A stretch of 64,000 nucleotides of DNA from a bacterium. Its GTDB lineage: Bacteria; Bacteroidota; Bacteroidia; B-17B0; Aurantibacillaceae. The stretch is from NCBI GenBank assembly GCA_029945625.1, contig JAQSCW010000055.1:310001-374000 (forward strand), given 5' to 3'. Below the pieces are notes generated by a model. The model did no database searches and had not been told where the DNA came from. It saw nothing but the letters and a program-made list of their open reading frames with translations. Position 1 is the stretch's first letter. Each line of letters begins with the position of its first letter. This document shows, one piece after another, positions 1-64,000 of this stretch. Made by a program: the position numbers and the translations under genes.

Positions 1-1
1 A

Positions 2-892
2 AGTGGGGCTGCCATTGCTCATATTGGTTTTGCCTTGGTGCTTTTGGGAGCATTGATCTCCACATCGAAAAAAGTAGTGCTGTCAAAAAACACCTCCGAC
101 AAAAAAGTTTCGGCCTTGGGTGCCGATTTTGATGAAAAACGCAGTATTCTTCTCACACAGGGAGATACTCTTCCAATGGGCCCTTACCTTATTACCTATA
201 CCGGTAAAAAGCGTGAAGGAATCAATGTGTATTTTTATGTTGACTATCTGAAAAAGAGCGCACAGGGAAAGCCAGAATTTGATTTTACATTGGTGCCGCA
301 TGTGCAGGATAATCCACGAATGGGCAGAGCACCTGAACCTGCCACGAAACATTACCTGAACCGCGACATTTATACACATGTCACCTATGCCGACCTCAAC
401 ATTGATACTACTAAAAACAAAGCAAATGCATATTCTTCAGCGAAGAATTTCATAGGTCACGTGGGAGATACTATTTTCTCAAGCAATGCCATTATCGTGA
501 TTGATTCGTTGCGGAGCAATTTGAGCGAGACCGAATATAAAAAGAACGATTCTTTTTTAGAAGTTACTGCTGTGTTGAGGTGTGTTGATGTGAAAGGAAA
601 AAATTACTTTGCTTATCCCAAATACATCATTCAAAACAATGTGGTGATTCCGAAAGAAGACATTGTAGATAAATTGGGTTTGAAGCTCGTGTTTTGGAAA
701 ATTAATCCTGACCAGGGATCGGTTGAGATTACCCTGAGTGAAAGGCTGAGTAATGCGAAGGATTTTATCGTGATGGAAGCCTATGTGTTTCCTTATATCA
801 ATATCTTGTGGTTGGGTTGTTTGGTAATGGCAATGGGAACTATTATTGCCATTAGAGAGAGAATTCGTAAATTCAGTGTCAAACAAAATTAA
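2..892 (+). CDS. Cytochrome c biogenesis CcmF/CcsA-like heme lyase, C-terminal part (5' truncated by window edge)
   Basis: The reading frame is already open at base 2, so this is the end of a longer gene that starts outside the window. The first visible residues (AHIGFALVLLGA) form a transmembrane helix of the kind seen near the end of CcmF-type cytochrome c assembly proteins. About 230 mostly soluble residues follow, predicted to lie outside the cytoplasmic membrane. A last helix (ILWLGCLVMAMGTIIAI) and a basic cytoplasmic tail (RERIRKFSVKQN) close the protein. CcmF-like proteins attach heme to apocytochrome c. The WWD heme-handling motif and most helices would lie upstream and cannot be seen, so CcmF versus another heme-lyase branch is undecided. 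The gene ends just before the start of the next gene, which suggests one operon. Confidence 0.72.
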   Translation, partial: SGAAIAHIGFALVLLGALISTSKKVVLSKNTSDKKVSALGADFDEKRSILLTQGDTLPMGPYLITYTGKKREGINVYFYVDYLKKSAQGKPEFDFTLVPHVQDNPRMGRAPEPATKHYLNRDIYTHVTYADLNIDTTKNKANAYSSAKNFIGHVGDTIFSSNAIIVIDSLRSNLSETEYKKNDSFLEVTAVLRCVDVKGKNYFAYPKYIIQNNVVIPKEDIVDKLGLKLVFWKINPDQGSVEITLSERLSNAKDFIVMEAYVFPYINILWLGCLVMAMGTIIAIRERIRKFSVKQN

Positions 893-896
893 GGAG

Positions 897-1694
897 ATGA
901 CAACCTCTAAGGGACATAAGATCGTGATCATAGGTTGCGGTAATGTGGCCTGGCAGATTGCAAAATATCTCAAAACTCTCTCGCACATTTCGGTTGAAGT
1001 TTGTAACCACAAAGCAAATCCATCGCTCAATGAATTTAAAAGCAAATTAAAGTGCTCCATAAAGATTGGACTTAATCAGGTGATTGCCGATGCCGATTAT
1101 TACTTTTTATGTGTGAGCGACAAAGCCATTTCAACTGTGGCAGGCCGACTAAACATTAAGAATCCAAATGCGATCCTTCTGCATACGTCCGGAAGTATTA
1201 AACGCAGTGAGTTGGGTGAGAGAGTTAATGGTACCGGCGTTTTTTATCCCTTGCAAACTTTTTCAAAAATTGATCAAATCAACTGGAAAGAAATTCCCAT
1301 TATCATAGAAGGAAACTCGAAGGAAACTGAACAGAACATTTTAATGTTTGCAAAGAAGTTTAGCAACGTGGTAAAGGTTCTGCCCTACAAAAGCAGGTTG
1401 AGATTGCATTTGGCAGCGGTAGTGGTAAATAATTTTGTAAATGCCTTATATGTAGAAGCAAAGCAATTCCTTGAAAAGGAATCTAAAAAGATGAGCTTCG
1501 ATCTCTTACGACCATTAATAGAAAAGACAACCGGTAAACTTAAAGTGATGACCCCTTTTGACGCGCAAACGGGTCCCGCTAAACGAAACGATCTGCAGGT
1601 GATAGAAAAGCATCTTAAGATCTTATCAGGGCACAAAGAATTCAAAACGATTTACAAACAATTGAGTAAATTAATCGTTGATCAACAGAAATAG
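897..1694 (+). CDS. Rossmann-fold / DUF2520 domain oxidoreductase-like protein
   Basis: A 265-residue protein. The N-terminal half is a dinucleotide-binding Rossmann domain with GCGNVA at residues 13-18 after a hydrophobic beta strand (KIVIIG). The C-terminal half matches the all-helical DUF2520 arrangement common next to this domain in Bacteroidota. Known members resemble F420/NADP-dependent reductases and pyrroline-5-carboxylate reductase, but their substrate is not established, so no reaction is named. I chose ATG 897 because the Rossmann strand follows at the normal distance and AAGGAG lies just before it. A longer reading from 846 would run back into the preceding gene. It is followed after 5 bp by the KdsC-like gene; co-transcription is likely. 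Confidence 0.82.
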   Translation: MTTSKGHKIVIIGCGNVAWQIAKYLKTLSHISVEVCNHKANPSLNEFKSKLKCSIKIGLNQVIADADYYFLCVSDKAISTVAGRLNIKNPNAILLHTSGSIKRSELGERVNGTGVFYPLQTFSKIDQINWKEIPIIIEGNSKETEQNILMFAKKFSNVVKVLPYKSRLRLHLAAVVVNNFVNALYVEAKQFLEKESKKMSFDLLRPLIEKTTGKLKVMTPFDAQTGPAKRNDLQVIEKHLKILSGHKEFKTIYKQLSKLIVDQQK

Positions 1695-1699
1695 GCAAA

Positions 1700-2209
1700 A
1701 TGAACTTTAAAGAAAGATTGAATGCAATTTCCACCATTATGTTCGACGTGGATGGGGTACTTACCGATGGCAAGGTATTGGTGATGGAGAGCGGAGAAAT
1801 GGTAAGGAATATGTATTCGAAGGATGGGTATGCACTCAACCAGGCTATAAAAAAGGGTTACCGCGTGGTGATTATCAGCGGTGGTAATAATCAGGCCATT
1901 AAAAATGCACTCATTCGGAATGGAGTGACGGACGTTTTTATTCAGCAACATGATAAAATGCAATGTTATCTTGATTATCTTTCGCTTCATGATCTAAAAG
2001 ATGAAGAAGTTTTGTTTATGGGCGATGACCTTCCCGACCATGATATTATGAATAGAGTAGGTGTAGCGGCTTGTCCTAATAATTCTGCAACTGAAATCAA
2101 GGCAATATCGCATTACATTTCCCCCAATAGAGGTGGAGAAGGTTGCGTAAGGGATATCATTGAACAGGTGATGCGATTGCAAGGAAAATGGGCCATCGAA
2201 AAATGGTAA
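1700..2209 (+). CDS. kdsC: KdsC-like HAD phosphatase (3-deoxy-D-manno-octulosonate 8-phosphate phosphatase)
   Basis: 169 residues, the normal length for the C0-type (capless) HAD phosphatases that remove phosphate from KDO-8-P on the way to lipopolysaccharide. Motif I is DVDGVLTDG, with nucleophile D16 and acid D18. Motif II is the ISGG turn with S60. A lysine near residue 86 fits motif III. Motif IV is GDDLPD at residues 108-113. These signatures are typical of KdsC, although YrbI-like relatives acting on other nonulosonate phosphates share them. Flanking genes (Rossmann/DUF2520, UbiA and Maf) form a compact operon-like run in which spacing never exceeds a few bases. The specific substrate is inferred from the family. 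Confidence 0.88.
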   Translation: MNFKERLNAISTIMFDVDGVLTDGKVLVMESGEMVRNMYSKDGYALNQAIKKGYRVVIISGGNNQAIKNALIRNGVTDVFIQQHDKMQCYLDYLSLHDLKDEEVLFMGDDLPDHDIMNRVGVAACPNNSATEIKAISHYISPNRGGEGCVRDIIEQVMRLQGKWAIEKW

Positions 2210-2215
2210 TTTAAT

Positions 2216-3190
2216 TTGAGCGGAATATTACATAACAAACCAATTGCATTTCTGAAGCTGATTAGGCTGGAAAACCTGGTGATGATCGCCTTAACGCAGG
2301 TGTTATTGCGATTTTTAGTGCTTCAAAAGATCCTCAACGCCTATTCCATACCTCTGGAGTTGAATAATACCTTGTTTTATTTGGTAGTGCTTAGTACTGT
2401 GTTGATAGCTGCTGCGGGTTACATCATCAACGATTATTTTGATGTTAAAACAGATCTGATTAATCATCCTGATACCGTGGTGGTAGACAAGGTCATCAAA
2501 AGAAGGTGGGCCATTATCCTTCACCTTACATTTACTGTGAGTGGCGTATTTATTGGTATGCTGGCAGCGCTTAAAACAGGGTATCTTCGTCTGGCCATTT
2601 TTCATATTGCAGCGGCATTTTTATTGTGGATCTACAGCACGCATTTGAAAAAAAGATTGCTAATTGGTAACATAGTGGTTTCGCTGCTCACAGCTTCGGT
2701 TGCATTTATGCCTTTTGTGTATGAAATGGGTGTTTTACAGCACATGCATGCGGGATTTATCATCACCTACAAACACGCAGTGCTGTCGTGTTTTAAGATC
2801 ACCTTCATTTTTTCTCTGTTTGCCTTCATCACCAGCATGGCGCGAGAAATTATAAAAGACATGGAAGATTATGAAGGGGATAAGGCTACGGGGGGGCTTA
2901 CCATGCCCATTCTTTGGGGGATCCGATCGAGTAAATTAATTGCTTTCTTTCTTCTCATCATTACAGGTTTATTGCTTTTATTTGTTGTATACAATACTGT
3001 GCGACACGATCGTTTACTATTTTCTGCCAATGCCATGTTTATCCTTTTCGCGCTCATCACTCCCATTGTGTATTTAGCGGTTTTCACCTTGAGGGCAAAC
3101 AACCGAAAGCAGTTTAAGAGTGCCAGTCTGCTTCTCAAATTCATTATGTTTATGGGCCTTTGTTACAGCATTATTTTCTATTATAACTAA
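2216..3190 (+). CDS. UbiA-family prenyltransferase (geranylgeranylglycerol-phosphate geranylgeranyltransferase-like)
   Basis: 324 residues with about eight or nine transmembrane helices. Two aspartate-rich motifs place it in the UbiA superfamily: NDYFDVKTD at residues 72-80 and DMEDYEGD at residues 215-222. These bind the Mg-diphosphate of the polyprenyl donor. Bacteroidota homologues sitting next to maf are usually annotated as geranylgeranylglycerol-phosphate or 4-hydroxybenzoate prenyltransferases; the acceptor cannot be told from sequence. The only start that keeps the conserved N-terminal segment FLKLIRLENL is TTG 2216, seven bases after the preceding stop. Internal ATGs would remove part of that segment. 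Three bases separate its stop from the Maf start. Confidence 0.85.
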   Translation: MSGILHNKPIAFLKLIRLENLVMIALTQVLLRFLVLQKILNAYSIPLELNNTLFYLVVLSTVLIAAAGYIINDYFDVKTDLINHPDTVVVDKVIKRRWAIILHLTFTVSGVFIGMLAALKTGYLRLAIFHIAAAFLLWIYSTHLKKRLLIGNIVVSLLTASVAFMPFVYEMGVLQHMHAGFIITYKHAVLSCFKITFIFSLFAFITSMAREIIKDMEDYEGDKATGGLTMPILWGIRSSKLIAFFLLIITGLLLLFVVYNTVRHDRLLFSANAMFILFALITPIVYLAVFTLRANNRKQFKSASLLLKFIMFMGLCYSIIFYYN

Positions 3191-3192
3191 TA

Positions 3193-3786
3193 ATGAAGGT
3201 CCTCGAAAACACCTTAAAAAATTTTCCCTATCGCATTGTATTGGGTTCGGCTTCACCGCGACGACAGGAGCTCCTCAAAAGTCTGGGTTTCTCTTTTCAT
3301 TTGCATCCTATCAATGCCGAAGAAAATTGGCCGGAACATCTCGTGGCCGCAGAAATTCCGATTTTCCTGGCGGAACTCAAGGCCAAGGCCTATGCGGCCG
3401 AACTCCATGAAAATGATTTATTGATTACGGCAGATACCATTGTTTGGTGTGAAGGTAGAGTGTTTAACAAACCTGCCACGTTTGAAGAAGGAAAAGCGAT
3501 GCTGGGCACGTTAAGTGGCAAAATGCATGAGGTGTATACGGCAGTGTGCTTAAAAAGTAAAAACAAACAGCTGACATTCTTCGATGTGAGTAAAGTGTTT
3601 TTCAAAACACTGAGTGCCGAAGAAATTGAGTATTATCTTACAAACTATATGCCGTACGATAAAGCGGGTGGCTATGGCGTGCAAGATTGGATCGGTTACA
3701 TTGCCATTGAGCGCATTGAAGGAAGTTTTTACAATGTGATGGGATTACCGGTGAAACCCCTCTATGAACAGTTGATCGCTTTTTAA
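3193..3786 (+). CDS. maf: Maf family nucleoside triphosphate pyrophosphatase
   Basis: 197 residues, full length for the family. The N-terminal signature LGSASPRRQELL (residues 17-28) is the conserved substrate-binding loop of Maf proteins, and ITADTIVW near residue 80 carries the metal-binding aspartate. The C-terminal KAGGYGVQDW segment is also characteristic. Maf/YhdE enzymes hydrolyse dTTP, UTP and modified nucleotides to monophosphates, which removes aberrant nucleotides and slows cell division when overexpressed in some bacteria. It is the last gene of the tight + strand run that starts before the window. No clear hairpin terminator follows; the next gene is convergent. Confidence 0.92.
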   Translation: MKVLENTLKNFPYRIVLGSASPRRQELLKSLGFSFHLHPINAEENWPEHLVAAEIPIFLAELKAKAYAAELHENDLLITADTIVWCEGRVFNKPATFEEGKAMLGTLSGKMHEVYTAVCLKSKNKQLTFFDVSKVFFKTLSAEEIEYYLTNYMPYDKAGGYGVQDWIGYIAIERIEGSFYNVMGLPVKPLYEQLIAF

Positions 3787-3890
3787 ATACCCTTGTCTTC
3801 TGCTTGCGGTAGATACCAATATCTGAATCCTCCACTTCTTAATTTTTTTTTTGAGCAAAGAACTGAGAACTTTAGTAACGAAACCAACAT

Positions 3891-4733
3891 TTACTCTCTT
3901 TCTTTTTGCTTTTCCTGTTCAATTTCTTTTGCACGAGAAGCCTCGGCTTCCTTAGCTTTCTTTTCTGCTCTTTCTTCAGTCGCTTTTTCCACTCTTTCAG
4001 CGTTCCGCAAATTTTTGTCGCGCAAACCGCTAAAGTATGATTTTGTAGAAATGAGTAATGCCCCACTACTTAAATCGCCATACATGGCGGGGATTCCACC
4101 GGTAAACGCACTTATGTTTTCGATTGCAAGTCCCGGAATCGTACCCGGTTCCATCGTTCTAACGCCGTCTACAAAATAGCCCGTTGCATCCCCCCTGGCT
4201 CCGCGGACATGAATTTCTCCCCCCGTAACTACCACTTCGGAACTCATAAATTCAAGTACATTTTTTACATTGCCGCGGGTATAACTGGCATTCTGTGTTA
4301 AGTCGCTGCCACTGATCGAAATAGTATGAAACATATCAACATCAACACCGGTATTGGTATAATCGATGGGGTCGGCCAATACAACCACTGTGCCAAGTGT
4401 ATTGGCCGATAATTTTGTGTCAACGTACGTTGCCTCACTTGGGCTAACACTGATCTTATTAATTCTTTTTGTGATGTATTCAGGGTGGAGGATCACCATT
4501 TCATAGGTTCCCGGACTCAGTGGTTTGATGCTGTATTTTCCATCTTCATTTGTTTCGGCACCCCCTACCAGTTGGGTGCCTTGCAATATCTTAACCGTAG
4601 CAAAAGGAACCACTTCCAGTTCGGTGTTTTTAATAATACCCCTTATCTCACCGTAGGCTTGAGCATAAGTTTGCGGGACAGAGCAACCAAACAAGAGAAC
4701 CGATAGGAGGAATTTAATGGCATGTGTTTTCAT
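3891..4733 (-). CDS. Barrel-less carboxypeptidase-regulatory-like plus TonB-plug domain protein with charged coiled-coil tail
   Basis: 280 residues. An N-terminal signal (residues 1-26) carries both a Cys at 17 that could be lipidated (LLFGC) and an AQA cleavage site. Residues 27-110 read as a carboxypeptidase-regulatory-like beta-sandwich (ends in SPGTYEMVILHPEYI). Residues 112-232 read as a TonB-receptor plug, with HVRGARGDATGYFVDGVR and GGIPAMYGDLSSGALLIST. These closely resemble the same segments of the full receptor at 56277. After STKS no beta-barrel follows; instead there are about 45 residues of K/E/R/A-rich coiled coil and a stop. No barrel remnants are seen downstream on this strand. 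It diverges from an ECF sigma gene across 119 bp. It could be a decayed receptor or a stand-alone periplasmic signalling/adaptor protein; the open frame and distinct tail favour the second. Confidence 0.75.
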   Translation of the reverse strand: MKTHAIKFLLSVLLFGCSVPQTYAQAYGEIRGIIKNTELEVVPFATVKILQGTQLVGGAETNEDGKYSIKPLSPGTYEMVILHPEYITKRINKISVSPSEATYVDTKLSANTLGTVVVLADPIDYTNTGVDVDMFHTISISGSDLTQNASYTRGNVKNVLEFMSSEVVVTGGEIHVRGARGDATGYFVDGVRTMEPGTIPGLAIENISAFTGGIPAMYGDLSSGALLISTKSYFSGLRDKNLRNAERVEKATEERAEKKAKEAEASRAKEIEQEKQKERE

Positions 4734-4761
4734 AATTCAAAATTTTACATGTAGGAGAATA

Positions 4762-4777
4762 GTCTCAAAATAGAGAC
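4762..4777. promoter_or_regulatory. Short inverted repeat in the plug/sigma divergent promoter region
   Basis: GTCTC at 4762-4766 and GAGAC at 4773-4777 form a 5-bp perfect inverted repeat with a 6-bp spacer. It lies about 30 bp upstream of the plug gene, on the side where its transcript would begin. It could be part of an operator or chance; arms this short carry little weight alone. Confidence 0.3.
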
Positions 4778-4792
4778 GCTTTTGCGCATAAA

Positions 4793-4818
4793 TTCCATAA
4801 ATGATTAATTTTATGGAA
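4793..4818. promoter_or_regulatory. Perfect 9-bp inverted repeat between divergent plug and ECF sigma genes (putative operator)
   Basis: TTCCATAAA (4793-4801) and TTTATGGAA (4810-4818) are exact inverted repeats with an 8-bp spacer. They sit midway between the divergent starts at 4733 and 4853. A dimeric regulator site is the simplest reading; a hairpin in the RNA is the alternative. No terminator-like T-run follows. The position allows one regulator to control both transcripts. Confidence 0.5.
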
Positions 4819-4837
4819 AAACGTCAATTGAGTGTCT

Positions 4838-4845
4838 TATACTTG
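4838..4845 (+). promoter_or_regulatory. Possible Bacteroidota -7 element of the ECF sigma gene
   Basis: TATACTTG matches seven of eight positions of TAnnTTTG. It ends seven bases before the ATG at 4853, so the transcript would have a very short leader. No TTG is present at the usual -33 distance, so the assignment is weak. Confidence 0.3.
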
Positions 4846-4852
4846 AATACTT

Positions 4853-5449
4853 ATGTGGCTCTTCAATAGGAACAAATCAACAAACGATGAAGATCTCGCG
4901 AAGCTCTATTTTACTTCGGGTAACAAGCGCTTTGTGGGGGAACTTTTTGAGAAACATGTTCAAACGGTATTTGGGGTTTGTTTGTTTTATCTCCGAAATA
5001 AAGAAGCGGCTAAGGATGCGGTGATGCAGATCTTTGAGAAACTGCTGTTGGAACTTAAAAAAAATGAAGTTCGAAATTTCCGTGCATGGCTGTCATTTGT
5101 GGTCAGAAATCACTGTTTAAGTATAATCCGGGGAAATAGGAATAAATATTTTTTGCCTGAAGAGTATCTTGACTTTGAAGTGACCGACGCAACTTTAGAA
5201 GAAGAGGAAAAGATTTCGGGGGTAAACGAAGAAACACTGCTGGAGCATTTAAAGGAAGTGCTACCTCTATTAAAAGATACACAGAGAATTTGCATTGAGT
5301 TATTCTACTTAAAAGGGAACAGCTATGAGGACATAAAGAAAAGAACAGGCTATGACCTTAATCAGATAAAAAGTTTTATTCAGAATGGGAAACGAAATTT
5401 GAAGCTAATGATTGTATCAAGAACCAATACCACCAACAATGAAGCCTGA
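4853..5449 (+). CDS. ECF-type RNA polymerase sigma-70 factor
   Basis: 198 residues. Region 2 is visible as ELFEKHVQTVFGVCLFYLRNKEAAKDAVMQIFEKLL and the following RAWLSFVVRNHCLSIIR, with the core-binding and -10-recognition helices of ECF factors. An acidic linker (about residues 100-125) leads to region 4, LLKDTQRICIELFYLKGNSYEDIKKRTGYDLNQIKSFI, a helix-turn-helix for -35 recognition. No sigma-1.1 or region 3 is present. The 3' end overlaps the next gene by 11 bp, so the two are translationally linked, which is usual for sigma/anti-sigma pairs. The divergent plug-domain gene is the likely third component. Its regulon is unknown. Confidence 0.9.
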   Translation: MWLFNRNKSTNDEDLAKLYFTSGNKRFVGELFEKHVQTVFGVCLFYLRNKEAAKDAVMQIFEKLLLELKKNEVRNFRAWLSFVVRNHCLSIIRGNRNKYFLPEEYLDFEVTDATLEEEEKISGVNEETLLEHLKEVLPLLKDTQRICIELFYLKGNSYEDIKKRTGYDLNQIKSFIQNGKRNLKLMIVSRTNTTNNEA

Positions 5450-6407
5450 CAAACACATGGACGATCTGGAATATTTGTCGCAGCTCGGATTTGAGAATGT
5501 GCCCGTGACGGATTCGGATATTAAGATGCTCCGGAAGACAGTGCGGAAGAGGCTATTTTCCGGACATAGGCTTTTATATTCGGGATTATTTGGAGCAGTG
5601 ATGGGCTTACTGGCAGGCTTTTTATTCTTCCACAGCAGCAACAACCCTCCCAATACAATTGTGATGGCCGGAAAAACATCTCTGCCTACGGCGAGGGTGG
5701 ATGCTTCGGGACAAATTCCGACCACCTTGCTTGATTGCGTGACCATTGTGAGAGAAAATTTTAGAATACCGGAAATGAATAAAATTGCCGGGCAGTCCTC
5801 TGATTCATTGGAACCGGGAACAGTGTATCTGGAGCCGCACCCTGGTTTCCGAATTCCTGGTCCTGATTTAAAAGTTGAAAAGTTGAAATTCATCTTGAAT
5901 TCGCCTGTTTTTTATGTGGAAGGGTTGAAGGTGACGAACTATTCGCTTTTGTACTTCCGAAAAGATCATTTCCGTGAAGTGCAGGGAGTGCCTGCAAATA
6001 TGACTAGTCAGGAAATGCGCCGGGAGGGAACTGGCTCGCTTAAAAATGAACCGCATCTATTTTTGCATGAAGAACTTGCAAATGCTCTTTTTTCTTTTAG
6101 GAAAGGGAGGTATCATGAGTGCATCACCTCACTTACAGTAGTAGAAAAATACAACGATGAAGATTTAAACTCCCTATTTTACAAGGGGATGAGTTTCTAT
6201 TATTTAAAAGATTATTTGAAGGCCATTTCTATGCTAGATGCATGCGTTGAAAACAGTAATAATACTTTTCTTCAGGAAGCCAATTTTTATAAGGCCCTGT
6301 CGTTGCGGGCGATTGGTAAAGAGTTGGATGCTCGAAAAATCCTCACTCAAATTGCCGAAGAGGGTGAATTTTATTCGGCAAAAGCTAAGGAGTTACTCAA
6401 GAACTAA
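5439..6407 (+). CDS. Single-pass membrane protein with C-terminal TPR-like repeats; candidate anti-sigma factor
   Basis: 322 residues from ATG 5439, which overlaps the sigma gene. The first 45 residues are hydrophilic and would be cytoplasmic. One transmembrane helix follows (LLYSGLFGAVMGLLAGFLFF, about residues 46-65), then a periplasmic region of some 250 residues. The last 110 residues contain TPR-like helical pairs (ANALFSFRKGRYHECITSL, LFYKGMSFYYLKDYLKAISMLD, EANFYKALSLRAIGKELDARKIL). The topology fits a membrane-anchored sigma regulator that could sense periplasmic partners. The zinc-binding H-x3-C-x2-C motif of ZAS anti-sigma factors is absent. The role is inferred from gene order and topology only. 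A strong terminator follows directly. Confidence 0.75.
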   Translation: MKPDKHMDDLEYLSQLGFENVPVTDSDIKMLRKTVRKRLFSGHRLLYSGLFGAVMGLLAGFLFFHSSNNPPNTIVMAGKTSLPTARVDASGQIPTTLLDCVTIVRENFRIPEMNKIAGQSSDSLEPGTVYLEPHPGFRIPGPDLKVEKLKFILNSPVFYVEGLKVTNYSLLYFRKDHFREVQGVPANMTSQEMRREGTGSLKNEPHLFLHEELANALFSFRKGRYHECITSLTVVEKYNDEDLNSLFYKGMSFYYLKDYLKAISMLDACVENSNNTFLQEANFYKALSLRAIGKELDARKILTQIAEEGEFYSAKAKELLKN

Positions 6408-6416
6408 ATGACAAAA

Positions 6417-6440
6417 GGCGCAATTTCTTGCGCCTATTTT
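6417..6440 (+). terminator. Rho-independent terminator after the sigma/TPR operon
   Basis: GGCGCAA at 6417-6423 pairs perfectly with TTGCGCC at 6428-6434 around a four-base loop, followed by TATTTT. It begins ten bases after the stop of the TPR protein. Confidence 0.85.
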
Positions 6441-6872
6441 GCCTCTTTTTGGGTAACTCTCTTTATTCCTTTTGTTTGCAGCTATAATGTGATGGCTTCC
6501 TAAAGAAACTACAATTAAGTTAAAGTAATTTCATTAATTTGTAAAAAGTCGTTTTGAATTTGTGGGAGTTCGGAATAAATTAGTGGAATGTGCATCATGA
6601 CCAAACAAATGCCGAATGATCACATTAAGTATAAAGGTGGGAGGTGACAGACCTAAATTGTAATAGAAAAAGCGCGAGATGGGTTCTCGCACTCTTCTGT
6701 TTTTCTTGGGCAAACATGAGTATCATTCAATCATCGGTTAATTGGTTGCCCTCTGTAAAGTGGTTATGTAATTATTGCAAATTAAGAACCAAAGCCGCCC
6801 ATTCATTGTTAAACTTGTGGAATAGGGGTCTGAATTTGTAGATTAGCGGTCCGGATTTGTGGAATTCTTACG
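6441..6872. other. Gene-poor stretch with short repeats and one stem-loop; possible decayed mobile-element end
   Basis: I see no convincing gene here. The one frame of note (6644-6841, 65 codons) has low-complexity, cysteine/tryptophan-rich composition unlike a domain. A stem of GCGAGA (6674-6679) and TCTCGC (6685-6690) is followed by T-rich sequence. Variants of GAATTTGTGG occur near 6555, and clustered copies lie at about 6818-6863. Such clustered copies resemble the multiple terminal repeats of IS21-type elements in Bacteroidota, but no transposase fragment could be recognised. The tsaB gene converges from the right. Confidence 0.35.
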
Positions 6873-7568
6873 CTATTTTACCTCGTCTTTGAGTTTTTTT
6901 TTGCCGGCCAGAAAGTCTTTGAGGTAGTAGGGTTCAAAATAAGCTGTGTTTTCGAAATCTTTTCCCCTGAATTTAGCATAAGATAATTTGCCCATGTGCT
7001 TTGCGGAAGGACAAATGTTTGGGATAAAGGAAAATTCGCCCGCGCTTAACAACAGGTCTTTGCTTTTCGGCATCCCATCTCCAAAAAAACAGAGCCCCTT
7101 ATAGTTATAAAATTTTTTAGTGCTCTCTTTGTCCACTATCAAGGCTTCAATTGGTTCAAGGGGACGCAATTCAGAATCGTAGACACAACAATACACTTCC
7201 ATTCTTCGTGCATCGATCATGGGACAGTAGTGGGTTTGCACCCCAAGGGTTTGCTCTACGGCCTTGCACATAAGTTGAAGTGTATCAACGGCGATCAAAG
7301 GAATATTGTGTGCAAAAGCTAGTCCTTTTGCGGCACTTACGCCAATCCTCAAGCCGGTGTAAGAGCCGGGACCCTTGCTTACGGCGATGGCACTCAAGTG
7401 TTGAAGTGGTATGTGCGCTTCTTTTATAAGCGCATCTGCAAAAACATGCAGATTTTCGGCGTGAGTGTATCCCTGATCTAATTCCTTAAAAGAGACTAAT
7501 GTTTCCTCATCAAATAGGGATACCGAACACATGGTGGTGGCCGTTTCAATATTTAAAATATAGGCCAC
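6873..7568 (-). CDS. tsaB: tRNA threonylcarbamoyladenosine biosynthesis protein TsaB
   Basis: 231 residues. The N-terminus (ILNIETATTMCSVSL) is the ASKHA phosphate-binding strand-turn of the TsaB/TsaD family, and KGPGSYTGLRIG at residues 65-76 is the hallmark TsaB motif. The protein lacks the HxxxH metal site that distinguishes TsaD. TsaB is the scaffold partner of TsaD and TsaE in making t6A37 on ANN-decoding tRNAs, and is normally essential. The start is GTG, sharing one base with the TAG stop of the upstream adaptor gene (minus-strand TAGTG), so translation is probably coupled. The C-terminus is lysine-rich, as in other Bacteroidota copies. Confidence 0.93.
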   Translation of the reverse strand: MAYILNIETATTMCSVSLFDEETLVSFKELDQGYTHAENLHVFADALIKEAHIPLQHLSAIAVSKGPGSYTGLRIGVSAAKGLAFAHNIPLIAVDTLQLMCKAVEQTLGVQTHYCPMIDARRMEVYCCVYDSELRPLEPIEALIVDKESTKKFYNYKGLCFFGDGMPKSKDLLLSAGEFSFIPNICPSAKHMGKLSYAKFRGKDFENTAYFEPYYLKDFLAGKKKLKDEVK

Positions 7569-8926
7569 TACTTCTCCTTGTCCGTTTTATAGAGATCTTC
7601 TTTTTTTACAATCTTGATCTTACTCTTTTCACTCAGCGATTTTGACACGGCACTGTATGGTCCGCATATTATTTCCTCTCCTTTTGAGATGCCCGAGAGC
7701 ACTTCAATGTAATCGTTATTCTGAATGCCCGTTTTCACTTCTACCTGTTTTATGGAACCATCCTTTACTGCAAACACATATTCTTTGGTTTTCTCTTCGG
7801 GTTTCTGCATTTCTTTAGTCGCATTCTCATTTTCAACAACAATTTCCCTCTCATCAGAGTCAGGATTACCCGACCGCGTGTTGAGTGAATCTTTGTTCCG
7901 TGTGGTGACGGCCTGAATGGGAATTGAAATAACGTTGGTTACGCGTCGTGTTTGTATATCCACGCTGGCACTCATGCCCGGTCGGAAGGGAATAAGATTT
8001 TGAGCATTTACGAGCTTAGCATAGGATTCACGAAGCATTCTTATTTTAACCGTGAAATTGGTGACCTGATCAACAGAGATTCCGGTAGCATTGGAGGAAT
8101 TGGCGATCTCCGTTACTATGCCTTTGAATTTTTGGTCCATATACGCATCCACTTCAATGGCAGCTGTGTCGTTCTTATGTACTTTTATAATGTCGTTTTC
8201 ATTTACCTCCACACTTACTTCCATTTCATTCAAATTAGCGAGTCTCATAATTTCTGTACCGTTCAATCCTGTTACCCCTACCACACGCTCACCTTTCTCC
8301 ACACTTAATTTAGAAACTGTGGCATCCACGGGAGAATAGATAAACGTTTTTTCAAGATTGTTATTCGCTTCCTTAAGAGAAGCTTCACTACTTTGAATGG
8401 TATATTCACTCGCGCGAACAGCCTCCGAAAGTGCTGTTACATTTGCTTTCGAGGCTTCGTATTGTGCCCTTACCGCGTCGAAGTCTTGCTGCGAAATAGC
8501 TTTTTGGTCGAGTAGTTTTTTATTTCTGTTATACAGTGCCTCACTGTTATTAAAGTTCGCCTTGGCTTGCTCGAGCTGGGCCTGTGCTGTTTTCAAGTTA
8601 GCCCGTGTGGTGTTTACCGAAGCATTCACCCGTTCAAACGCACTTAGGTATAAATCGGGGCGAATTCGGCACAGCAAAGTTCCTTTTTTCACCTGATCGC
8701 CTTCTTTCACGTACATTTCAGTAATCTCCCCACTCACGTCACTGCTGATTTTTAATTCTGTTTCGGGCTGTATCTTTCCCGTAGCCGCCACCACCTCTAC
8801 AATATCACGACGTGCCACCTTTTCAGTATATACCTCCGTAGGCTTTATGCCTTTCAACACTTGAATAGCAACCACCGCAGCAATGAGTAAAATTCCAATT
8901 AGGATGATCCAATAAATTCTTTTCAT
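7568..8926 (-). CDS. HlyD/MacA-type periplasmic adaptor subunit of an efflux pump
   Basis: 452 residues. One N-terminal membrane anchor (WIILIGILLIAAVVAIQVL) precedes a lipoyl half-motif (GKIQPETELKISSDVSGEI), a long alpha-hairpin coiled coil (about residues 95-205), the second lipoyl half (IYSPVDATVSKLSVEKGERVVG), a beta-barrel and a membrane-proximal domain. This is the layout of membrane-fusion proteins that link inner-membrane ABC or RND pumps to an outer-membrane channel. A roughly 40-residue acidic, lysine-rich insertion (about residues 345-388) interrupts the C-terminal region and is unusual. No transporter or TolC-like gene lies nearby; tsaB follows with a one-base overlap. The pump partner must be encoded elsewhere. 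Confidence 0.88.
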   Translation of the reverse strand: MKRIYWIILIGILLIAAVVAIQVLKGIKPTEVYTEKVARRDIVEVVAATGKIQPETELKISSDVSGEITEMYVKEGDQVKKGTLLCRIRPDLYLSAFERVNASVNTTRANLKTAQAQLEQAKANFNNSEALYNRNKKLLDQKAISQQDFDAVRAQYEASKANVTALSEAVRASEYTIQSSEASLKEANNNLEKTFIYSPVDATVSKLSVEKGERVVGVTGLNGTEIMRLANLNEMEVSVEVNENDIIKVHKNDTAAIEVDAYMDQKFKGIVTEIANSSNATGISVDQVTNFTVKIRMLRESYAKLVNAQNLIPFRPGMSASVDIQTRRVTNVISIPIQAVTTRNKDSLNTRSGNPDSDEREIVVENENATKEMQKPEEKTKEYVFAVKDGSIKQVEVKTGIQNNDYIEVLSGISKGEEIICGPYSAVSKSLSEKSKIKIVKKEDLYKTDKEK

Positions 8927-9116
8927 ATACTTTTATTACTGATGAGGTGGTATAAAGATCCAACTTTTGTTTACGGTTGAATTGCAGATATTCGCAGGGG
9001 TTGATTGCTGCGCACTGCAATTTCTCCAAATTTAACTATTTATAAAGCCAAAAGCCCAAATCCATGCGTATTTTTGAGCAGTTAGAACATGATTCCGACC
9101 TCTTAACATAATCTCA

Positions 9117-11147
9117 ATGACCTCACATACTAACAAAATGCCAAATAGTTTGATTCGTGAAACGAGTCCTTATTTGTTGCAACACGCGTATAATCCCGTA
9201 AACTGGTTGCCTTTTACGAAAGAGGCATTTGATTTGGCGAAAAAAGAAAACAAACCCATGCTGATTAGCATAGGTTATAGCGCCTGTCATTGGTGCCACG
9301 TGATGGAGCACGAAAGTTTTGAAGATGAACACGTAGCGCAGGTGATGAATACTAATTTTGTGAATGTGAAAGTGGACCGCGAAGAGCGCAGTGATGTGGA
9401 TATGCTGTACATGCAGGCCGTTCAATTGATGACCGGGCATGGTGGCTGGCCGCTCAATTGTTTTGTAATGCCGGATGGACGACCTTTTTATGGAGGCACT
9501 TATTTCAATAAAACACAGTGGTTGAACATACTTCAAAACTTGTCGAGCTTATTTCAAAATGACCCCCTCAAGGTGAACGATTATGCCAACCAACTTACGG
9601 GGGGTATTGTACAAGCAGAGGCTTTGTTGAGCGCAAACAAATTGGGCGCGGTACTCAGCCGAGAGCAGGTAAAGAAATCGGTTGTAAAATGGAAATCGCG
9701 ACTCGACCGCGAATTTGGTGGACCCGACAGAGCGCCGAAATTCCCGTTGCCTTCCAATTATCAATTTTTGTTGCGATACAGTATCTTGGAAAAAGATGAC
9801 GATTTGCTCAAGCATGTGGAACTCACCCTGCAGAAGATGGCCTTCGGGGGAATTTACGATCAATTACGGGGAGGCTTTTGCAGGTATAGCACGGATAAAA
9901 TGTGGAAGGTGCCGCACTTCGAAAAAATGCTGTATGATAATTCGCAGCTTGTTTCGCTTTATTGCGAAGCATATTCAAGTACCGGTAATGAACTTTACAA
10001 AGAGATTGCCATCAACACACTCACATTTGTTGAACAGGAGTGGTATCAACCTGCTGGGAATTTTTACTCAGCTTACGATGCGGATAGCGACGGGGAGGAA
10101 GGAAAGTATTATGTGTGGATGAAAGCCGATCTGCAAGACCTTCTTGGGGAGAACTATGAGCTATTTAGTAACTACTACGAAATAAATGAACAAGGGTATT
10201 GGGAGCACGATAATTACATTCTGATGCGATCTGAAATTGGCGCGCAACTTGCTGTTGAAACCGGATTCAGTAGAGATCAGATTGAGGAGAAGATAAAGCA
10301 GTGCAAAGATATTTTGCTGCAGGAAGCTAAATCGAGGATCAAGCCCGGCCTGGATGATAAGAGTATTACTTCATGGAACGCCATGATGTGCAGCGCATGT
10401 GCTAATGCTTATCTTTCGTTTGGGATGGAAAAATACCGCCTTATGGCCCTCAATTCAATGGCATTTATATTGGATGGACTCTCAACGCCCCAAGGAAAAT
10501 TATATCGGACGTATAAAAATGGGGTAGCCAAAATCGCAGGCTTCCTCGACGATTATGCGTTTACTATTGAGGCGCTTTTAAAATGTTATCTCATCTCGCA
10601 AAATGAACTGTACTTGCTTAAGGCTTCTAAAATGACCGCACTCACGTTGCAGCTTTTTAACAACAGTGAAAGTGAATTTCTATATTATACCGATAATGAA
10701 GCTGACCCCTTGGTGGCAAAAACCACCGAAACCGGCGATAATGTGATACCGGCCTCTAACTCCCAAATGGCTATTAATTTATTTGAACTGGGAACTTATT
10801 TCGATAAAAAGGAATGGATCCAACGGTCAGAGGCCATGCTGGCTTTAGTTTTGGAGGAATTTCAGAACTATGGATCAGGGTATAGTAACTGGGGTTCATT
10901 GGCCCTTCGCTTAACCTATCCATTTAAAGAAGTGGCAATTGTTGGTAAAAATGTTGATGACTATTTTCTTAGCTTATACAAACAAGGGCTAACAAATACG
11001 ATTTTCGCTGTAAGTAACGTGTCATCTGATCTTCCTCTGTTGAAAAACAGGTATGTGGAGGGCAAAACATTGTATTATGTGTGCCAAAACAAAACCTGTA
11101 ATTTGCCGGTGGAGACAGTTGAACAAGTAATTAAACAACTTGAATAA
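9117..11147 (+). CDS. YyaL/SSP411-type protein: thioredoxin-like domain fused to an (alpha/alpha)6 barrel
   Basis: 676 residues, the usual length for the family. The N-terminal DUF255 thioredoxin-like domain contains [14 protein letters not shown] with the CxxC pair C57/C60, and the opening [19 protein letters not shown] is diagnostic. The remaining residues form an alpha/alpha-toroid resembling glycoside hydrolase or epimerase folds, with conserved segments such as [29 protein letters not shown] and [12 protein letters not shown]. The biological role in bacteria is not established; a mammalian homologue is spermatid-specific. ATG 9138 is an equally plausible start, since the conserved segment begins at MPNSLIRE. 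The next gene overlaps its last eight bases. Confidence 0.9.
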
Positions 11148-12123
11148 ATTTCTTTCAATAAGCTTGTTCCTTTTTGTCGGTGTGTTAAACGGGCAGGTAA
11201 TTCTACCAACACCTGAAACGGCTTTTGAACTGCAGCATAATTTTAATCCCGAAGTCATTAAAACAAAGGGAATAAAAAAAATAACGTTCGACATCATCGA
11301 TAAAAATGATTACGAAGTGGCAGTCGATAAAAGTTTAACAGAAAACTACGAGTTTACCGCCGAGGGCATGTTAGCGCGTTATTATTACACCAGCATTTCT
11401 AAAATCGTGGAAAAACAAGTGACCCGCGTTGGTCGTAAAGGGCAACGTTTTTCTGAGACTTTTAACGAGTACGTATTTGATACCGTAAGTACTTCTTATT
11501 TTTATTCGGCCGGTCGCCTTATCCTAAAACGTTTTCACAACGGACTTAACTATTATGAAAGCCGCTATTATCGTTACGACTCTGCCGGAAACCTAACCAA
11601 AGAGTTACGATTTAAGGAAACAAATAATAGCCAAAATCCATCGGTGTTTATTTTAGGAAATCAGGTATTGTTAAGTGAAGATAGCTTTCAATACCAGAAA
11701 TATTCTTCGGGTCAGGTGAAATGCACTTTTCTAAATAATGAGAACCGACCTTATAAAGAACGCATCACGAATTACGACAGTTTGGGTAGAAAAAAAACGG
11801 TATCAGAGCACTATACCGCAGCTTCTTGGATTATGCAGGAAATGATGTTCGAATATTCAGGCAAAGACCTTGCTGTAGCAAAATTTGAAGGTAATGCGAA
11901 CAAAATGGTGCGGCTTAAGAATACGTACGAATTTGATGAAAACAAAGAACTTTACACCGAAAAACAATACCGCGATAGTGTGCTCTTAAAAGAAATAAGT
12001 TACGTGACGAGCAGAGCCGACACCCTGCTGAGTTCGATCGTGATCCGAGATCCAATTAATAAAACGATCCGTATTGTTAAACTCCGGTACGATCTGGGAA
12101 TGATTGGCAAAAGTGATCGGTAG
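11140..12123 (+). CDS. Secreted protein with YD/RHS-like short repeats, function unknown
   Basis: 327 residues from TTG 11140, overlapping the end of the preceding gene by eight bases. The first 18 residues ([18 protein letters not shown]) form a signal peptide with a likely cleavage after GQ. The mature protein is rich in Tyr, Lys and Asp. It contains several loosely repeated beta-hairpin segments such as [33 protein letters not shown] and [19 protein letters not shown]. These resemble the YD repeats of RHS proteins but are too few and divergent for a firm assignment. There is no T9SS tail or lipobox. It is probably periplasmic or surface located. I do not recognise a function. Confidence 0.72.
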
Positions 12124-12136
12124 ATTAGTGGCCCGG

Positions 12137-13261
12137 TCACCGGACTTCATTTATTTTTAATTTCCGTTTAAGATAGTTCATCACGGGTTTTTCCACATAG
12201 TAAAATAGGATCAGAGCAAAAATAGACAGTCCCGCCAAAATTATCATGGGAAATAGTTGCGAATAGGGTCCAAACGAGCCACCGTATTTATTAATCAGTA
12301 AAACCCCGATGTTTTCATGAATCAGGTAAATGGAATAAGAAACCAGGCCCACGTGTGTAAATAGCTTGTATTGCAGGAACCTGAGGTATTTGGGGAAATA
12401 GATAAAGATCAAAAACAAAATCATCATCATCATAAAGCTCAATTGCGCCTCCCAGTTTTCAAAGTTGAAGAATTGAAAGAGAGTAGCACAGGTGAGTCCT
12501 ATTAAAGAGAGGCGCGTAGTTCTTTTTGAATAAAGTTGAAAAAAAATTACACCGAACAAAAACCAAAGGATGTGTGTGCCAAGATTAAAAATGTCTAAAA
12601 ATTTAAGTCCCTTGTATAGAACGATTTTAATGGCATGTAGGTGAATGATGTCGTTTTCCTTAAGAAGATAAAGTGATTTGCATATCAGAAACAAAATGAG
12701 GGCGATCCATAAGAAGCGACTGAAGAATTTCTTTGGATCAGCAAAATAGATAAGACTAGCCAAGAGGTAGAACTGTATTTCGGGCCATAATGACCAATAA
12801 CTGCCGTTTAGGTAGCTGAGTTGAACATGAATTGGCTTAAGCACGGCATTAATGATAGAAGGATGAAGAAAGGTTAAACTCACTAATAAATTACCAGGCA
12901 CCTGGCTTCTGTAAAACACCTTGTCGGTATCGAGTATACTTACAGTGGTGTAGGTGATGAGCGAACATATTAGCATTGCCGGGAACAAGCGGATCCACCT
13001 TTTTTTCCAAAACTTGATGAGGCTGCTGTTCCCGTGAAGGGTAAAAGCGATAACGAAACCGGAAATAATAAAAAAGAACTCAACACCTAAATAACCGTAT
13101 CTAAAGATTTTGACTTCATTTCCGTACGGGTATAAATTAAATGGAGCAATGGGAGTTGTCCATCGCGAATAATAATGATACAACAAAACACCTAGAATAG
13201 CAAGGAACCGGAAACTGTCCAATATCTGTATTCTCTTGTCGGATTCCAAATGATCGATCAT
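12137..13261 (-). CDS. Acyltransferase 3 family (OafA/YrhL-like) membrane protein
   Basis: 374 residues from ATG 13261, with about ten hydrophobic segments. The N-terminal motif ILDSFRFLAILGVLLYHYYSRW holds the characteristic R and H of acyltransferase-3 enzymes, and EFFFIISGFVIAFTL is the second conserved block. The family moves acetyl or other acyl groups from cytoplasmic donors to lipopolysaccharide, peptidoglycan or exported glycans. The target here is unknown. A TTG at 13279 would add six residues. It is convergent with the secreted YD-like protein, 13 bp apart, and lies 69 bp downstream of slyD, so it may be the last gene of the sixA-ppk-ppx-cdaA-slyD run. Confidence 0.88.
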   Translation of the reverse strand: MIDHLESDKRIQILDSFRFLAILGVLLYHYYSRWTTPIAPFNLYPYGNEVKIFRYGYLGVEFFFIISGFVIAFTLHGNSSLIKFWKKRWIRLFPAMLICSLITYTTVSILDTDKVFYRSQVPGNLLVSLTFLHPSIINAVLKPIHVQLSYLNGSYWSLWPEIQFYLLASLIYFADPKKFFSRFLWIALILFLICKSLYLLKENDIIHLHAIKIVLYKGLKFLDIFNLGTHILWFLFGVIFFQLYSKRTTRLSLIGLTCATLFQFFNFENWEAQLSFMMMMILFLIFIYFPKYLRFLQYKLFTHVGLVSYSIYLIHENIGVLLINKYGGSFGPYSQLFPMIILAGLSIFALILFYYVEKPVMNYLKRKLKINEVR

Positions 13262-13289
13262 GAAAGGATGCTTTGACAATACGAGTGCA

Positions 13290-13307
13290 GGCCGGCCGCA
13301 AGCTTGC
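13290..13307. repeat. Two abutting perfect palindromes in the slyD-acyltransferase gap
   Basis: GGCCGGCC (13290-13297) is directly followed by GCAAGCTTGC (13298-13307). Both are perfect palindromes. GC content is much higher than the surrounding intergenic DNA. No T-run follows on either strand, so it is not an obvious terminator. Confidence 0.5.
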
Positions 13308-13330
13308 TTATTCGCCGAAAAGCGTTATGA

Positions 13331-13849
13331 TCAATGATGGTGATGACCGCCCGGACCATGCACGTGGCCATGATCCAGTTCTTCCTGAGTAGCTTCACGC
13401 ACTTCTAATACCTCGCCAATGAAATGCAATTCAAATCCGGCCAGTGGGTGGTTAAAATCCATTTCTACTGCTTCGTCGGTCACACTAAGCACTCTGCCCA
13501 TTAAGGGATTGCCATCAGCATCGCTCATTTCTAAGTCTTGCCCTACCTTTACACGCACCTCATCAAATTTTCCATCTACTTCAAATGCCTTACGGTCAAT
13601 TTTCACAACATAATCTTTTTCGTATTCGCCATAACCATTTTTAGCACTGATCTTAAAATCAAACTTGTCACCCGTGGTCTTTCCGTTCAAACTTGCTTCA
13701 AAATCGGGAAGCACACTGCCGTAACCAAACAGAAAAACAAAAGGATGGTCTTTGGAGGTTTCTTCAATGAGTTCCTCGGGGGCATTATTTTTGCTGGCCG
13801 TTAAATAGTAGTTAACTGATACCGCTTTGTCTTCAGAAATTGTCATCAT
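13331..13849 (-). CDS. slyD: SlyD-like FKBP-type peptidyl-prolyl cis-trans isomerase with His-rich tail
   Basis: 172 residues. The split FKBP domain is recognisable from the DHPFVFLFGYGSVLPDFEASLNG segment. It contains the inserted IF chaperone domain (roughly residues 75-130), and the closing NHPLAGFELHFIGEVLEVREAT is typical. The C-terminus GHVHGPGGHHHH is a metal-binding tail, as in E. coli SlyD, where it binds nickel and aids hydrogenase maturation. No nickel enzyme is visible in the window, so here the role is probably general folding with metal buffering. It lies 35 bp downstream of cdaA on the same strand. Confidence 0.9.
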   Translation of the reverse strand: MMTISEDKAVSVNYYLTASKNNAPEELIEETSKDHPFVFLFGYGSVLPDFEASLNGKTTGDKFDFKISAKNGYGEYEKDYVVKIDRKAFEVDGKFDEVRVKVGQDLEMSDADGNPLMGRVLSVTDEAVEMDFNHPLAGFELHFIGEVLEVREATQEELDHGHVHGPGGHHHH

Positions 13850-13884
13850 GTTCTTTTTTTTAAATGGAACGTGAATTTAAGGTT

Positions 13885-14688
13885 TTAATTTAATTGTTTG
13901 CAGTTTTTTTCTAATAAATGTATGAGTTTTTCCTTAGTCAGGTCGGGTTTTATATCCCCGTGAATGGTTAACGAAACAGCTCCGGTTTGCTCACTCACCG
14001 TTATTGCCAAGGCGTCGGTATTCTCGGTGATACCAACTGCTGCCCGATGCCTCATGCCATAATAGGCGGGGAAATTCTCCTTTTCGGTGACCGGTAAAAC
14101 ACAGCGGGCGGCCATAATACGATTGTCAATAATCATCACGGCACCATCGTGCAGAGGCGAATTTTTAAAGAAAATATTTTCAAGCATTCGGGCGGTTAAA
14201 CCCGAGTCTACCGGTTCGCCGGTTCCAATAAAAAACTTTAGGTCCGATTTTCGCGCAAGTACAATAAGGGCTCCTGTTTTTGTTTCACTCATGCTAAAGC
14301 AGGCGTCGGCAAGAGCGTCGATATTTAGCTCAATGCGCGATTCGATGGCTGCTGCGGTTAACTTAAACACGGCCTTCCAGTTTTTATTACGCAGGAATTC
14401 GTTGGAACCGATATACAGTAAAAATTTTCTGATCTCCTGCTGAAACACAATCATAATGGCTATTACACCCACATTTACAAATTTGCCGATAATTGAACTG
14501 AGAAGCTGCAGATCAAAAGCTTTAATAACAATGTATACAAAGTAAATGAGAGCCAAACCAATAAAAATATTGATTGCTGAAGTCCCTTTTACGAGGTTAT
14601 AAGCCAAATAGAGAATAATGGCCACCAGCAAAATGTCGATCGCATCGGTGATCCTGAAAGAAATAAAATGTATGAGGGTGAAAAACAT
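13885..14688 (-). CDS. cdaA: Membrane diadenylate cyclase CdaA (c-di-AMP synthase)
   Basis: 267 residues. Three N-terminal transmembrane helices (about residues 15-85) precede a short coiled segment and the DAC catalytic domain. Catalytic motifs are present: DGA at 181-183 and RHRAA at 213-217, with GALIV at 139-143. The enzyme joins two ATP into cyclic di-AMP, a second messenger for osmotic and cell-wall control. CdaA enzymes are often found beside cell-wall or folate genes; here the gene shares one base with the end of ppx (minus strand TGATG), implying coupled translation with a polyphosphatase-type enzyme. No CdaR or GlmM is adjacent. Confidence 0.94.
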   Translation of the reverse strand: MFFTLIHFISFRITDAIDILLVAIILYLAYNLVKGTSAINIFIGLALIYFVYIVIKAFDLQLLSSIIGKFVNVGVIAIMIVFQQEIRKFLLYIGSNEFLRNKNWKAVFKLTAAAIESRIELNIDALADACFSMSETKTGALIVLARKSDLKFFIGTGEPVDSGLTARMLENIFFKNSPLHDGAVMIIDNRIMAARCVLPVTEKENFPAYYGMRHRAAVGITENTDALAITVSEQTGAVSLTIHGDIKPDLTKEKLIHLLEKNCKQLN

Positions 14689-15587
14689 CAGATAGTTTGA
14701 ATTTTATTTTCTTTCTGGTATTGATCGTACATTTGGTGCACCAATCCGTCAGAAAGTCCAACTTGCGGCACAAATACTTTTTCAATATCTGCGTTCTTCA
14801 TCACCGTAAGAAAGATCTTCGCGGCAGGAATGATTACATCGGCACGGTCGGGTTTTAAATCCAATCGTTCGATCCGCTCCTTGTAAGTATATGAGCAAAG
14901 CATGTCGTAAATGCCTTTCAGCCGTTCGTAACTTAAATGCTTGGTTTCTTTTTTTCCACTGATCTTAAAAATCTTATTGATATTACCACCGGAACCAATT
15001 GCACTGAGGGGGTGAATTCCTATTGTATTGCGTTTCAGCCAGGCTTTCATTTCCTCAAACTCTTCCTTGTCTACTTTCTCAAGCAGCATCCTCACTGTTC
15101 CAATATTAAATGATTTAGCGGCAATCACCTTACTGTCATAGTACAAGGTTAACTCAGTACTTCCCCCACCAACATCAATATACATATAGGCGTGTTTTGG
15201 ATTCAGCAATTCTTCGATGTGATTGGAGAAAACCAGCGCCGCCTCATTCTTGCCGTCAATTATTTCGAGATTAATGCCCGTTTCGTTCTTTACCCTGTCT
15301 ATTATTTGTTGCCCGTTTTCAGCATCGCGCATGGCACTGGTAGCTACTGCCCTGTATCCCTCCACACCGTAGGCTTTAATAAGATCAGAAAAACCTCTTA
15401 AAGAAGTTACCAGCCTGTCGGCTTTGGCGTCCGAGATTTTTCCCTGAGTAAACACGTCTTCGCCCAAACGAATGGGCATCCTAAAGAGCTCTTCTTTACT
15501 AAAGTGAGGCTTTCCGTCAACAATGTACACTCTGCAAAATAGAAGACGCATGGCGTTACTTCCAATATCAATGGCGGCAAAAATCAT
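14688..15587 (-). CDS. Ppx/GppA-family exopolyphosphatase / pppGpp phosphohydrolase
   Basis: 299 residues, covering only the two ASKHA (actin-like) domains; the C-terminal HD-like extension of long E. coli Ppx is lacking, as in most Bacteroidota. Key blocks are AIDIGSNAMRLLFC at the N-terminus and MYIDVGGGSTELTLY at about residues 138-152, both phosphate-binding loops, plus AVATSAMRDAENG. The family removes terminal phosphates from inorganic polyphosphate, and some members act on pppGpp. Adjacency to ppk1 favours polyphosphate. Its ATG overlaps the ppk1 stop by four bases (ATGA), and its stop overlaps the cdaA start. Confidence 0.92.
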   Translation of the reverse strand: MIFAAIDIGSNAMRLLFCRVYIVDGKPHFSKEELFRMPIRLGEDVFTQGKISDAKADRLVTSLRGFSDLIKAYGVEGYRAVATSAMRDAENGQQIIDRVKNETGINLEIIDGKNEAALVFSNHIEELLNPKHAYMYIDVGGGSTELTLYYDSKVIAAKSFNIGTVRMLLEKVDKEEFEEMKAWLKRNTIGIHPLSAIGSGGNINKIFKISGKKETKHLSYERLKGIYDMLCSYTYKERIERLDLKPDRADVIIPAAKIFLTVMKNADIEKVFVPQVGLSDGLVHQMYDQYQKENKIQTI

Positions 15588-17692
15588 GCGTTAACAGTTA
15601 AGTTTTTTGTTTTTAACACTTCTGCTTTTTCCTTTTCACTCTTGAAGTAATTGTAGATCTCGTCCTGCACCCTGATGTTCCTCTCTCCGGGTTTAAGTTT
15701 CTTATACAGGTTTTCCTGCTTACGATCTAGAATTCTCACTTTGGTATTACCCGACAACTGAATTTTTATAATGTCTCTGAGCTGCTTCCTGATTTCTTCA
15801 CTGTAAATAGGCACAGCCACTTCACTTCTGTCATCCAAATTTCGGCTCATCCAGTCGGCCGACGAAATAAATATTTTTTCTTTGCCGTTATTGTGAAAAA
15901 TAAATACACGGGTGTGTTCGAGGTATTTGTCAACAATGCTATACGCTTTAATGTTGTCGCTCCAGCCTTCCATTTCGGTGACAAGTGAACAAGCTCCGCG
16001 GATAATGAGTGTGATTTTCACTCCGGCCCTGCTTGCTTCGTATAATTTTCCGATCATCTCCCGATCAACAAGACTGTTCATTTTTAAAATGATTTCGGCA
16101 GGCTTTTTGTTTTTTGCATAACGAATTTCCTTGTTTATTAATTCAATAAACTGTTTACGCATAAAGAACGGCGCTACTACAAGATGTTTAAACGCCTGTA
16201 CCTTAAAATTATTTTCATAAAAATCAAAGGTCTTTATGATATCGGCCGCAATGTCTTTGTTAGCGGTAAGCAACGAAAAGTCGGTATAGATCTTTGATGT
16301 TTTTTCGTTGAAATTTCCGGTACCAATGTGAGCGTAATGTACTTCCTTGCCACTTTCGCGGGCTGAAACAATAAAGAGTTTGGAGTGGACCTTAAGTCCG
16401 GGAACACCATAGATCACACGGGCACCTTCTTCCTGCAATTTATTACCCCAGTAAATATTATTCTCTTCGTCAAATCTTGCCTGTAGTTCAATGAGAACGG
16501 TTACCTTTTTTCCGTTCTTCACCGCATTTATTAAAGCGTTTGCAATCTTGGAAGAATCGGCCACGCGGTATAGGGTAATTTTGATACTTTCTACGGAAGG
16601 ATCGATAGAGGCCTCGCGCAATAAATTAATAATATGATTGTAAGTGTGGTAAGGATAATGAAGGAGAATATCTTTTTCTTTGATCACCTTTAGGGTGGTG
16701 AACGCATTATTTTTCAGATCTTTATGCTGAAGTTGCATGGGATGATTGTACACTAATTCTTTTTCTCCCAGATCGGGAAAATCCATGAAGTTCTTAAAGT
16801 TGTGGTATCTGCCTCCGGGAATGGCATTGTCCTTCTTGGCCATTCCCAATTTCTTCATAATATGCTTCAACATGTCATCGGGCATGGCCGCATCGTACAC
16901 AAACCTAACCGGTTGCCCCTGTTTACGCGCTTTCACACTTTTTGAGATCTTTTCGATCATGCTTTTACTCACGTCGTTGTCAATATCCAATTCAGCGTCG
17001 CGCGTGAGTTTAATATTATACGCCTCGGCTGTGCGGTATCCAAATACCTCAAAGATTTGATCGGTACTAAAACGAATAACATCATCTACCAGCATGATGT
17101 AACGTTTCTTACGGTGCACCGGCAGCTGAACGAAGCGGGAAGTAATGTTAGAAGGAATTTCAATGATCGCGTATTTTGATTTGCGATTCTGGATTATTGA
17201 CTCAAGTCGGAGGTACAAATAGCTGGCCTTATCTTTCATATAAGGAAAAGGTTTGCTGTCATCAATCATCACCGGAAATAAATTCGAAACCAATTCATTT
17301 CTGAAATACTCCGACACGTAGATGCGTTGGGTGCTGGTAAGTTGTTTTTCGTTCACGATGAACACATTTCGGGCAGCCAGCTCTACCAAAAGTTCCTGAT
17401 AGATGTTCTCAAAATTGTTTTGCTGCTCTATTACTTTTCGTTGCAAACGTGTGAGCAGCTCCTTCGGATCTTCCCCGTATACCGAAAGCGCTTTTTTCCC
17501 GAGTTTTGCAAGTCGTTTCACCGTGGCCACACGCACCCGGTAAAATTCGTCACGGTTATTGCTGAAGATCCCCAAAAACTTTAAACGTTCAATAAGAGGC
17601 GTACTGGTATCGGCAGCCTCCTGAAGCACCCGTTCATTAAACGATAGCCAACTTATTTCTCTGTTAATATATGGGAATAATTTACTTTTCAT
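15584..17692 (-). CDS. ppk1: Polyphosphate kinase 1
   Basis: 702 residues, full length. The N-domain opens with YINREISWLSFNERVLQEA, the middle holds the SIKITLYRVADSSKIANALINA block, and the catalytic C-domains have PLD-like motifs. H436 in LKVHSKLF is the expected autophosphorylated histidine, close in position to His435 of the E. coli enzyme. HIGTGNFNE and HTRVFIFHNNG are further active-site segments. PPK1 reversibly polymerises the gamma phosphate of ATP into polyphosphate at the membrane. It follows sixA by 14 bp and overlaps ppx by four bases, so synthesis and degradation are co-transcribed. Confidence 0.97.
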   Translation of the reverse strand: MKSKLFPYINREISWLSFNERVLQEAADTSTPLIERLKFLGIFSNNRDEFYRVRVATVKRLAKLGKKALSVYGEDPKELLTRLQRKVIEQQNNFENIYQELLVELAARNVFIVNEKQLTSTQRIYVSEYFRNELVSNLFPVMIDDSKPFPYMKDKASYLYLRLESIIQNRKSKYAIIEIPSNITSRFVQLPVHRKKRYIMLVDDVIRFSTDQIFEVFGYRTAEAYNIKLTRDAELDIDNDVSKSMIEKISKSVKARKQGQPVRFVYDAAMPDDMLKHIMKKLGMAKKDNAIPGGRYHNFKNFMDFPDLGEKELVYNHPMQLQHKDLKNNAFTTLKVIKEKDILLHYPYHTYNHIINLLREASIDPSVESIKITLYRVADSSKIANALINAVKNGKKVTVLIELQARFDEENNIYWGNKLQEEGARVIYGVPGLKVHSKLFIVSARESGKEVHYAHIGTGNFNEKTSKIYTDFSLLTANKDIAADIIKTFDFYENNFKVQAFKHLVVAPFFMRKQFIELINKEIRYAKNKKPAEIILKMNSLVDREMIGKLYEASRAGVKITLIIRGACSLVTEMEGWSDNIKAYSIVDKYLEHTRVFIFHNNGKEKIFISSADWMSRNLDDRSEVAVPIYSEEIRKQLRDIIKIQLSGNTKVRILDRKQENLYKKLKPGERNIRVQDEIYNYFKSEKEKAEVLKTKNLTVNA

Positions 17693-17706
17693 AAGGCAAA
17701 TTTGTT

Positions 17707-18213
17707 CTAATTCTTGTTTCTGAAATTCCTCGGGTAATGGTGGTAACTATTCTTGCAATTGCCCGGTGCTAGGTCGGGCCACCTGTCAACGTCCACTTGA
17801 AAAGAAATAATGCCACAGGTTGGAACATTATCGAAGTACAGATCACCCGCCAAGTGATTGCAGAGGTCGGTGATGGATGGATTGTGGCCAACCAACATCA
17901 GCGAACTTAAAGAATCGTCCTGCTCTTTAATCACCTTAAGTAGGGTATGCACCGAACTTTCATAGATCCGCTCATCGATTATAAAATGATCCATCTCCAG
18001 ATTTATGCCACGCACAAAGATCAAGGCCGTAGCAATGGCCCGTGTTGCCGTACTGCTGACTACCAGTTCGGGCAAAGTTTGGTGTTTTAAGTACCATTTG
18101 CTGAGAAGATAGGCATCGTCATAGCCGCGCTCGTTCAAATGACGGTCTATGTCCCTCAGTCCTTCGTTTCCCCAATCACTTTTGGCGTGTCTGATCAGTA
18201 CCAATTCCTTCAT
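17707..18213 (-). CDS. sixA: SixA-like histidine phosphatase
   Basis: 168 residues. The N-terminal LVLIRHAKSDWG gives the catalytic RH(A/G) motif, with R8 and H9, and VGHNPSITDL supplies the second histidine block. The family is the short, one-domain branch of the phosphoglycerate mutase-like histidine phosphatases. E. coli SixA dephosphorylates the histidine on the ArcB HPt domain or on PtsN-related carriers. In Bacteroidota the gene is often beside ppk/ppx, as here, and its substrate there is not established. It is the first gene of the minus-strand run; the 182-bp gap upstream is shared with the divergent DUF2130 gene. Confidence 0.88.
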   Translation of the reverse strand: MKELVLIRHAKSDWGNEGLRDIDRHLNERGYDDAYLLSKWYLKHQTLPELVVSSTATRAIATALIFVRGINLEMDHFIIDERIYESSVHTLLKVIKEQDDSLSSLMLVGHNPSITDLCNHLAGDLYFDNVPTCGIISFQVDVDRWPDLAPGNCKNSYHHYPRNFRNKN

Positions 18214-18395
18214 GAATGCTTCAATTTTAATTTCCGCAGAAATGTGATGTTTTCCCAGCCTACTGTTCGTTTTGTTTTTTGACCATGTCTTTTCACTTTT
18301 TCAAATTGAGTTGATGAACCTCTTTTATAATTGATCATAAAACAATTCAAATTAAATTACTTTAAGTCATAAATTTACACAAAAGCTAATTTGTT

Positions 18396-19616
18396 ATGAG
18401 TAATAATTCAACAATAAAATGCCCTAATTGTCAACACGAGTTTCCTATTGGCAATGCCTTGGCTCAAGAGATTGAAAACGACATAAGAGGTAAATATTTG
18501 AAACGTTTTAACGAGGACAAACAAAAGTTAGATGCCGAAAAAGCCTTGCTGGCGAAAGAGGGAGAGCAGTTGAAACTGATGTCCGATCAGCAGGAACGCA
18601 TTTTAGCCGATAAATTACGCATGGCCAAGATTCAGATGGAGGAAGATGCTATGAAAAAAGCGGGTGCAGACGTACAGGCACAAATGGAGATGTTGAACAA
18701 GGAATTAAGTGAAAAGTCACAGAAACTTAAAGAAAGTCAGATCAAGGAACTGGAATTGCTTCAAAAGGAAAAGCAGATCAGAGAGCGTGAAGAAAGCTTG
18801 AAACTGGATCTTGAAAAACAGCTCATTGAGGGCCGCAAAGAAATTGAGGATCGCGTTAAAAAAATGGAAAGTGAACGTTCTGATCTGAAAATAAAGGAAC
18901 TTGAAAAAAAACTGGCCGATCAAAGTGAACTGGCTGAAACCATGCGTCGCAAGGCCGAGCAAGGGAGCATGCAATTGCAGGGAGAAGTATTGGAGCTGGC
19001 TCTTGAAGAATTATTGCGTGCTACTTTTCCCTTCGATACCATAGAAGAGGTTGCAAAGGGGACCAAAGGGGCCGACTGTATTCAGTTCGTTAAAAACAAT
19101 AAATCCGAATTTTGTGGAAAGATCATTTATGAAAGTAAACGTACAAAGGCCTTCACACAGGAGTGGATCGAAAAACTTAAAAACGACATGCGTGCCCAGC
19201 AGGCCAATATTGCTGTAATTGTGACCGAAACATTACCGAAGGATATGGATGCGTTTGGATTTAAAGACGGGGTTTGGATCTGTCGCTTTGCCGACGTAAA
19301 ACCGCTGGCGTTTATCTTACGCGATGGCTTGATTCAGCTTCAGGGTGCCGTGGCAAGTCAGGAAAATAAGGGCGATAAAATGCAACTCCTGTATAATTAT
19401 CTGACGGCAAATGAGTTCCGTCAAAATATTGAGGCAGTGGTGGAAGGCTTTTTGGCTCTTAGAGACAGCATTACGCGTGAAAAGATGCAAATGGAGAAGA
19501 TTTGGAAAGAACGCGAAAAACAATTGGAAAAAGTACTGCTCAATACCACGCAGTTTTACGGCTCCATAAAGGGCATCGCCGGCAATGCCATCGGCGACCT
19601 CAAAATGCTGGAATAA
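18396..19616 (+). CDS. DUF2130 domain protein with N-terminal CxxC knuckle and long coiled coil
   Basis: 406 residues. A CPNCQHEF element at residues 9-16 offers a single CxxC pair, so a full zinc ribbon would need dimerisation or other ligands. Residues 25-195 are a long K/E/Q-rich coiled coil. The C-terminal half is the DUF2130 domain, including EVAKGTKGADCIQ and IYESKRTKAFTQEWIEKLK. The spacing of acidic and lysine residues there is reminiscent of PD-(D/E)xK nucleases. The molecular function is not known to me. It stands alone between divergent sixA and the next gene. A short T-rich run after the stop could end transcription. Confidence 0.85.
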   Translation: MSNNSTIKCPNCQHEFPIGNALAQEIENDIRGKYLKRFNEDKQKLDAEKALLAKEGEQLKLMSDQQERILADKLRMAKIQMEEDAMKKAGADVQAQMEMLNKELSEKSQKLKESQIKELELLQKEKQIREREESLKLDLEKQLIEGRKEIEDRVKKMESERSDLKIKELEKKLADQSELAETMRRKAEQGSMQLQGEVLELALEELLRATFPFDTIEEVAKGTKGADCIQFVKNNKSEFCGKIIYESKRTKAFTQEWIEKLKNDMRAQQANIAVIVTETLPKDMDAFGFKDGVWICRFADVKPLAFILRDGLIQLQGAVASQENKGDKMQLLYNYLTANEFRQNIEAVVEGFLALRDSITREKMQMEKIWKEREKQLEKVLLNTTQFYGSIKGIAGNAIGDLKMLE

Positions 19617-19696
19617 TTCTTTTTTGTCTTTTTTAAGAACTTCATTCGTCTTCTATCTGAAACAATTTTTGTACTTTTAGTTCTTGCAATTAACTA

Positions 19697-22600
19697 TTGA
19701 TTAGGCGCAGTTTTCTATATTTTTTTCTAGCATCCGCTTCTTTTTTAAAAGCACAGTTCAATTATGGGCACCAAATGGATTTTGGCAAAAACCGGATCCA
19801 ATACCAGCAATTTGTATGGACCTATTTGGATTATGAGCGGTACCGCGTGTATTCCTATCAGGGTGGCACCGAATTGGCGAAGTACGCTTCGGTAAGTGCC
19901 GAAAAGCAGCTAAAGATGATCGAGAAACGGCTGGATTATCAATCGGAAGATAAGATCAGCATTTTGGTATATAACAATCAAAACGATTTTAAACAAAGCA
20001 ACCTTGGCCTAAGTACCGACGAACAATCCAATGTTGGGGGTGTTACGCGCATCATTGCCGATAAAATCAATGTGTTTTTCAATGGATCCCATACCGATCT
20101 CGATGAACAAATTAGAGCCGGTATCGCTGAATTACTGATTAACAAAATTCTTTACGGGGGAAATGCCCGCGAAGTGGTAAGGAATTCTACGCTGGTGAAT
20201 ATTCCCCCTTGGTACGTGCAAGGACTCGTAAAATATCTTGCGCAAGGGTGGACGAGCTATGACGATAACGTATTGTACGATGATTTAAAAAATAATAATT
20301 TCAGTTCGTTTAACCGGCTCAGTGGAAAGCAGGCAATACAGGCCGGTCATGCATTGTGGTACTACATCGTTTCCACTTTTGGAGAGGGAATGATCCCCAA
20401 CTTGCTTTATATGACAAGGGTTTCAAGGAGTCCCGACAATGCCCTTCAGTATACCATTGGCCTCACGCTATCCAATTTGATTTACGATTTCACCGAATCC
20501 TACCAGCGTAAACTCTACATGTTTCGTGATTCCCTTCGTCAGTCACCCATCAACAACAACAGCGTTCTTAAGAGGTATAGAAGCACACGCCATTACCACC
20601 AGTTAAAAGTGAATAGTGAAGGCAATCAGGTGGTGTATTCGCGCAACGAACTCAATCAACTACGTGTGTATTTGAAAGATCTTGATACTCACAAAGAGAC
20701 GCGCATTTTGAAATACGGCGCTAAGATTGAGCAGATAGACGATTACAATTATCCCTTACTGGGTTGGCATCCCAATGGGAAAATAGTGGCGATGATCTAC
20801 GAGCGGCGCGACAAATTGATTCTTCAAACACTGAATACCGAAACGAACGAAATGGTGCGACGAAACTTACCAAGTTTTGAAAAGATTAACAGTTTTTCAT
20901 TTAGCAGTGATGGCAAAAAACTGGTGATGAGCGCTGAAAAAAAGGGAAAAGGACAAAGTGATATTTTTGTTTTTGGAATCAATTCCAGCGCCATTGAGCA
21001 ACTCACCAACGATATATGGGATGACCTTAATCCTGTTTTTATTAAAGGCACGCAACAGGTAGTATTTGAAAGCAACCGTTTAAACGACACTATTAGAGCC
21101 TCCGACGATGCCAATTATTTTGTAAAATTGAATCGTAACAAAGATCTGTTTATGGCCCCCTACCCATTTAAGAGCAAAGTGTTGGTGAGAGTGAGTAATA
21201 CACCCGACATCAATGAAACGCAACCCCAAACCTACCATGGTCAATACCTCACTTACCTTAGCGACAAGAACGGAATCTACAACAGGTATTTTGCCGAATT
21301 CGACAGCAGTATTTCATTTGTGGATACCACCGAACATTACCGATACTTCTTTAAATCTAAGCCGGTTACTAATTACGACCGGAATATTATTGAGCATCAC
21401 CTAAATAGTGAAGGAACCCGCGTGGCTGAGGTCATCTATGCGAATAGTACCGATATGTTATTGGTTTCACCTCTTCCCGATCTGAAAGAGTTAAGTAAAG
21501 TTCCACCGGTAAACACCTGGGAGAGAAATTACATTAGTCCTGCCATCATCGACCCATCCAATTATAAAGAGCCCAAACCGGCTGAAGTGCTCATACAACT
21601 AAAAACGGGAGATCCGGAGCCGAAGGGCATTGATTTTGAAAATTATAAATTCGACAATGAGAAGGGTAAAAATCAGGCGGAACCGGCAAAAACTGCACCT
21701 GCCGGAAAAAAAGACTCCGTAAAGGCGGGCAAACAAGACCCATCCTTTAAATTTCCGATTTTAAAAAATTATTACACGTCGTTTTACACCGATAAGGTGG
21801 TGACTCAACTCGATAATTCTTATTTAGCAAACAATTACCAAGTATTTGCAGGTGGAGGTTCTCCGGTGTATTTAAATCCCGGATTCAATTTCCTAACCAA
21901 AGTATCCATCACCGATCTGTTCGAAGACCAACGGATTACGGGAGGTTTCAGAATTAACCCAAATCTGGATAATGAATTCATGCTTTCATGGGAACAGAGA
22001 AAAAGATTATTCGACCATCAGGTTCTGCTTGATCGGCAAACATTTTCAGAGGCCGCAGTTTCGCCAAACAATTCAGGGGGATATCTGGCTAAGATTAATA
22101 CCAGCACCATCCGATATTCGATAAGGTACCCTTTCAGTCCGGTTGCTGCTCTGCGCTTGTCGCTAATGTACCGTAACGACAGGGCTGTGCCTTTATCCAC
22201 CGATGAATATCCTCTTTCGCTAAAACGAAGTTATCAAAATTTGGGAGGTATTCGCTTGGAATACATTTATGATAATACACGCAAGGTGATGCTTAATATT
22301 TTGAATGGCGCACGTTTAAAGGTGTGGACCGAATACTGGAAATTTAATTCAGACAAACCACGTGATCTGTTCACTTCGGGTTTTGATATCCGGCATTACC
22401 AAAGAGTGCATCGCCAAATCACCTTTTGTAACCGCCTGGCAGGTGGAAATTCACTGGGTAGCGATCGACTCATTTTTTATATGGGAGGGGTTGATAATTG
22501 GTGGTTGCCGCAATTTAATAACAATGTGAATATTGTAAAACCTGAGCAGTATGGATTCCAAACTCTGGCTACAAACATGCGCGGTTATCAACAGAATATC

Positions 22601-22996
22601 AGAAATGGAAATAATTTCCTTTTGCTTAATTCCGAATTACGAATCCCACTGGTAAAATATCTAATCGATTATCCCCTCCGAAACGATTTTGTGAATAATT
22701 TTCAAGTGATTGGATTCACCGATATCGGTATGGCCTGGTATGGTCGCAACCCGCTTAGTGCCGAGAATACCGAAAATACTATTTCCTATGTATACAATGA
22801 TCCTCAGTTAGGGTATGGTGGTACGGGAGTGGTGGTAACTGTGATTGATAACAAGAACCCGTTGGTTGGTGGAATTGGCTTTGGAATGCGCTCGCGGTTG
22901 TTGGGGTATTTTGTTAGGCTGGATTTTGGATGGGGAATAGACAATTGGAAGATTGCCAAGAATATTGTTGCATTTTCTCTAGCTACCGATTTTTAA
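19697..22996 (+). CDS. Large secreted/outer-membrane protein: peptidase-MA-like region, TolB/WD40-like propeller, C-terminal beta-barrel
   Basis: 1099 residues from TTG 19697. A signal peptide (residues 1-20, ending LKAQ) is followed by a region resembling the gluzincin-like peptidase MA module, without an evident HExxH. Residues about 290-540 hold beta-propeller blades of the TolB/PD40 type (LLGWHPNGKIVAMIYER; FSFSSDGKKLVMSAEKKGKGQSDIF; NPVFIKGTQQVVFESNR). A K/P-rich linker near residues 650-690 leads to a region rich in alternating beta strands (from about 700) that ends in Phe, as outer-membrane barrels do. The architecture suggests a propeller facing the periplasm, tethered to its own barrel. 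Two short-spaced genes follow. Function is unknown. Confidence 0.8.
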   Translation: MIRRSFLYFFLASASFLKAQFNYGHQMDFGKNRIQYQQFVWTYLDYERYRVYSYQGGTELAKYASVSAEKQLKMIEKRLDYQSEDKISILVYNNQNDFKQSNLGLSTDEQSNVGGVTRIIADKINVFFNGSHTDLDEQIRAGIAELLINKILYGGNAREVVRNSTLVNIPPWYVQGLVKYLAQGWTSYDDNVLYDDLKNNNFSSFNRLSGKQAIQAGHALWYYIVSTFGEGMIPNLLYMTRVSRSPDNALQYTIGLTLSNLIYDFTESYQRKLYMFRDSLRQSPINNNSVLKRYRSTRHYHQLKVNSEGNQVVYSRNELNQLRVYLKDLDTHKETRILKYGAKIEQIDDYNYPLLGWHPNGKIVAMIYERRDKLILQTLNTETNEMVRRNLPSFEKINSFSFSSDGKKLVMSAEKKGKGQSDIFVFGINSSAIEQLTNDIWDDLNPVFIKGTQQVVFESNRLNDTIRASDDANYFVKLNRNKDLFMAPYPFKSKVLVRVSNTPDINETQPQTYHGQYLTYLSDKNGIYNRYFAEFDSSISFVDTTEHYRYFFKSKPVTNYDRNIIEHHLNSEGTRVAEVIYANSTDMLLVSPLPDLKELSKVPPVNTWERNYISPAIIDPSNYKEPKPAEVLIQLKTGDPEPKGIDFENYKFDNEKGKNQAEPAKTAPAGKKDSVKAGKQDPSFKFPILKNYYTSFYTDKVVTQLDNSYLANNYQVFAGGGSPVYLNPGFNFLTKVSITDLFEDQRITGGFRINPNLDNEFMLSWEQRKRLFDHQVLLDRQTFSEAAVSPNNSGGYLAKINTSTIRYSIRYPFSPVAALRLSLMYRNDRAVPLSTDEYPLSLKRSYQNLGGIRLEYIYDNTRKVMLNILNGARLKVWTEYWKFNSDKPRDLFTSGFDIRHYQRVHRQITFCNRLAGGNSLGSDRLIFYMGGVDNWWLPQFNNNVNIVKPEQYGFQTLATNMRGYQQNIRNGNNFLLLNSELRIPLVKYLIDYPLRNDFVNNFQVIGFTDIGMAWYGRNPLSAENTENTISYVYNDPQLGYGGTGVVVTVIDNKNPLVGGIGFGMRSRLLGYFVRLDFGWGIDNWKIAKNIVAFSLATDF

Positions 22997-22999
22997 TTA

Positions 23000-23368
23000 A
23001 TGACTATGACTGAAATTCTTATTTTATTGGCAATCGGACTCTTGGCCGGGTTTTTAAGCGGACTTGTTGGTATAGGCGGCGGCATTGTGATTGTGCCAAT
23101 TCTGGTGTACGCATTTAGTATGAATCAAAAGGCAGCTCAGGGAACCACCCTTTTTATGTTTTTGCTTCCTGTCGGAATTCTAGGTGTTTACAACTATTAC
23201 AAGGCCGGGCATGTCGATTTTAGATTAGCCGCCATCATGGCGATCACTTTTGTAGCCGGTAGTTATTTTGGAAGTAAAACGGCGATTAATATCGACACCA
23301 AATTGGTGAAGCAGATTTTTGCGGTATGCATGATCCTTATTGGCATAAAAATGTTGTGGGGAAAATAA
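23000..23368 (+). CDS. Half-size TauE/SafE-family membrane protein
   Basis: 122 residues with four predicted helices, about half the usual 240-270 residues of TauE/SafE sulfite/organosulfonate exporters. The conserved loop GLVGIGGGIVIVPIL (about residues 22-36) matches the N-terminal half of the family's internal duplication, and GSYFGSKTA fits its second block. There is no second half downstream: the stop is directly followed by the M20 start. Complete half-size members exist and may work as dimers, so I treat it as intact. It starts just 3 bp after the preceding stop. Confidence 0.82.
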   Translation: MTMTEILILLAIGLLAGFLSGLVGIGGGIVIVPILVYAFSMNQKAAQGTTLFMFLLPVGILGVYNYYKAGHVDFRLAAIMAITFVAGSYFGSKTAINIDTKLVKQIFAVCMILIGIKMLWGK

Positions 23369-24577
23369 ATGCTGAGCGAAGATAAAATAAGAACTTTGGC
23401 CGAGGGGTACTTCAAAAAAGTATTGGAAATAAGACGGCACCTGCACCGGCATCCCGAGCTCAGCTTTGCCGAATTCGAGACTTCTAAATTTATTCAAAAA
23501 CAACTTAGTGAAGCCGGAATACCGTTTACTAGCGGCCATGTAAAAACCGGCATTATAGCCCTCATTAAAGGAAAAAACCCGGGCAAGCGCACCCTTTTAC
23601 TTCGTGCCGATATGGATGCCTTGCCGATCCAAGAAATTAATGATGTACCCTATTGCTCCCAGAACAAAGGTATCATGCATGCCTGTGGACACGACGTTCA
23701 CTCCGCATGTGCGCTCGGCGCCGCTTTGATCTTAAACGATCTTAGAGATCACTTTGAAGGCAGTATAAAGATCATGTTTCAGCCCGGGGAAGAAGTATTG
23801 CCTGGTGGTGCCAATCTAATGATTAGGGAGGGTGTGCTCGAAAATCCTCAGGTAGATAGAGCTATTGCCTTACATGTGTTTCCCAGTATGGAAACCGGGA
23901 AAGTGGGATTTAGAAGCGGAATGTACATGGCCAGTACGGACGAATTATATCTTACCGTAAAGGGAAAGGGTGGTCACGCTGCCATGCCCGCCGAGTACAT
24001 AAATCCACTTATTAGTGCGAGTGAAATTTTATTGGCGATTAACACAAAATACATGCTGCCCCAAGAAATAAAAGGAACTCCTGCTGAGCACATTCCAACG
24101 GTTGTGGCCTTTGGCAAAATTGAAGGTAGGGGAGCTACCAACATCATTCCCGAGAAAGTGGAACTGGCGGGAACTCTGAGAACCATGGATGAGGCTTGGC
24201 GCGAACAACTTCATTTTGATTTAAAAGAATTGGTGAAACGTATTTCGAAGAAAAATAATGTTGAAGCGGAATTAAAGATTGAAAAGGGATATCCGTTCTT
24301 GGTAAATGATCCACAGTTCACCTCCTCCTGTTTTGCTGAGGCGCAAACATATCTGGGTAAGAATAGGGTGGAGGAACTTCCGTTACGAATGACCGCTGAG
24401 GATTTTGCCTTTATTTCGCAAAAAGTACCAAGTTGTTTTTTTAGATTAGGCACCGGCAATAAAGAGTTGGGCATCACTGCAGGGGTGCACACAGCTAATT
24501 TTAACATTGACGAAAATTCTCTCAAAATAGGCACAGGCCTTCTGGCTTGGCTGTGTATCAAAGGACTGGAAAGTTGA
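23369..24577 (+). CDS. M20-family amidohydrolase (aminoacylase/hippurate hydrolase-like)
   Basis: 402 residues, the expected length for M20D peptidases. The opening IRRHLHRHPELSFAEFETSKFI is diagnostic. Metal ligands appear in HACGHDVHSACALGAA (near residue 105) and the glutamates in FQPGEEVLPGGANLMI. The lid/dimerisation domain begins around GKGGHAAMPAEYINPL. Family members hydrolyse N-acyl or N-aroyl amino acids with a di-metal centre in the cytoplasm; the specific substrate cannot be told. The ATG directly abuts the stop of the TauE-like gene, so the two are certainly transcribed together. No terminator hairpin is clear downstream. Confidence 0.92.
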   Translation: MLSEDKIRTLAEGYFKKVLEIRRHLHRHPELSFAEFETSKFIQKQLSEAGIPFTSGHVKTGIIALIKGKNPGKRTLLLRADMDALPIQEINDVPYCSQNKGIMHACGHDVHSACALGAALILNDLRDHFEGSIKIMFQPGEEVLPGGANLMIREGVLENPQVDRAIALHVFPSMETGKVGFRSGMYMASTDELYLTVKGKGGHAAMPAEYINPLISASEILLAINTKYMLPQEIKGTPAEHIPTVVAFGKIEGRGATNIIPEKVELAGTLRTMDEAWREQLHFDLKELVKRISKKNNVEAELKIEKGYPFLVNDPQFTSSCFAEAQTYLGKNRVEELPLRMTAEDFAFISQKVPSCFFRLGTGNKELGITAGVHTANFNIDENSLKIGTGLLAWLCIKGLES

Positions 24578-24710
24578 CCCCAAAATAGCCCTTCCTTTCT
24601 CCAGCCCCATCTGTACTATATTTCCCGTCACCTAACGAGTTCAAAAACCGCCACTTTACCTTGGAAGACTCCTGTTTTTCACAATTTTGTATCTTTAAAT
24701 GCGTTAATTA

Positions 24711-27700
24711 ATGGTGTATTTGAGGCGTTTGTGTGTTTTTATTTTTCTTTCTTTTATCATCGTAAAAGGGAACGCGCAGGCATTTAAGCCAAATCAGGAA
24801 AAAGTTCTAAAACCAATCAAGGATACTGTAATTATAGACAGCTTAAGTCTTGTACCGGGTAGTTTGAAATTTAGCTTTTACCCCCGCTCTGACAGCATGC
24901 ACCAACCGGAAGTGAATTACAGACTTCATGCCATCATTTTCAAAAACAAACGGCCCGATAGCCTGCGAATTTCCTATCAGCGTTTTCCTTTTAATTTTGA
25001 GCGTGAATATTATCACAAGAATCAAAAAGATTTGTATTCCGATATTTCAAGGCCCAACCAACCTTTCACCATCAAATACAATACACCCGGTACCAATAGT
25101 TTGTTTGAAAGTGATGGGCTTACTAAAAATGGAAATATTAGTAGGGGTATCACCTTCGGCAATAGTCAGGATGTGGTAGTAAATTCAAATCTCAATTTGC
25201 AGGTAAGCGGCAAACTCACCCCCGAAATTGACATCCTGATGGCTGCAACCGATAATAATATTCCATTTCAGGCCGACGGAACAACCGCACAATTGCAGGA
25301 GTTTGACAAAGTGTTTATCCAACTCAATAATGCCTCCACCAAAATGGTGGTGGGTGATTATCAATTATCACGACCCCAGAACAGTTATTTTATGAATTTC
25401 TACAAACGTGCGCAAGGAATATATTTCGATAATAGTTATCGCGACTCGAGCTTAAAAAATCCACTGTCATTCCGGACTCAGTTGTCTGGTGCAGTGTCGA
25501 GGGGAAAGTTTTCGCGACAGATCTTTTTTGGTACGGAAAATAATCAAGGACCTTATCGCCTGCATGGTGCCGATAATGAAACCTTCATCATTGTACTAAG
25601 TGGCACTGAAAGAATTTACATAGACGGAAAATTACTTCAGCGTGGACAGGAGAATGATTATATCATAGATTATAATACGGGGGAGTTATCCTTTACCGCT
25701 CGGCAAATCATTACTAAAGACAAACGGATTGTGGCTGAGTTTCAATACGCAGAACGAAACTACGCCCGATCTTTGCTTTTTTTTGGCGAAGAGATCAGTT
25801 CTTCACGATCAAAAGTTTATTTTAATGTGTTTTCGGAGCAAGATAATAAGAACCGCCCCCTTCAACAGGAGTTGAGCCAGCAGCAAAAAAATGTGATGAT
25901 CGATGTGGGGGATTCGCTTAATCAGGCAGTATATTCAGGAGCAACGGTTGCGGATTTTAATACCAACGAGGTCTTTTACCGAAAAACAGATACACTTGTT
26001 GGTAGCAATTTGTATTCCGAGGTATATGTGTACACCACACAGGCAGACAGCGTAAATTACACCATGAAATATAGTTACGTGGGAGCCGGCAAAGGTTATT
26101 ACAACCAGCTCAACACGGCTGCCAATGGAAAAGTGTACATATGGGCAGCACCTGTTAATGGATCATTACAGGGAATCTATGCACCTGTAATTCCACTCGT
26201 AACACCCAAACAAAGTCAAATGTATACCGCCGGATTCACGCAGTCATTAACTGCCGATAATGTTTTGAACGTGGAGGGGGTGTATACCAAAAATGATGTG
26301 AACCGTTTTAGCACAGCAGATAAGGGCAACGATGAAGGAAGCGGGGTAAAAGTGATAAGCAAAAATCAAAAGATTTTTCGATTAGATAGTCTGAAGCGGG
26401 AAACAAAATTAATCTACAATCTTCAGTATGAATTTGTTCAGCAGCGATTTAAACAAGTGGAACGCTTTAGAAGCATTGAGTTTGATCGTGATTGGAACCG
26501 CCCACTCACAGGAGTCATACTTAACGATCAGAGTATTGGCTCTGCAGAGTTGGGATTGGTAAAATCCAACAAAGGAACCGTGATTTACGGATTAAATTTT
26601 TTTAGCGAAGGAAGCAGTTTTGACGGAATGCGACACAATTTAAACAGTAACTACAGAAACAAGAGCATTTTTACTAGCTATAACGCAGCATACCTCACTA
26701 CAAATGATTTACTTAATAGTCAAAACACGCGCTTTTACCGTCATAAAATTGTGCTCTCAAAAACAATTAACAAAGTAAAGGTTTCTTACAGTGATGAATT
26801 TGAAAATAATCTTTTTTTCAAATCATCCGACCAGGTGATGTTACCCAGGGCCTACCAGTTCTGGGAATGGGAAGGAAGTCTGTCGAACGCCGATAGCTCC
26901 AAAAACAAGATCAAGGTTTTTTATAAGGAACGTCGCGATAAATTAAACCGCTCAACTGAGTTAACAGACAGCACCAAAGCGAGCAATATAGGGTTACAAG
27001 CTTCCATTTATTCCATTAAAAATAACCCCATTACGCTCCTTGTTACCTACCGAAAATTGGATATTATCCACACTGTGGGAAATACACTCAAACCGGATAA
27101 CAGTTTATTAAATCGTCTCGAATACAACCCCCGCTATTTAAAAGGATTTATTACAGCAAGCATGTTTTATGAAACAGGGTACGGCCTCGAAAATAAACGT
27201 GACTTTTATTACCTCGAAGTAGCTCCGGGTCAGGGTCAATATGCCTGGAATGACTATAACGGAAATGGTATAAAGGAGCGGGATGAATTTGAAACCGCCT
27301 TGTATACCGATCAACAAAAGTACATTCGCATTTATACTCCAACTAATGAATACGTGAAAGTCCTTCAGAATCAACTAAGCATATCTGTAAATGTAAGGCC
27401 TTCAAGTATTGTTAAGGTGTCGAAGGGGGGGATCCGAAAATTTGTGAATCGCTGGATGTTTCAAACAGCAACTCGTCGCGATAACAGACTTAACGATAAC
27501 AACAGCTTAAATAATTTTAATCCCTTTGCTATTCCTACGGGCACGTTATTGTTGGCGTCAAATAACAATGCCCGACACAGTGTGTTTTTTAATCAAAGTT
27601 CAGCTGTTTTTGGCGCCGATTATACGTATATCTATAACCAGTCGAAGCAATTGCTCACCAGTGGAATAGAAGAAAAGAAATTACTGTCGAACCAGATCAA

Positions 27701-28205
27701 ATGGCGGATTAACTTTTTGAAGGCGTGGGCCATTTACAGTGATAACATGCTGAGCACAAAGTCAAACACTTCCGAATTCTTCCCCATTCGAAATTATGCC
27801 ATTAATGCTTTTCAAACCGAACAAAAAATTTCCTTTCAACCAAACACCTTGTTTCGGATCAGCGGAATTTACAAACACGAGGAAAAGAAAAATACGCTGA
27901 AAGAGTCACCCGAACAAGCACTGATTAACTCCATTGCATTAGAGATCAGATACAATCAAACTGAAAAAGGCAGTCTCTCCGCAAGAGCAGATTTGATCCG
28001 CATCAATTATAATTACGATCAAAATTCGTCCATCGCTTACGAAATGCTAAACGGATTAAGCCCGGGAGATAATTTCACTTGGGAGATCACCTATCAAAGA
28101 AATTTGAACAGTGTTATTCAAATGAGTGTGAATTATAACGGCCGAAAAACTCCGGGAGCTCCTGTTGTGCAGCTAGGTGGCGCTCAGATTCGCGCTTTCT
28201 TCTAA
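24711..28205 (+). CDS. Large outer-membrane protein with SprA-like N-terminal segment
   Basis: 1164 residues. A signal peptide (VYLRRLCVFIFLSFIIVKGNAQ) is followed by a segment resembling the repeated core of the T9SS translocon protein SprA. It shows GNISRGITFGNSQDVVVNS, LQVSGKLTPEIDILMAATD, an LQEFDKVFIQLN block, and IYIDGKLLQRGQENDYIIDYNTGELSF. SprA itself exceeds 2,000 residues and forms a 36-strand barrel. This protein is about half as long and has a different C-terminus that ends QIRAFF, typical of outer-membrane barrels. A calcium-binding-like loop (WNDYNGNGIKERDEF) occurs near residue 850. It is probably a structural relative of SprA rather than the translocon itself. Confidence 0.7.
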   Translation: MVYLRRLCVFIFLSFIIVKGNAQAFKPNQEKVLKPIKDTVIIDSLSLVPGSLKFSFYPRSDSMHQPEVNYRLHAIIFKNKRPDSLRISYQRFPFNFEREYYHKNQKDLYSDISRPNQPFTIKYNTPGTNSLFESDGLTKNGNISRGITFGNSQDVVVNSNLNLQVSGKLTPEIDILMAATDNNIPFQADGTTAQLQEFDKVFIQLNNASTKMVVGDYQLSRPQNSYFMNFYKRAQGIYFDNSYRDSSLKNPLSFRTQLSGAVSRGKFSRQIFFGTENNQGPYRLHGADNETFIIVLSGTERIYIDGKLLQRGQENDYIIDYNTGELSFTARQIITKDKRIVAEFQYAERNYARSLLFFGEEISSSRSKVYFNVFSEQDNKNRPLQQELSQQQKNVMIDVGDSLNQAVYSGATVADFNTNEVFYRKTDTLVGSNLYSEVYVYTTQADSVNYTMKYSYVGAGKGYYNQLNTAANGKVYIWAAPVNGSLQGIYAPVIPLVTPKQSQMYTAGFTQSLTADNVLNVEGVYTKNDVNRFSTADKGNDEGSGVKVISKNQKIFRLDSLKRETKLIYNLQYEFVQQRFKQVERFRSIEFDRDWNRPLTGVILNDQSIGSAELGLVKSNKGTVIYGLNFFSEGSSFDGMRHNLNSNYRNKSIFTSYNAAYLTTNDLLNSQNTRFYRHKIVLSKTINKVKVSYSDEFENNLFFKSSDQVMLPRAYQFWEWEGSLSNADSSKNKIKVFYKERRDKLNRSTELTDSTKASNIGLQASIYSIKNNPITLLVTYRKLDIIHTVGNTLKPDNSLLNRLEYNPRYLKGFITASMFYETGYGLENKRDFYYLEVAPGQGQYAWNDYNGNGIKERDEFETALYTDQQKYIRIYTPTNEYVKVLQNQLSISVNVRPSSIVKVSKGGIRKFVNRWMFQTATRRDNRLNDNNSLNNFNPFAIPTGTLLLASNNNARHSVFFNQSSAVFGADYTYIYNQSKQLLTSGIEEKKLLSNQIKWRINFLKAWAIYSDNMLSTKSNTSEFFPIRNYAINAFQTEQKISFQPNTLFRISGIYKHEEKKNTLKESPEQALINSIALEIRYNQTEKGSLSARADLIRINYNYDQNSSIAYEMLNGLSPGDNFTWEITYQRNLNSVIQMSVNYNGRKTPGAPVVQLGGAQIRAFF

Positions 28206-28240
28206 ATAAAATGACCTCAGAAGAAGGATAAAACGCTTAA

Positions 28241-28900
28241 TTAGGCCAACTCTCCAATAATGGTTTGTGAGCCCTTTACCACATCGCCAATTTTTACCGT
28301 TAACTTGGTGCCAATGGGAAGAAAGAGATCTACCCGTGAGCCAAACTTAATAAAACCCATTTCGCCGCATTGTTGCGCTTGATCGCCCTCTTTACAATAC
28401 CACACAATTCTTCGCGCCAATGCACCCGCAATTTGTCGGAAAAGAATTTCCGGCCCCTTAATAGGTTTCACAACAATGGTAGTGCGTTCGTTATCGGTGC
28501 TGCTTTTAGGTTCCCAGGCTGCTAAGAATTTTCCGGGATGGTACTTAAAATAACTTATCGTACCGGCAATCGGATACCGGTTCACATGCACATTAATGGG
28601 GCTCATGAAAATACTTACCTGCAGTCGTTTCTCTTTGAAGTATTCTCCTTCAGTCGTTTCTTCAATAACAACCACTTTTCCATCTGCCGGGGCTATGATT
28701 AAATTCTCTCCCGTAGTAAATGAGCGAGTGGGATGTCTGAAAAACTGAAGGATCGTGATAATCAGAAACCCACTCAGCAGGTAGGTAAACCCGCTTGCCA
28801 GAATGCTTCCGGGAAACACATACCGCGCTATACCGATCATAATGGCGCTAAAGATTAATACAATTAATAGGCTGGGCCATCCTTCTTTGTGAAATTTCAT
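28241..28900 (-). CDS. psd: Phosphatidylserine decarboxylase proenzyme (PSD-A type)
   Basis: 219 residues. It self-cleaves between G187 and S188 in MGFIKFGSRVDLFLP, generating the pyruvoyl group on the alpha chain. The short PSD-A form with FGSR, rather than LGSS, is usual in Bacteroidota. Two N-terminal hydrophobic segments (about residues 10-55) anchor it in the inner membrane. IIAPADGKVVVIEE and FMSPINVHVNRYPI are conserved catalytic-core blocks. It converts phosphatidylserine to phosphatidylethanolamine. No phosphatidylserine synthase is adjacent. It is convergent with the SprA-like gene and divergent from icd. Confidence 0.95.
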   Translation of the reverse strand: MKFHKEGWPSLLIVLIFSAIMIGIARYVFPGSILASGFTYLLSGFLIITILQFFRHPTRSFTTGENLIIAPADGKVVVIEETTEGEYFKEKRLQVSIFMSPINVHVNRYPIAGTISYFKYHPGKFLAAWEPKSSTDNERTTIVVKPIKGPEILFRQIAGALARRIVWYCKEGDQAQQCGEMGFIKFGSRVDLFLPIGTKLTVKIGDVVKGSQTIIGELA

Positions 28901-28928
28901 AAACTTCTATTTTACGTTCAATGGGCTT

Positions 28929-28952
28929 TCAGCTGATCATTAAGCCAGCTGA
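28929..28952. repeat. Inverted repeat in the psd-icd divergent region
   Basis: TCAGCTG (28929-28935) and CAGCTGA (28946-28952) are exact 7-bp inverted repeats with a 10-bp spacer, located 29 bp upstream of psd. No T-run follows closely on the minus strand, so an operator or a 5'-leader hairpin is as likely as termination. Confidence 0.4.
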
Positions 28953-29011
28953 CCTATCGTTTTTTTGTTCAAATATAATGGTTTAAACGGAATAAAAAGC
29001 CAATCAAAATG

Positions 29012-29041
29012 TTGCCCTTTTATATTGCTTTCCTAAATTTG
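29012..29041 (+). promoter_or_regulatory. Consensus Bacteroidota promoter of icd
   Basis: TTG at 29012-29014 and TAAATTTG at 29034-29041 are separated by 19 bp. This matches the TTG-N19-TAnnTTTG consensus of the primary sigma factor of Bacteroidota. Transcription would start near 29048, giving a leader of about 27 bases before ATG 29075. Confidence 0.8.
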
Positions 29042-29074
29042 TGCTCGATTTAAATAAACATTAAACTCCTCAAA

Positions 29075-30304
29075 ATGAGCAAAATTAAAGTAGCCAATCC
29101 GATTGCAGAACTTGATGGCGATGAAATGACCCGTATCATTTGGAAATTTATCAAGGACAAATTGATCATGCCATACCTTGAGTTGGATATCAAATATTAT
29201 GATTTGGGAATTCAACATCGTGATGCCACAAATGATCAGGTCACCATTGATTCGGCGGAAGCCATTAAGAAATATCAGGTTGGAATTAAATGCGCGACCA
29301 TTACACCTGACGAAGCAAGAGTAAAGGAATTTAATTTAAAACAAATGTGGAAGTCCCCTAACGGAACTATTCGTAATATTTTGGATGGAACTGTGTTTCG
29401 CGAACCAATCGTTTGTAAAAATGTTCCGCGTTTGGTCAGTAACTGGACAGCACCTATTATCGTGGGACGTCACGCATTCGGAGATCAATACAAGGCAACC
29501 GATGTGGTGATTCCGGGAAAAGGGAAATTGACCATGAAATTTGTTGGTGAAGACGGCAAAGAAATGGAATATGAGATCTATAATTTTAAAGGCGCAGGAG
29601 TAGCCATGGGAATGTATAATACCGATGAATCCATCCGTGGGTTTGCGCATTCCTGCTTTAATATGGCGCTTACAAAAAAGTGGCCTCTCTACCTTTCTAC
29701 TAAAAATACGATATTAAAGAAATATGATGGCCGCTTTAAAGACATTTTTGAAGAGATCTATCAGGCAGACTACAAAGCGAAATATATAGCCGCAGGTATT
29801 GTCTACGAACATCGCTTAATTGACGACATGGTCGCTTCTGCTTTGAAATGGAACGGCAATTTTGTATGGGCCTGTAAGAATTATGATGGTGATGTTCAGT
29901 CTGATTCGGTTGCTCAAGGTTTTGGCTCATTGGGTTTGATGACTTCTGTTTTGGTAACTCCCGATGGCAAGATCATGGAAGCTGAGGCAGCACATGGCAC
30001 CGTGACACGTCACTTCAGGGATCACGAGGCCGGGAAACCGACATCCACCAATCCCATAGCTTCTATTTTTGCGTGGACAAGAGGACTTGAATTTAGGGGC
30101 AAATTGGATCACAATCCGGATCTCGTTAATTTTTGCCAGACCCTCGAAAAAGTTTGTGTTGAGACAGTTGAAAGCGGGAAGATGACCAAAGATCTTGCAA
30201 TTTGTGCATTCGGAAACAAGGTGAAACATGGCGAACACTATTTATACACCGAAGAATTTTTAGCAGCAATTGATGAAAACTTAAAGTTGGCACTTAAAAA
30301 ATAA
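29075..30304 (+). CDS. icd: NADP-dependent isocitrate dehydrogenase, eukaryote-like type
   Basis: 409 residues. The sequence belongs to the homodimeric type that resembles mammalian cytosolic/mitochondrial IDH rather than E. coli Icd. It shows [20 protein letters not shown] at the start, the substrate loop [20 protein letters not shown] and a [13 protein letters not shown] block. Asp ligands lie around [20 protein letters not shown], and the [16 protein letters not shown] coenzyme region is present. It oxidises isocitrate to 2-oxoglutarate with NADPH production in the TCA cycle. It is monocistronic: a strong own promoter lies upstream and terminators follow. Confidence 0.97.
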
Positions 30305-30322
30305 TTACTTCTATATAAATTG

Positions 30323-30350
30323 AACCCCGGCCAAGGTCGGGGTTTTTTGT
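30323..30350 (+). terminator. Terminator of icd
   Basis: AACCCCG (30323-30329) pairs with CGGGGTT (30338-30344), continuing directly into a run of T. It begins 19 bases after the icd stop and has the form of a strong Rho-independent terminator. Confidence 0.88.
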
Positions 30351-30433
30351 TGCTTTTTGTCGAAGTTCATCGCGCAAAATCTCCAACCATCTTGTAATTC
30401 TGCCCGTGGGGATTTACTCCCTTTATAAGGAAT

Positions 30434-30469
30434 AAAAAAAGCCGACTGCATCACAGTCAGCTTTTTTTT
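30434..30469. terminator. Bidirectional terminator between icd and the giant surface protein gene
   Basis: A stem of CGACTG/CAGTC-type arms (about 30444-30460) is flanked by seven A on the left and eight T on the right. The same hairpin therefore has a T-run on both strands. It lies 13 bp beyond the stop of the minus-strand giant gene and serves as its terminator, backing up the icd terminator. Confidence 0.85.
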
Positions 30470-30481
30470 CACTAATGGATT

Positions 30482-33400
30482 TTATTGCGTAATAATCACT
30501 TTTGTAGTTCGCTGTTCACCTGCAACTTTGATCGTTACAAAATAGATTCCAGGAATAACATCACTTATGTTTGCTATTACGGTCACTTCACCTTGTTGCT
30601 GTGAAGGAGGAAGAAGTGTTTTCACCGTTCGGCCGCTAATATCGCTCAATAAAATGCTTACATCTTCAGAAGTATGAAGGTCGCATTGAATTGTGATGTT
30701 ATCACGGGCAGGATTCGGATAAACCAATAACTTGGCGTTTGCCATTGTTAATTCTTTAACGCCCACGGTGAGGTTATTTGGTGTAATCCTGGCGGAGTCC
30801 ACAACAAAATTAAGATTGGTATAATTCTCAGATCCGGTAACGATAATTCGATGATAAGTACCGTTGGTGTCTAATCCCGGAATGTCAACCAATAGATAGT
30901 AGCTTTGTGCACTCGCATTGGCAGGCAAAGTTCCTAAAGTATATTGCCCCTGAGAATTTGTTCTGCTTCGCTGAGCAATAATGCCAGTTCCGTAAATACC
31001 GCACTTAACAATAACATTGCTGATAGGGCTTCCCAACGCGCCAGGCTGCCAGTAACCAACACCGCGGGTGATTTTCCCCGATATAGATGCTTTTCCCTTA
31101 ATTGCATTTTGAATTTGAATAACATTAATGTTCTGAACCGAATTGGCCACACACTGATGGTAGATCAAATTAGCATCTTTCCAACCTGCCACACTTGGGC
31201 CGTAAGTTTCTGCCATGTCCGTTTGGAAAGGGTAAGCCACCACGGCGTAGGTTCCGCTTGGCACCGCCGGGAAATTGTAGGTCGATGAAAATATTAAGGA
31301 AGATGTGATCGAATCCCACTTGCTCAGAATTGGTTTGTAACGCAGTAAAATAACATTCCCGTTTACCTGACTAACCGTGCTTGTAACCACGCCGCTGATA
31401 CTGGTAAGCGAGTTCACTTGCAGACCTGAAGTGGCAGGAATCAAGTTAAAACAATTCACCGTATTTTTTCCAATAACTGTATATTGGGTGGTGGAAGCAG
31501 GGGAAAGGGTAAATGCATTTCCACTAACGTTACCCGGAAGCAAGGTGTATGTATTTGCTCCCGACGCCGTGAGCGTAGCTGTGGAACCGAGACATATTGA
31601 AGGTGTACTCGAAACAAGCGTAACAGTTGGAGTTGTATTTACACTAATTGTCTTAACCGCCTGATTGGTGCAGCCCGATGCAGCTGAAGTACCGGTAACT
31701 GTATAACTAGTGTTGATGCTGGGCGAAACGGTTACCGTAGCGCCGTTCAGTGCCCCGGGTATCCACGTGTAGGTGCTCGCCCCGCTACTCACGATGGTAG
31801 CAGAAAGACCGTCACAAATCGTAGAGCTAGGAGTACTGGCCGTAACTGCGGGTAATGCATTTACAGAAATAGATTTTACAGCAGTGTTAGAACATGAAGT
31901 AATCGCGTCTGTTCCCGTAACGGTGTAGTTAAGACTAAAATTAGGGTTAACCACCACCATCGTATTTGTTGAACCCTGAGTGCTCCATAAATAAGTATCC
32001 GTGCCGCTTACCGTTAAGGTAGCACTTTTACCTGCACAAAGAACCGTGCTGGTAGTAGTAATGGTCATGGTAGGCAATGAGTTAACCGAAATGCTTTGTA
32101 CAGCAGTGTTGCTGCATCCAGTCACTGCGGCGGTACCTGTTACCGTATAGTTTGAACTTACTGAAGGACTTACCACAACAGTTGTGAGAGTTGAATTGGT
32201 GTTCCAGGTATAGGTGGCTGTACCACCTGCGGTAAGACTAGTAGTCTTGCCAAAACAAATAACTGTAGTGCTTGGAGCAATAGTAACAACCGGCAAAAAG
32301 TTCACTGAAAGACTTCTTACCGCAGTGTTGCTACAAGAGGTCAGCGCTGAAGTTCCAATCACAGTGTAACTGGTGGTAGTAGTTGGACTCACAGCAATGC
32401 TACTAGTTGTGGCACCATTATCCCATACATAGGTGGTGGCCCCGCTGGCTGCTAGTGTAGCAGTTTTACCAATACAAATTACGGTGCTGCTCGGACTTAT
32501 AAATACAGATGGTAGTGCATTTACCGAAACGGTTTGTACAACATTCACCGAACAAGAGGTGAGCGCATCAGTTCCGTTTACAGTATAATTGGTAGTAGCA
32601 GTAGGACTAACAACAATACTCGCGGATGTAGAACTTGTGTTCCATAAATAGGAAGTCGCCCCAGTCGCGGTCAAAGTAGAACTGTTTCCAAAGCAAAGCA
32701 CGGAGCTGGTTGGAGAAACCAACAAGGGTGGCAATGCATTTACAGAGACACTTTGAATCGCTGTATTAGTGCAACCCGTAGCGGCAGCAGTTCCGGTTAT
32801 CGTGTAGTTAGAAGAAACTGTTGGACTTACCACAATACTGGTGGTAGTAGAACCGGTGTTCCAGGTATACGTGGTAGATCCGCTTGCTGTTAACGTAGTT
32901 GTTTTACCGAAACAAATCACACTGTTAGTAATGACAATAGCCATAGGCGGCAACGAATTCACTGAAATAGTTTTCACTGCTGTATTACTGCATCCCGTTG
33001 CGGCCGATGTGCCAACTACGGTATACGTGGTGTTGATGCTTGGTGTCACCACAATAATCGCCGAACTTGCACCGGAGTCCCATAAATAGAAGTTTCCACC
33101 GCTGGCCGTTAAAGTGGCGCTATTATTTAAGCAAATTACAGCATTGCTCGACGCAATACTTATTGGAGGTAAAGCATTTACCGATACAGTTTGTACAGCG
33201 GTATTGCTGCAATTTGTAATTACGTCTGTTCCTGTAACTGTATAATTTGTAGTAACAACAGGATTCACCGAAATGCTGATCAAGGTTGAAGCAGTATTCC
33301 ACACATAGCTGGAAGCACCACTAGCCGTAAGGGTAGTACTCACCCCAACGCAAATAATGGAAGTGCTCGGCACAACCGTTATAGAAGGAAGGGCGTTAAT

Positions 33401-36400
33401 GGAAAGGCTTAAAACAGCAGTGTTTGAACAGCCGGTAGTAGCTGACGTTCCTGTTACTGTGTATAGTGTGGAGGTAGTGGGAGTCACCACAATACTGCTC
33501 GTTGCAGGCCCCGTACTCCAAACATAGGTGTTGGCACCGCTGGCGGTAAGGGTACTGGGTTTACCCGCACAAAGAACCGTGCTAGTAGCGGCAGCTGCAA
33601 CTGCAGGAAGGGCATTTACCGATATACTGCGAACTGCAGTATTACTACAGCCAGTTGTGGCGGTGCCAGTTACAGTATAGCTTGTTGTAAGCGTAGGACT
33701 AACGGAGATACTCGCTGTAATTGCGGCATTGTCCCATACATAAGTGCTGGCTCCACTCGCCGTTAAGGTGGCAGTTTTACCGGCACAAATGACAGTGCTG
33801 CTTGGCGTAATAGTTACTACAGGCAAATTGTTAACAGATACACTTTGTACTGCGCTATTACTGCAACTGGTAGTTGCATCTGTTCCAATCACCGTGTAAT
33901 TTGTTGTTACAGCAGGGTTTACAGAAATGCTTGATGTACTTGGTCCTGTGTTCCACAAGAAGGAAGTCGCGCCGCTGGCACTAAGTGTTGCAGAATTACC
34001 AATGCAGATCACCGTGCTACTTGGAACAATCGCAACAACCGGAAGTGAATTAACAGATACCGTTTGAAGAGCGGTATTGGTGCAACCCGTCACAGCCGCA
34101 GTTCCCGTTACCGTATAGGTAGTTGTCACGGTGGGTCCCACCGAAATACTAGCGGTACTTGGACCGGTATTCCATAAGTAACTGCCAGCACCACTTGCTG
34201 TGAGCGTCGCAGTCTTACCGGAACAAATTACGCTACTGCTAACAGCTATGCTAACGCTGGGAAGCGTATTTACGGTAACAGTTAAAGTTTCCGAATCAAT
34301 ACAGCCTGTAGCAGCGGCAGTGCCATTCACTGTGTAATTTGTAGTGGTAGTTGGGGATACCACTGCGGTTCCGCTCGAATAAGTGTAAGTTGAAGCACCG
34401 GAAGGATTGATGGTAAAGCTTTGACCCGCGCAAATTGTGCCATTGCTTACCACAACAGTTGGCGTGGAAACAATAACGCTCACAGTTTTTGATATGCTGC
34501 AGTTATTTGCATCCAAGCCATTAACCGTGTATGTACTATTTACGGTAGGACTCACCACTGCTGTGCTGGTGGTTGGACCGGACACCCAAGTATAGGTAAA
34601 GGCTCCGGTACCACCACTGCCATTGGCAGTTAGCGTAACTGAGCTTCCCACACATAGTGTTGGTGAACTAGAAACTGCAGTTAAAGTTAAGGCGGCTGGT
34701 GCGGCATTTAATGCTGCACCCTTCGAGCTAGTGCAACCATTAGCATCGGTAACAGTTGCCGTATAGGCACCTGCAAGTAGGCCCGACACAACCGATGTTG
34801 TTGGTCCACTTGACCATAAATAGGAATAGGGTGTAGTGCCACCCGAGGCGGTAAGAGTTGCGCTTCCGGTTCCACCGTTACATAATATATTGGTTACAGC
34901 AGTGCTTGTATTCAAGGCAGTAGGCTGAGTAATTGTTACTGACTTAGAGCTCGCACAACTATTGGCGTCGGTTACAGTAACTGTTCTTACCCCTGAATTG
35001 AGTCCGGAAATAACAGAGGTGGTAGCTGCAGTAGACCATAAATACGTATAAACTCCAGTGCCTCCAGAAGCAGTAACAGTGGCGCTTCCTGTTGATCCGC
35101 CATTACATAATACATTTGTAATGGTGGTGCTTGTTACGAGCGCTGAGGGTTGTGTGATTGTTACTGCTTTGCTGCTCGTACAATTGTTTGCATCGGTAAC
35201 AGTTGCAGTATAAACTCCGGCAATCAGAGCCGGCACAACAGAAGTTGTTGCGCCACTCGACCAAAGATAAGTATAGGCTCCGGTGCCTCCAGCTGCGGTA
35301 ATCGTAGCGCTTCCGGTGCCGCCGTTGCACAATACATTGATAACAGTGGTATTAGTAGTTAATGCTGCCGGTTGAGAAATAGTAACGCCCTTACTGCTTG
35401 AGCAACCGTTTGCATCTGTTACTGTGCCGGTATAGGCACCTGCTAATGCGCCGGTGAGCACTGAACTGGTTGATCCACTGGACCACAAATAACTATAGGG
35501 AGTAGTACCCGCGGAAGCAGCAATAGTAGCACTTCCTGTTCCACCATTACAAAGCACATTCGTTACAGAGGTACTTGTGGCAAGTGCAACAGGTTGAGTA
35601 ATTGTAACGCCCTTCGTGCTTGTACAACTATTGGCATCTGTCACCGTCACAGTAATAGCACCTGAGCCTAGACCCGACACTACTGATGTTGTGGCGGCGG
35701 TTGACCATAAATACGAATAGGCACCGCTTCCACCAGAAGCAGTTACCGTGGCGCTTCCTGTAGAACCACCGTTGCAAAGCACATTGGTAACAGCAGTACT
35801 GGTGCTAAGTGCGGAAGGTTGGGTGATCGTAATTGGCTTACTGCTGGTGCAACCGTTTGCGTCAGTTACAGTGGCAGTGTAGGCAGCCGCAACCACTCCA
35901 GAAATAACTGAAGTGGTTGCACCGCTTGACCATAAATAAGTATAGGGGCTTGTCCCCCCGGAAGCAGTAATTGTAGCACTTCCGGTTCCTCCATTACATA
36001 ATACGTTTATACCAGCTGTACTGGTTGTTAAGGCAACAGCAGGTTGTGTGATCGTAGAAACTTTACTGCTTGTACAACCGTTGGCATCTGTTACCGTGCC
36101 TGTGTAGGCCCCTGCCAATGCTCCTGAAACAACTGAGGATGTTGAGGCATTCGACCATAAATAGGTGTAAGGAGTCGTGCCACCGGAAGCTGTTATTGTT
36201 GCACTTCCGGTGCCGCCGTTACACAAAACGTTTGTAACAGCTGTATTTGTGGTTAGGGCGGTTGGTTGTGTAATTGTAACAGATTTACTGCTGGTGCAAC
36301 TATTGGCATCTGTGACCGTGACCGTGCGCACGCCGATGTTTAGGCCTGAAATAACAGAAGTTGTTGCGGCGGTTGACCAGAGATAAGTGAATGTTCCGGT

Positions 36401-39400
36401 ACCTCCGGAAGCAGTAACAGTAGCACTTCCGGTAGAACCACCATTACAAAGAACATTAGTGATTGCTGTACTTGTGCTTAAGGCAGTGGGCTGAATAATG
36501 TTAAGCGCTTTTACGCTGGTACAACTATTGGCATCCGTCACAGTGGCACTATATGCACCAGAAATCATTCCCGAAATAACGGAGGTAGTTCCCCCACTTG
36601 ACCATAAATAAGTGTAAGGAGTTGTTCCTCCCGAAGCTGTTACGGTTGCACTGCCTGTTCCGCCATTACAAAGTACATTGGTCACCGCTGTGCTTGTTAG
36701 TAAAGCCGCGGGTTGCGAAATCGTGATAAGATTGGAGTTTGTACATCCGTTTGCGTCTGTTACTGTTGCAGAGTAGGCTCCCGCTAATATTCCCGATACC
36801 ACCGAGGTGGTGGCGGCACTCGACCATAAATAAGAATAGGGACTGGTTCCTCCAGATGCGGTAAGTGTAGCACTCCCGGTAGCACCATTGCACAATACGT
36901 TAGTTACTGCCGTGCTTGTGTTTAGAGCAGCAGGTTGCGAGATATTGGCAGACTTACTACTAGAACAACCATTGGCATCGGTAACTGTTGCCGAATAGGC
37001 ACCGGCCAAAAGAACTGATGCCACTGATGATGTAGAGCCACTAGTCCATAAATAAGTGTAAGGACTAGTCCCGCCGGAAGCAGTTATTGTTGCACTTCCC
37101 GTTCCAGCATTACATAAAGCATTGCTCACCGCGGTGCTAGTGACAAGCGCGGCAGGTTGACTGAGTGTGGCAGCTTTACTACTTGTGCATCCATTTGCAT
37201 CAGTAACAGTTGCGGTATAAGCCCCTGCAACAAGTCCCGAAACCGTGGACGTAACAGCGGTGGTTGACCATAAATAAGTATACGGCGTAATGCCCCCGGA
37301 GGCAGTAATCGTCGCGCTTCCCGTGCCTCCGTTACATAATACATTGGTGACATTGGTGCTGGTCAGCAAAGCTGCAGGTTGACTGATTGAAACGCCCTTA
37401 CTGCTAGTGCAACCATTGGCATCGGTTACGGTAGCAGTATAAGCTCCATTTAATAAGCCGGACACTATTGAAGTGGTGGCACCATTTGACCATAAATAGG
37501 AATATGCCCCTGTGCCGCCTGCAGCGGTGATGGTAGCGCTACCGGTACCTCCATTACACAACACACTCGTGAAAGCAGTGCTGGTGCTTAATGCTGTTGG
37601 CTGCGTAAGGGTAGCCGCTTTGTTACTCGTGCATCCATTAAAGTCTGTCACGGTAGCACTGTAAGCGCCTGCTAACAGAACTGTAGCAACGGAGCTGGTG
37701 GCCCCATTACTCCATAAATACGTGTAAGGACTAGTTCCACCTGAAGCAGTAATAGTGGCACTACCTGTACCCCCGTTACACACTACGTTTGAAACTGCCG
37801 TGCTCGTTGCGAGAGCAGTAGCAGGCTGCGATATGGTAACTGCTTTCACACTTGCACAACTGTTGGCGTCTGTTACAGTTGCTGTATAAACTCCGGCAAC
37901 TACGCCTGAAATTACAGAAGCTGTGGGACCGCTGGACCAGAGGTAGGAATACGGACTTGTGCCTCCGGAAACAGTGATGGTAGCACTTCCCGTGCCTCCA
38001 TTACAAGACACATTTATTACCGCTGTGTTAGTTGTGAGTGCGGTTGGTTGAGTAATGTTTGTTCCTTTACTGCTGACACAACCATTTGCATCGGTCACCG
38101 TGGCGGTATATACTCCGGCAAGCGCGCCTGTCACAAAGGAAGTGGTAGCACCACTGGACCAAAGATAGGTATAAGGTGTTGTGCCACCCGCAGGACTGAT
38201 TGTTGCGCTGCCCGTTCCGCCATTACAAGTAATATTGACTCCAAGTGTGTTTGTTGTTAGTGTAACAGGTTGGGTGATTGTGGTGGCCTTTATACTTGTA
38301 CACCCATTAGCATCCGTTACAGTAGCTGAGTAGGCTCCTGCTAGAAGTACAGTAGCAACAGAAGTGGTTGCCCCGCTTGTCCATAAGTAGCTGTAAGGGG
38401 CGGTGCCGCCAGATGGCGTAATTGTAGCGCTTCCGCTTCCTCCGTTACAAAGTACATTAGAAACAGCTGTAGCGGTATTAAGTGTTGTGGGCTGGGTGAT
38501 AGTTATTGATTTACTATCAGTACAACCGTTGGCATCAGTAACTGTTGCAGTTCTTACGCCGGCATTTAATCCCGAGATAACAGAAGTTGTGGCTGCGGTG
38601 GACCATAAATAAGTATAGGGAGAAGTACCCCCTGAAGAGGTAATTGTACCGCTGCCGGTGCTGGCTCCGTTACACAAAACATTGGTAATAGTGGTGCCCG
38701 TTGCAAGTGCCCCTGCCGGTTCAGTAACGACGAAACCTGCTACTACTGTGCAAGTTCGAGCATCCGTAGTAATACAAGAATAGTTGCCCGCCGTAAGACC
38801 CGTGCTTATTGACGCAGTTCCCCCACTTGGTAGCCATGTATATGTATAAGGACCTGTGCCGCCTCCGGCTGATACTGCAACTATTCCCGTTGCACCACCG
38901 TTACAAAGAACATTGGTTTGGGTTCCCGGAGCAACAAGCGGCACAATAGCCGTACTTCCTGAGGTGACACCTCCCGGTGTAATCCAATTTGAACTTGCTC
39001 CCGTGAGCGCAAAACTGGTTAAAGTTCCGGTGTAGACATTTCCCGAAAGATCGGTTAGCGAAGTGATTCCAGCGTTATTACCACCGGCTACTCCTTGATT
39101 AAAATGATAATTCGCCAGAAGTGATCCCGCAGTTGTTGCGATTTCAACATTCTTATATAAAGATATGTCACAAGAAGTACGAGCCAAGTTCCACACCCTA
39201 ACTTCATCAATGGAACCCACCATGTGCGAGAAAACATTTTGAGAATTGTATCCTAACTGAAACTGACCAGTATTGGTAATGGTCACAGCAGCAGTAAATG
39301 AACTCGTATTAACTCCGTCAAAATAAGTAGTGTACAAATTCCCCGTACGGGTAACCGCATAATGATGCCATGCATTGTCACGCACATCCATGGTGCTAAT

Positions 39401-39730
39401 AGGAAAGAAGGTATTGGTGAGGTTGGCAAGGTCAAGATAAATAAAACCGTTACCCGAATTATTCATAAATAACGTGATGCCGATTGGGCCTGCCACCTTG
39501 TTACTTATTATGGTGGGACTAGCTTCCAATTGTACCGCATTAAATTTGGCCCAACTTTCAATTGTAAAATCACTGCTTCCAAAGCCCGAGATGTTTGGTA
39601 CTGCCACCACATCATCCACTCCATCAAAATTTAATGCAGCCCCAACCTGAGCTTTACCTATTAAAGTAACACAAAACATGAAAACAACAATGCAAAGTTG
39701 CTTAACTACTTTCCTTAGATCCATAACCAA
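30482..39730 (-). CDS. Giant surface adhesin: LamG domain, 19 SprB repeats, 15 Ig-like repeats, T9SS type A sorting domain
   Basis: 3082 residues. A signal peptide (about 1-27, ending GKAQ) leads to a LamG/concanavalin-like domain (about 30-240; LNFDGVDDVVAVPN, FTIESWAKF, WHHYAVTRTGN). Nineteen SprB repeats of about 74 residues follow (about 268-1680), each NVLCNGGTGSATITASGGT-like, with PYTYLWS and AYTATVTDANGCTS. Fifteen Ig-like repeats of about 72 residues (to about 2765) carry S-x-V-I-C-x-G-K-x-A-T-L-T-A-S-G and a second Cys in GCSNTAV. Two carboxypeptidase-regulatory-like segments come next. The last roughly 80 residues (VYPNPARDNITI... GIYFVTIKV) are the type A T9SS signal. The protein is exported by T9SS and displayed at the surface, in the style of the gliding adhesin SprB. 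Its ligand is unknown. No frameshift is visible. Confidence 0.93.
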   Translation of the reverse strand: MVMDLRKVVKQLCIVVFMFCVTLIGKAQVGAALNFDGVDDVVAVPNISGFGSSDFTIESWAKFNAVQLEASPTIISNKVAGPIGITLFMNNSGNGFIYLDLANLTNTFFPISTMDVRDNAWHHYAVTRTGNLYTTYFDGVNTSSFTAAVTITNTGQFQLGYNSQNVFSHMVGSIDEVRVWNLARTSCDISLYKNVEIATTAGSLLANYHFNQGVAGGNNAGITSLTDLSGNVYTGTLTSFALTGASSNWITPGGVTSGSTAIVPLVAPGTQTNVLCNGGATGIVAVSAGGGTGPYTYTWLPSGGTASISTGLTAGNYSCITTDARTCTVVAGFVVTEPAGALATGTTITNVLCNGASTGSGTITSSGGTSPYTYLWSTAATTSVISGLNAGVRTATVTDANGCTDSKSITITQPTTLNTATAVSNVLCNGGSGSATITPSGGTAPYSYLWTSGATTSVATVLLAGAYSATVTDANGCTSIKATTITQPVTLTTNTLGVNITCNGGTGSATISPAGGTTPYTYLWSSGATTSFVTGALAGVYTATVTDANGCVSSKGTNITQPTALTTNTAVINVSCNGGTGSATITVSGGTSPYSYLWSSGPTASVISGVVAGVYTATVTDANSCASVKAVTISQPATALATSTAVSNVVCNGGTGSATITASGGTSPYTYLWSNGATSSVATVLLAGAYSATVTDFNGCTSNKAATLTQPTALSTSTAFTSVLCNGGTGSATITAAGGTGAYSYLWSNGATTSIVSGLLNGAYTATVTDANGCTSSKGVSISQPAALLTSTNVTNVLCNGGTGSATITASGGITPYTYLWSTTAVTSTVSGLVAGAYTATVTDANGCTSSKAATLSQPAALVTSTAVSNALCNAGTGSATITASGGTSPYTYLWTSGSTSSVASVLLAGAYSATVTDANGCSSSKSANISQPAALNTSTAVTNVLCNGATGSATLTASGGTSPYSYLWSSAATTSVVSGILAGAYSATVTDANGCTNSNLITISQPAALLTSTAVTNVLCNGGTGSATVTASGGTTPYTYLWSSGGTTSVISGMISGAYSATVTDANSCTSVKALNIIQPTALSTSTAITNVLCNGGSTGSATVTASGGTGTFTYLWSTAATTSVISGLNIGVRTVTVTDANSCTSSKSVTITQPTALTTNTAVTNVLCNGGTGSATITASGGTTPYTYLWSNASTSSVVSGALAGAYTGTVTDANGCTSSKVSTITQPAVALTTSTAGINVLCNGGTGSATITASGGTSPYTYLWSSGATTSVISGVVAAAYTATVTDANGCTSSKPITITQPSALSTSTAVTNVLCNGGSTGSATVTASGGSGAYSYLWSTAATTSVVSGLGSGAITVTVTDANSCTSTKGVTITQPVALATSTSVTNVLCNGGTGSATIAASAGTTPYSYLWSSGSTSSVLTGALAGAYTGTVTDANGCSSSKGVTISQPAALTTNTTVINVLCNGGTGSATITAAGGTGAYTYLWSSGATTSVVPALIAGVYTATVTDANNCTSSKAVTITQPSALVTSTTITNVLCNGGSTGSATVTASGGTGVYTYLWSTAATTSVISGLNSGVRTVTVTDANSCASSKSVTITQPTALNTSTAVTNILCNGGTGSATLTASGGTTPYSYLWSSGPTTSVVSGLLAGAYTATVTDANGCTSSKGAALNAAPAALTLTAVSSSPTLCVGSSVTLTANGSGGTGAFTYTWVSGPTTSTAVVSPTVNSTYTVNGLDANNCSISKTVSVIVSTPTVVVSNGTICAGQSFTINPSGASTYTYSSGTAVVSPTTTTNYTVNGTAAATGCIDSETLTVTVNTLPSVSIAVSSSVICSGKTATLTASGAGSYLWNTGPSTASISVGPTVTTTYTVTGTAAVTGCTNTALQTVSVNSLPVVAIVPSSTVICIGNSATLSASGATSFLWNTGPSTSSISVNPAVTTNYTVIGTDATTSCSNSAVQSVSVNNLPVVTITPSSTVICAGKTATLTASGASTYVWDNAAITASISVSPTLTTSYTVTGTATTGCSNTAVRSISVNALPAVAAAATSTVLCAGKPSTLTASGANTYVWSTGPATSSIVVTPTTSTLYTVTGTSATTGCSNTAVLSLSINALPSITVVPSTSIICVGVSTTLTASGASSYVWNTASTLISISVNPVVTTNYTVTGTDVITNCSNTAVQTVSVNALPPISIASSNAVICLNNSATLTASGGNFYLWDSGASSAIIVVTPSINTTYTVVGTSAATGCSNTAVKTISVNSLPPMAIVITNSVICFGKTTTLTASGSTTYTWNTGSTTTSIVVSPTVSSNYTITGTAAATGCTNTAIQSVSVNALPPLLVSPTSSVLCFGNSSTLTATGATSYLWNTSSTSASIVVSPTATTNYTVNGTDALTSCSVNVVQTVSVNALPSVFISPSSTVICIGKTATLAASGATTYVWDNGATTSSIAVSPTTTTSYTVIGTSALTSCSNTAVRSLSVNFLPVVTIAPSTTVICFGKTTSLTAGGTATYTWNTNSTLTTVVVSPSVSSNYTVTGTAAVTGCSNTAVQSISVNSLPTMTITTTSTVLCAGKSATLTVSGTDTYLWSTQGSTNTMVVVNPNFSLNYTVTGTDAITSCSNTAVKSISVNALPAVTASTPSSTICDGLSATIVSSGASTYTWIPGALNGATVTVSPSINTSYTVTGTSAASGCTNQAVKTISVNTTPTVTLVSSTPSICLGSTATLTASGANTYTLLPGNVSGNAFTLSPASTTQYTVIGKNTVNCFNLIPATSGLQVNSLTSISGVVTSTVSQVNGNVILLRYKPILSKWDSITSSLIFSSTYNFPAVPSGTYAVVAYPFQTDMAETYGPSVAGWKDANLIYHQCVANSVQNINVIQIQNAIKGKASISGKITRGVGYWQPGALGSPISNVIVKCGIYGTGIIAQRSRTNSQGQYTLGTLPANASAQSYYLLVDIPGLDTNGTYHRIIVTGSENYTNLNFVVDSARITPNNLTVGVKELTMANAKLLVYPNPARDNITIQCDLHTSEDVSILLSDISGRTVKTLLPPSQQQGEVTVIANISDVIPGIYFVTIKVAGEQRTTKVIITQ
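31420..34685 (-). repeat. Tandem array of 15 Ig-like repeat units (about 216-222 bp each) within the giant gene
   Basis: Fifteen imperfect copies of a roughly 72-codon unit, each with two conserved cysteines (VIC.GK and GCSNTAV) and ending VSVNALP. Some distant copies are more alike than neighbours: units 4 and 10, and units 5 and 11. For example, both units 5 and 11 have TYVWDN and end VRS(I/L)SVN. This indicates block duplications of about six units. Confidence 0.85.
34686..38930 (-). repeat. Tandem array of 19 SprB repeat units (about 222 bp each) with period-three higher-order structure
   Basis: Nineteen copies of a 74-75-codon SprB unit. Units 12, 15 and 18 share the two-residue-longer CNGGSTGSATV and the YLWSTAATTSV variant. 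Units 13 and 16 share GALAGAYTGTV, units 14 and 17 share an INVLC start and TITQPSAL, and units 3, 6 and 9 share LLAGAYSATV. The marker segments lie at 36429, 35757 and 35088, spaced 672 and 669 bp. Protein units are near-identical, but synonymous codons differ widely. Confidence 0.88.
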
Positions 39731-39770
39731 TTCTTTTAAATTTAATTTCCAAATATTATATCAAACAGAA

Positions 39771-39796
39771 CAGGTAAATCTTCACAAATTTACCTG
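39771..39796 (-). promoter_or_regulatory. -7 element inside a perfect 9-bp inverted repeat upstream of the giant adhesin gene
   Basis: CAGGTAAAT (39771-39779) and ATTTACCTG (39788-39796) are exact inverted repeats with an 8-bp spacer. On the minus strand the first arm and spacer contain TAAATTTG (39792 down to 39785), a full match to the Bacteroidota -7 consensus. Transcription would start within the downstream arm. A TTG lies too close for a normal -33 element. The overlap suggests repression at the promoter or a 5'-end hairpin. Confidence 0.5.
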
Positions 39797-39897
39797 CACC
39801 AAACCAAATATATGAAGAAATACTGAAACCACAGCAGGAAAACGCGAAATACCATCTCTTCTCCAAATTAGTCCTAAATTTGAATCAAAATTCACCT

Positions 39898-40848
39898 ATG
39901 AAAAAATTCATTCTTTCCGTAATCGCCGTCATAAGCCTCTCTTTCTCAATGCAGAAGGATTCTCTGACTCAAAATAACTATAAAGTTTTTTCTTCAAAAA
40001 CCATGAAAGAAATCACCCTTGCTGACGTCATTCAGGATGTCAAAAATTACGATGTGGTGTTTTTTGGGGAAGAGCACAACGACTCCGTTGCACATTTTCT
40101 GCAATTGGAAGTATTAAAGGGCTTGTATGAGACCTATGGCGAGAAAGTGACCTTAAGTATGGAAATGTTTGAGACCGACTGCCAATTGGTGTTGGATGAA
40201 TACCTCGCCGGGTATATCCGCGAAAAGAATATCAAGAAAGAAGCCCGCACGTGGAGCAATTATAAAGACTACCGAGCATTGGTTGAATTTGCCAAAGAAA
40301 AAAAATTAAAAGTGGTTGCCGCTAACTCTCCGGCAAGGTATAATAACATGGCCTCACGAAATGGTCAGGTCGCTCTAAAAGATCTATCTAAGGTGGCAAA
40401 GTCATTTCTACCGCCATTACCATACGATACCGCAACGGGCGACTATTATCAAAAATTCATGAGCCAGATGTCGGATGGTGCCAGTGCCGGCATCCCTTCT
40501 AAAGACACTTCCATCAAAGCCCTTCCTTCTTTAAACAGCATGATGCCAAAACATATTGTGCATTCGCAATCCTTGTGGGACGCCACCATGGCTTATTCTA
40601 TCAGCAAGATTTTTAAGACAAATAAAAATGCAAAAGTACTTCAATTGAATGGAAAGTTTCATAGTGATGAAGGTTTTGGTGCTGTGGCCCAGTTGAAAAA
40701 ATATAGCCCAAAACTCAAAGTATTGATTATTTCCTGCAATTCAGGCGATAAAGAATTTCCCAACGTAACGCTAAGTTCGGCGAATAAGGGGCTCGGTGAC
40801 TATGTAATTTTTACCGATCCTTCTGTTCCCCGAACTTTTAAAGAATAA
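39898..40848 (+). CDS. ChaN-like heme/iron-associated protein (Cofac_haem_bdg family)
   Basis: 316 residues from ATG 39898, which opens a clear signal peptide (MKKFILSVIAVISLSFSM). The family hallmark VVFFGEEHNDSVAHFLQLEVL and the following LSMEMFETDCQLVLDEYL are present, as are AANSPARYNNMASR and the LQLNGKFHSDEGFGAV block with its histidine. ChaN of Campylobacter binds stacked hemes as a dimer and is linked to iron uptake. No heme transporter is adjacent, so the ligand here is uncertain. Bases just upstream include TAAATTTG (39875-39882), a possible -7 element; a TTG start at 39880 would lie within it and is therefore unlikely. Two secreted-protein genes follow closely. Confidence 0.85.
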   Translation: MKKFILSVIAVISLSFSMQKDSLTQNNYKVFSSKTMKEITLADVIQDVKNYDVVFFGEEHNDSVAHFLQLEVLKGLYETYGEKVTLSMEMFETDCQLVLDEYLAGYIREKNIKKEARTWSNYKDYRALVEFAKEKKLKVVAANSPARYNNMASRNGQVALKDLSKVAKSFLPPLPYDTATGDYYQKFMSQMSDGASAGIPSKDTSIKALPSLNSMMPKHIVHSQSLWDATMAYSISKIFKTNKNAKVLQLNGKFHSDEGFGAVAQLKKYSPKLKVLIISCNSGDKEFPNVTLSSANKGLGDYVIFTDPSVPRTFKE

Positions 40849-40889
40849 AGAAAATTCTCACAAATATGGTCGCTGAGTTGTTAATCAGT

Positions 40890-41246
40890 ATGAAAAAAAA
40901 CATAAATATGCCCTCCAGAAGGCTATCAAAATTTATAACTATATTTAGTGTACTTTTTTTTATTGCTTGCCAAACCACAGATAGAGAAGTGAAAGCTCTA
41001 AAAAACGACGTAAAAAATAGTGATACTTTGGGTGCGATGAAAACACAACTACCTGATTCCCTCGAAAAATACCGCTCCGAAATTACCTGTCCCCATTGTG
41101 GATATAAAAAGTTTGAGATGATGCCTACGGACGTTTGTGTGATTCGCTATATCTGCGAAAACTGCAAATCCACCCTGCATCCTAAAGATGGGGATTGTTG
41201 TGTGTTCTGTACATATGGAAGCAAAGTTTGTCCTTCTATGCAATAA
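40890..41246 (+). CDS. GDCCVxC-domain lipoprotein
   Basis: 118 residues from ATG 40890. The N-terminus is a lipoprotein signal with lipobox FIAC. A linker of about 45 charged residues leads to a cysteine-rich module: TCPHCGYKK, MMPTDVCVIRYICENCKSTLHPKDGDCCVFCTYGSKVCP. This is the GDCCVxC domain, which usually occurs as a free protein of about 65-70 residues near heavy-metal or mercury-type transport genes. Nine or more cysteines in pairs indicate metal binding. Placement on a lipid anchor outside the cytoplasm is unusual. It lies between the ChaN-like gene and the LVIVD protein, with gaps under 45 bp. No metal transporter is present nearby. Confidence 0.82.
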   Translation: MKKNINMPSRRLSKFITIFSVLFFIACQTTDREVKALKNDVKNSDTLGAMKTQLPDSLEKYRSEITCPHCGYKKFEMMPTDVCVIRYICENCKSTLHPKDGDCCVFCTYGSKVCPSMQ

Positions 41247-41257
41247 CAATAATCATC

Positions 41258-42688
41258 ATGCAAATGAAAAAATGCAGAATCATTCTAGCAGTTTTAACTT
41301 TCCTGGCAGCTAGTCATCTAGCTCAAAACTGCAATACGATGAACATTCAATGGAGGTCCGACATCTCATCAACCTGCAATGAAATGGCTATGACGATGAT
41401 GCATGATATTGCAGGCAAACCCTTTTTATACATAGCAAATAAAGAGGCCGGCTTAAAGATCTATGATATATCCATTCAGAGCAGCCCCGCTTTAGTAGCA
41501 ACTGTCCCAATTGCTTTACTGGGTCAATTGCACGTGATGAACCTTACGCAAAGCGGAAATTACCTCTACCTTGCTCTTGGAAACACCTTCACCAATCCTC
41601 AAAAAGCAGGAATGGCAATTGTAGACATTTCCTCCCCAACAAGCCCCAGTGTTATGGGTATTTATGTGCTCAATTCATCTTCAACAGGCGCGGGAATTGT
41701 AAAGGTGGAAGGAAATTATGCCTATCTGGGGGCCATGCAAAGCGGATTGATTGTGTTGGACATCAGCAACAAAAGTAGTATCCAACAAGTTTCTCAGTTT
41801 ATTCCCGGTATAAATTTTCCACCTGTCTTAAATCCCAATCCTCAACTTTATAATGCACGCGGAATGGAAGTGCAAAATATTATCGTGTATCTCTGCTACG
41901 ACGCCGGAGGAGTCAGAATTATAAATTGCAACAACAAAATGGCGCCAAAAGAAACCGGTCGTTGGTGCAACCCGGTAATGTTCACCCCTCTCAATCGTCC
42001 CAAAGCGTATAACAATATCATTGTCGACGGCTCTTTGGCATATGTGGCCGTTGATTATTGCGGCATGGAACTTCTTAATATTTCTGATACCGCTGCAATT
42101 TCAATGAACGGTTGGTGGAATCCATATAATTGTCCCAATAATAATTGGTTTACTAGCCCTGTTCACTCTAATGAGATAAGTTATAATAAAACCTGCAAGA
42201 AAATATTTCTCTCTACCGGCAAAAGTGATATGATGGTGGTGGATGTTACAAATCCAGCGGCACCCGACTCGTGCAATTTTTACGGAGGCTCGGCAAATAA
42301 TTTGGGTACCTGGGGATTGGGATTGTTTCAGGATCAAATCTACCTGTCGTACATCTGCGCCGCTATCCCTTTTACATCGAACTGGACAGGCGTGAAGATC
42401 TTAAACTACTCTCCCTGTGCAGGAACTGAAATTCCTGAAGAAGTTCCCGAAAAAACATGTCAGGTTTATCTTAAACCGACACGTAATTTGCTGCATATCA
42501 CTCTAAAACAATCTGCAACTATAAATGAAACTTTTATCCTAAGGGATTTACTTGGCAATTTGATTCTTAAAACAGAGCTGTATTCAAAACAAACTGATCT
42601 GGAAATTTCGTTGTCTCCGGGTCTGTATTTCTATCAGTTGGGAAACGAAACACAAGAGATTCTTTCAGGTAAGATCTTGGTGCAATAG
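41258..42688 (+). CDS. Secreted LVIVD-repeat protein with T9SS sorting domain
   Basis: 476 residues from ATG 41258 (ATG 41264 is equally possible), with signal peptide CRIILAVLTFLAASHLAQ. The body consists of LVIVD-type beta-propeller blades: FLYIANKEAGLKIYDIS, YLYLALGN...GMAIVDISSP, YAYLGAMQSGLIVLDIS, VYLCYDAGGVRIINC, LAYVAVDYCGMELLNIS. Many cysteines suggest disulfides. The C-terminal segment, CQVYLKPTRNLLHITL... LSPGLYFYQLGNETQEILSGKILVQ, has the form of a type A T9SS tail. The protein is therefore probably on the surface or released. It follows the GDCCVxC lipoprotein by 11 bp. Function is unknown. Confidence 0.8.
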   Translation: MQMKKCRIILAVLTFLAASHLAQNCNTMNIQWRSDISSTCNEMAMTMMHDIAGKPFLYIANKEAGLKIYDISIQSSPALVATVPIALLGQLHVMNLTQSGNYLYLALGNTFTNPQKAGMAIVDISSPTSPSVMGIYVLNSSSTGAGIVKVEGNYAYLGAMQSGLIVLDISNKSSIQQVSQFIPGINFPPVLNPNPQLYNARGMEVQNIIVYLCYDAGGVRIINCNNKMAPKETGRWCNPVMFTPLNRPKAYNNIIVDGSLAYVAVDYCGMELLNISDTAAISMNGWWNPYNCPNNNWFTSPVHSNEISYNKTCKKIFLSTGKSDMMVVDVTNPAAPDSCNFYGGSANNLGTWGLGLFQDQIYLSYICAAIPFTSNWTGVKILNYSPCAGTEIPEEVPEKTCQVYLKPTRNLLHITLKQSATINETFILRDLLGNLILKTELYSKQTDLEISLSPGLYFYQLGNETQEILSGKILVQ

Positions 42689-42824
42689 GGCAGATTCGAG
42701 GGTTTGTAAGCCGGTAATAAATGCGGCGTGATATTTTTTTTCGACTCGAGGATGGCGAAAAAATCACCTGATCACTCTTACAGAAAAGGGCGGCAAAATA
42801 GCACAATTCCTATTAAATATGTCT

Positions 42825-42832
42825 TATCTTTG
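42825..42832 (+). promoter_or_regulatory. -7 element of the PLP-enzyme gene
   Basis: TATCTTTG fits TAnnTTTG exactly. It lies 21 bp before ATG 42854 and decides the start of that gene: a longer reading from 42728 would include the promoter. No TTG is seen at the -33 distance. Confidence 0.55.
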
Positions 42833-42853
42833 GAGACCAGAAATAATTTGAAT

Positions 42854-44257
42854 ATGATGAATTTGAGTGATGATGAATTTTTTAATGAGCTGAGAAAAAA
42901 TGAATACGCACGTGTAGATGCCGGTAAACATGTATACCTTGATTATACTGGAGGAAACTTGTACGCTGCCTCTCAGGTAAACAACCATCACGAGATGCTA
43001 CTTGCCAATGTTCTGGGAAATCCTCATTCTACTAATCCCACCTCGAAACTTGCCACCAAAATGGTGGAAGAAAGTCGTGCAAAAGTGCTGCAGTTCTTTC
43101 AAGCAGAAGATTATTATTGTGTATTTACGCCAAATGCCTCGGGCGCTCTTAGAATAATTGGTGAAAGTTATCCTTTTAGTCAGGATAGTACTTTTCTCAT
43201 ACTTGCCGACAACCATAATTCGGTGAATGGAATTCGTGAATATTGTAACGGAAAAAAAGGCACTACGAAGTATGTTCACGTGCAGCATGACGACTTACAG
43301 ATTGACGAAGTTTTGTTAAACGATGCTCTAAAAAAGACTCCAAAAAGTAAGGCAAATCTGTTCGCTTTTCCAGCTCAATCCAATGTATCGGGTGTAAAGC
43401 ACGATCTTAGCTGGGTTTCGGTAGCTCAGGAAAATGGTTTTGATGTGCTTTTAGATGCAGCAGCATTTGTGCCCACCTCAAAATTAGATCTTTCAGTAGT
43501 GCAACCCGATTTTGTTTCCGTCTCGTTCTATAAAATTTTCGGATATCCCACCGGTTTGGGTTGTTTGCTAATAAAGAAATCAACTTTTGAAAAACTCTGT
43601 AAACCCTGGTTTGCCGGTGGCACAGTAAGATTGGTTTCGGTGGTGACCCAAAAACGGTTTCTGGCTTCCGGGCATGAACGGTTTGAAGATGGCACCGTAA
43701 ATTATCTGGATATTCCTGCAGTCAAAATAGGACTTGATTACATCGAATCCATTGGCATGGATCGCATCTCCCGCCGTGTTCGGTCTTTGGCAGAAACACT
43801 ATCCGCGGAACTGGGAAAGTGTCAACATGCCGATGGCACGCCAATTGTTAAGATCATCGGGCCAAAAGATTTTTCAAAACGCGGAGGAACCATGATCATG
43901 AGTTTTTTCGACAAAAACGGGAACATGTTTTCGTACCCTGAAATTGAAGAATACGCCAATGGTATGATGATTTCTATTCGCTCAGGTTGTTTCTGCAACC
44001 CGGGCATTGATGAAATCAACAGTTCGCTCAATCAGGAAGATATGTCGGGTTATTTTGAAAATCAAAATCCCGACCATTACTTGGGCTCTGAAAAGGAAGT
44101 GTATGAGGACATGATCAAATTCTTTGGTAAAATGAGGGGTGGTACCAGAATTTCAGTGGGGCTTGCCACCACTTCCGCTGATTTGAAAAAATTTCTCGAA
44201 TTCGTTGAATCTCTTAAAAACAAATTTGTATCAAAAAAGATTGCCAGCCTAAGTTAA
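42854..44257 (+). CDS. Class V aminotransferase-fold PLP enzyme, molybdenum-cofactor-sulfurase-like
   Basis: 467 residues from ATG 42854. The N-terminal VYLDYTGGNLYAASQV and GNPHSTNPTS, and the PLP-lysine motif SFYKIFGYPTGLG with K227, match the NifS-like domain of MoCo sulfurases (Aba3/HMCS) more than IscS or SufS. RSGCFCNPGIDE near the C-terminus has a cysteine in the usual catalytic loop position. MoCo sulfurases usually carry a C-terminal MOSC domain; here it is absent and the frame ends after the PLP fold. The sulfur acceptor is therefore unclear. No molybdenum genes are present nearby. A 186-bp gap separates it from rnr. Confidence 0.85.
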   Translation: MMNLSDDEFFNELRKNEYARVDAGKHVYLDYTGGNLYAASQVNNHHEMLLANVLGNPHSTNPTSKLATKMVEESRAKVLQFFQAEDYYCVFTPNASGALRIIGESYPFSQDSTFLILADNHNSVNGIREYCNGKKGTTKYVHVQHDDLQIDEVLLNDALKKTPKSKANLFAFPAQSNVSGVKHDLSWVSVAQENGFDVLLDAAAFVPTSKLDLSVVQPDFVSVSFYKIFGYPTGLGCLLIKKSTFEKLCKPWFAGGTVRLVSVVTQKRFLASGHERFEDGTVNYLDIPAVKIGLDYIESIGMDRISRRVRSLAETLSAELGKCQHADGTPIVKIIGPKDFSKRGGTMIMSFFDKNGNMFSYPEIEEYANGMMISIRSGCFCNPGIDEINSSLNQEDMSGYFENQNPDHYLGSEKEVYEDMIKFFGKMRGGTRISVGLATTSADLKKFLEFVESLKNKFVSKKIASLS

Positions 44258-44443
44258 AGCAGGCGTGTTTCCAATCACTTAATTTAAAATTAGAGGAACA
44301 TTCAAAAAGAGATTACCCCAAAATTGTGGCAGATATTGCAAAGCATTAGATCACGATGCAATATCAGTCTTTCAAATAATCATTGTTGATAACACCCTTT
44401 ATCATTTTCTTCTCATTCAAGTGGGTATGCGTACCTTTAATCA

Positions 44444-46666
44444 ATGTCAAAAAATAAAAAGCCAAAACGTTATCTCTTTGAAGAAGTACTAGACTTTCTA
44501 AAACATAACGATTCTAAAACATTTAATTACAAACAGCTCGGAGCCGCTATGGAAATTAATTCCGACGCTGAACGCCTGCAATTGATTGAAGCCCTTGAAG
44601 GGCTGAAGCAACAAGGTTTTGTGATTGAAAAGGAAACCGGGAAGTACCAGATAAAAGAAACGAAGAACTACGTAACGGGTACAATCGATTTTACGAGTCA
44701 GGGTACAGCATTTGTGGTGTTCAGTGAATCAGAGCAGGATATATTTATTCCCGCAAAAAGATCAAAAGATGCATTTCAGGGCGACCTTGTTAAAGTAAAT
44801 ATTTTATCTAAACGCCAGGGCCGTCGAAAAGAAGGTGAAGTGGTTGAAGTAATTAAACGGGCAAAGACCGAGTTTGTTGGCACTATTAAGATCAATCCCA
44901 AATTCGCATTCGTGATCCCCGACAGCAACAAGATTCACGTCGATTTTTTTATTCGGAGCACTGACCTCAAAGGAGCGCTCGATGGACAGAAGGTACAGAT
45001 TCGTTTCAAAGAATGGAAAGCAGGAGATCAAAATCCTACAGCAATGGTGACTGAGGTTTTTGGATTTCCGGGTCAGCACAAAACAGAAATGAATGCCATT
45101 ATGGCGGAATATGGTTTGCCTGAGCATTTTCCGGATGCAGTTGAGTACGAAGCAAAAAAATTGCCCACCGAAATTACAGCTGCCGAAGTTGAAAAGCGGC
45201 GGGACTTTAGAGAAATTACAACTTTCACCATCGACCCTATTGACGCGAAAGACTTTGACGACGCGTTGTCGATTCAAAAACTGGATAATGGCTTGTGGGA
45301 AATAGGTGTTCATATTGCCGATGTCACCCACTACTTAAAAACCGGCACTGTGCTCGACAAAGAAGCCGTGAATCGGGCCACCAGTGTTTATTTAGTGGAT
45401 AGAGTAATACCCATGCTTCCCGAAGTGCTGAGTAATTTTGTTTGTTCTCTCCGGCCAAAAGAAGAAAAATACTGCTTTAGTGCTGTATTTCATTTGGATG
45501 ATGATGCGCAAATTAAAGATCAATGGTTTGGTAAAACGATTATTTATAGTGACCGACGATTTTCGTACGAAGATGTGCAAGTGATCATAGAAACGGGAGA
45601 AGGAGAATACAAGGATGAAATCATGGTTTTGGATCGTTTGGCGAAAAAACTGCGGCACGAACGGCAGCGAAAAGGTTCTATATTTTTTGATAAGGCAGAA
45701 GTTAAGTTTCACCTCGACGAAGAAGGAAATCCAGTAGGTGTATTTTTTAAAACACAAAAGGATGCCCATAAACTCATTGAAGACTTTATGCTGTTGGCAA
45801 ATAAAAAAGTGGCCGAATTTATTGGCGGAAAAACGGAAGTAAATTCTCAAAAATCGCATTCAAAAAAGAAAGGACCTGAAGACCCTAAACATGTATGTGT
45901 GTACCGCGTTCACGATGTGCCAAGTGACGAGAAGATGCAGGAATTAAGCGGATTTGCAGCCCGCTTCGGTCATCAAATGAATGTAGCAAACCGTCAAAAT
46001 GTAGCACAATCAATCAACAAATTATTGGTGGATGTAAAAAACAAGAAGGAGCAGAGCATGATCGAATTGCTTGCTGTGAGAAGTATGCCCAAAGCGATAT
46101 ACACCACCAAAAACATTGGACATTATGGCTTGGGATTTGACTATTATACTCACTTCACTTCTCCCATTCGTCGTTATCCCGACGTGCTGGTTCATCGCTT
46201 ATTAGAAGCCCGTTTAAATGGCAAGACATTTTCTAACAAAGAGGATCTTGAACTTTTATGTAAACACAGCAGTGATATGGAGCGCACTGCGGCAGAAGCT
46301 GAGAGGGCGTCAGTAAAATACAAACAAGTTGAATTCATGAAGGATCGAATAGGGGAGACCTTTGATGGGGTAATAAGTGGCGTAACCGAATGGGGAATTT
46401 ATGTGGAGATTGTTGAAAATAGATGTGAGGGAATGGTGAAGAGCAGAGACCTTAAAGGCGATCATTTTATGTATGACGAAGATAATTACAGGTATATCGG
46501 CCGAAACACAAACAAAATCTATGGTCTTGGAGATCCGGTGAAGATCATTGTGTTAGAAGCAGATCTTGTCAAAAAGCAGCTCACGTATACCTTCGCCGAT
46601 ATGGAGGAAAAAGGGACTGAGAAAAAAGTACTATTTAAGGATCATAAAAGAAGAAGAGGACGATGA
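44444..46666 (+). CDS. rnr: Ribonuclease R
   Basis: 740 residues. N-terminal helix-turn-helix and cold-shock-type OB domains (VTGTIDFTSQGTAFVVF; RRKEGEVVEVIKRAKTEFVG) precede the RNB catalytic domain. That domain carries FTIDPIDAKDFDDALS with the four acidic metal ligands and HFTSPIRRYPDVLVHRLL. A C-terminal S1 domain (GETFDGVISGVTEWGIYVEI) and a basic tail (KDHKRRRGR) complete the protein. RNase R degrades structured RNA 3' to 5'. A TACCTTTA (44432-44439) just upstream resembles a -7 element, which would leave an extremely short leader. The stop overlaps the next start (ATGA). Confidence 0.96.
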   Translation: MSKNKKPKRYLFEEVLDFLKHNDSKTFNYKQLGAAMEINSDAERLQLIEALEGLKQQGFVIEKETGKYQIKETKNYVTGTIDFTSQGTAFVVFSESEQDIFIPAKRSKDAFQGDLVKVNILSKRQGRRKEGEVVEVIKRAKTEFVGTIKINPKFAFVIPDSNKIHVDFFIRSTDLKGALDGQKVQIRFKEWKAGDQNPTAMVTEVFGFPGQHKTEMNAIMAEYGLPEHFPDAVEYEAKKLPTEITAAEVEKRRDFREITTFTIDPIDAKDFDDALSIQKLDNGLWEIGVHIADVTHYLKTGTVLDKEAVNRATSVYLVDRVIPMLPEVLSNFVCSLRPKEEKYCFSAVFHLDDDAQIKDQWFGKTIIYSDRRFSYEDVQVIIETGEGEYKDEIMVLDRLAKKLRHERQRKGSIFFDKAEVKFHLDEEGNPVGVFFKTQKDAHKLIEDFMLLANKKVAEFIGGKTEVNSQKSHSKKKGPEDPKHVCVYRVHDVPSDEKMQELSGFAARFGHQMNVANRQNVAQSINKLLVDVKNKKEQSMIELLAVRSMPKAIYTTKNIGHYGLGFDYYTHFTSPIRRYPDVLVHRLLEARLNGKTFSNKEDLELLCKHSSDMERTAAEAERASVKYKQVEFMKDRIGETFDGVISGVTEWGIYVEIVENRCEGMVKSRDLKGDHFMYDEDNYRYIGRNTNKIYGLGDPVKIIVLEADLVKKQLTYTFADMEEKGTEKKVLFKDHKRRRGR

Positions 46667-47394
46667 GGAAAGTAATAACTTATTTATTCGTCATAGTGTT
46701 CGTTTGCCACGCGCGTGCGCAAGTAATAGACACGCCGCTGAGCTACTCGGTTAGTCAGCCTTCCACCTTAAACGCCAAAACTCCGGTATTGATCTTGCTG
46801 CATGGTTATGGAAGTAATGAAAATGATCTTCTCGACATGGCGCAAGCATTTGATCCAAAGTTCATCACTTTTTCTATCAGAGCACCCTTCAAAGCCGGAA
46901 ACGGTGGTTTTTCCTGGTACGATGTTGAGTTCCTTCAAAACAATGAGATGAAGTATGCGTATTCTCAGGTGAAAGAAAGTAAAAAATTGCTCTTGTCATT
47001 TATCAGTAAGGCCTGCGCAGCGTATCATGCAGATAGCACTCAGGTGTATGTGCTTGGTTTTAGTCAGGGGGCCATTATGGCCTATGAAATAGCTGTTTCT
47101 GCACCAAAAAAAGTAAAAGGAATCATTTCCTTGAGCGGCAGAATGTTAGAAGAAACCAGAACAGTTGCTGCAGACTGGAAGCAAGTGACTCAGGTGAAAA
47201 TCTTTATTGCCCATGGTCATTCCGACAACGTAATAAAATTCACTGATAGCGAAAAGGCCTATGCGTTCTTCAAAGAAAAAAAGGTAGCCGATCTCACCTT
47301 CAAAAATTATGAAATGCCCCATTCTATAAGTGGCAGCGAATTGAACGACATCAAAGTTTGGTTAACAAAGGCGTTGCAACCTGTTCTAAAATAA
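46663..47394 (+). CDS. Secreted alpha/beta-hydrolase, phospholipase/carboxylesterase family
   Basis: 243 residues. An N-terminal signal peptide (RKVITYLFVIVFVCHARAQ) is followed by the hydrolase core: LILLHGYGSNENDL (oxyanion region), the nucleophile elbow GFSQG with S134, D188 in HGHSDNV and H220 in MPHSIS. The catalytic triad is complete. The family includes small carboxylesterases and lysophospholipases of the YpfH/EstB type. Substrate is unknown; location is periplasmic or outside. Its start overlaps the rnr stop by four bases, an odd pairing of an RNA-decay enzyme with a secreted esterase. Confidence 0.88.
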   Translation: MRKVITYLFVIVFVCHARAQVIDTPLSYSVSQPSTLNAKTPVLILLHGYGSNENDLLDMAQAFDPKFITFSIRAPFKAGNGGFSWYDVEFLQNNEMKYAYSQVKESKKLLLSFISKACAAYHADSTQVYVLGFSQGAIMAYEIAVSAPKKVKGIISLSGRMLEETRTVAADWKQVTQVKIFIAHGHSDNVIKFTDSEKAYAFFKEKKVADLTFKNYEMPHSISGSELNDIKVWLTKALQPVLK

Positions 47395-47478
47395 AAATTG
47401 ATGTCTTACAAATTCCACACAAAACAGCCTGCGCCGTTCTTTCCTTGATTGCGTGAAACCCTTATCTTTACAAGCCTT

Positions 47479-48852
47479 ATGAGTTCCGGAATTTTTAAGA
47501 ATGCACATACCCGCGAAACGATCCACCTGGCCTGGCCACTGGTGATCACGCAACTAGGGCATGTGATTACGGGAATGGTGGATACCATTTTTTTAGGAAG
47601 AATCGGCCCCACGGAACAGGCAGCCGGCATTTTGGCAAATAATCTGTACATGTTATTCATGGTGTTTGCTATTGGAATGAGTTACGCTACCACCCCGCTT
47701 GTTACCGGTGCTCAGCAAAATAATGATCTCCTCAAAAAGGCCTCACTCTTCAAAAATTCTATCGCTCTAAACCTTGGTGTGGCCATCGTGTGTTTTATTC
47801 TTCTTATTCTGGCTTCGGGCTTGTTGAAGTATATGCAGCAGCCCGCTGAAGTTGTAATTCTTGCGGTTCCATTTTTTGATGTCCTTATTTTTTCAATGAT
47901 TCCCATTTCTTTGTTTTTTGCTTGCAAACAATATTGTGAAGGCCTAAGTAATACCCGCATGGCCCTCATCATAAGTATTGTAGGCAATCTCATCAATATT
48001 GTGTTGAATTATGTGTTAATCTATGGCAAGTCCGGTTTTCCTGAAATGGGTTACATGGGCTCTGCCTGGGCTTCTTTTTTTGCACGTATGTTCATGGGTT
48101 TGTCGTTTCTGGCGCTGGTACTCTTTTCTCCCCTTACAAAAGAGATCACAAAAATACTTGGCACAGTAAAGATCAACTGGAGAGAGCTTAAAGAACTTTG
48201 GATGATTGGATTTAATTCGGCCATGCAGTTTACATTTGAAGTAGCGGCCTTTGTGATAGCAGGGTTCATGGCCGGAACCTTCGGCAAAGAACAAATTGAC
48301 GCCCATGGCATTGCTCTCAGTATTGCGGCTTTCACGTATATGTTTGCAAGCGGAATTGCGAGCGCAGCTACTATTAGAGCTGGCACATTAAACGCACAAA
48401 GTAACTGGAAGGAAATAAAACAAGCCTCGCGCGCATCTATTATTCTAGTATTAGTGGTTATGGCTACATTTGGATTGATCTTTTCTGCACTTCATAGTTA
48501 TTTGCCAATGGCGTTCAGCACTGAGCCGGGCGTGATCAGATTAGCTTCCGTACTTTTAATTATTGCCGCTATGTTTCAAATGTTTGACGGGATGCAAGTA
48601 ACCATCATTGGAATTCTGCGAGGGCTTGAAGACGTGAGATTTCCCACTCTCATCACACTTGTAGGATACTGGGTGATTGCACTTCCTTTAGCCTACCTCT
48701 TAGCTTTTACGTTCCATATGGAAACGGTGGGGATCTGGATCGGTCTTCTTACCGCCCTCGTCTTTGTGGCGTCAGCGCTTTTGTGGCGGTTGACACATCT
48801 AATTAATGTAAATCTCGGCGACCTCGCCAAATCAGATAGCGCTCACCTTTAG
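47479..48852 (+). CDS. MATE-family multidrug/Na+ efflux transporter
   Basis: 457 residues with about twelve transmembrane helices in two halves. WPLVITQLGHVITGMVDTIFLGRIG at the N-terminus is the classical MATE opening, and the second half repeats the fold (NSAMQFTFEVAAFVIAGFMAG). MATE proteins export cationic drugs or metabolites by Na+ or H+ antiport; the substrate is not predictable. I use ATG 47479, since TATCTTTA at 47463-47470 looks like the -7 element and the reading from 47449 would start upstream of it. The 3' end overlaps the convergent recJ stop by about 20 bp. Confidence 0.93.
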   Translation: MSSGIFKNAHTRETIHLAWPLVITQLGHVITGMVDTIFLGRIGPTEQAAGILANNLYMLFMVFAIGMSYATTPLVTGAQQNNDLLKKASLFKNSIALNLGVAIVCFILLILASGLLKYMQQPAEVVILAVPFFDVLIFSMIPISLFFACKQYCEGLSNTRMALIISIVGNLINIVLNYVLIYGKSGFPEMGYMGSAWASFFARMFMGLSFLALVLFSPLTKEITKILGTVKINWRELKELWMIGFNSAMQFTFEVAAFVIAGFMAGTFGKEQIDAHGIALSIAAFTYMFASGIASAATIRAGTLNAQSNWKEIKQASRASIILVLVVMATFGLIFSALHSYLPMAFSTEPGVIRLASVLLIIAAMFQMFDGMQVTIIGILRGLEDVRFPTLITLVGYWVIALPLAYLLAFTFHMETVGIWIGLLTALVFVASALLWRLTHLINVNLGDLAKSDSAHL

Positions 48853-50544
48853 GTCTTCAATTACTAACTGAATGGTAGTCGCCCCCTTAAACTCATTTTC
48901 CTGAATTTTAAAAACAATGTCCATCGGGATCTTTCGCTGAAAGAAATTCACGTAATCTCCTTTATCAAACGCGATGGCCTGAAAACGAATATTTGGATTT
49001 GCTTTCTGAAACAGCTCCAGTTTTAGATGATTGTTTCCAAATACCTGCCCCCAGCCGGTATCAAACACCGATCGGCAACAAAATAGAGGCGCCATATTTT
49101 CAGGACCATGCGGTGCAAATTGTTTTAAAATACGGAGTATTTTTTCGGTGATTTCATGAAATTCCAATTCAACATCAACTTCAATTTTTGGCGTAAGCTG
49201 ATCTTCTGTTATCGACGCAGAAACTACTAGTTCGAATTTGTTTCGAAACGCTTCCACATTTTCTTTTTTTAATGACAGACCTGCCGCAAATTTGTGACCA
49301 CCAAATTGTTCCAGCAAATCACTGCATTTTTCAATGGCGGTATACACATCAAACTCTCTCACACTTCGAGCACTGCCCGCCACTTTTCCATCGGTCTCCG
49401 TTAAGATTATTGTAGGACGATAATATTTTTCAATAAGTCGTGAAGCCACTATCCCAATTACCCCCTTGTGCCAGTGCTCGTTAAATAACACAGTACTTTT
49501 TCTACCGGCCGTGAGTACATCCTGCTCCATCATTTCAAGGGCCTCCAAAGTGGTTCCAAGATCAAGGTCACGGCGTGTCGTGTTGGTTTCATTTATGGCG
49601 GCGGCAAATTTTTCCGCCAAAGCATCATCCTCGCAAGTTAGCAATTCAACAGCCTTACTTCCATGTTCTATTCTTCCGGCAGCGTTGATCCTCGGCCCAA
49701 GTGTAAACACCAGTGTGTTTATTGTGGCGGCCGATTTTTGTTGATTGATGGCAAGTAGTGCTTTAATTCCCGGGCGGGGTTTTGTGTTAATCTTGTCGAG
49801 TCCAAAAGTGGCCATTACCCTGTTTTCTCCCGTAATAGGTACAATATCGGCCGCAATGCTGGTTGCTACCAAATCCAAATAATTATAACAGTGCTCTTGC
49901 GACAGATTATTTGCTAATGAAAATGCCTGGATGAGCTTGAAACCAATTCCGGCCCCACTAAGTTCCTTGTAGGGGTAGAGACAATCACTCTGCTTCTGAT
50001 CCAAAATGGCAACTGCCTCCGGCAATTCTCTGCCGGGTAAATGATGGTCGCAGATGATGAAATCAACATTCTTGCTGTTGGCATAACTTACTTTGTCATT
50101 GGCCTTGATCCCACAATCAAGCGCGATGATAAGAGAAAAATTATTATCAGCAGCAAAGTCAATACCCTGAATGGAAATTCCATATCCTTCTTTATACCTG
50201 TCTGGAATGTAATAATCAATATTTTTGATATGATCTTTAAGAAAACTATATACGATGCTTACAGCAGTAGTGCCATCCACATCATAATCACCAAAAATTA
50301 GCACCTTTTCGTTTGCAGTAATCGCCTCCTGAATGCGTTCAATCGCTTTCTTCATCCCTTTCATTAAAAAAGGATCGTGCAATTGACTGAGCTCGGGGCG
50401 GAAAAAAGTTTTTGCTTGCTCGTAGCTTACAATTTTCCGCAGCCTTAGAAGTGTAGCTACCACGCGGTCTACATTCAATTGAGTCTGTAAATCTTCCATA
50501 TCTCCAATCCCATTAGGGACGGCTATTCGCCATTTCTTTTCCAA
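48832..50544 (-). CDS. recJ: Single-stranded-DNA-specific exonuclease RecJ
   Basis: 570 residues from TTG 50544. Motifs of the DHH phosphoesterase family are clear: IFGDYDVDGTTAVSIVYSFL (motif I), IALDCGI (II), FIICDHHLPG (III, DHH) and later GSARSVREFDVYTAIEKCSDLLEQFGGHKFAAGLSL in DHHA1. A C-terminal OB-like region follows (LELFQKANPNIRFQAIAFDKGDY). RecJ resects 5' ends for recombination and mismatch repair. The start at TTG 50544 places EKKWRI, the normal RecJ N-terminus, at the front, five bases after the stop of the YebC gene. An ATG at 50604 would add 20 unrelated residues inside that gene. Confidence 0.93.
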   Translation of the reverse strand: MEKKWRIAVPNGIGDMEDLQTQLNVDRVVATLLRLRKIVSYEQAKTFFRPELSQLHDPFLMKGMKKAIERIQEAITANEKVLIFGDYDVDGTTAVSIVYSFLKDHIKNIDYYIPDRYKEGYGISIQGIDFAADNNFSLIIALDCGIKANDKVSYANSKNVDFIICDHHLPGRELPEAVAILDQKQSDCLYPYKELSGAGIGFKLIQAFSLANNLSQEHCYNYLDLVATSIAADIVPITGENRVMATFGLDKINTKPRPGIKALLAINQQKSAATINTLVFTLGPRINAAGRIEHGSKAVELLTCEDDALAEKFAAAINETNTTRRDLDLGTTLEALEMMEQDVLTAGRKSTVLFNEHWHKGVIGIVASRLIEKYYRPTIILTETDGKVAGSARSVREFDVYTAIEKCSDLLEQFGGHKFAAGLSLKKENVEAFRNKFELVVSASITEDQLTPKIEVDVELEFHEITEKILRILKQFAPHGPENMAPLFCCRSVFDTGWGQVFGNNHLKLELFQKANPNIRFQAIAFDKGDYVNFFQRKIPMDIVFKIQENEFKGATTIQLVIEDLKVSAI

Positions 50545-50548
50545 AGGC

Positions 50549-51262
50549 CTAGGCGATATTATGGTAAACGGCTTCAATGTCGTCGTCTTCTTCCATTTTT
50601 TCAATCATGGCCATTACTTCTGCTTCATGGTCGGCACTGAGTTCTTTGGTGGTGGTGGGCGCATATACTTTGCTGGTCTCAATCACATTGATGTGCCGTT
50701 CTTCAAGGGCATGTTGCATTTTTCCGTAATCGCTGAACTGCGTTTGAATAATGTATTGTTTGTGGTCTTCATCAAAAGTTATATCCTCCAAACCGAAATC
50801 AATAAGTTCAAGTTCCAGCTCGTCTTTATTTAATGATCCGGCATCGATCTTAAATAAAACCACGTGATCGAACATAAAACTCACCGAACCGTTGGTGCTC
50901 AATGCTCCGTTTGCTCTGCTAAAATACATACGCACGCTGGCTACAGTGCGTGTAGGGTTATTGGTGGTGCATTCTACAAGAACCGGCACACCATGGGGCG
51001 CATAACCTTCATAAATTACCTCATCGTAATTGGTCGAGTCTTTTTCAGTTGCTCTTTTAATGGCCGACTCCACATTTACCTTCGGCATGTTTACGGCCTT
51101 AGCATTTTGGATCACCATTCTTAATCGCGGATTCGAATCAGGATTGGGCCCTCCCAATTTCACAGCCATTACAATCTCACGTCCTATTTTGGTAAACGCT
51201 TTGGCCATTTTAGCATAGCGCTTGAACATCGTCGCTTTTCGAGTTTGAAAAATCCTTCCCAT
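50549..51262 (-). CDS. YebC/PmpR-family DNA-binding regulator or translation factor
   Basis: 237 residues from ATG 51262. The N-terminal segment MGRIFQTRKATMFKRYAKMAKAFTKIGREI and the RLRMVIQNAKAVNMPKVNVESAIKRA block are diagnostic of the family, as is YEGYAPHGVPVLVECTTNNPTRTVASVR. The GRIF variant, rather than GHSKW, is typical of Bacteroidota. YebC proteins were described as transcription regulators, and more recently as ribosome-associated factors aiding polyproline translation. The acidic end EKMEEDDDIEAVYHNI is normal. recJ follows within five bases. A -7 element lies 20 bp upstream. Confidence 0.93.
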   Translation of the reverse strand: MGRIFQTRKATMFKRYAKMAKAFTKIGREIVMAVKLGGPNPDSNPRLRMVIQNAKAVNMPKVNVESAIKRATEKDSTNYDEVIYEGYAPHGVPVLVECTTNNPTRTVASVRMYFSRANGALSTNGSVSFMFDHVVLFKIDAGSLNKDELELELIDFGLEDITFDEDHKQYIIQTQFSDYGKMQHALEERHINVIETSKVYAPTTTKELSADHEAEVMAMIEKMEEDDDIEAVYHNIA

Positions 51263-51281
51263 AATTAAATCTTTAAGTAGA

Positions 51282-51289
51282 CAAAGATA
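51282..51289 (-). promoter_or_regulatory. -7 element of the YebC-recJ transcript
   Basis: Minus-strand TATCTTTG matches TAnnTTTG and sits 20 bp before ATG 51262. It supports that start over the longer reading from 51358. A -33 TTG is not evident. Confidence 0.5.
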
Positions 51290-51420
51290 ATTTATTAATT
51301 GCTTTGTAAAAATTAATATTGAACGGAACGGTATTAAGACTCGGATTGTAGATGGCAAGATGGGGATATCGTGCGTAATCTGAATTAATTGGATTGAGGA
51401 CCCCCTGATTTAAGGTCCGG

Positions 51421-51442
51421 GTAGTACACGCGTTCGTACTAC
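51421..51442. repeat. Hairpin downstream of the small secreted protein gene
   Basis: GTAGTAC (51421-51427) and GTACTAC (51436-51442) are exact inverted repeats with an 8-bp spacer. They lie just past the stop of the minus-strand gene at 51462. A second stem, GGACC/GGTCC, lies directly beyond. There is no marked T-run, so termination is possible but unproved. Confidence 0.4.
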
Positions 51443-51461
51443 TATCGTCGCATAACTCTCC

Positions 51462-51677
51462 CTAATTACCACCGAAAGAGGCGACATTAGTATGATTTAC
51501 AAAAACGATCCTATTCAAACTCTTATCAACAGCAACAGGATTGTTTCCGTTTCGGATCACCGTGAACATATTGGTAGCAGAACCATTAACAATGGTAAAA
51601 GCACATTGAGCAGTAACCATCTGATGTAAACTTAAGCCAACAATCAGTAAAGCCATTTTGAAGTAGATCTTTTTCAT
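51462..51677 (-). CDS. Small secreted protein, unknown function
   Basis: 71 residues from ATG 51677. The first 24 residues (MKKIYFKMALLIVGLSLHQM plus VTAQ) are a convincing signal peptide. The mature part of about 47 residues starts with CAFTIVNGSATNMFTVIRNG and ends VNHTNVASFGGN. A Cys directly after AQ could be the +1 residue of a non-canonical lipobox, but SpI cleavage is likelier. It does not resemble a domain I know. It may be a fragment of a longer secreted protein, yet no homologous frame continues beyond the stop. Confidence 0.5.
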   Translation of the reverse strand: MKKIYFKMALLIVGLSLHQMVTAQCAFTIVNGSATNMFTVIRNGNNPVAVDKSLNRIVFVNHTNVASFGGN

Positions 51678-51950
51678 AATTAGCGTTTTAGATTTGACAA
51701 ATTTTCGATAAACTAAAAACAGTATTTTTTGGCAATTGGACACTAGTTTTTCACTTATTAATCTGTAAAACAGGCCCTGAGGTCACAAATTTTGTTCTTA
51801 ATTTCATCATTCATCCTGTGTTCATTTTCGTTAGACCGATACTGTGACCTAAAAATCATCAAGAATTTCAACTTCCTGCATAATTTTTTGTAACTGTTCA
51901 TAAATTTCCCGGAGGTAATTTGATTTTTTTTTGTTTTACTTTGTTGCCCC

Positions 51951-54464
51951 ATGAGCTCCATTGAAATTAACTCCCAGTTTGAACAAGTACTACGCTTTGT
52001 TAACCAAACCAATCAATCTCTTTTCCTCACCGGAAAAGCAGGAACCGGCAAAACCACCCTCCTTAAATATATTAGGGAAAAAACGTTTAAGCAGATCAGT
52101 ATTGTAGCACCCACCGGTGTAGCAGCCATCAGTGCCGGGGGCTCCACCATTCATTCTTTTTTTCAGTTTCCATTTACTCCTTTCCTTTCGGTTTCAAAAC
52201 CCGGAGGGGAACCCGATCTGTCAAAAAACAATTTGCCCACCCTAAAATACAATTCACAGCGCCTTGCCATTTTTAGGAATCTGGAATTGCTCGTAATTGA
52301 TGAAGTAAGTATGGTGCGGGCCGACCTTCTCGATCAAATCGATCAAACGCTCCGCATAACCCGGAAAAAGCACCAGCAAGCTTTTGGCGGTGTCCAAGTC
52401 ATGCTCATCGGCGACATGTATCAATTGCCACCCGTGGTGCAACAGGAAGAATGGCAACTCTTAAAGTCCATCTACCAAAGTCCGTATTTTTTTGAAAGTA
52501 TGGTCATAAAAAATAATCCGCCGGTGTACATTGAACTTGAAAAAATCTACCGTCAAAGTGATCAAACGTTTATCGAGCTGCTTAATAAAGTGAGGAACAA
52601 TGCCCTCGACGCGGAGAGTCTCCACCAATTAAATGCACATTATAAGGCAACTATTTCCCAAAGCGATTATGAGAACAACATCACACTTACCACCCATAAC
52701 AGAAAGGCCGATGAGATCAATGCGCGGAATCTCCATGCGCTTCCCGGAAAAAAATACACGTTCAAATCTGAATTAGAGGGTACATTTTCAGAAAGAAATT
52801 TCCCGGCTGAAGAGGCTCTCACCTTAAAAAAGGGAACGCGAGTGATGTTTCTCAAAAATAATGTAGAGAAAAATTATTATAACGGAAAGATTGGCGTTGT
52901 GACCTATCTCGATCAAGAAAAAATCAAGGTAACCTGCGATGAAGATCGTTATGAAATTGAAGTGTCCAAAGAAACCTGGACAAACATCTCCTACAAAATT
53001 GACAAAAGTACAAAGCACATAGAAGAAGAAGTCCTTGGCACCTTTCAACAATATCCTTTGCGGTTGGCCTGGGCCATTACCATTCATAAAAGTCAGGGAC
53101 TCACATTTGAAAAACTAATCATTGATGCGGCAGAAGCATTTAGTGCGGGTCAAGTATACGTGGCCTTAAGCAGGTGTAGAAGTCTTTCGGGACTTACCCT
53201 CAGTTCAAAAATCAACAGTCAGAGTTTACTGAACGACCGTTTAATTCTCAATTTTGCAGACACCAAACACAACCACGAACAAGTAACCACGATTTTTAGT
53301 GATGCTCAACGCGACTATATTAAAACAGTTTTAATGAATTTATTCGACCTCAGCGAACAAGTGCAAAGCAGAAATGATCTCGCAGGAATTGCGCAGCTTT
53401 ATAAATCTCGTCTCAATTCTGCCGGGGGCGATTGGGTCACTTTGCTGGGTTCGAAGATTGATACCCTGAGTGATGTTTCCCGTAAATTTAAATCGCAATT
53501 AGAAGTGCTCATTCAACAAACTCCGGGCATTGAAACAAACGCGAATCTTCAAACGCGAATCAAACAGGCCTCAGCTTATTTTTCGGAAGAATACAAGAAG
53601 TGTTTGGATGTACTTAAAAATTGCACATTGCTTACCGAAAGCAAAGAAGCGGCTACTGCGCTCAACGAAAACCTGCAGACATTGTTTGAATCCTTGTATG
53701 CAAAATATTATCTGGTTCAAATCTGCGAAAAGGGCTTTGTATTTCATGAGTTTGTTGACCACAAAATGAAGCTCGTGTATCCTGAAATTAGAATAAATAC
53801 CTATGCCAGCGCCAAAAACGCAAAGGTATCAGCCGAGGTGCAGTACCCGGAACTATACAGAGCTCTGCTTTTAAAGCGCGACGAGATTTGCAACGATGAA
53901 CAAAAGCCCATTTATTTGGTAGCAAATACTAAAACCCTCATCGAACTCACCAATTATTTACCTGAAACCGCCGAGCAGCTTCTGAATATATCAGGTTTTG
54001 GCGAAGCTAAAGTAGAGGCAGTTGGAGAATATTTTTTAAAGATTATTAGGGAATTCATGATCCAAAATGGGCTTGAAAGTGCCATGGATCAAAAGGCTTC
54101 CAAAAAGAAGAAAACTAAAAAGGAAAAAAAGGCAAACGATCCAATAACGCATGAGGATGGAAAGAAGGTAAGCACCAAAGAACAAACCTATGCGCTTTTT
54201 CGACAAGGACTAAAACCGGAAGAGATAGCCAAACGACGGGGTTTTGCTCTGAGCACTATTCAAGGGCACTTGATTCCTTATATTACGAACGGGGATATTG
54301 GGGTGGATGACCTCGTGAGCAAGGAAAAACAAAAGTTAATTAATGATGCTCTTGTGGATTTTAACTACGAAGCGGGCATTAATCCGATTAAAAATAAGTT
54401 ACCCGATTATATCACCTACTCCGAGATCAGGTACATGTTGGCAAACAGATTAAGAACAGAGTAG
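51951..54464 (+). CDS. PIF1/RecD-like SF1 helicase with C-terminal HRDC-like and helix-turn-helix domains
   Basis: 837 residues. Walker A is LTGKAGTGKTTLL (GKAGTGKT at 28-35), Walker B is LLVIDEVSMVRADLLDQID, and LAWAITIHKSQGLTFEKLIIDA is the UvrD/RecD-like C-domain motif. These place it with PIF1-type 5'-3' helicases. Residues about 430-600 are helical. An HRDC-like module follows (LLKRDEICNDEQKPIYLVANTKTLIEL... LLNISGFGEAKVEAVGEYFLKII). After a lysine-rich linker comes an HTH_40-like domain: TYALFRQGLKPEEIAKRRGFALSTIQGHLIPYI. It resembles the RecQ-style C-terminus attached to a PIF1 motor. It is probably a replication or repair helicase acting on G4 or other blocked DNA. Confidence 0.9.
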   Translation: MSSIEINSQFEQVLRFVNQTNQSLFLTGKAGTGKTTLLKYIREKTFKQISIVAPTGVAAISAGGSTIHSFFQFPFTPFLSVSKPGGEPDLSKNNLPTLKYNSQRLAIFRNLELLVIDEVSMVRADLLDQIDQTLRITRKKHQQAFGGVQVMLIGDMYQLPPVVQQEEWQLLKSIYQSPYFFESMVIKNNPPVYIELEKIYRQSDQTFIELLNKVRNNALDAESLHQLNAHYKATISQSDYENNITLTTHNRKADEINARNLHALPGKKYTFKSELEGTFSERNFPAEEALTLKKGTRVMFLKNNVEKNYYNGKIGVVTYLDQEKIKVTCDEDRYEIEVSKETWTNISYKIDKSTKHIEEEVLGTFQQYPLRLAWAITIHKSQGLTFEKLIIDAAEAFSAGQVYVALSRCRSLSGLTLSSKINSQSLLNDRLILNFADTKHNHEQVTTIFSDAQRDYIKTVLMNLFDLSEQVQSRNDLAGIAQLYKSRLNSAGGDWVTLLGSKIDTLSDVSRKFKSQLEVLIQQTPGIETNANLQTRIKQASAYFSEEYKKCLDVLKNCTLLTESKEAATALNENLQTLFESLYAKYYLVQICEKGFVFHEFVDHKMKLVYPEIRINTYASAKNAKVSAEVQYPELYRALLLKRDEICNDEQKPIYLVANTKTLIELTNYLPETAEQLLNISGFGEAKVEAVGEYFLKIIREFMIQNGLESAMDQKASKKKKTKKEKKANDPITHEDGKKVSTKEQTYALFRQGLKPEEIAKRRGFALSTIQGHLIPYITNGDIGVDDLVSKEKQKLINDALVDFNYEAGINPIKNKLPDYITYSEIRYMLANRLRTE

Positions 54465-54515
54465 CTGCAGAATTCTGAAAGTGGTTGCGGATCAAAAAAA
54501 TAGCATATTAGTTTG

Positions 54516-54523
54516 TATCTTTG
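54516..54523 (+). promoter_or_regulatory. -7 element of the Nfu gene
   Basis: TATCTTTG matches TAnnTTTG exactly, 25 bp before ATG 54549. The nearest TTG upstream is too far for a standard -33 element. Confidence 0.5.
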
Positions 54524-54548
54524 AGGACATCAAAAAATAACGAAACAC

Positions 54549-55166
54549 ATGGACGAAATCCCCTATATCATTTATGCCGAAGAAACGCCCAATCCATCGA
54601 GCATCAAATTTGTTGCCAATAAATTATTGCTGGTAAGTGGCGCTTCAGCTGAATATAAAAATCCCTCTGAAACAACCGATGCACCCATGGCAAGGGCTTT
54701 GTTTCAATTCCCCTTTGTAAAGCGGATCTTTATTTCTTCTAATTATATCACCATCACCAAACAGGACGTGGTGGAGTGGGAAGAAATCAGAGACGAATTG
54801 CGGGTGTTTATCACCGGGCATTTGAATGCAGGCCACGCCATCATCACTAAATTACCCGAACAAGAGGTAGCGAAGGATTCCTCGTTTAAAGAAACGATTT
54901 CAATCAACACGCAACACAGTGCGCCCCTAAACGATGTTGAGAATAAGATCATCGAAGTGCTCGAACAATATATTCGTCCCGCCGTTGAGCAAGACGGAGG
55001 TCTCATCACTTTCAAAGAATTAAAAGAAGGCGTTGTTACTGTGCAAATGCGAGGGAGTTGCAGTGGTTGCCCCAGTAGCACCATGACCTTAAAAGCCGGC
55101 ATCGAAGCACTCCTAAAAAGACTGTTACCCGACGACGTAAAAGAAGTTGTGAGCGAGGCAATTTAA
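54549..55166 (+). CDS. Nfu-type iron-sulfur cluster scaffold/carrier protein
   Basis: 205 residues. An N-terminal Nfu_N domain (IIYAEETPNPSSIKFVANKLL, residues 8-28, and DAPMARALFQFPFVKRIFIS) is joined to the C-terminal NifU-like domain. That domain carries the CSGCPSS cluster motif (C171, C174). These proteins hold [4Fe-4S] clusters between two subunits and pass them to target enzymes. The PAVEQDGGLITF block is typical. Genes for the SUF core are not in the window. The dCMP deaminase gene follows after 56 bp. Confidence 0.93.
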   Translation: MDEIPYIIYAEETPNPSSIKFVANKLLLVSGASAEYKNPSETTDAPMARALFQFPFVKRIFISSNYITITKQDVVEWEEIRDELRVFITGHLNAGHAIITKLPEQEVAKDSSFKETISINTQHSAPLNDVENKIIEVLEQYIRPAVEQDGGLITFKELKEGVVTVQMRGSCSGCPSSTMTLKAGIEALLKRLLPDDVKEVVSEAI

Positions 55167-55222
55167 GGGTCAAAGACACGAAAAACAGAATCATCGGCAC
55201 TAATTTAATCAGCATTCAGGTA

Positions 55223-55681
55223 ATGATCAAAAAACCTTCGTTCGACGAAATATACATGGAGCTGGCTGAAAAGCTGGCGCTTCGCTCACACTGTGTAAAA
55301 GCTCAGGTAGGAGCTGTGCTCACAAAGGACACTAGGATTGTTTCACTTGGTTATAACGGACCACCGGCTGGTACTCATAACTGCGACCAGGAATGGCCCG
55401 AAGACGGATGTGCGCGCGACAGTAAGGGAAGTTGTTCACTTGCTTTGCATGCCGAGCAAAATGCAATCCTGTATGCCACTAAAAACAATGTGAGTATGAA
55501 AGACGCCACGTTATATGTCACCCTTTCCCCCTGTATAGCTTGTGCCAGAGTGATCTTTACCATTGGCATCAAAAAAGTATTTTACAAAGACAGTTACGCT
55601 GATTACAAAGGCCTGAGCTCCGATGAAGGAGTGGACTTCTTAAGAAGATTTGGAGTAGAAGTTATTCGATACAAAAAATAA
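55223..55681 (+). CDS. dCMP deaminase / ComEB-like zinc deaminase
   Basis: 152 residues. The deaminase active site is LHAEQNAI (H76 zinc ligand, E78 proton shuttle) with PCIAC (C104, C107) as remaining zinc ligands. GYNGPPAGTHNC and SLGYNG are the substrate-loop features of dCMP deaminases rather than cytidine deaminases. It converts dCMP to dUMP as a source of dTMP. The Cys in the GTHNCDQEWPEDGC insertion could form a second zinc site, as in phage T4 deaminase. The following small basic gene starts eight bases after the stop. Confidence 0.93.
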   Translation: MIKKPSFDEIYMELAEKLALRSHCVKAQVGAVLTKDTRIVSLGYNGPPAGTHNCDQEWPEDGCARDSKGSCSLALHAEQNAILYATKNNVSMKDATLYVTLSPCIACARVIFTIGIKKVFYKDSYADYKGLSSDEGVDFLRRFGVEVIRYKK

Positions 55682-55688
55682 TTACAGG

Positions 55689-56039
55689 GTGAAAGGAAAG
55701 GCCACACTCATTGCATTCCTCTTATTATTTTTCTGCGCTGCGGCTCAGCGTGTGCCCGATTCCGGCCCCCGCCAATTATCCTTCAGTAAGGAACTCCGAA
55801 TGAGGAAGCAACAACGTCGGGAGCACCGCGAAAAACGAAAACAAGAAAAAGCCGAACGGAAAGCAGTAAAAAAACACCATAAACGAATTCAAACAAAACA
55901 AGTGCGAAAGCGCATGAAATTGAGCAGGAATACTGCTTTTCGCAACAACGATAACCGAAAAGAATTTTTCGCCAAACGGTGGTTGAAAAAAAGAAGCAAA
56001 CCCAAAAACAATTCGCCAAAAAAAACACCAGCCAATTAA
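55689..56039 (+). CDS. Small, extremely basic secreted protein, unknown function
   Basis: 116 residues from GTG 55689. The first 20 residues (KGKATLIAFLLLFFCAAAQ) are a signal peptide; FFCAAAQ might also allow lipidation at the Cys. The mature part is dominated by Lys, Arg, Gln and Asn, for example RKQQRREHREKRKQEKAERK and KRWLKKRSKPKNNSPKK. It has almost no hydrophobic core, so it is probably disordered or helical. Such composition suits binding to nucleic acid, lipid A or anionic glycans. It follows the dCMP deaminase gene closely, but no functional tie is apparent. Confidence 0.6.
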   Translation: MKGKATLIAFLLLFFCAAAQRVPDSGPRQLSFSKELRMRKQQRREHREKRKQEKAERKAVKKHHKRIQTKQVRKRMKLSRNTAFRNNDNRKEFFAKRWLKKRSKPKNNSPKKTPAN

Positions 56040-56205
56040 TCTCCATTTTGGCCCACTTATCAAGTTCATTTTGCCACATCAAAATATGTTAATTTTTGTT
56101 CAAAAAACAGGACTTAATTTTAGGAAAGATTAAATTTTTGTTAATAAAATACCGAAGTTTAATCTATTGAGTACCATCCTTTTAGTTAAAAGCAAGTTTT
56201 TTTTT

Positions 56206-56236
56206 TTGCTATATAAGATAAGGGTTTCTAAATTTA
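56206..56236 (+). promoter_or_regulatory. Promoter of the TonB-receptor operon
   Basis: TTG at 56206-56208 and TAAATTTA at 56229-56236 are 20 bp apart, one base off the TAnnTTTG consensus. It sits in an AT-rich 237-bp gap, and transcription would begin near 56243, some 34 bases before ATG 56277. Confidence 0.6.
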
Positions 56237-56276
56237 ACGCTTTGCATAGGAAGATATTAAGGTAATTTAACAGTAT

Positions 56277-59200
56277 ATGAAGAAAATTTATTTAGCAATT
56301 GTTTGGGTAGTTTTTATGAGCTTTTCAGGTTTGGCACAATCTGATAACGGCGCAATAAAAGTTGTTTTGCAGGATAAAGCGACGAAGGAAGCGATACCCT
56401 TTGCGAACGTGGTTGCTTACAGGGACGGGGTTCAGGTGGGTGTTGCCACCACAAACATGGATGGAGAGGCATTTATTAAGCCGCTCTCCCCCGGAAAGTA
56501 CACGGTTAAAGGGGTTTACGTGGGCTACCAAACCGTTGAGGTAAAAGATGTTCAAGTGGGGGAAGGAAAAACAGCGTATGTTACACTGGCCCTCTCAAAC
56601 GGTGAAGGCGTGCGTCTCGATGAGGTGGTGGTGATGACTTATCAGGTGCCGTTGATCGACCCTGATACCAAATCGGGCCAAACAGTTACGCGGGAAGATT
56701 ATCAGAATCTTGCAACGAAAGATATTAATTCAGTTGCCGCAACCACAGCCGGTGTTTACCAGGCGGATGAGGGAAGGGCTCTTAACGTACGTGGTGGTCG
56801 GCCTGAAAATACCACCTATTTTGTGGATGGTGTAAAAGTTTTTGGAACACCTCGACTGCCGCAGCAGTCAATTGAACAATTAAATGTAATCACAGGTGGT
56901 GTTCCGGCAAGTTATGGTGACCTTTCATCAGGTGCCATCTCCATCTCCACGCGCGGGCCCCAGTCCAAATCTTTTGGTGGTATTGAATTAATTTCATCGC
57001 AGCTCACCGATAAATATGGCTACAACTCACTGGGATTCAGTGTTGGCGGACCTCTCTACAAAAAACGCGATTCCACCCGCCGTACCGTGCTAGGCTATTT
57101 TATTTCGGGCCAAGGAAATTATGTGAAGGAACCGTCGCCTTCCTTTGTTCCCATTTATGTATTGAAAGACGAAAAACTCCAGGAAATTAAAGATAAACCC
57201 TTGTTACCTTCTCCTTCGGGATCGGGATTTATCAGATCCTCTGAATTTGTAACGAAGGCCGACATGAACACCCAGGCTGCCCGTCCTAATGCCGTGGCAC
57301 GTCTGCTCTCGGTGAACGGAAAATTGGACTATGCGCCCACTGTGAATACCAACATTACCTTGGGAGGCTTTTATGAGTATGGCGACAACATGAATGCCGG
57401 CGTAGGAAATCAGATTTTTAACTCAGTGAATAACTCCAAAACTTCTGCGCGTTCATGGCGCACAAGCCTCTCAATTACTCAAAAATTTGGCAATGCCACC
57501 ACCGACAAAACAAAAACTCAGTCCGTTCTAAAAAACTCATTTTTCAAATTTCTGGTGAGTTACGAAAATGTTTTAAATAAAACGGAAGATGCCCGACACA
57601 AAGACAATTACTTTAATTACGGGTACATCGGAAAATTTGACAGAAAATTCCTCGATCAAAACTGGGCCTACAACTATGATTTTTCTCCAAATTTCGTACT
57701 CACCACTCCTACCGGTACTCAGAGTATTAACTCCTATACTTACACCGGCCGTAGAGAATTACCATTGTCCTTTACGCCAAGCAATATCAATCCCGATGCG
57801 CCCATCTATACCAGTTACCTGATCGCCAATTCTAACCCAAATTCCATTTATATGGGGTACCTCCAGGGTAATAACGGTCTGGTAAATGGCGATACACCTG
57901 AAAGTATATACAACCTCTTTAATAACTTTGGTGAATACCCAACTACTGCATTCAAACAAATCAGAGAACAGTTTAGAATTGCAACGAGCTTTAATACCGA
58001 TATAAAAGACCATGCTTTATCAATTGGATTAGAGTTTGATCAACGCGTGAACAGTTATTACAATGTGAATGGTGCCGGACTATGGACCCGCATCAGACCC
58101 GGTACCGGAATTGTAGATGCACACACACGTTCCCTCGACTTGTCTAACCCAATTCTCAACACTGAATTGTCCGGCCTTGTTCCCTACTATTATTTTAATT
58201 ACGCGTACAACCAAAGTAAACAAACACAATTTTCAGAACAATTGCTCGACAAATTAGGATTGCCAAGGAATTATACGGGATACGTAAATACCGACGCTCT
58301 CGATCCCTCTATGTTGAGCATCCAAATGTTTAGCGCCGAAGACCTGCTTGGGCAGCAACGAAGCACCAATTTGGTAGATTACAGTGGTTTCACCCACGAT
58401 GGTATTAGAGCGAATAAGAAAACCAGCATGTCTGATTTCCTAAACCAAAAAGATGAAAACGGCCGCAATTTATTTCCGAATGGTTCGTTCCGACCAATCT
58501 ATTCTGCGGCATACATCATGGATAAGTTCGACTTTAAGGATATTAAGTTCCTCGTTGGATTACGCGTAGATCGTTACGATGCCAATCAACAAGTGCTGAA
58601 AGATAAGTACTCACTTCATGAACTTGCCAAGGTGAGCGATCTGGGGTCTATGGAAAATCTTCCTGCAGGATTTGCAGATAATATCCCATCGAGTATTTCC
58701 AAAGATGCCGCAGTTTACGTGGCACAAAACCCTACGGGAGGAAAATCCCCTGTGTCAATCACCGGTTTTAGAGAGGGAGACAAATGGTTTAATGCCGAAG
58801 GAATTGAGATCTCTGACCCACAGCTAATTGTTGCCAGCGATAGCCGCCCCGTTCCACTTTTTAAAGATGTTTCGGACTATGACAAAAAACTTTCTGCCAG
58901 CGCATTCACCAATTACCAGGCAGTGATTATCCCTCAACCTCGTTTAGGATTTTCGTTTCCAATATCCGACGTTGCCAACTTCTTCGCACACTACGACGTG
59001 TTGGTACAACGTCCTTCTGCCAATCAGTTGAGTCCTCTCGATTATTACTACCTTGATGCAGCCTCAAATGCCCCTACTATTACCAATCCAAATTTGAAAC
59101 CACAACGTGTAGTGGATTATGAATTGGGTTTCCAGCAAGTGTTGAATGAGCGCAAAAACGCTTCACTCACTATCACCTCCTTCTACAAGGAATTTCGCAA

Positions 59201-60008
59201 CCAAATTAATCAACGTATGGTTGTGGGAGCTTATCCTAAAAACTACATCATGTATGACAATATCGACTTTTCAACGGTAAAAGGATTGTCTGCATCTTTC
59301 GACTTTAGAAGAACCGGCGGCTCAAGGATCAATCTAAACTATACTCTTCAATTTGCCGAGGGCTCAGGTTCAAATATCAACTCCGGAGCTAACTTGGCCA
59401 GTTCGGGTCAACCAAATCTTCGTGTATTGCAACCGCTCGATTTCGATCAGCGCCACAGCTTTGTGCTCACTTACGACTACCGTTTTGGAAGTAAAAAAGA
59501 TTACAAAGGCCCAAGTTTCAAAACAAAGAAGGACAAAACAGTTCACATCTTCGAAGACATGGGATTCAACATGACCTTCTTACTGGGCTCGGGAACTCCT
59601 TATACCCGCTGGGCTTCAGCAACTCCAATTGGCGGTGGTGGCCGTTCAAGTATCGTAGGGCAGATCAATGGATCGTCTAAGCCTTGGAACTTCAGAACCA
59701 ATTTGAGGATCGACAAGAACATTGCTTTGGAATGGGGCCGTGAAGATGGCGATAACAAAAAAACAGCTAATCTAAACGTGTACTTGCAAGTGCTAAACGT
59801 GTTCAATACCAGAAACGTAATGAACGTATACAATTACACCGGTGTTCCTGACGATGACGGATACCTCACTTCCACCCAAGCAAAAACACAATTGGCAACA
59901 ACAAATAGCGCGGCAGCGTATGCCGATCAGTATGCCATTCGTGTAAATGCCGGATCGAATTACAGTTTACCACGTCAGATTCGTATTGGCTTATTATTTG
60001 AATTTTAA
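56277..60008 (+). CDS. TonB-dependent outer-membrane receptor with carboxypeptidase-regulatory-like N-domain
   Basis: 1243 residues. A signal peptide (KKIYLAIVWVVFMSFSGLAQ) is followed by a carboxypeptidase-regulatory-like domain (about 24-115; SPGKYTVKGVYVGYQTVEVKDV). The plug (about 130-245) includes LNVRGGRPENTTYFVDGVKVFG and GGVPASYGDLSSGAISIST. The remaining 1000 residues form the beta-barrel, with many aromatic/polar alternations, ending RQIRIGLLFEF. There is no SusD-like partner downstream; instead a large secreted protein follows four bases after the stop. The receptor probably imports a large or scarce substrate, or works with that protein. The substrate is unknown. Confidence 0.93.
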   Translation: MKKIYLAIVWVVFMSFSGLAQSDNGAIKVVLQDKATKEAIPFANVVAYRDGVQVGVATTNMDGEAFIKPLSPGKYTVKGVYVGYQTVEVKDVQVGEGKTAYVTLALSNGEGVRLDEVVVMTYQVPLIDPDTKSGQTVTREDYQNLATKDINSVAATTAGVYQADEGRALNVRGGRPENTTYFVDGVKVFGTPRLPQQSIEQLNVITGGVPASYGDLSSGAISISTRGPQSKSFGGIELISSQLTDKYGYNSLGFSVGGPLYKKRDSTRRTVLGYFISGQGNYVKEPSPSFVPIYVLKDEKLQEIKDKPLLPSPSGSGFIRSSEFVTKADMNTQAARPNAVARLLSVNGKLDYAPTVNTNITLGGFYEYGDNMNAGVGNQIFNSVNNSKTSARSWRTSLSITQKFGNATTDKTKTQSVLKNSFFKFLVSYENVLNKTEDARHKDNYFNYGYIGKFDRKFLDQNWAYNYDFSPNFVLTTPTGTQSINSYTYTGRRELPLSFTPSNINPDAPIYTSYLIANSNPNSIYMGYLQGNNGLVNGDTPESIYNLFNNFGEYPTTAFKQIREQFRIATSFNTDIKDHALSIGLEFDQRVNSYYNVNGAGLWTRIRPGTGIVDAHTRSLDLSNPILNTELSGLVPYYYFNYAYNQSKQTQFSEQLLDKLGLPRNYTGYVNTDALDPSMLSIQMFSAEDLLGQQRSTNLVDYSGFTHDGIRANKKTSMSDFLNQKDENGRNLFPNGSFRPIYSAAYIMDKFDFKDIKFLVGLRVDRYDANQQVLKDKYSLHELAKVSDLGSMENLPAGFADNIPSSISKDAAVYVAQNPTGGKSPVSITGFREGDKWFNAEGIEISDPQLIVASDSRPVPLFKDVSDYDKKLSASAFTNYQAVIIPQPRLGFSFPISDVANFFAHYDVLVQRPSANQLSPLDYYYLDAASNAPTITNPNLKPQRVVDYELGFQQVLNERKNASLTITSFYKEFRNQINQRMVVGAYPKNYIMYDNIDFSTVKGLSASFDFRRTGGSRINLNYTLQFAEGSGSNINSGANLASSGQPNLRVLQPLDFDQRHSFVLTYDYRFGSKKDYKGPSFKTKKDKTVHIFEDMGFNMTFLLGSGTPYTRWASATPIGGGGRSSIVGQINGSSKPWNFRTNLRIDKNIALEWGREDGDNKKTANLNVYLQVLNVFNTRNVMNVYNYTGVPDDDGYLTSTQAKTQLATTNSAAAYADQYAIRVNAGSNYSLPRQIRIGLLFEF

Positions 60009-60011
60009 TAA

Positions 60012-63000
60012 ATGAAGGGACTACATAAAATGAAAAAAGTAATCATAGTTTTCGCATCTCTCGCCATCTCAGGAGTTCTTACGGGAAGAGATATTTCTAA
60101 CTTTGAAAAAGCCGCCAATTCCGGCAGTATCGGTCAAAGGGTACTTGCAAATTGTGCCGCACCCGGAGCAAGCAGTGAGATTTGGACTAACAACGTACGA
60201 ACCATTATCTTTAGTGGGGGCGATATGTGGTGGGATCGTAACGGCAGCGGTAATGCATTTTATTATGTGCCGGGAGTTCAAAATAAAGCAACTGCCGTAT
60301 CCTCGAGTTTTGCCGGTTCCATCTGGCTGGGAGGTTTAGACGCCGGAGGACAGTTAAAGGTAGCAGCAATGACCTATCGCCAAAATGGTATTGATTTTTG
60401 GCCCGGGCCACTCGATACAACCAACGCCGGGGCAGATCCAACAACATGTGCAAAATATGATCAGATTTTTAATGTATCTCGTAACGAGGTTGATCAATTT
60501 GTGGCCGGTGGACCAATTACAACAAACATTTCCAATTGGCCCGGTAATGGTGATGTAAGTTTGAAGCAGGGAAGAAGATTAGCTCCTTTTGTTGATAGAA
60601 ACAGCGATGGCGTATATGACCCAACAACCGGTGATTACCCCGCCTACGATGTTGACAATTTGGCTGAGAAAGATAACCTGGGAGTATGTAAAACAAAATT
60701 GTATGGTGATCATACGTTATTCTGGGTATTTAATGACAACGGGGGTCTTCACACAGAAACCGGTGGGGTTCCCATTGGAGTAGAAGTAAGAGCTCAGGCT
60801 TTTGCCTTTAAGACCAACGACGAAATCAATAACATGACTTTTTACAGTTACGAGGTATTTAATCGTTCAACTTTCCAATTAAATAAAACCTACTTTACGG
60901 TGTGGACCGATGCCGATCTGGGTTATTTTCTGGATGATTATGTGGGTTGCGACGTAAAAAGAGGTTTAGGATATATTTACAACTCTGACCCTTTCGACGA
61001 AACAGCAATGGGTACCAACGGATATCAGGATTTTCCTCCTGCCTTGGGTTGCGACTTTTTTAAAGGGCCGCTTGCTGACCCTAATGATGGAATTGATAAT
61101 GATCAGGATAACGGCTCGGGATTGCCAAATAGTGGTATTGACGAACAAGGCGAAACCATTCAAATGAGTCGATTTACTTATTACAACAATAATTACGGGG
61201 CGTTTCCTCCCCAAACCACTAACCCTAACGCGGGAGTGGCAATTCACTACTATAATTACATGACAGGGTTTTGGAAAGATGGATCGCCGTTTACCGTTGG
61301 AGGTAATGCCTATGGCGGGAGTGCGCCTTCAACCTTTGTTTACGACGGAAATCCTGTAACAGGAACCGGTTGGACTGAAAAGAGTGCGGGTAATCCTCCG
61401 GGTGACCGCCGCTTTCTTCAATCTGCTGGACCCTTTACGTTAAAACCGGGAGCAGTGAATGAGATTACCTTTGGTTTACCTTGGGCACAAAGTCCGAGTA
61501 AGGGGGGTAACATACAGTCACTGGAGTTATTATTCACCGCCGATGACAAAGCACAGGCACTTTTCGATAATTGTTTTAAGCTGTTAGACGGACCTGAAGC
61601 ACCGGTGATGACTTTGCAGGAAATGAATAACGAATTAATTATTTACCTCACCAATGAAAAAGGAAAAAGTAATAATTATAGGAGATACAATAATGACTAT
61701 GCGGAAGAAGACATTTCCATCATTTCGGATCCATCTTCCAGTAATCCTGCCCTAAAAAATCCTGACAAAATCTATCGTTTTGAAGGATATAAGGTGTATC
61801 AGGTGCGCAATAATGCAGTGACGTCCACCGATCTTAACGATCCTACAAAGGCGATTCTAATTTTTCAGTGCGATTTAGCAAATGGAAAGAGCCGACTGCT
61901 GAATTATGAGGCGGATGTAAATATTGGCGGCTATGTTCCGAAAGTGAAAGTGGAAGGCGCTGATAAGGGTATTACAAGTACCTTTAAAGTAACAGACGAC
62001 GCGTTTTCAACTTTGGAGAATAGGAAGTTAGTAAATAACAAACAGTATTATTTTCTTGCCGTTGCCTATGCATATAACGAATACCTGACGTATGCCCCCG
62101 ACGTACCGCCTTCAGTTAGTTCTTCCGCAAATTCATTGGGTCAGAAGAAGCCTTATCTGGAAGGTCGTAAATACAAAAAGGCTTCAGGAATACCGCACAA
62201 TACGGATACCGAAAAAGATGGTACGATCAATCAGTCTTATTATGGTTTTGGACCCAAAATAACAAGGGTAGAAGGTCAGGGTAATGGTGGAAATATGCTC
62301 ACACTTACACGCGCCACCGAAGATGCGATTATGGCCTCTTCCACGTTCTTCAAAAGTGACATTACCTACGAAAATGCCCAAGGCCCCCTAAGTATAAAAG
62401 TGGTTGACCCACTCAACGTGAAGAATTCGGAGTTCAGTTTTAAGTTTATAAATTATCGTGTCGACAGTACCATGCCTAAACCCAGGTTCAACGCGATGAT
62501 CCCTTCAACTTCTCCAACAGCTGCGACCACCTATACCGGTACCATCGCCACCCTAAACGTAAACAGAACAAGTTGGGAACTGAAAGATCTGGGTGAAAAT
62601 GGAAAGACGTACCATCCAAATGAACCTAATAAACTTGGCGCCGATACATTGTATCAGCCAATTAAAGTGGGCAATGAGTTCTATTTTCCGGATCTCGGTT
62701 TTTCTCTGAACATAAAACAGGTGTCAGACCCGGGCGAAGCAGTAAATAGATTTACAGACTTCACAAACTTGATTGCCGACTCTGCTTATCTTGGACCAAA
62801 AGAAGGAGCGTACATAGGATCTTCTATAAAATATGAAGGTGGATCTGCCAATTGGCTGGGCTCAGTTCCGGATTTTGAAGGTGAATCACCCTACAATTGG
62901 ATTCTATCAGGTAGTAATTCTACTGAAAATTTGGAAGACGCCTATTACAAAGCCAATAATGAAGGTAAAGTTCAGGCTTTTTATGACCCGCAAAAGAAAT

Positions 63001-64000
63001 TTGCAAAAATTATTGGGGGCACATGGGCGCCTTATCCTTTATGTGCTTCTTATTATTCCATTACCCCCAGCACCAAACCAAATCTTCCTGCACGAATCTT
63101 CTGCGGTCCCGCATTTAGTGGGGCAGCATGGGATCAGGATGATTATTTAGAAGCGAATTATTCAGGTCAGCCTACTTTCAGTTCACCGGATCGGGGAAAC
63201 ACCGACCTCAGAAAGATGAGCAGTGCGTTGATTGTATTTACCAGAGATCGCTCAAAGTGGACAAGATGCGTTGTTTTGGAGATGCAAGAGAAGTCGCAAC
63301 TAAGTGAAGGTCACGCCATCTATTTTGCACCAAGAGCACATCAATCAGTGGATAAAGATGGTAAATCGGCGGCAATTGGAAGCGGGGCCAGTACCACTAA
63401 TTCGGATGCTAACTTTATTTCGGAAACAGGCATGGGTTGGTTACCGGGTTATGCCATCAATATCGAAACCGGCGAGCGCTTGAACATGGCTTTTGGTGAA
63501 GACAGTTATCAAAAAGAGAACAATGGAAATGACATGATCTGGAACCCCACTTCTTCCTACAACGCACCATTTCCTTATGCCATGGGGGGCAAGCACTTTG
63601 TGTATGTGTTCGCAGGAAACACCACCAAGACTACTTTCTTCAAATCAGTAGTGGGCACTTCTTACATTTGGGAAGATGACCTGGCCGGGCAAGCAGGCTA
63701 TGTTGGTCGCTACGATCATTGCGAAAGGTTAATGACAATCATGAAAGCATTTCACAAACCTTCGGTGTATAAAACCACCATGAACGGCGGGGCTTTGGCA
63801 CCTATCAATGCCATCGAACGCGACATCATGTGGGTGTCGATTCCAATGCCGGTTTCCGGCAAGGAGTTTATTAAACCCGACCAAATGCCTTCAGAAGTGA
63901 GGTTTCAGATCAATGTGGCAAAACCTTATCGGTATGCCTATTCAGGCGTTGCCACCATACCGCAGGGAAATCAGGCGTACACGTCATTCAACAAACTCAT
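60012..64000 (+). CDS. Large secreted protein of Bacteroidota, 3' end beyond the window
   Basis: The frame stays open from ATG 60012 to the window end, over 1329 codons; the stop lies outside. ATG 60030 opens the better signal peptide (MKKVIIVFASLAISGVLTG). The mature protein has many Gly/Asp/Asn/Tyr-rich segments, such as VDRNSDGVYDPTTGDYPAYD (Ca-binding-like), FTVWTDADLGYFLDDYVGCD and DPNDGIDNDQDNGSG. These are typical of long T9SS-exported proteins of unknown function. The expected C-terminal sorting domain cannot be checked. It follows the TonB receptor by three bases, so both are co-transcribed, resembling a SusC plus non-SusD surface partner. Frame continuity was checked at several points (60591, 62811, 63891). 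Confidence 0.82.
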   Translation, partial: MKGLHKMKKVIIVFASLAISGVLTGRDISNFEKAANSGSIGQRVLANCAAPGASSEIWTNNVRTIIFSGGDMWWDRNGSGNAFYYVPGVQNKATAVSSSFAGSIWLGGLDAGGQLKVAAMTYRQNGIDFWPGPLDTTNAGADPTTCAKYDQIFNVSRNEVDQFVAGGPITTNISNWPGNGDVSLKQGRRLAPFVDRNSDGVYDPTTGDYPAYDVDNLAEKDNLGVCKTKLYGDHTLFWVFNDNGGLHTETGGVPIGVEVRAQAFAFKTNDEINNMTFYSYEVFNRSTFQLNKTYFTVWTDADLGYFLDDYVGCDVKRGLGYIYNSDPFDETAMGTNGYQDFPPALGCDFFKGPLADPNDGIDNDQDNGSGLPNSGIDEQGETIQMSRFTYYNNNYGAFPPQTTNPNAGVAIHYYNYMTGFWKDGSPFTVGGNAYGGSAPSTFVYDGNPVTGTGWTEKSAGNPPGDRRFLQSAGPFTLKPGAVNEITFGLPWAQSPSKGGNIQSLELLFTADDKAQALFDNCFKLLDGPEAPVMTLQEMNNELIIYLTNEKGKSNNYRRYNNDYAEEDISIISDPSSSNPALKNPDKIYRFEGYKVYQVRNNAVTSTDLNDPTKAILIFQCDLANGKSRLLNYEADVNIGGYVPKVKVEGADKGITSTFKVTDDAFSTLENRKLVNNKQYYFLAVAYAYNEYLTYAPDVPPSVSSSANSLGQKKPYLEGRKYKKASGIPHNTDTEKDGTINQSYYGFGPKITRVEGQGNGGNMLTLTRATEDAIMASSTFFKSDITYENAQGPLSIKVVDPLNVKNSEFSFKFINYRVDSTMPKPRFNAMIPSTSPTAATTYTGTIATLNVNRTSWELKDLGENGKTYHPNEPNKLGADTLYQPIKVGNEFYFPDLGFSLNIKQVSDPGEAVNRFTDFTNLIADSAYLGPKEGAYIGSSIKYEGGSANWLGSVPDFEGESPYNWILSGSNSTENLEDAYYKANNEGKVQAFYDPQKKFAKIIGGTWAPYPLCASYYSITPSTKPNLPARIFCGPAFSGAAWDQDDYLEANYSGQPTFSSPDRGNTDLRKMSSALIVFTRDRSKWTRCVVLEMQEKSQLSEGHAIYFAPRAHQSVDKDGKSAAIGSGASTTNSDANFISETGMGWLPGYAINIETGERLNMAFGEDSYQKENNGNDMIWNPTSSYNAPFPYAMGGKHFVYVFAGNTTKTTFFKSVVGTSYIWEDDLAGQAGYVGRYDHCERLMTIMKAFHKPSVYKTTMNGGALAPINAIERDIMWVSIPMPVSGKEFIKPDQMPSEVRFQINVAKPYRYAYSGVATIPQGNQAYTSFNKL

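Follow-up and report, generated by a model that had tools for sequence, protein, structure and literature searches.

A Conserved ECF Sigma Factor Locus with a TPR Anti-Sigma Factor Candidate and an Exported, Barrel-Less Plug Protein: a Putative Trans-Envelope Switch in Bacteroidota

ORGANIZATION OF THE LOCUS

The window, i.e., the whole stretch of 64,000 nucleotides analyzed here, contains a divergent locus of three genes. The plug gene (positions 3891..4733, minus strand) encodes P0001, an exported protein of 280 amino acids with a carboxypeptidase-regulatory-like (transthyretin-like) domain (CTD) and a TonB plug domain but no barrel. The signal peptide (residues 1 to 25; 4659..4733, minus strand) was assigned by eye, and Q25 is invariant in alignment A1. 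The CTD (residues 30 to 108; 4410..4646, minus strand) is matched by PF13620 (E=1e-13) and PF13715 (E=8e-8), and its structural model resembles 5aq0_B, a transthyretin-like domain (Z of 14.2 and rmsd of 1.2 over 81 residues), and 9hfj, the NTE domain of SusC (Z of 12.2 and rmsd of 2.3 over 80 residues). The plug domain (residues ~133 to 232; 4038..4337, minus strand) matches PF07715 with an E value of 9e-4 and 20.1 bits, which is below the Pfam cutoff of 23.9; the assignment is safe because a profile built from this family recovers complete receptors through their CTD-plug regions, at E values of ~1e-44 to 1e-52. The charged C-terminal helix (residues 233 to 279; 3897..4037, minus strand) takes the position at which a barrel would otherwise start, with a predicted pLDDT of 68 in its first block and 82 to 89 thereafter, and contains a KEIE motif common to many close relatives and missing from more distant rows of the alignment. 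The frame stops at 3891 and is followed by maf (3193..3786, plus strand), and no barrel is present here.

The plug part of the predicted model is of moderate confidence. In the structure search, no clear match to the plug half alone appeared among the matches listed, all of which involve the CTD or the whole chain with a large rmsd, and this does not show that the fold is new. Searched against PDB sequences, the plug-family profile gives weak matches to the plugs of the colicin I receptor and YncD/PqqU (E of 0.02 to 0.05). The Plug protein of type IX secretion binds the periplasmic face of SprA; no chain of this protein is listed by the same profile search at an E value of ≤0.1, and the two may still be related.

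Transcribed in the opposite direction is P0002 (4853..5449, plus strand; 198 amino acids), which by its predicted sigma regions 2 and 4 qualifies as an ECF sigma factor. Sigma70_r2 (PF04542, 35 bits) and TIGR02937 (sigma70-ECF, 55.5 bits compared to a cutoff of 42.9) score above their cutoffs, and Sigma70_r4_2 (PF08281, 20.6 bits) scores below. The third gene (5439..6407, plus strand) encodes P0003, a membrane-anchored protein of 322 amino acids recognized by homology and TPR matches. The trio and its domains hold as first outlined, except for the start of this gene, which is best placed at ATG 5439 rather than TTG 5412, giving an overlap of 11 nt with the sigma gene. The N terminus (residues 1 to 43; 5439..5567, plus strand), taken as cytoplasmic and as the remnant of a zinc anti-sigma domain, aligns with the homologues of loci L061 and L062 from about their CxxC motif onward. 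A predicted membrane helix (residues 44 to 68; 5568..5642, plus strand) and a tether modeled mostly at low confidence lead to the TPR head (residues 209 to 321; 6063..6401, plus strand). This head of TPR helices, taken as periplasmic, is predicted with a pLDDT of 85 to 98 from residue 211, and its Foldseek matches are TPR domains, e.g., YbgF (2xev). A terminator-like stem-loop listed on both strands follows (6416..6435); previously called strong, it is of moderate quality, with a stem of 8 pairs including 5 G-C, and the window holds 5 such sites compared to 3.1 in shuffles.

An HxxxCxxC sequence in the N terminus is the motif of zinc-binding anti-sigma (ZAS) factors. Of the 60 TPR proteins from loci L209 to L268, 28 carry it within their first 90 residues, whereas P0003 and the aligned rows of the window's genus lack it. 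Because these distant TPR homologues carry the motif, P0003 is by homology an anti-sigma factor, with the motif lost in the window's genus, which supports the anti-sigma candidacy proposed earlier.

CONSERVATION OF THE THREE GENES AND ORIGIN OF THE PLUG PROTEIN

A survey of 395 genomes of the class yielded TPR matches of at least 80 bits in 62 genomes (best matches listed), this threshold and another of 1e-30 having been set after the lists were seen. The sigma gene adjoins the TPR gene in 61 of these 62 genomes, and a standalone plug gene, divergent or codirectional, lies within ~5 kb of 46 of the 62 best TPR matches. Duplicate loci were counted once (e.g., L129 = G003 and L195 = L241), and the linked trios sit in different neighborhoods and in two orientations. 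Adjacent in many genomes, more than by chance, the trio is a genuine set of genes, and the co-occurrence expected in relatives was found. Eight genomes of family f38 and five of f20 contain sigma-TPR pairs with no adjacent plug gene, so that linkage to a plug gene is dispensable for the switch proposed below.

As known so far, TonB plug domains sit within barrels. In the plug tree, a branch with a support of 96/90, recovered in 97% of 200 bootstrap trees, separates 55 standalone plugs from the receptor plugs. Plug frames are closed at about 228 to 370 amino acids among the class loci read, and a complete barrel, named beforehand as the observation that would overturn the barrel-less reading, is lacking from every orthologous plug read. 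Closed frames and an old group led to rejection of a recent truncation or pseudogene. Judged by these sequences, the barrel-less plug proteins are an old family, and the unit is old and conserved in Bacteroidota; the wording "receptor reduced to its periplasmic parts" implies a truncation that does not fit. The plugs of this old family live without a barrel, and across many of the class's families they are linked to an ECF sigma switch.

The locus invites comparison with FecI/FecR/FecA and FoxI/FoxR/FoxA, which likewise combine an ECF sigma factor, an inner-membrane anti-sigma factor with a periplasmic C terminus, and a partner derived from a TonB-dependent receptor whose gene is apparently under the sigma factor. 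The combination of these three components in one locus would suit canonical cell-surface signaling through a truncated or decayed receptor. This is very improbable given the age of the barrel-less group with its closed frames and the absence of both STN and FecR domains (Pfam, E≤1). At this threshold, the plug protein matches CTD-like domains and Plug, and P0003 matches TPR-type domains plus unrelated weak hits. The 280-residue frame ends after plug and helix rather than continuing into a beta-barrel, and the orthologues are alike. The module further differs from the Fec and Fox systems in its TPR head and in an exported CTD protein as an additional target, and cell-surface signaling as its mechanism is reduced to an analogy.

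The nearest barrel-bearing homologues among the matches listed are CTD-plug-barrel receptors of ~1,240 amino acids, which differ from the standalone plugs in being complete and in lying on the other side of the plug tree. The window has its own representative (56277..60008), in which Pfam finds both the plug (PF07715, 2e-9) and the barrel (PF00593). In one f4 genome (locus L275), a standalone plug lies ~900 bp and one gene before a 1,210-amino-acid receptor of this family, an arrangement that would be expected of a split receptor in which the plug acts in trans with a separate barrel. Such a division of labor is nevertheless improbable, since all 14 barrels detectable by PF00593 in the window's genome sit in frames with a plug, which also disposes of an orphan barrel there, and since no additional gene lies beside all genus trios outside the maf/tsaB neighborhood, one further gene recurring in three of these loci. 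A 190-amino-acid neighbor in L068, considered as a sigma factor, is another CTD protein.

BACK-TO-BACK PROMOTERS AND A PROMOTER-SHARING EFFECTOR

The spacer between the plug and sigma genes contains two back-to-back ECF-type promoters of the form ~TTTATGGAA-N14-CGTCTTA. Sites reading TATGGAA-N15-GTCT precede the plug gene (4774..4799, minus strand) and the sigma-TPR operon (4812..4837, plus strand); in the latter, the base before GTCT is T in the window and C in most relatives. TGGAA-N15-GTCT occurs on the sigma side of 25 of 26 related spacers and on the plug side of 22, compared to maxima of 5 and 7 in shuffles that preserve base counts only, and the likeness of these related spacers is partly a matter of descent. 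Within the genus, the strict site TATGGAA-N14-CGTCT is found in 23/23 genomes with the module, as called from the matches listed and including two (G010 and G025) with only a module piece at a contig end, compared to 1/15 without it, the latter being 60 to 100% complete and some of them incomplete.

Outside the module, 17 of the 27 sites in genus genomes lead to the gene of an exported CTD protein of ~440 amino acids, here termed the effector, which is unlinked to the trio in the genus. Within the genus, 22 of the 23 module-bearing genomes encode the effector, compared to 0 of the 15 that lack the module. Five full-length effectors of the genus came from the profile search, independently of the site: three have a site with one change, one has a site with two changes, and the fifth lies behind a gene carrying the exact site. 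Across the class, among the matches listed, 53 of the 62 TPR genomes contain an effector compared to 14 of 333 others, although these genomes are not independent of one another (family-level table, 13/5/1/59); weaker TPR matches occur in 7 of the 14. In loci L226, L263, and L247, plug, sigma, TPR, and effector genes are consecutive, which places the effector fourth in the operon. The effector profile matches PDB sequences only in N-terminal CTD/NTE stretches, and the second half looks propeller-like by eye from its repeats.

The earlier notion of a closed unit does not stand: almost all module-bearing genomes of the genus have the same promoter in front of an effector gene unlinked to the trio, even though no effector is found in the window's own genome among the effector-profile matches listed. 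The sequences suggest that the module also switches on an exported effector in most close relatives via the shared promoter, so that the unit would usually combine a sigma/anti-sigma switch with an effector and with the plug as exported partner. The paired promoters and the promoter-sharing effector are new in this analysis, judged against the open-access literature; papers on ECF group classification may hold the sigma family. Together they make the pathway testable without knowledge of the signal.

The strict site is absent before plug or sigma genes in 13/13 loci read from families f19, f44, f34, f5, f24, f9, and f52 and upstream of 15 of 25 class effectors. Since it is missing from loci of other families, promoter sharing is shown only for f1 and f21, plus the sigma gene of f38. 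A looser pattern gives 8 sites in the window's own genome compared to 11 in a reversed control, and a wider regulon there was rejected on this basis; the site G000:C55:383589, followed by a long repetitive frame, was taken as chance. The remaining 10 of the 27 extra-module sites lead to other genes or to none (one each in G001, G018, G025, and G010; two each in G030, G021, and G008) and may all be chance, given 20 control hits in 40 genomes. Two of them (L298 of G030 and L309 of G010) precede similar proteins of 282 to 284 amino acids with a CTD-like stretch seen by eye.

The placement of plug and effector genes behind the same sigma-type promoter in the genus can also be understood if the plug is an output: the sigma-TPR pair would sense by other means, and plug and effector would be coregulated members of one periplasmic complex. 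In agreement with this, five f20 genomes have sigma-TPR and effector with no adjacent plug, and in 6/6 fetched f3 loci, the plug is followed by a TPR protein of 617 to 639 amino acids with a signal peptide assigned by eye (a TPR protein and not vWA-YfbK, as once considered). All six f3 genomes contain the effector, and none is among the listed TPR anti-sigma matches at 1e-6. Such an output role is rather unlikely, as the plug gene neighbors sigma-TPR far more often than the effector gene does (46/62 compared to three loci seen). A partner gene as target is, moreover, usual in cell-surface signaling, PMC11637429 placing the receptor gene among the response genes.

PROPOSED MECHANISM AND RELATED MODULES

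The locus probably encodes a sigma/anti-sigma switch that spans the envelope, regulates its own expression, and has the exported barrel-less CTD-plug protein as its periplasmic partner. The genes, their conservation, the promoter sharing, and the co-occurrence of the effector are read from sequence; that the sigma factor reads the shared promoter is inferred, and so are the topology, a plug-TPR contact, the sign of the plug's effect, and the signal. The short N terminus of the TPR protein would retain the sigma factor at the inner membrane, with the membrane helix and the long disordered tether carrying the TPR head into the periplasm. Free sigma factor would transcribe its own operon and the plug gene from the paired promoters and, in nearly all module-bearing relatives of the genus, the effector. 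Most likely, the plug protein would bind the TPR head and stabilize the anti-sigma factor. An envelope condition could draw the plug away to TonB, an outer-membrane barrel, or another client and thereby inactivate the anti-sigma factor, upon which the sigma factor would make effector and fresh plug, the latter resetting the switch. The freed signaling domain of FoxA protects its anti-sigma factor FoxR (PMC11637429), and surplus free signaling domain inhibits fecA induction (PMC9249621).

Dma anti-sigma factors, as described in PMC13088901, consist of an N-terminal sigma-binding part, one membrane helix, a long disordered tether, and a C-terminal head. Their cognate sigma factors belong to ECF21. 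P0003 would follow the same plan, with helix and low-confidence tether predicted and sigma binding assigned by homology. In contrast to the C-terminal beta-barrel of Dma, the head of P0003 is a TPR domain, and the module adds a separate exported plug partner. The unit would be a second architecture beside Dma by which Bacteroidota may pass outer-envelope information to a sigma factor. A bolder and only tentative extension sees the plug as a free outer-membrane "cork" acting as a periplasmic messenger, which docks on the TPR head, reports the state of TonB or outer-membrane barrels, and controls the effector; the module and its sister modules would then be branches of a large undescribed Bacteroidota family of envelope-sensing sigma switches with CTD-tagged exported proteins as interchangeable sensors.

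These sister modules, here named vWA-YfbK, make up 16 of 80 named sigma loci and share the sigma family by profile. They feature a divergent exported CTD protein and, in part, a zinc-type anti-sigma factor, and differ in that the partner is a CTD-vWA-YfbK_C protein. The window's own genome has no PF12034 match, and a vWA-YfbK protein there was rejected. In L195, plug and vWA-YfbK genes both lie beside sigma and ZAS-TPR genes. The next gene of the sister modules matches a small TonB_C profile in 12 of 16, the vWA-YfbK and TonB_C profiles having been built from four and two sequences of the loci analyzed here; for L155, TonB_C is confirmed by Pfam (E=1e-18).

Gene Products of the Module

The plug gene (3891 to 4733, minus strand) encodes a protein of 280 aa. 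A signal peptide, recognized by eye, is followed by a carboxypeptidase-regulatory-like domain (CTD) that matches PF13620 (E = 1e-13) and by a plug domain, and the protein ends in a charged helix. The plug domain matches PF07715 under the curated cut-off (E = 9e-4) and is the sole one of 23 matches in its own genome to lie in a frame of <600 aa. On the plus strand, the ECF sigma gene (4853 to 5449) overlaps the TPR gene (5439 to 6407; best start, ATG at 5439) by 11 nt. These coordinates agree with the preliminary description for all three genes; the terminator that it called strong is present as a terminator-like stem (6416 to 6435) but is moderate. The window also encodes, at 56277 to 60008 (plus strand), a complete TonB receptor of 1243 aa with CTD, plug, and barrel. 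It belongs to the receptor family closest to the standalone plug, and frames of this kind (~1215 to 1310 aa) recur among the matches listed in the plug-profile search of the class.

The predicted model of the TPR protein shows a membrane helix (residues 44 to 68), a tether of mostly low confidence, and a confident TPR head (residues 209 to 321). TPR homologues from other families carry an N-terminal HxxxCxxC (e.g., HISTCELC and HLVDCELC), the zinc anti-sigma motif. Of the 60 TPR proteins at loci L209 to L268, 28 carry it, and among the proteins compared with zf-HC2 (PF13490), five match at 0.0001 to 0.003 (L155, L195, L158, L062, and L257). The motif is absent from the window's genus, the proteins of which align only from about the motif position onwards. 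Dma anti-sigma factors are described with a short N terminus, a membrane helix, a long disordered tether, and a barrel head (PMC13088901). The TPR protein is predicted to follow the same plan, with a head built from TPRs instead of a barrel. We infer that it is the anti-sigma factor of the adjoining sigma factor.

Conservation of the Gene Trio

In a search of 60 relatives, the genomes with a standalone plug are nearly the same as those with the TPR protein, and the two lie at adjacent coordinates. All three genes were read at 19 genus loci (L041 to L059), and at each the plug gene diverges from the sigma-TPR pair. Both maf and tsaB flank the trio, as in the window, in 10 of these, and the trio lies in other neighborhoods in L051 and L054 to L059; the linkage is therefore not merely a result of synteny.

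When profiles A2 (TPR protein) and A1 (plug protein) were run against 395 genomes of the class, 62 genomes gave a best TPR match of at least 80 bits, and the locus around each of these matches was read. A sigma gene adjoins the TPR gene in 61 (the exception is G205), and a standalone plug lies within ~5 kb in 46, so that the co-occurrence check suggested in the preliminary description finds the trio clustered in relatives. The 16 genomes with no adjacent plug are eight of family f38 (G073, G206, G112, G262, G176, G145, G309, and G330), five of f20 (G340, G415, G224, G250, and G398), G117, G205, and G344, which has a vWA-YfbK gene in place of the plug. Among the matches listed, G117 and every one of the eight f38 genomes except G330 have a short-frame plug elsewhere in the genome. 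The arrangement is divergent in f1, f19, f21, and f44, likewise in f23 with a vWA-YfbK gene in between, and codirectional (plug-sigma-TPR) in f5, f9, f24, f25, f34, f42, f46, f52, and f55. Locus L230 contains a second plug-bearing protein of 812 aa (4994 to 7432, plus strand), divergent from a complete plug-sigma-TPR operon. L064 and L061 have several neighbor genes in common on both sides; L064 lacks the sigma and TPR genes and keeps a standalone plug.

In a tree of 70 hand-chosen CTD-plug regions, rooted by midpoint only, a single branch separates the 55 standalone plugs from the 14 receptor plugs (support, 96/90; 97% of 200 bootstrap trees). Thus, the barrel-less plug is an old family and not a decayed receptor. 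Placements on long branches are unsure for L158, the 812-aa protein of L230, and L064.

Shared Promoter and Effector

ECF sigma factors recognize promoters of the GGAA/GTC form. Sites of similar form stand in the plug/sigma spacers of 26 divergent loci (19 from the genus and 7 named records), as two back-to-back copies of about TTTATGGAA-N14-CGTCTTA; in the window, they lie at 4774 to 4799 (minus strand, plug side) and 4812 to 4837 (plus strand, sigma side). TGGAA-N15-GTCT is found on the sigma side in 25 and on the plug side in 22 of the 26 spacers, compared to 5 and 7 for the best comparable pair in 20 shuffles. Descent explains part of the likeness among these related spacers but not the sharp spacing seen on both strands.

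Among 10 f21 loci, 8 have the strict site ATGGAA-N13..17-GTC[TA] upstream of the plug or sigma gene; it also lies ahead of sigma in 5 of 5 f38 loci and occurs in L209 (f1) and L238 (f42). It is absent from the 13 loci read in f19, f44, f34, f5, f24, f9, and f52 and from upstream of three unlinked f38 plugs; some loci lacking it have looser forms by eye. Sequence comparison shows promoter sharing for f1 and f21.

TATGGAA-N14-CGTCT occurs 58 times in 40 genus genomes (reversed control, 20). Module status is established for 38 of these, with G010 and G025 counted from a module piece at a contig end; the site is present in 23/23 module genomes versus 1/15 module-less ones. The module's own sites account for 31 of the 58, and 17 of the 27 elsewhere lead to one gene family, 16 directly and one (G014) via a 186-aa gene. 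This effector has 434 to 447 aa. A signal peptide is recognizable by eye, Pfam identifies a CTD (PF13715), and the second part of the protein has no Pfam match.

Profile A6, built from the 16 directly following effectors, has matches in 22 of the 23 module genomes (that in G028 being a contig-end fragment) and in none of the 15 module-less ones; the sole exception is the window's own genome, which lacks the family. Outside the 38 genomes, G423 has the effector in two pieces and G421 lacks it. Of the 21 full-length effector genes whose start could be read, 16 have the exact site ≤90 nt upstream, as they must by construction. The profile alone contributed the other five, of which three have a site with one change (L358, L360, and L367), one has a site with two (L365), and that of L364 (G014) is the second gene, after the 186-aa gene with an exact site.

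Effector matches below 1e-30 occur in 67 of the 395 class genomes; 53 are among the 62 TPR genomes, and 14 are among the 333 others. Seven of these 14 have weaker TPR matches (G055, G275, G299, G097, G336, G389, and G156), and the other seven belong to f3. TPR genomes with no effector are G000 (the window's own), G077, G081, G176, G179, G205, G254, G342, and G344. By family, 13 have both proteins, 5 the TPR protein only, 1 the effector only (f3), and 59 neither. In L226 and L263 (f5) and L247 (f24), the order on one strand is plug-sigma-TPR-effector, with overlapping TPR and effector frames in L226 and L263. GGAA-N13..17-GTC lies upstream of 10 of the 25 class effectors read (9/9 in f21, plus G408 of f1) and not upstream of the other 15. 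The best frames of the f21 effectors match the second part only, with no CTD.

Proposed Mechanism

The module is classed as ECF sigma/anti-sigma envelope signaling, a known kind, in a form of which no description was found in the open-access literature searched. Sequence shows which genes make up the set and that they are conserved, that the promoter is shared (in f1 and f21), and that the effector co-occurs with the module. The sigma factor would read the shared promoter, since the unit encodes no other regulator and, within the genus, the site is present where the module is and largely absent where it is not. The TPR protein would act as the anti-sigma factor of this sigma factor, and the plug would contact the TPR head. 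A protective role of the plug is favored, because the FoxA signaling domain shields FoxR from proteolysis (PMC11637429), surplus free signaling domain inhibits fecA induction (PMC9249621), and the plug gene lies behind the promoter, which would provide a reset. Set against this protective role, the main rival, in which the plug is an output only, seems rather unlikely. The module differs from FecA/FecR in having no barrel, STN, or FecR domain and from Dma in having no barrel head, all of them defining features of those systems; it may nevertheless work like either.

Relatives with Other Partners

The divergent neighbor is a vWA-YfbK_C protein in 16 of the best 80 named loci of the sigma family (L149, L155, L161, L165, L167, L172, L176, L184, L187, L191, L195, L197, L199, L201, L203, and L207), from Emticicia, Perlabentimonas, Hymenobacter, Sphingobacterium, Rufibacter, Dyadobacter, Pontibacter, Pedobacter, a Bacteroides, and others. 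No description of this sister module was found in the open-access literature searched. Pfam confirms a CTD in each of the three such proteins submitted to it (L155, L195, and L201). At 12 of the 16 loci, a small TonB_C profile matches in the anti-sigma position, a match confirmed by Pfam for L155. L195 (the L241 locus) combines sigma, a zinc-binding anti-sigma (ZAS)-TPR protein, vWA-YfbK, and a standalone plug. In L068 (5549 to 7834, minus strand), CTD, plug, vWA, and YfbK_C form a single 761-aa frame, with TPR and CTD protein genes nearby; this fusion falls among the receptors in the plug tree. In f3, a TPR protein of 617 to 639 aa (signal peptide by eye) follows the plug in all six loci fetched (L269 to L274), with no sigma match within the stretch; the effector is present in these genomes as well. 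One switch thus seems to take various CTD-tagged exported proteins as interchangeable partners.

L158 (225 to 4936, plus strand) encodes an 807-aa CTD-plug protein, barrel-like by eye and with no barrel match in Pfam, directly before sigma and ZAS-TPR; it is possibly a barrel-bearing version of the module. In Bacteroides reticulotermitis (L201, 5564 to 6604, plus strand), the later part of an anti-sigma-like protein contains a CTD followed by a TonB-box-like LSEVVVTG, recognized by eye.
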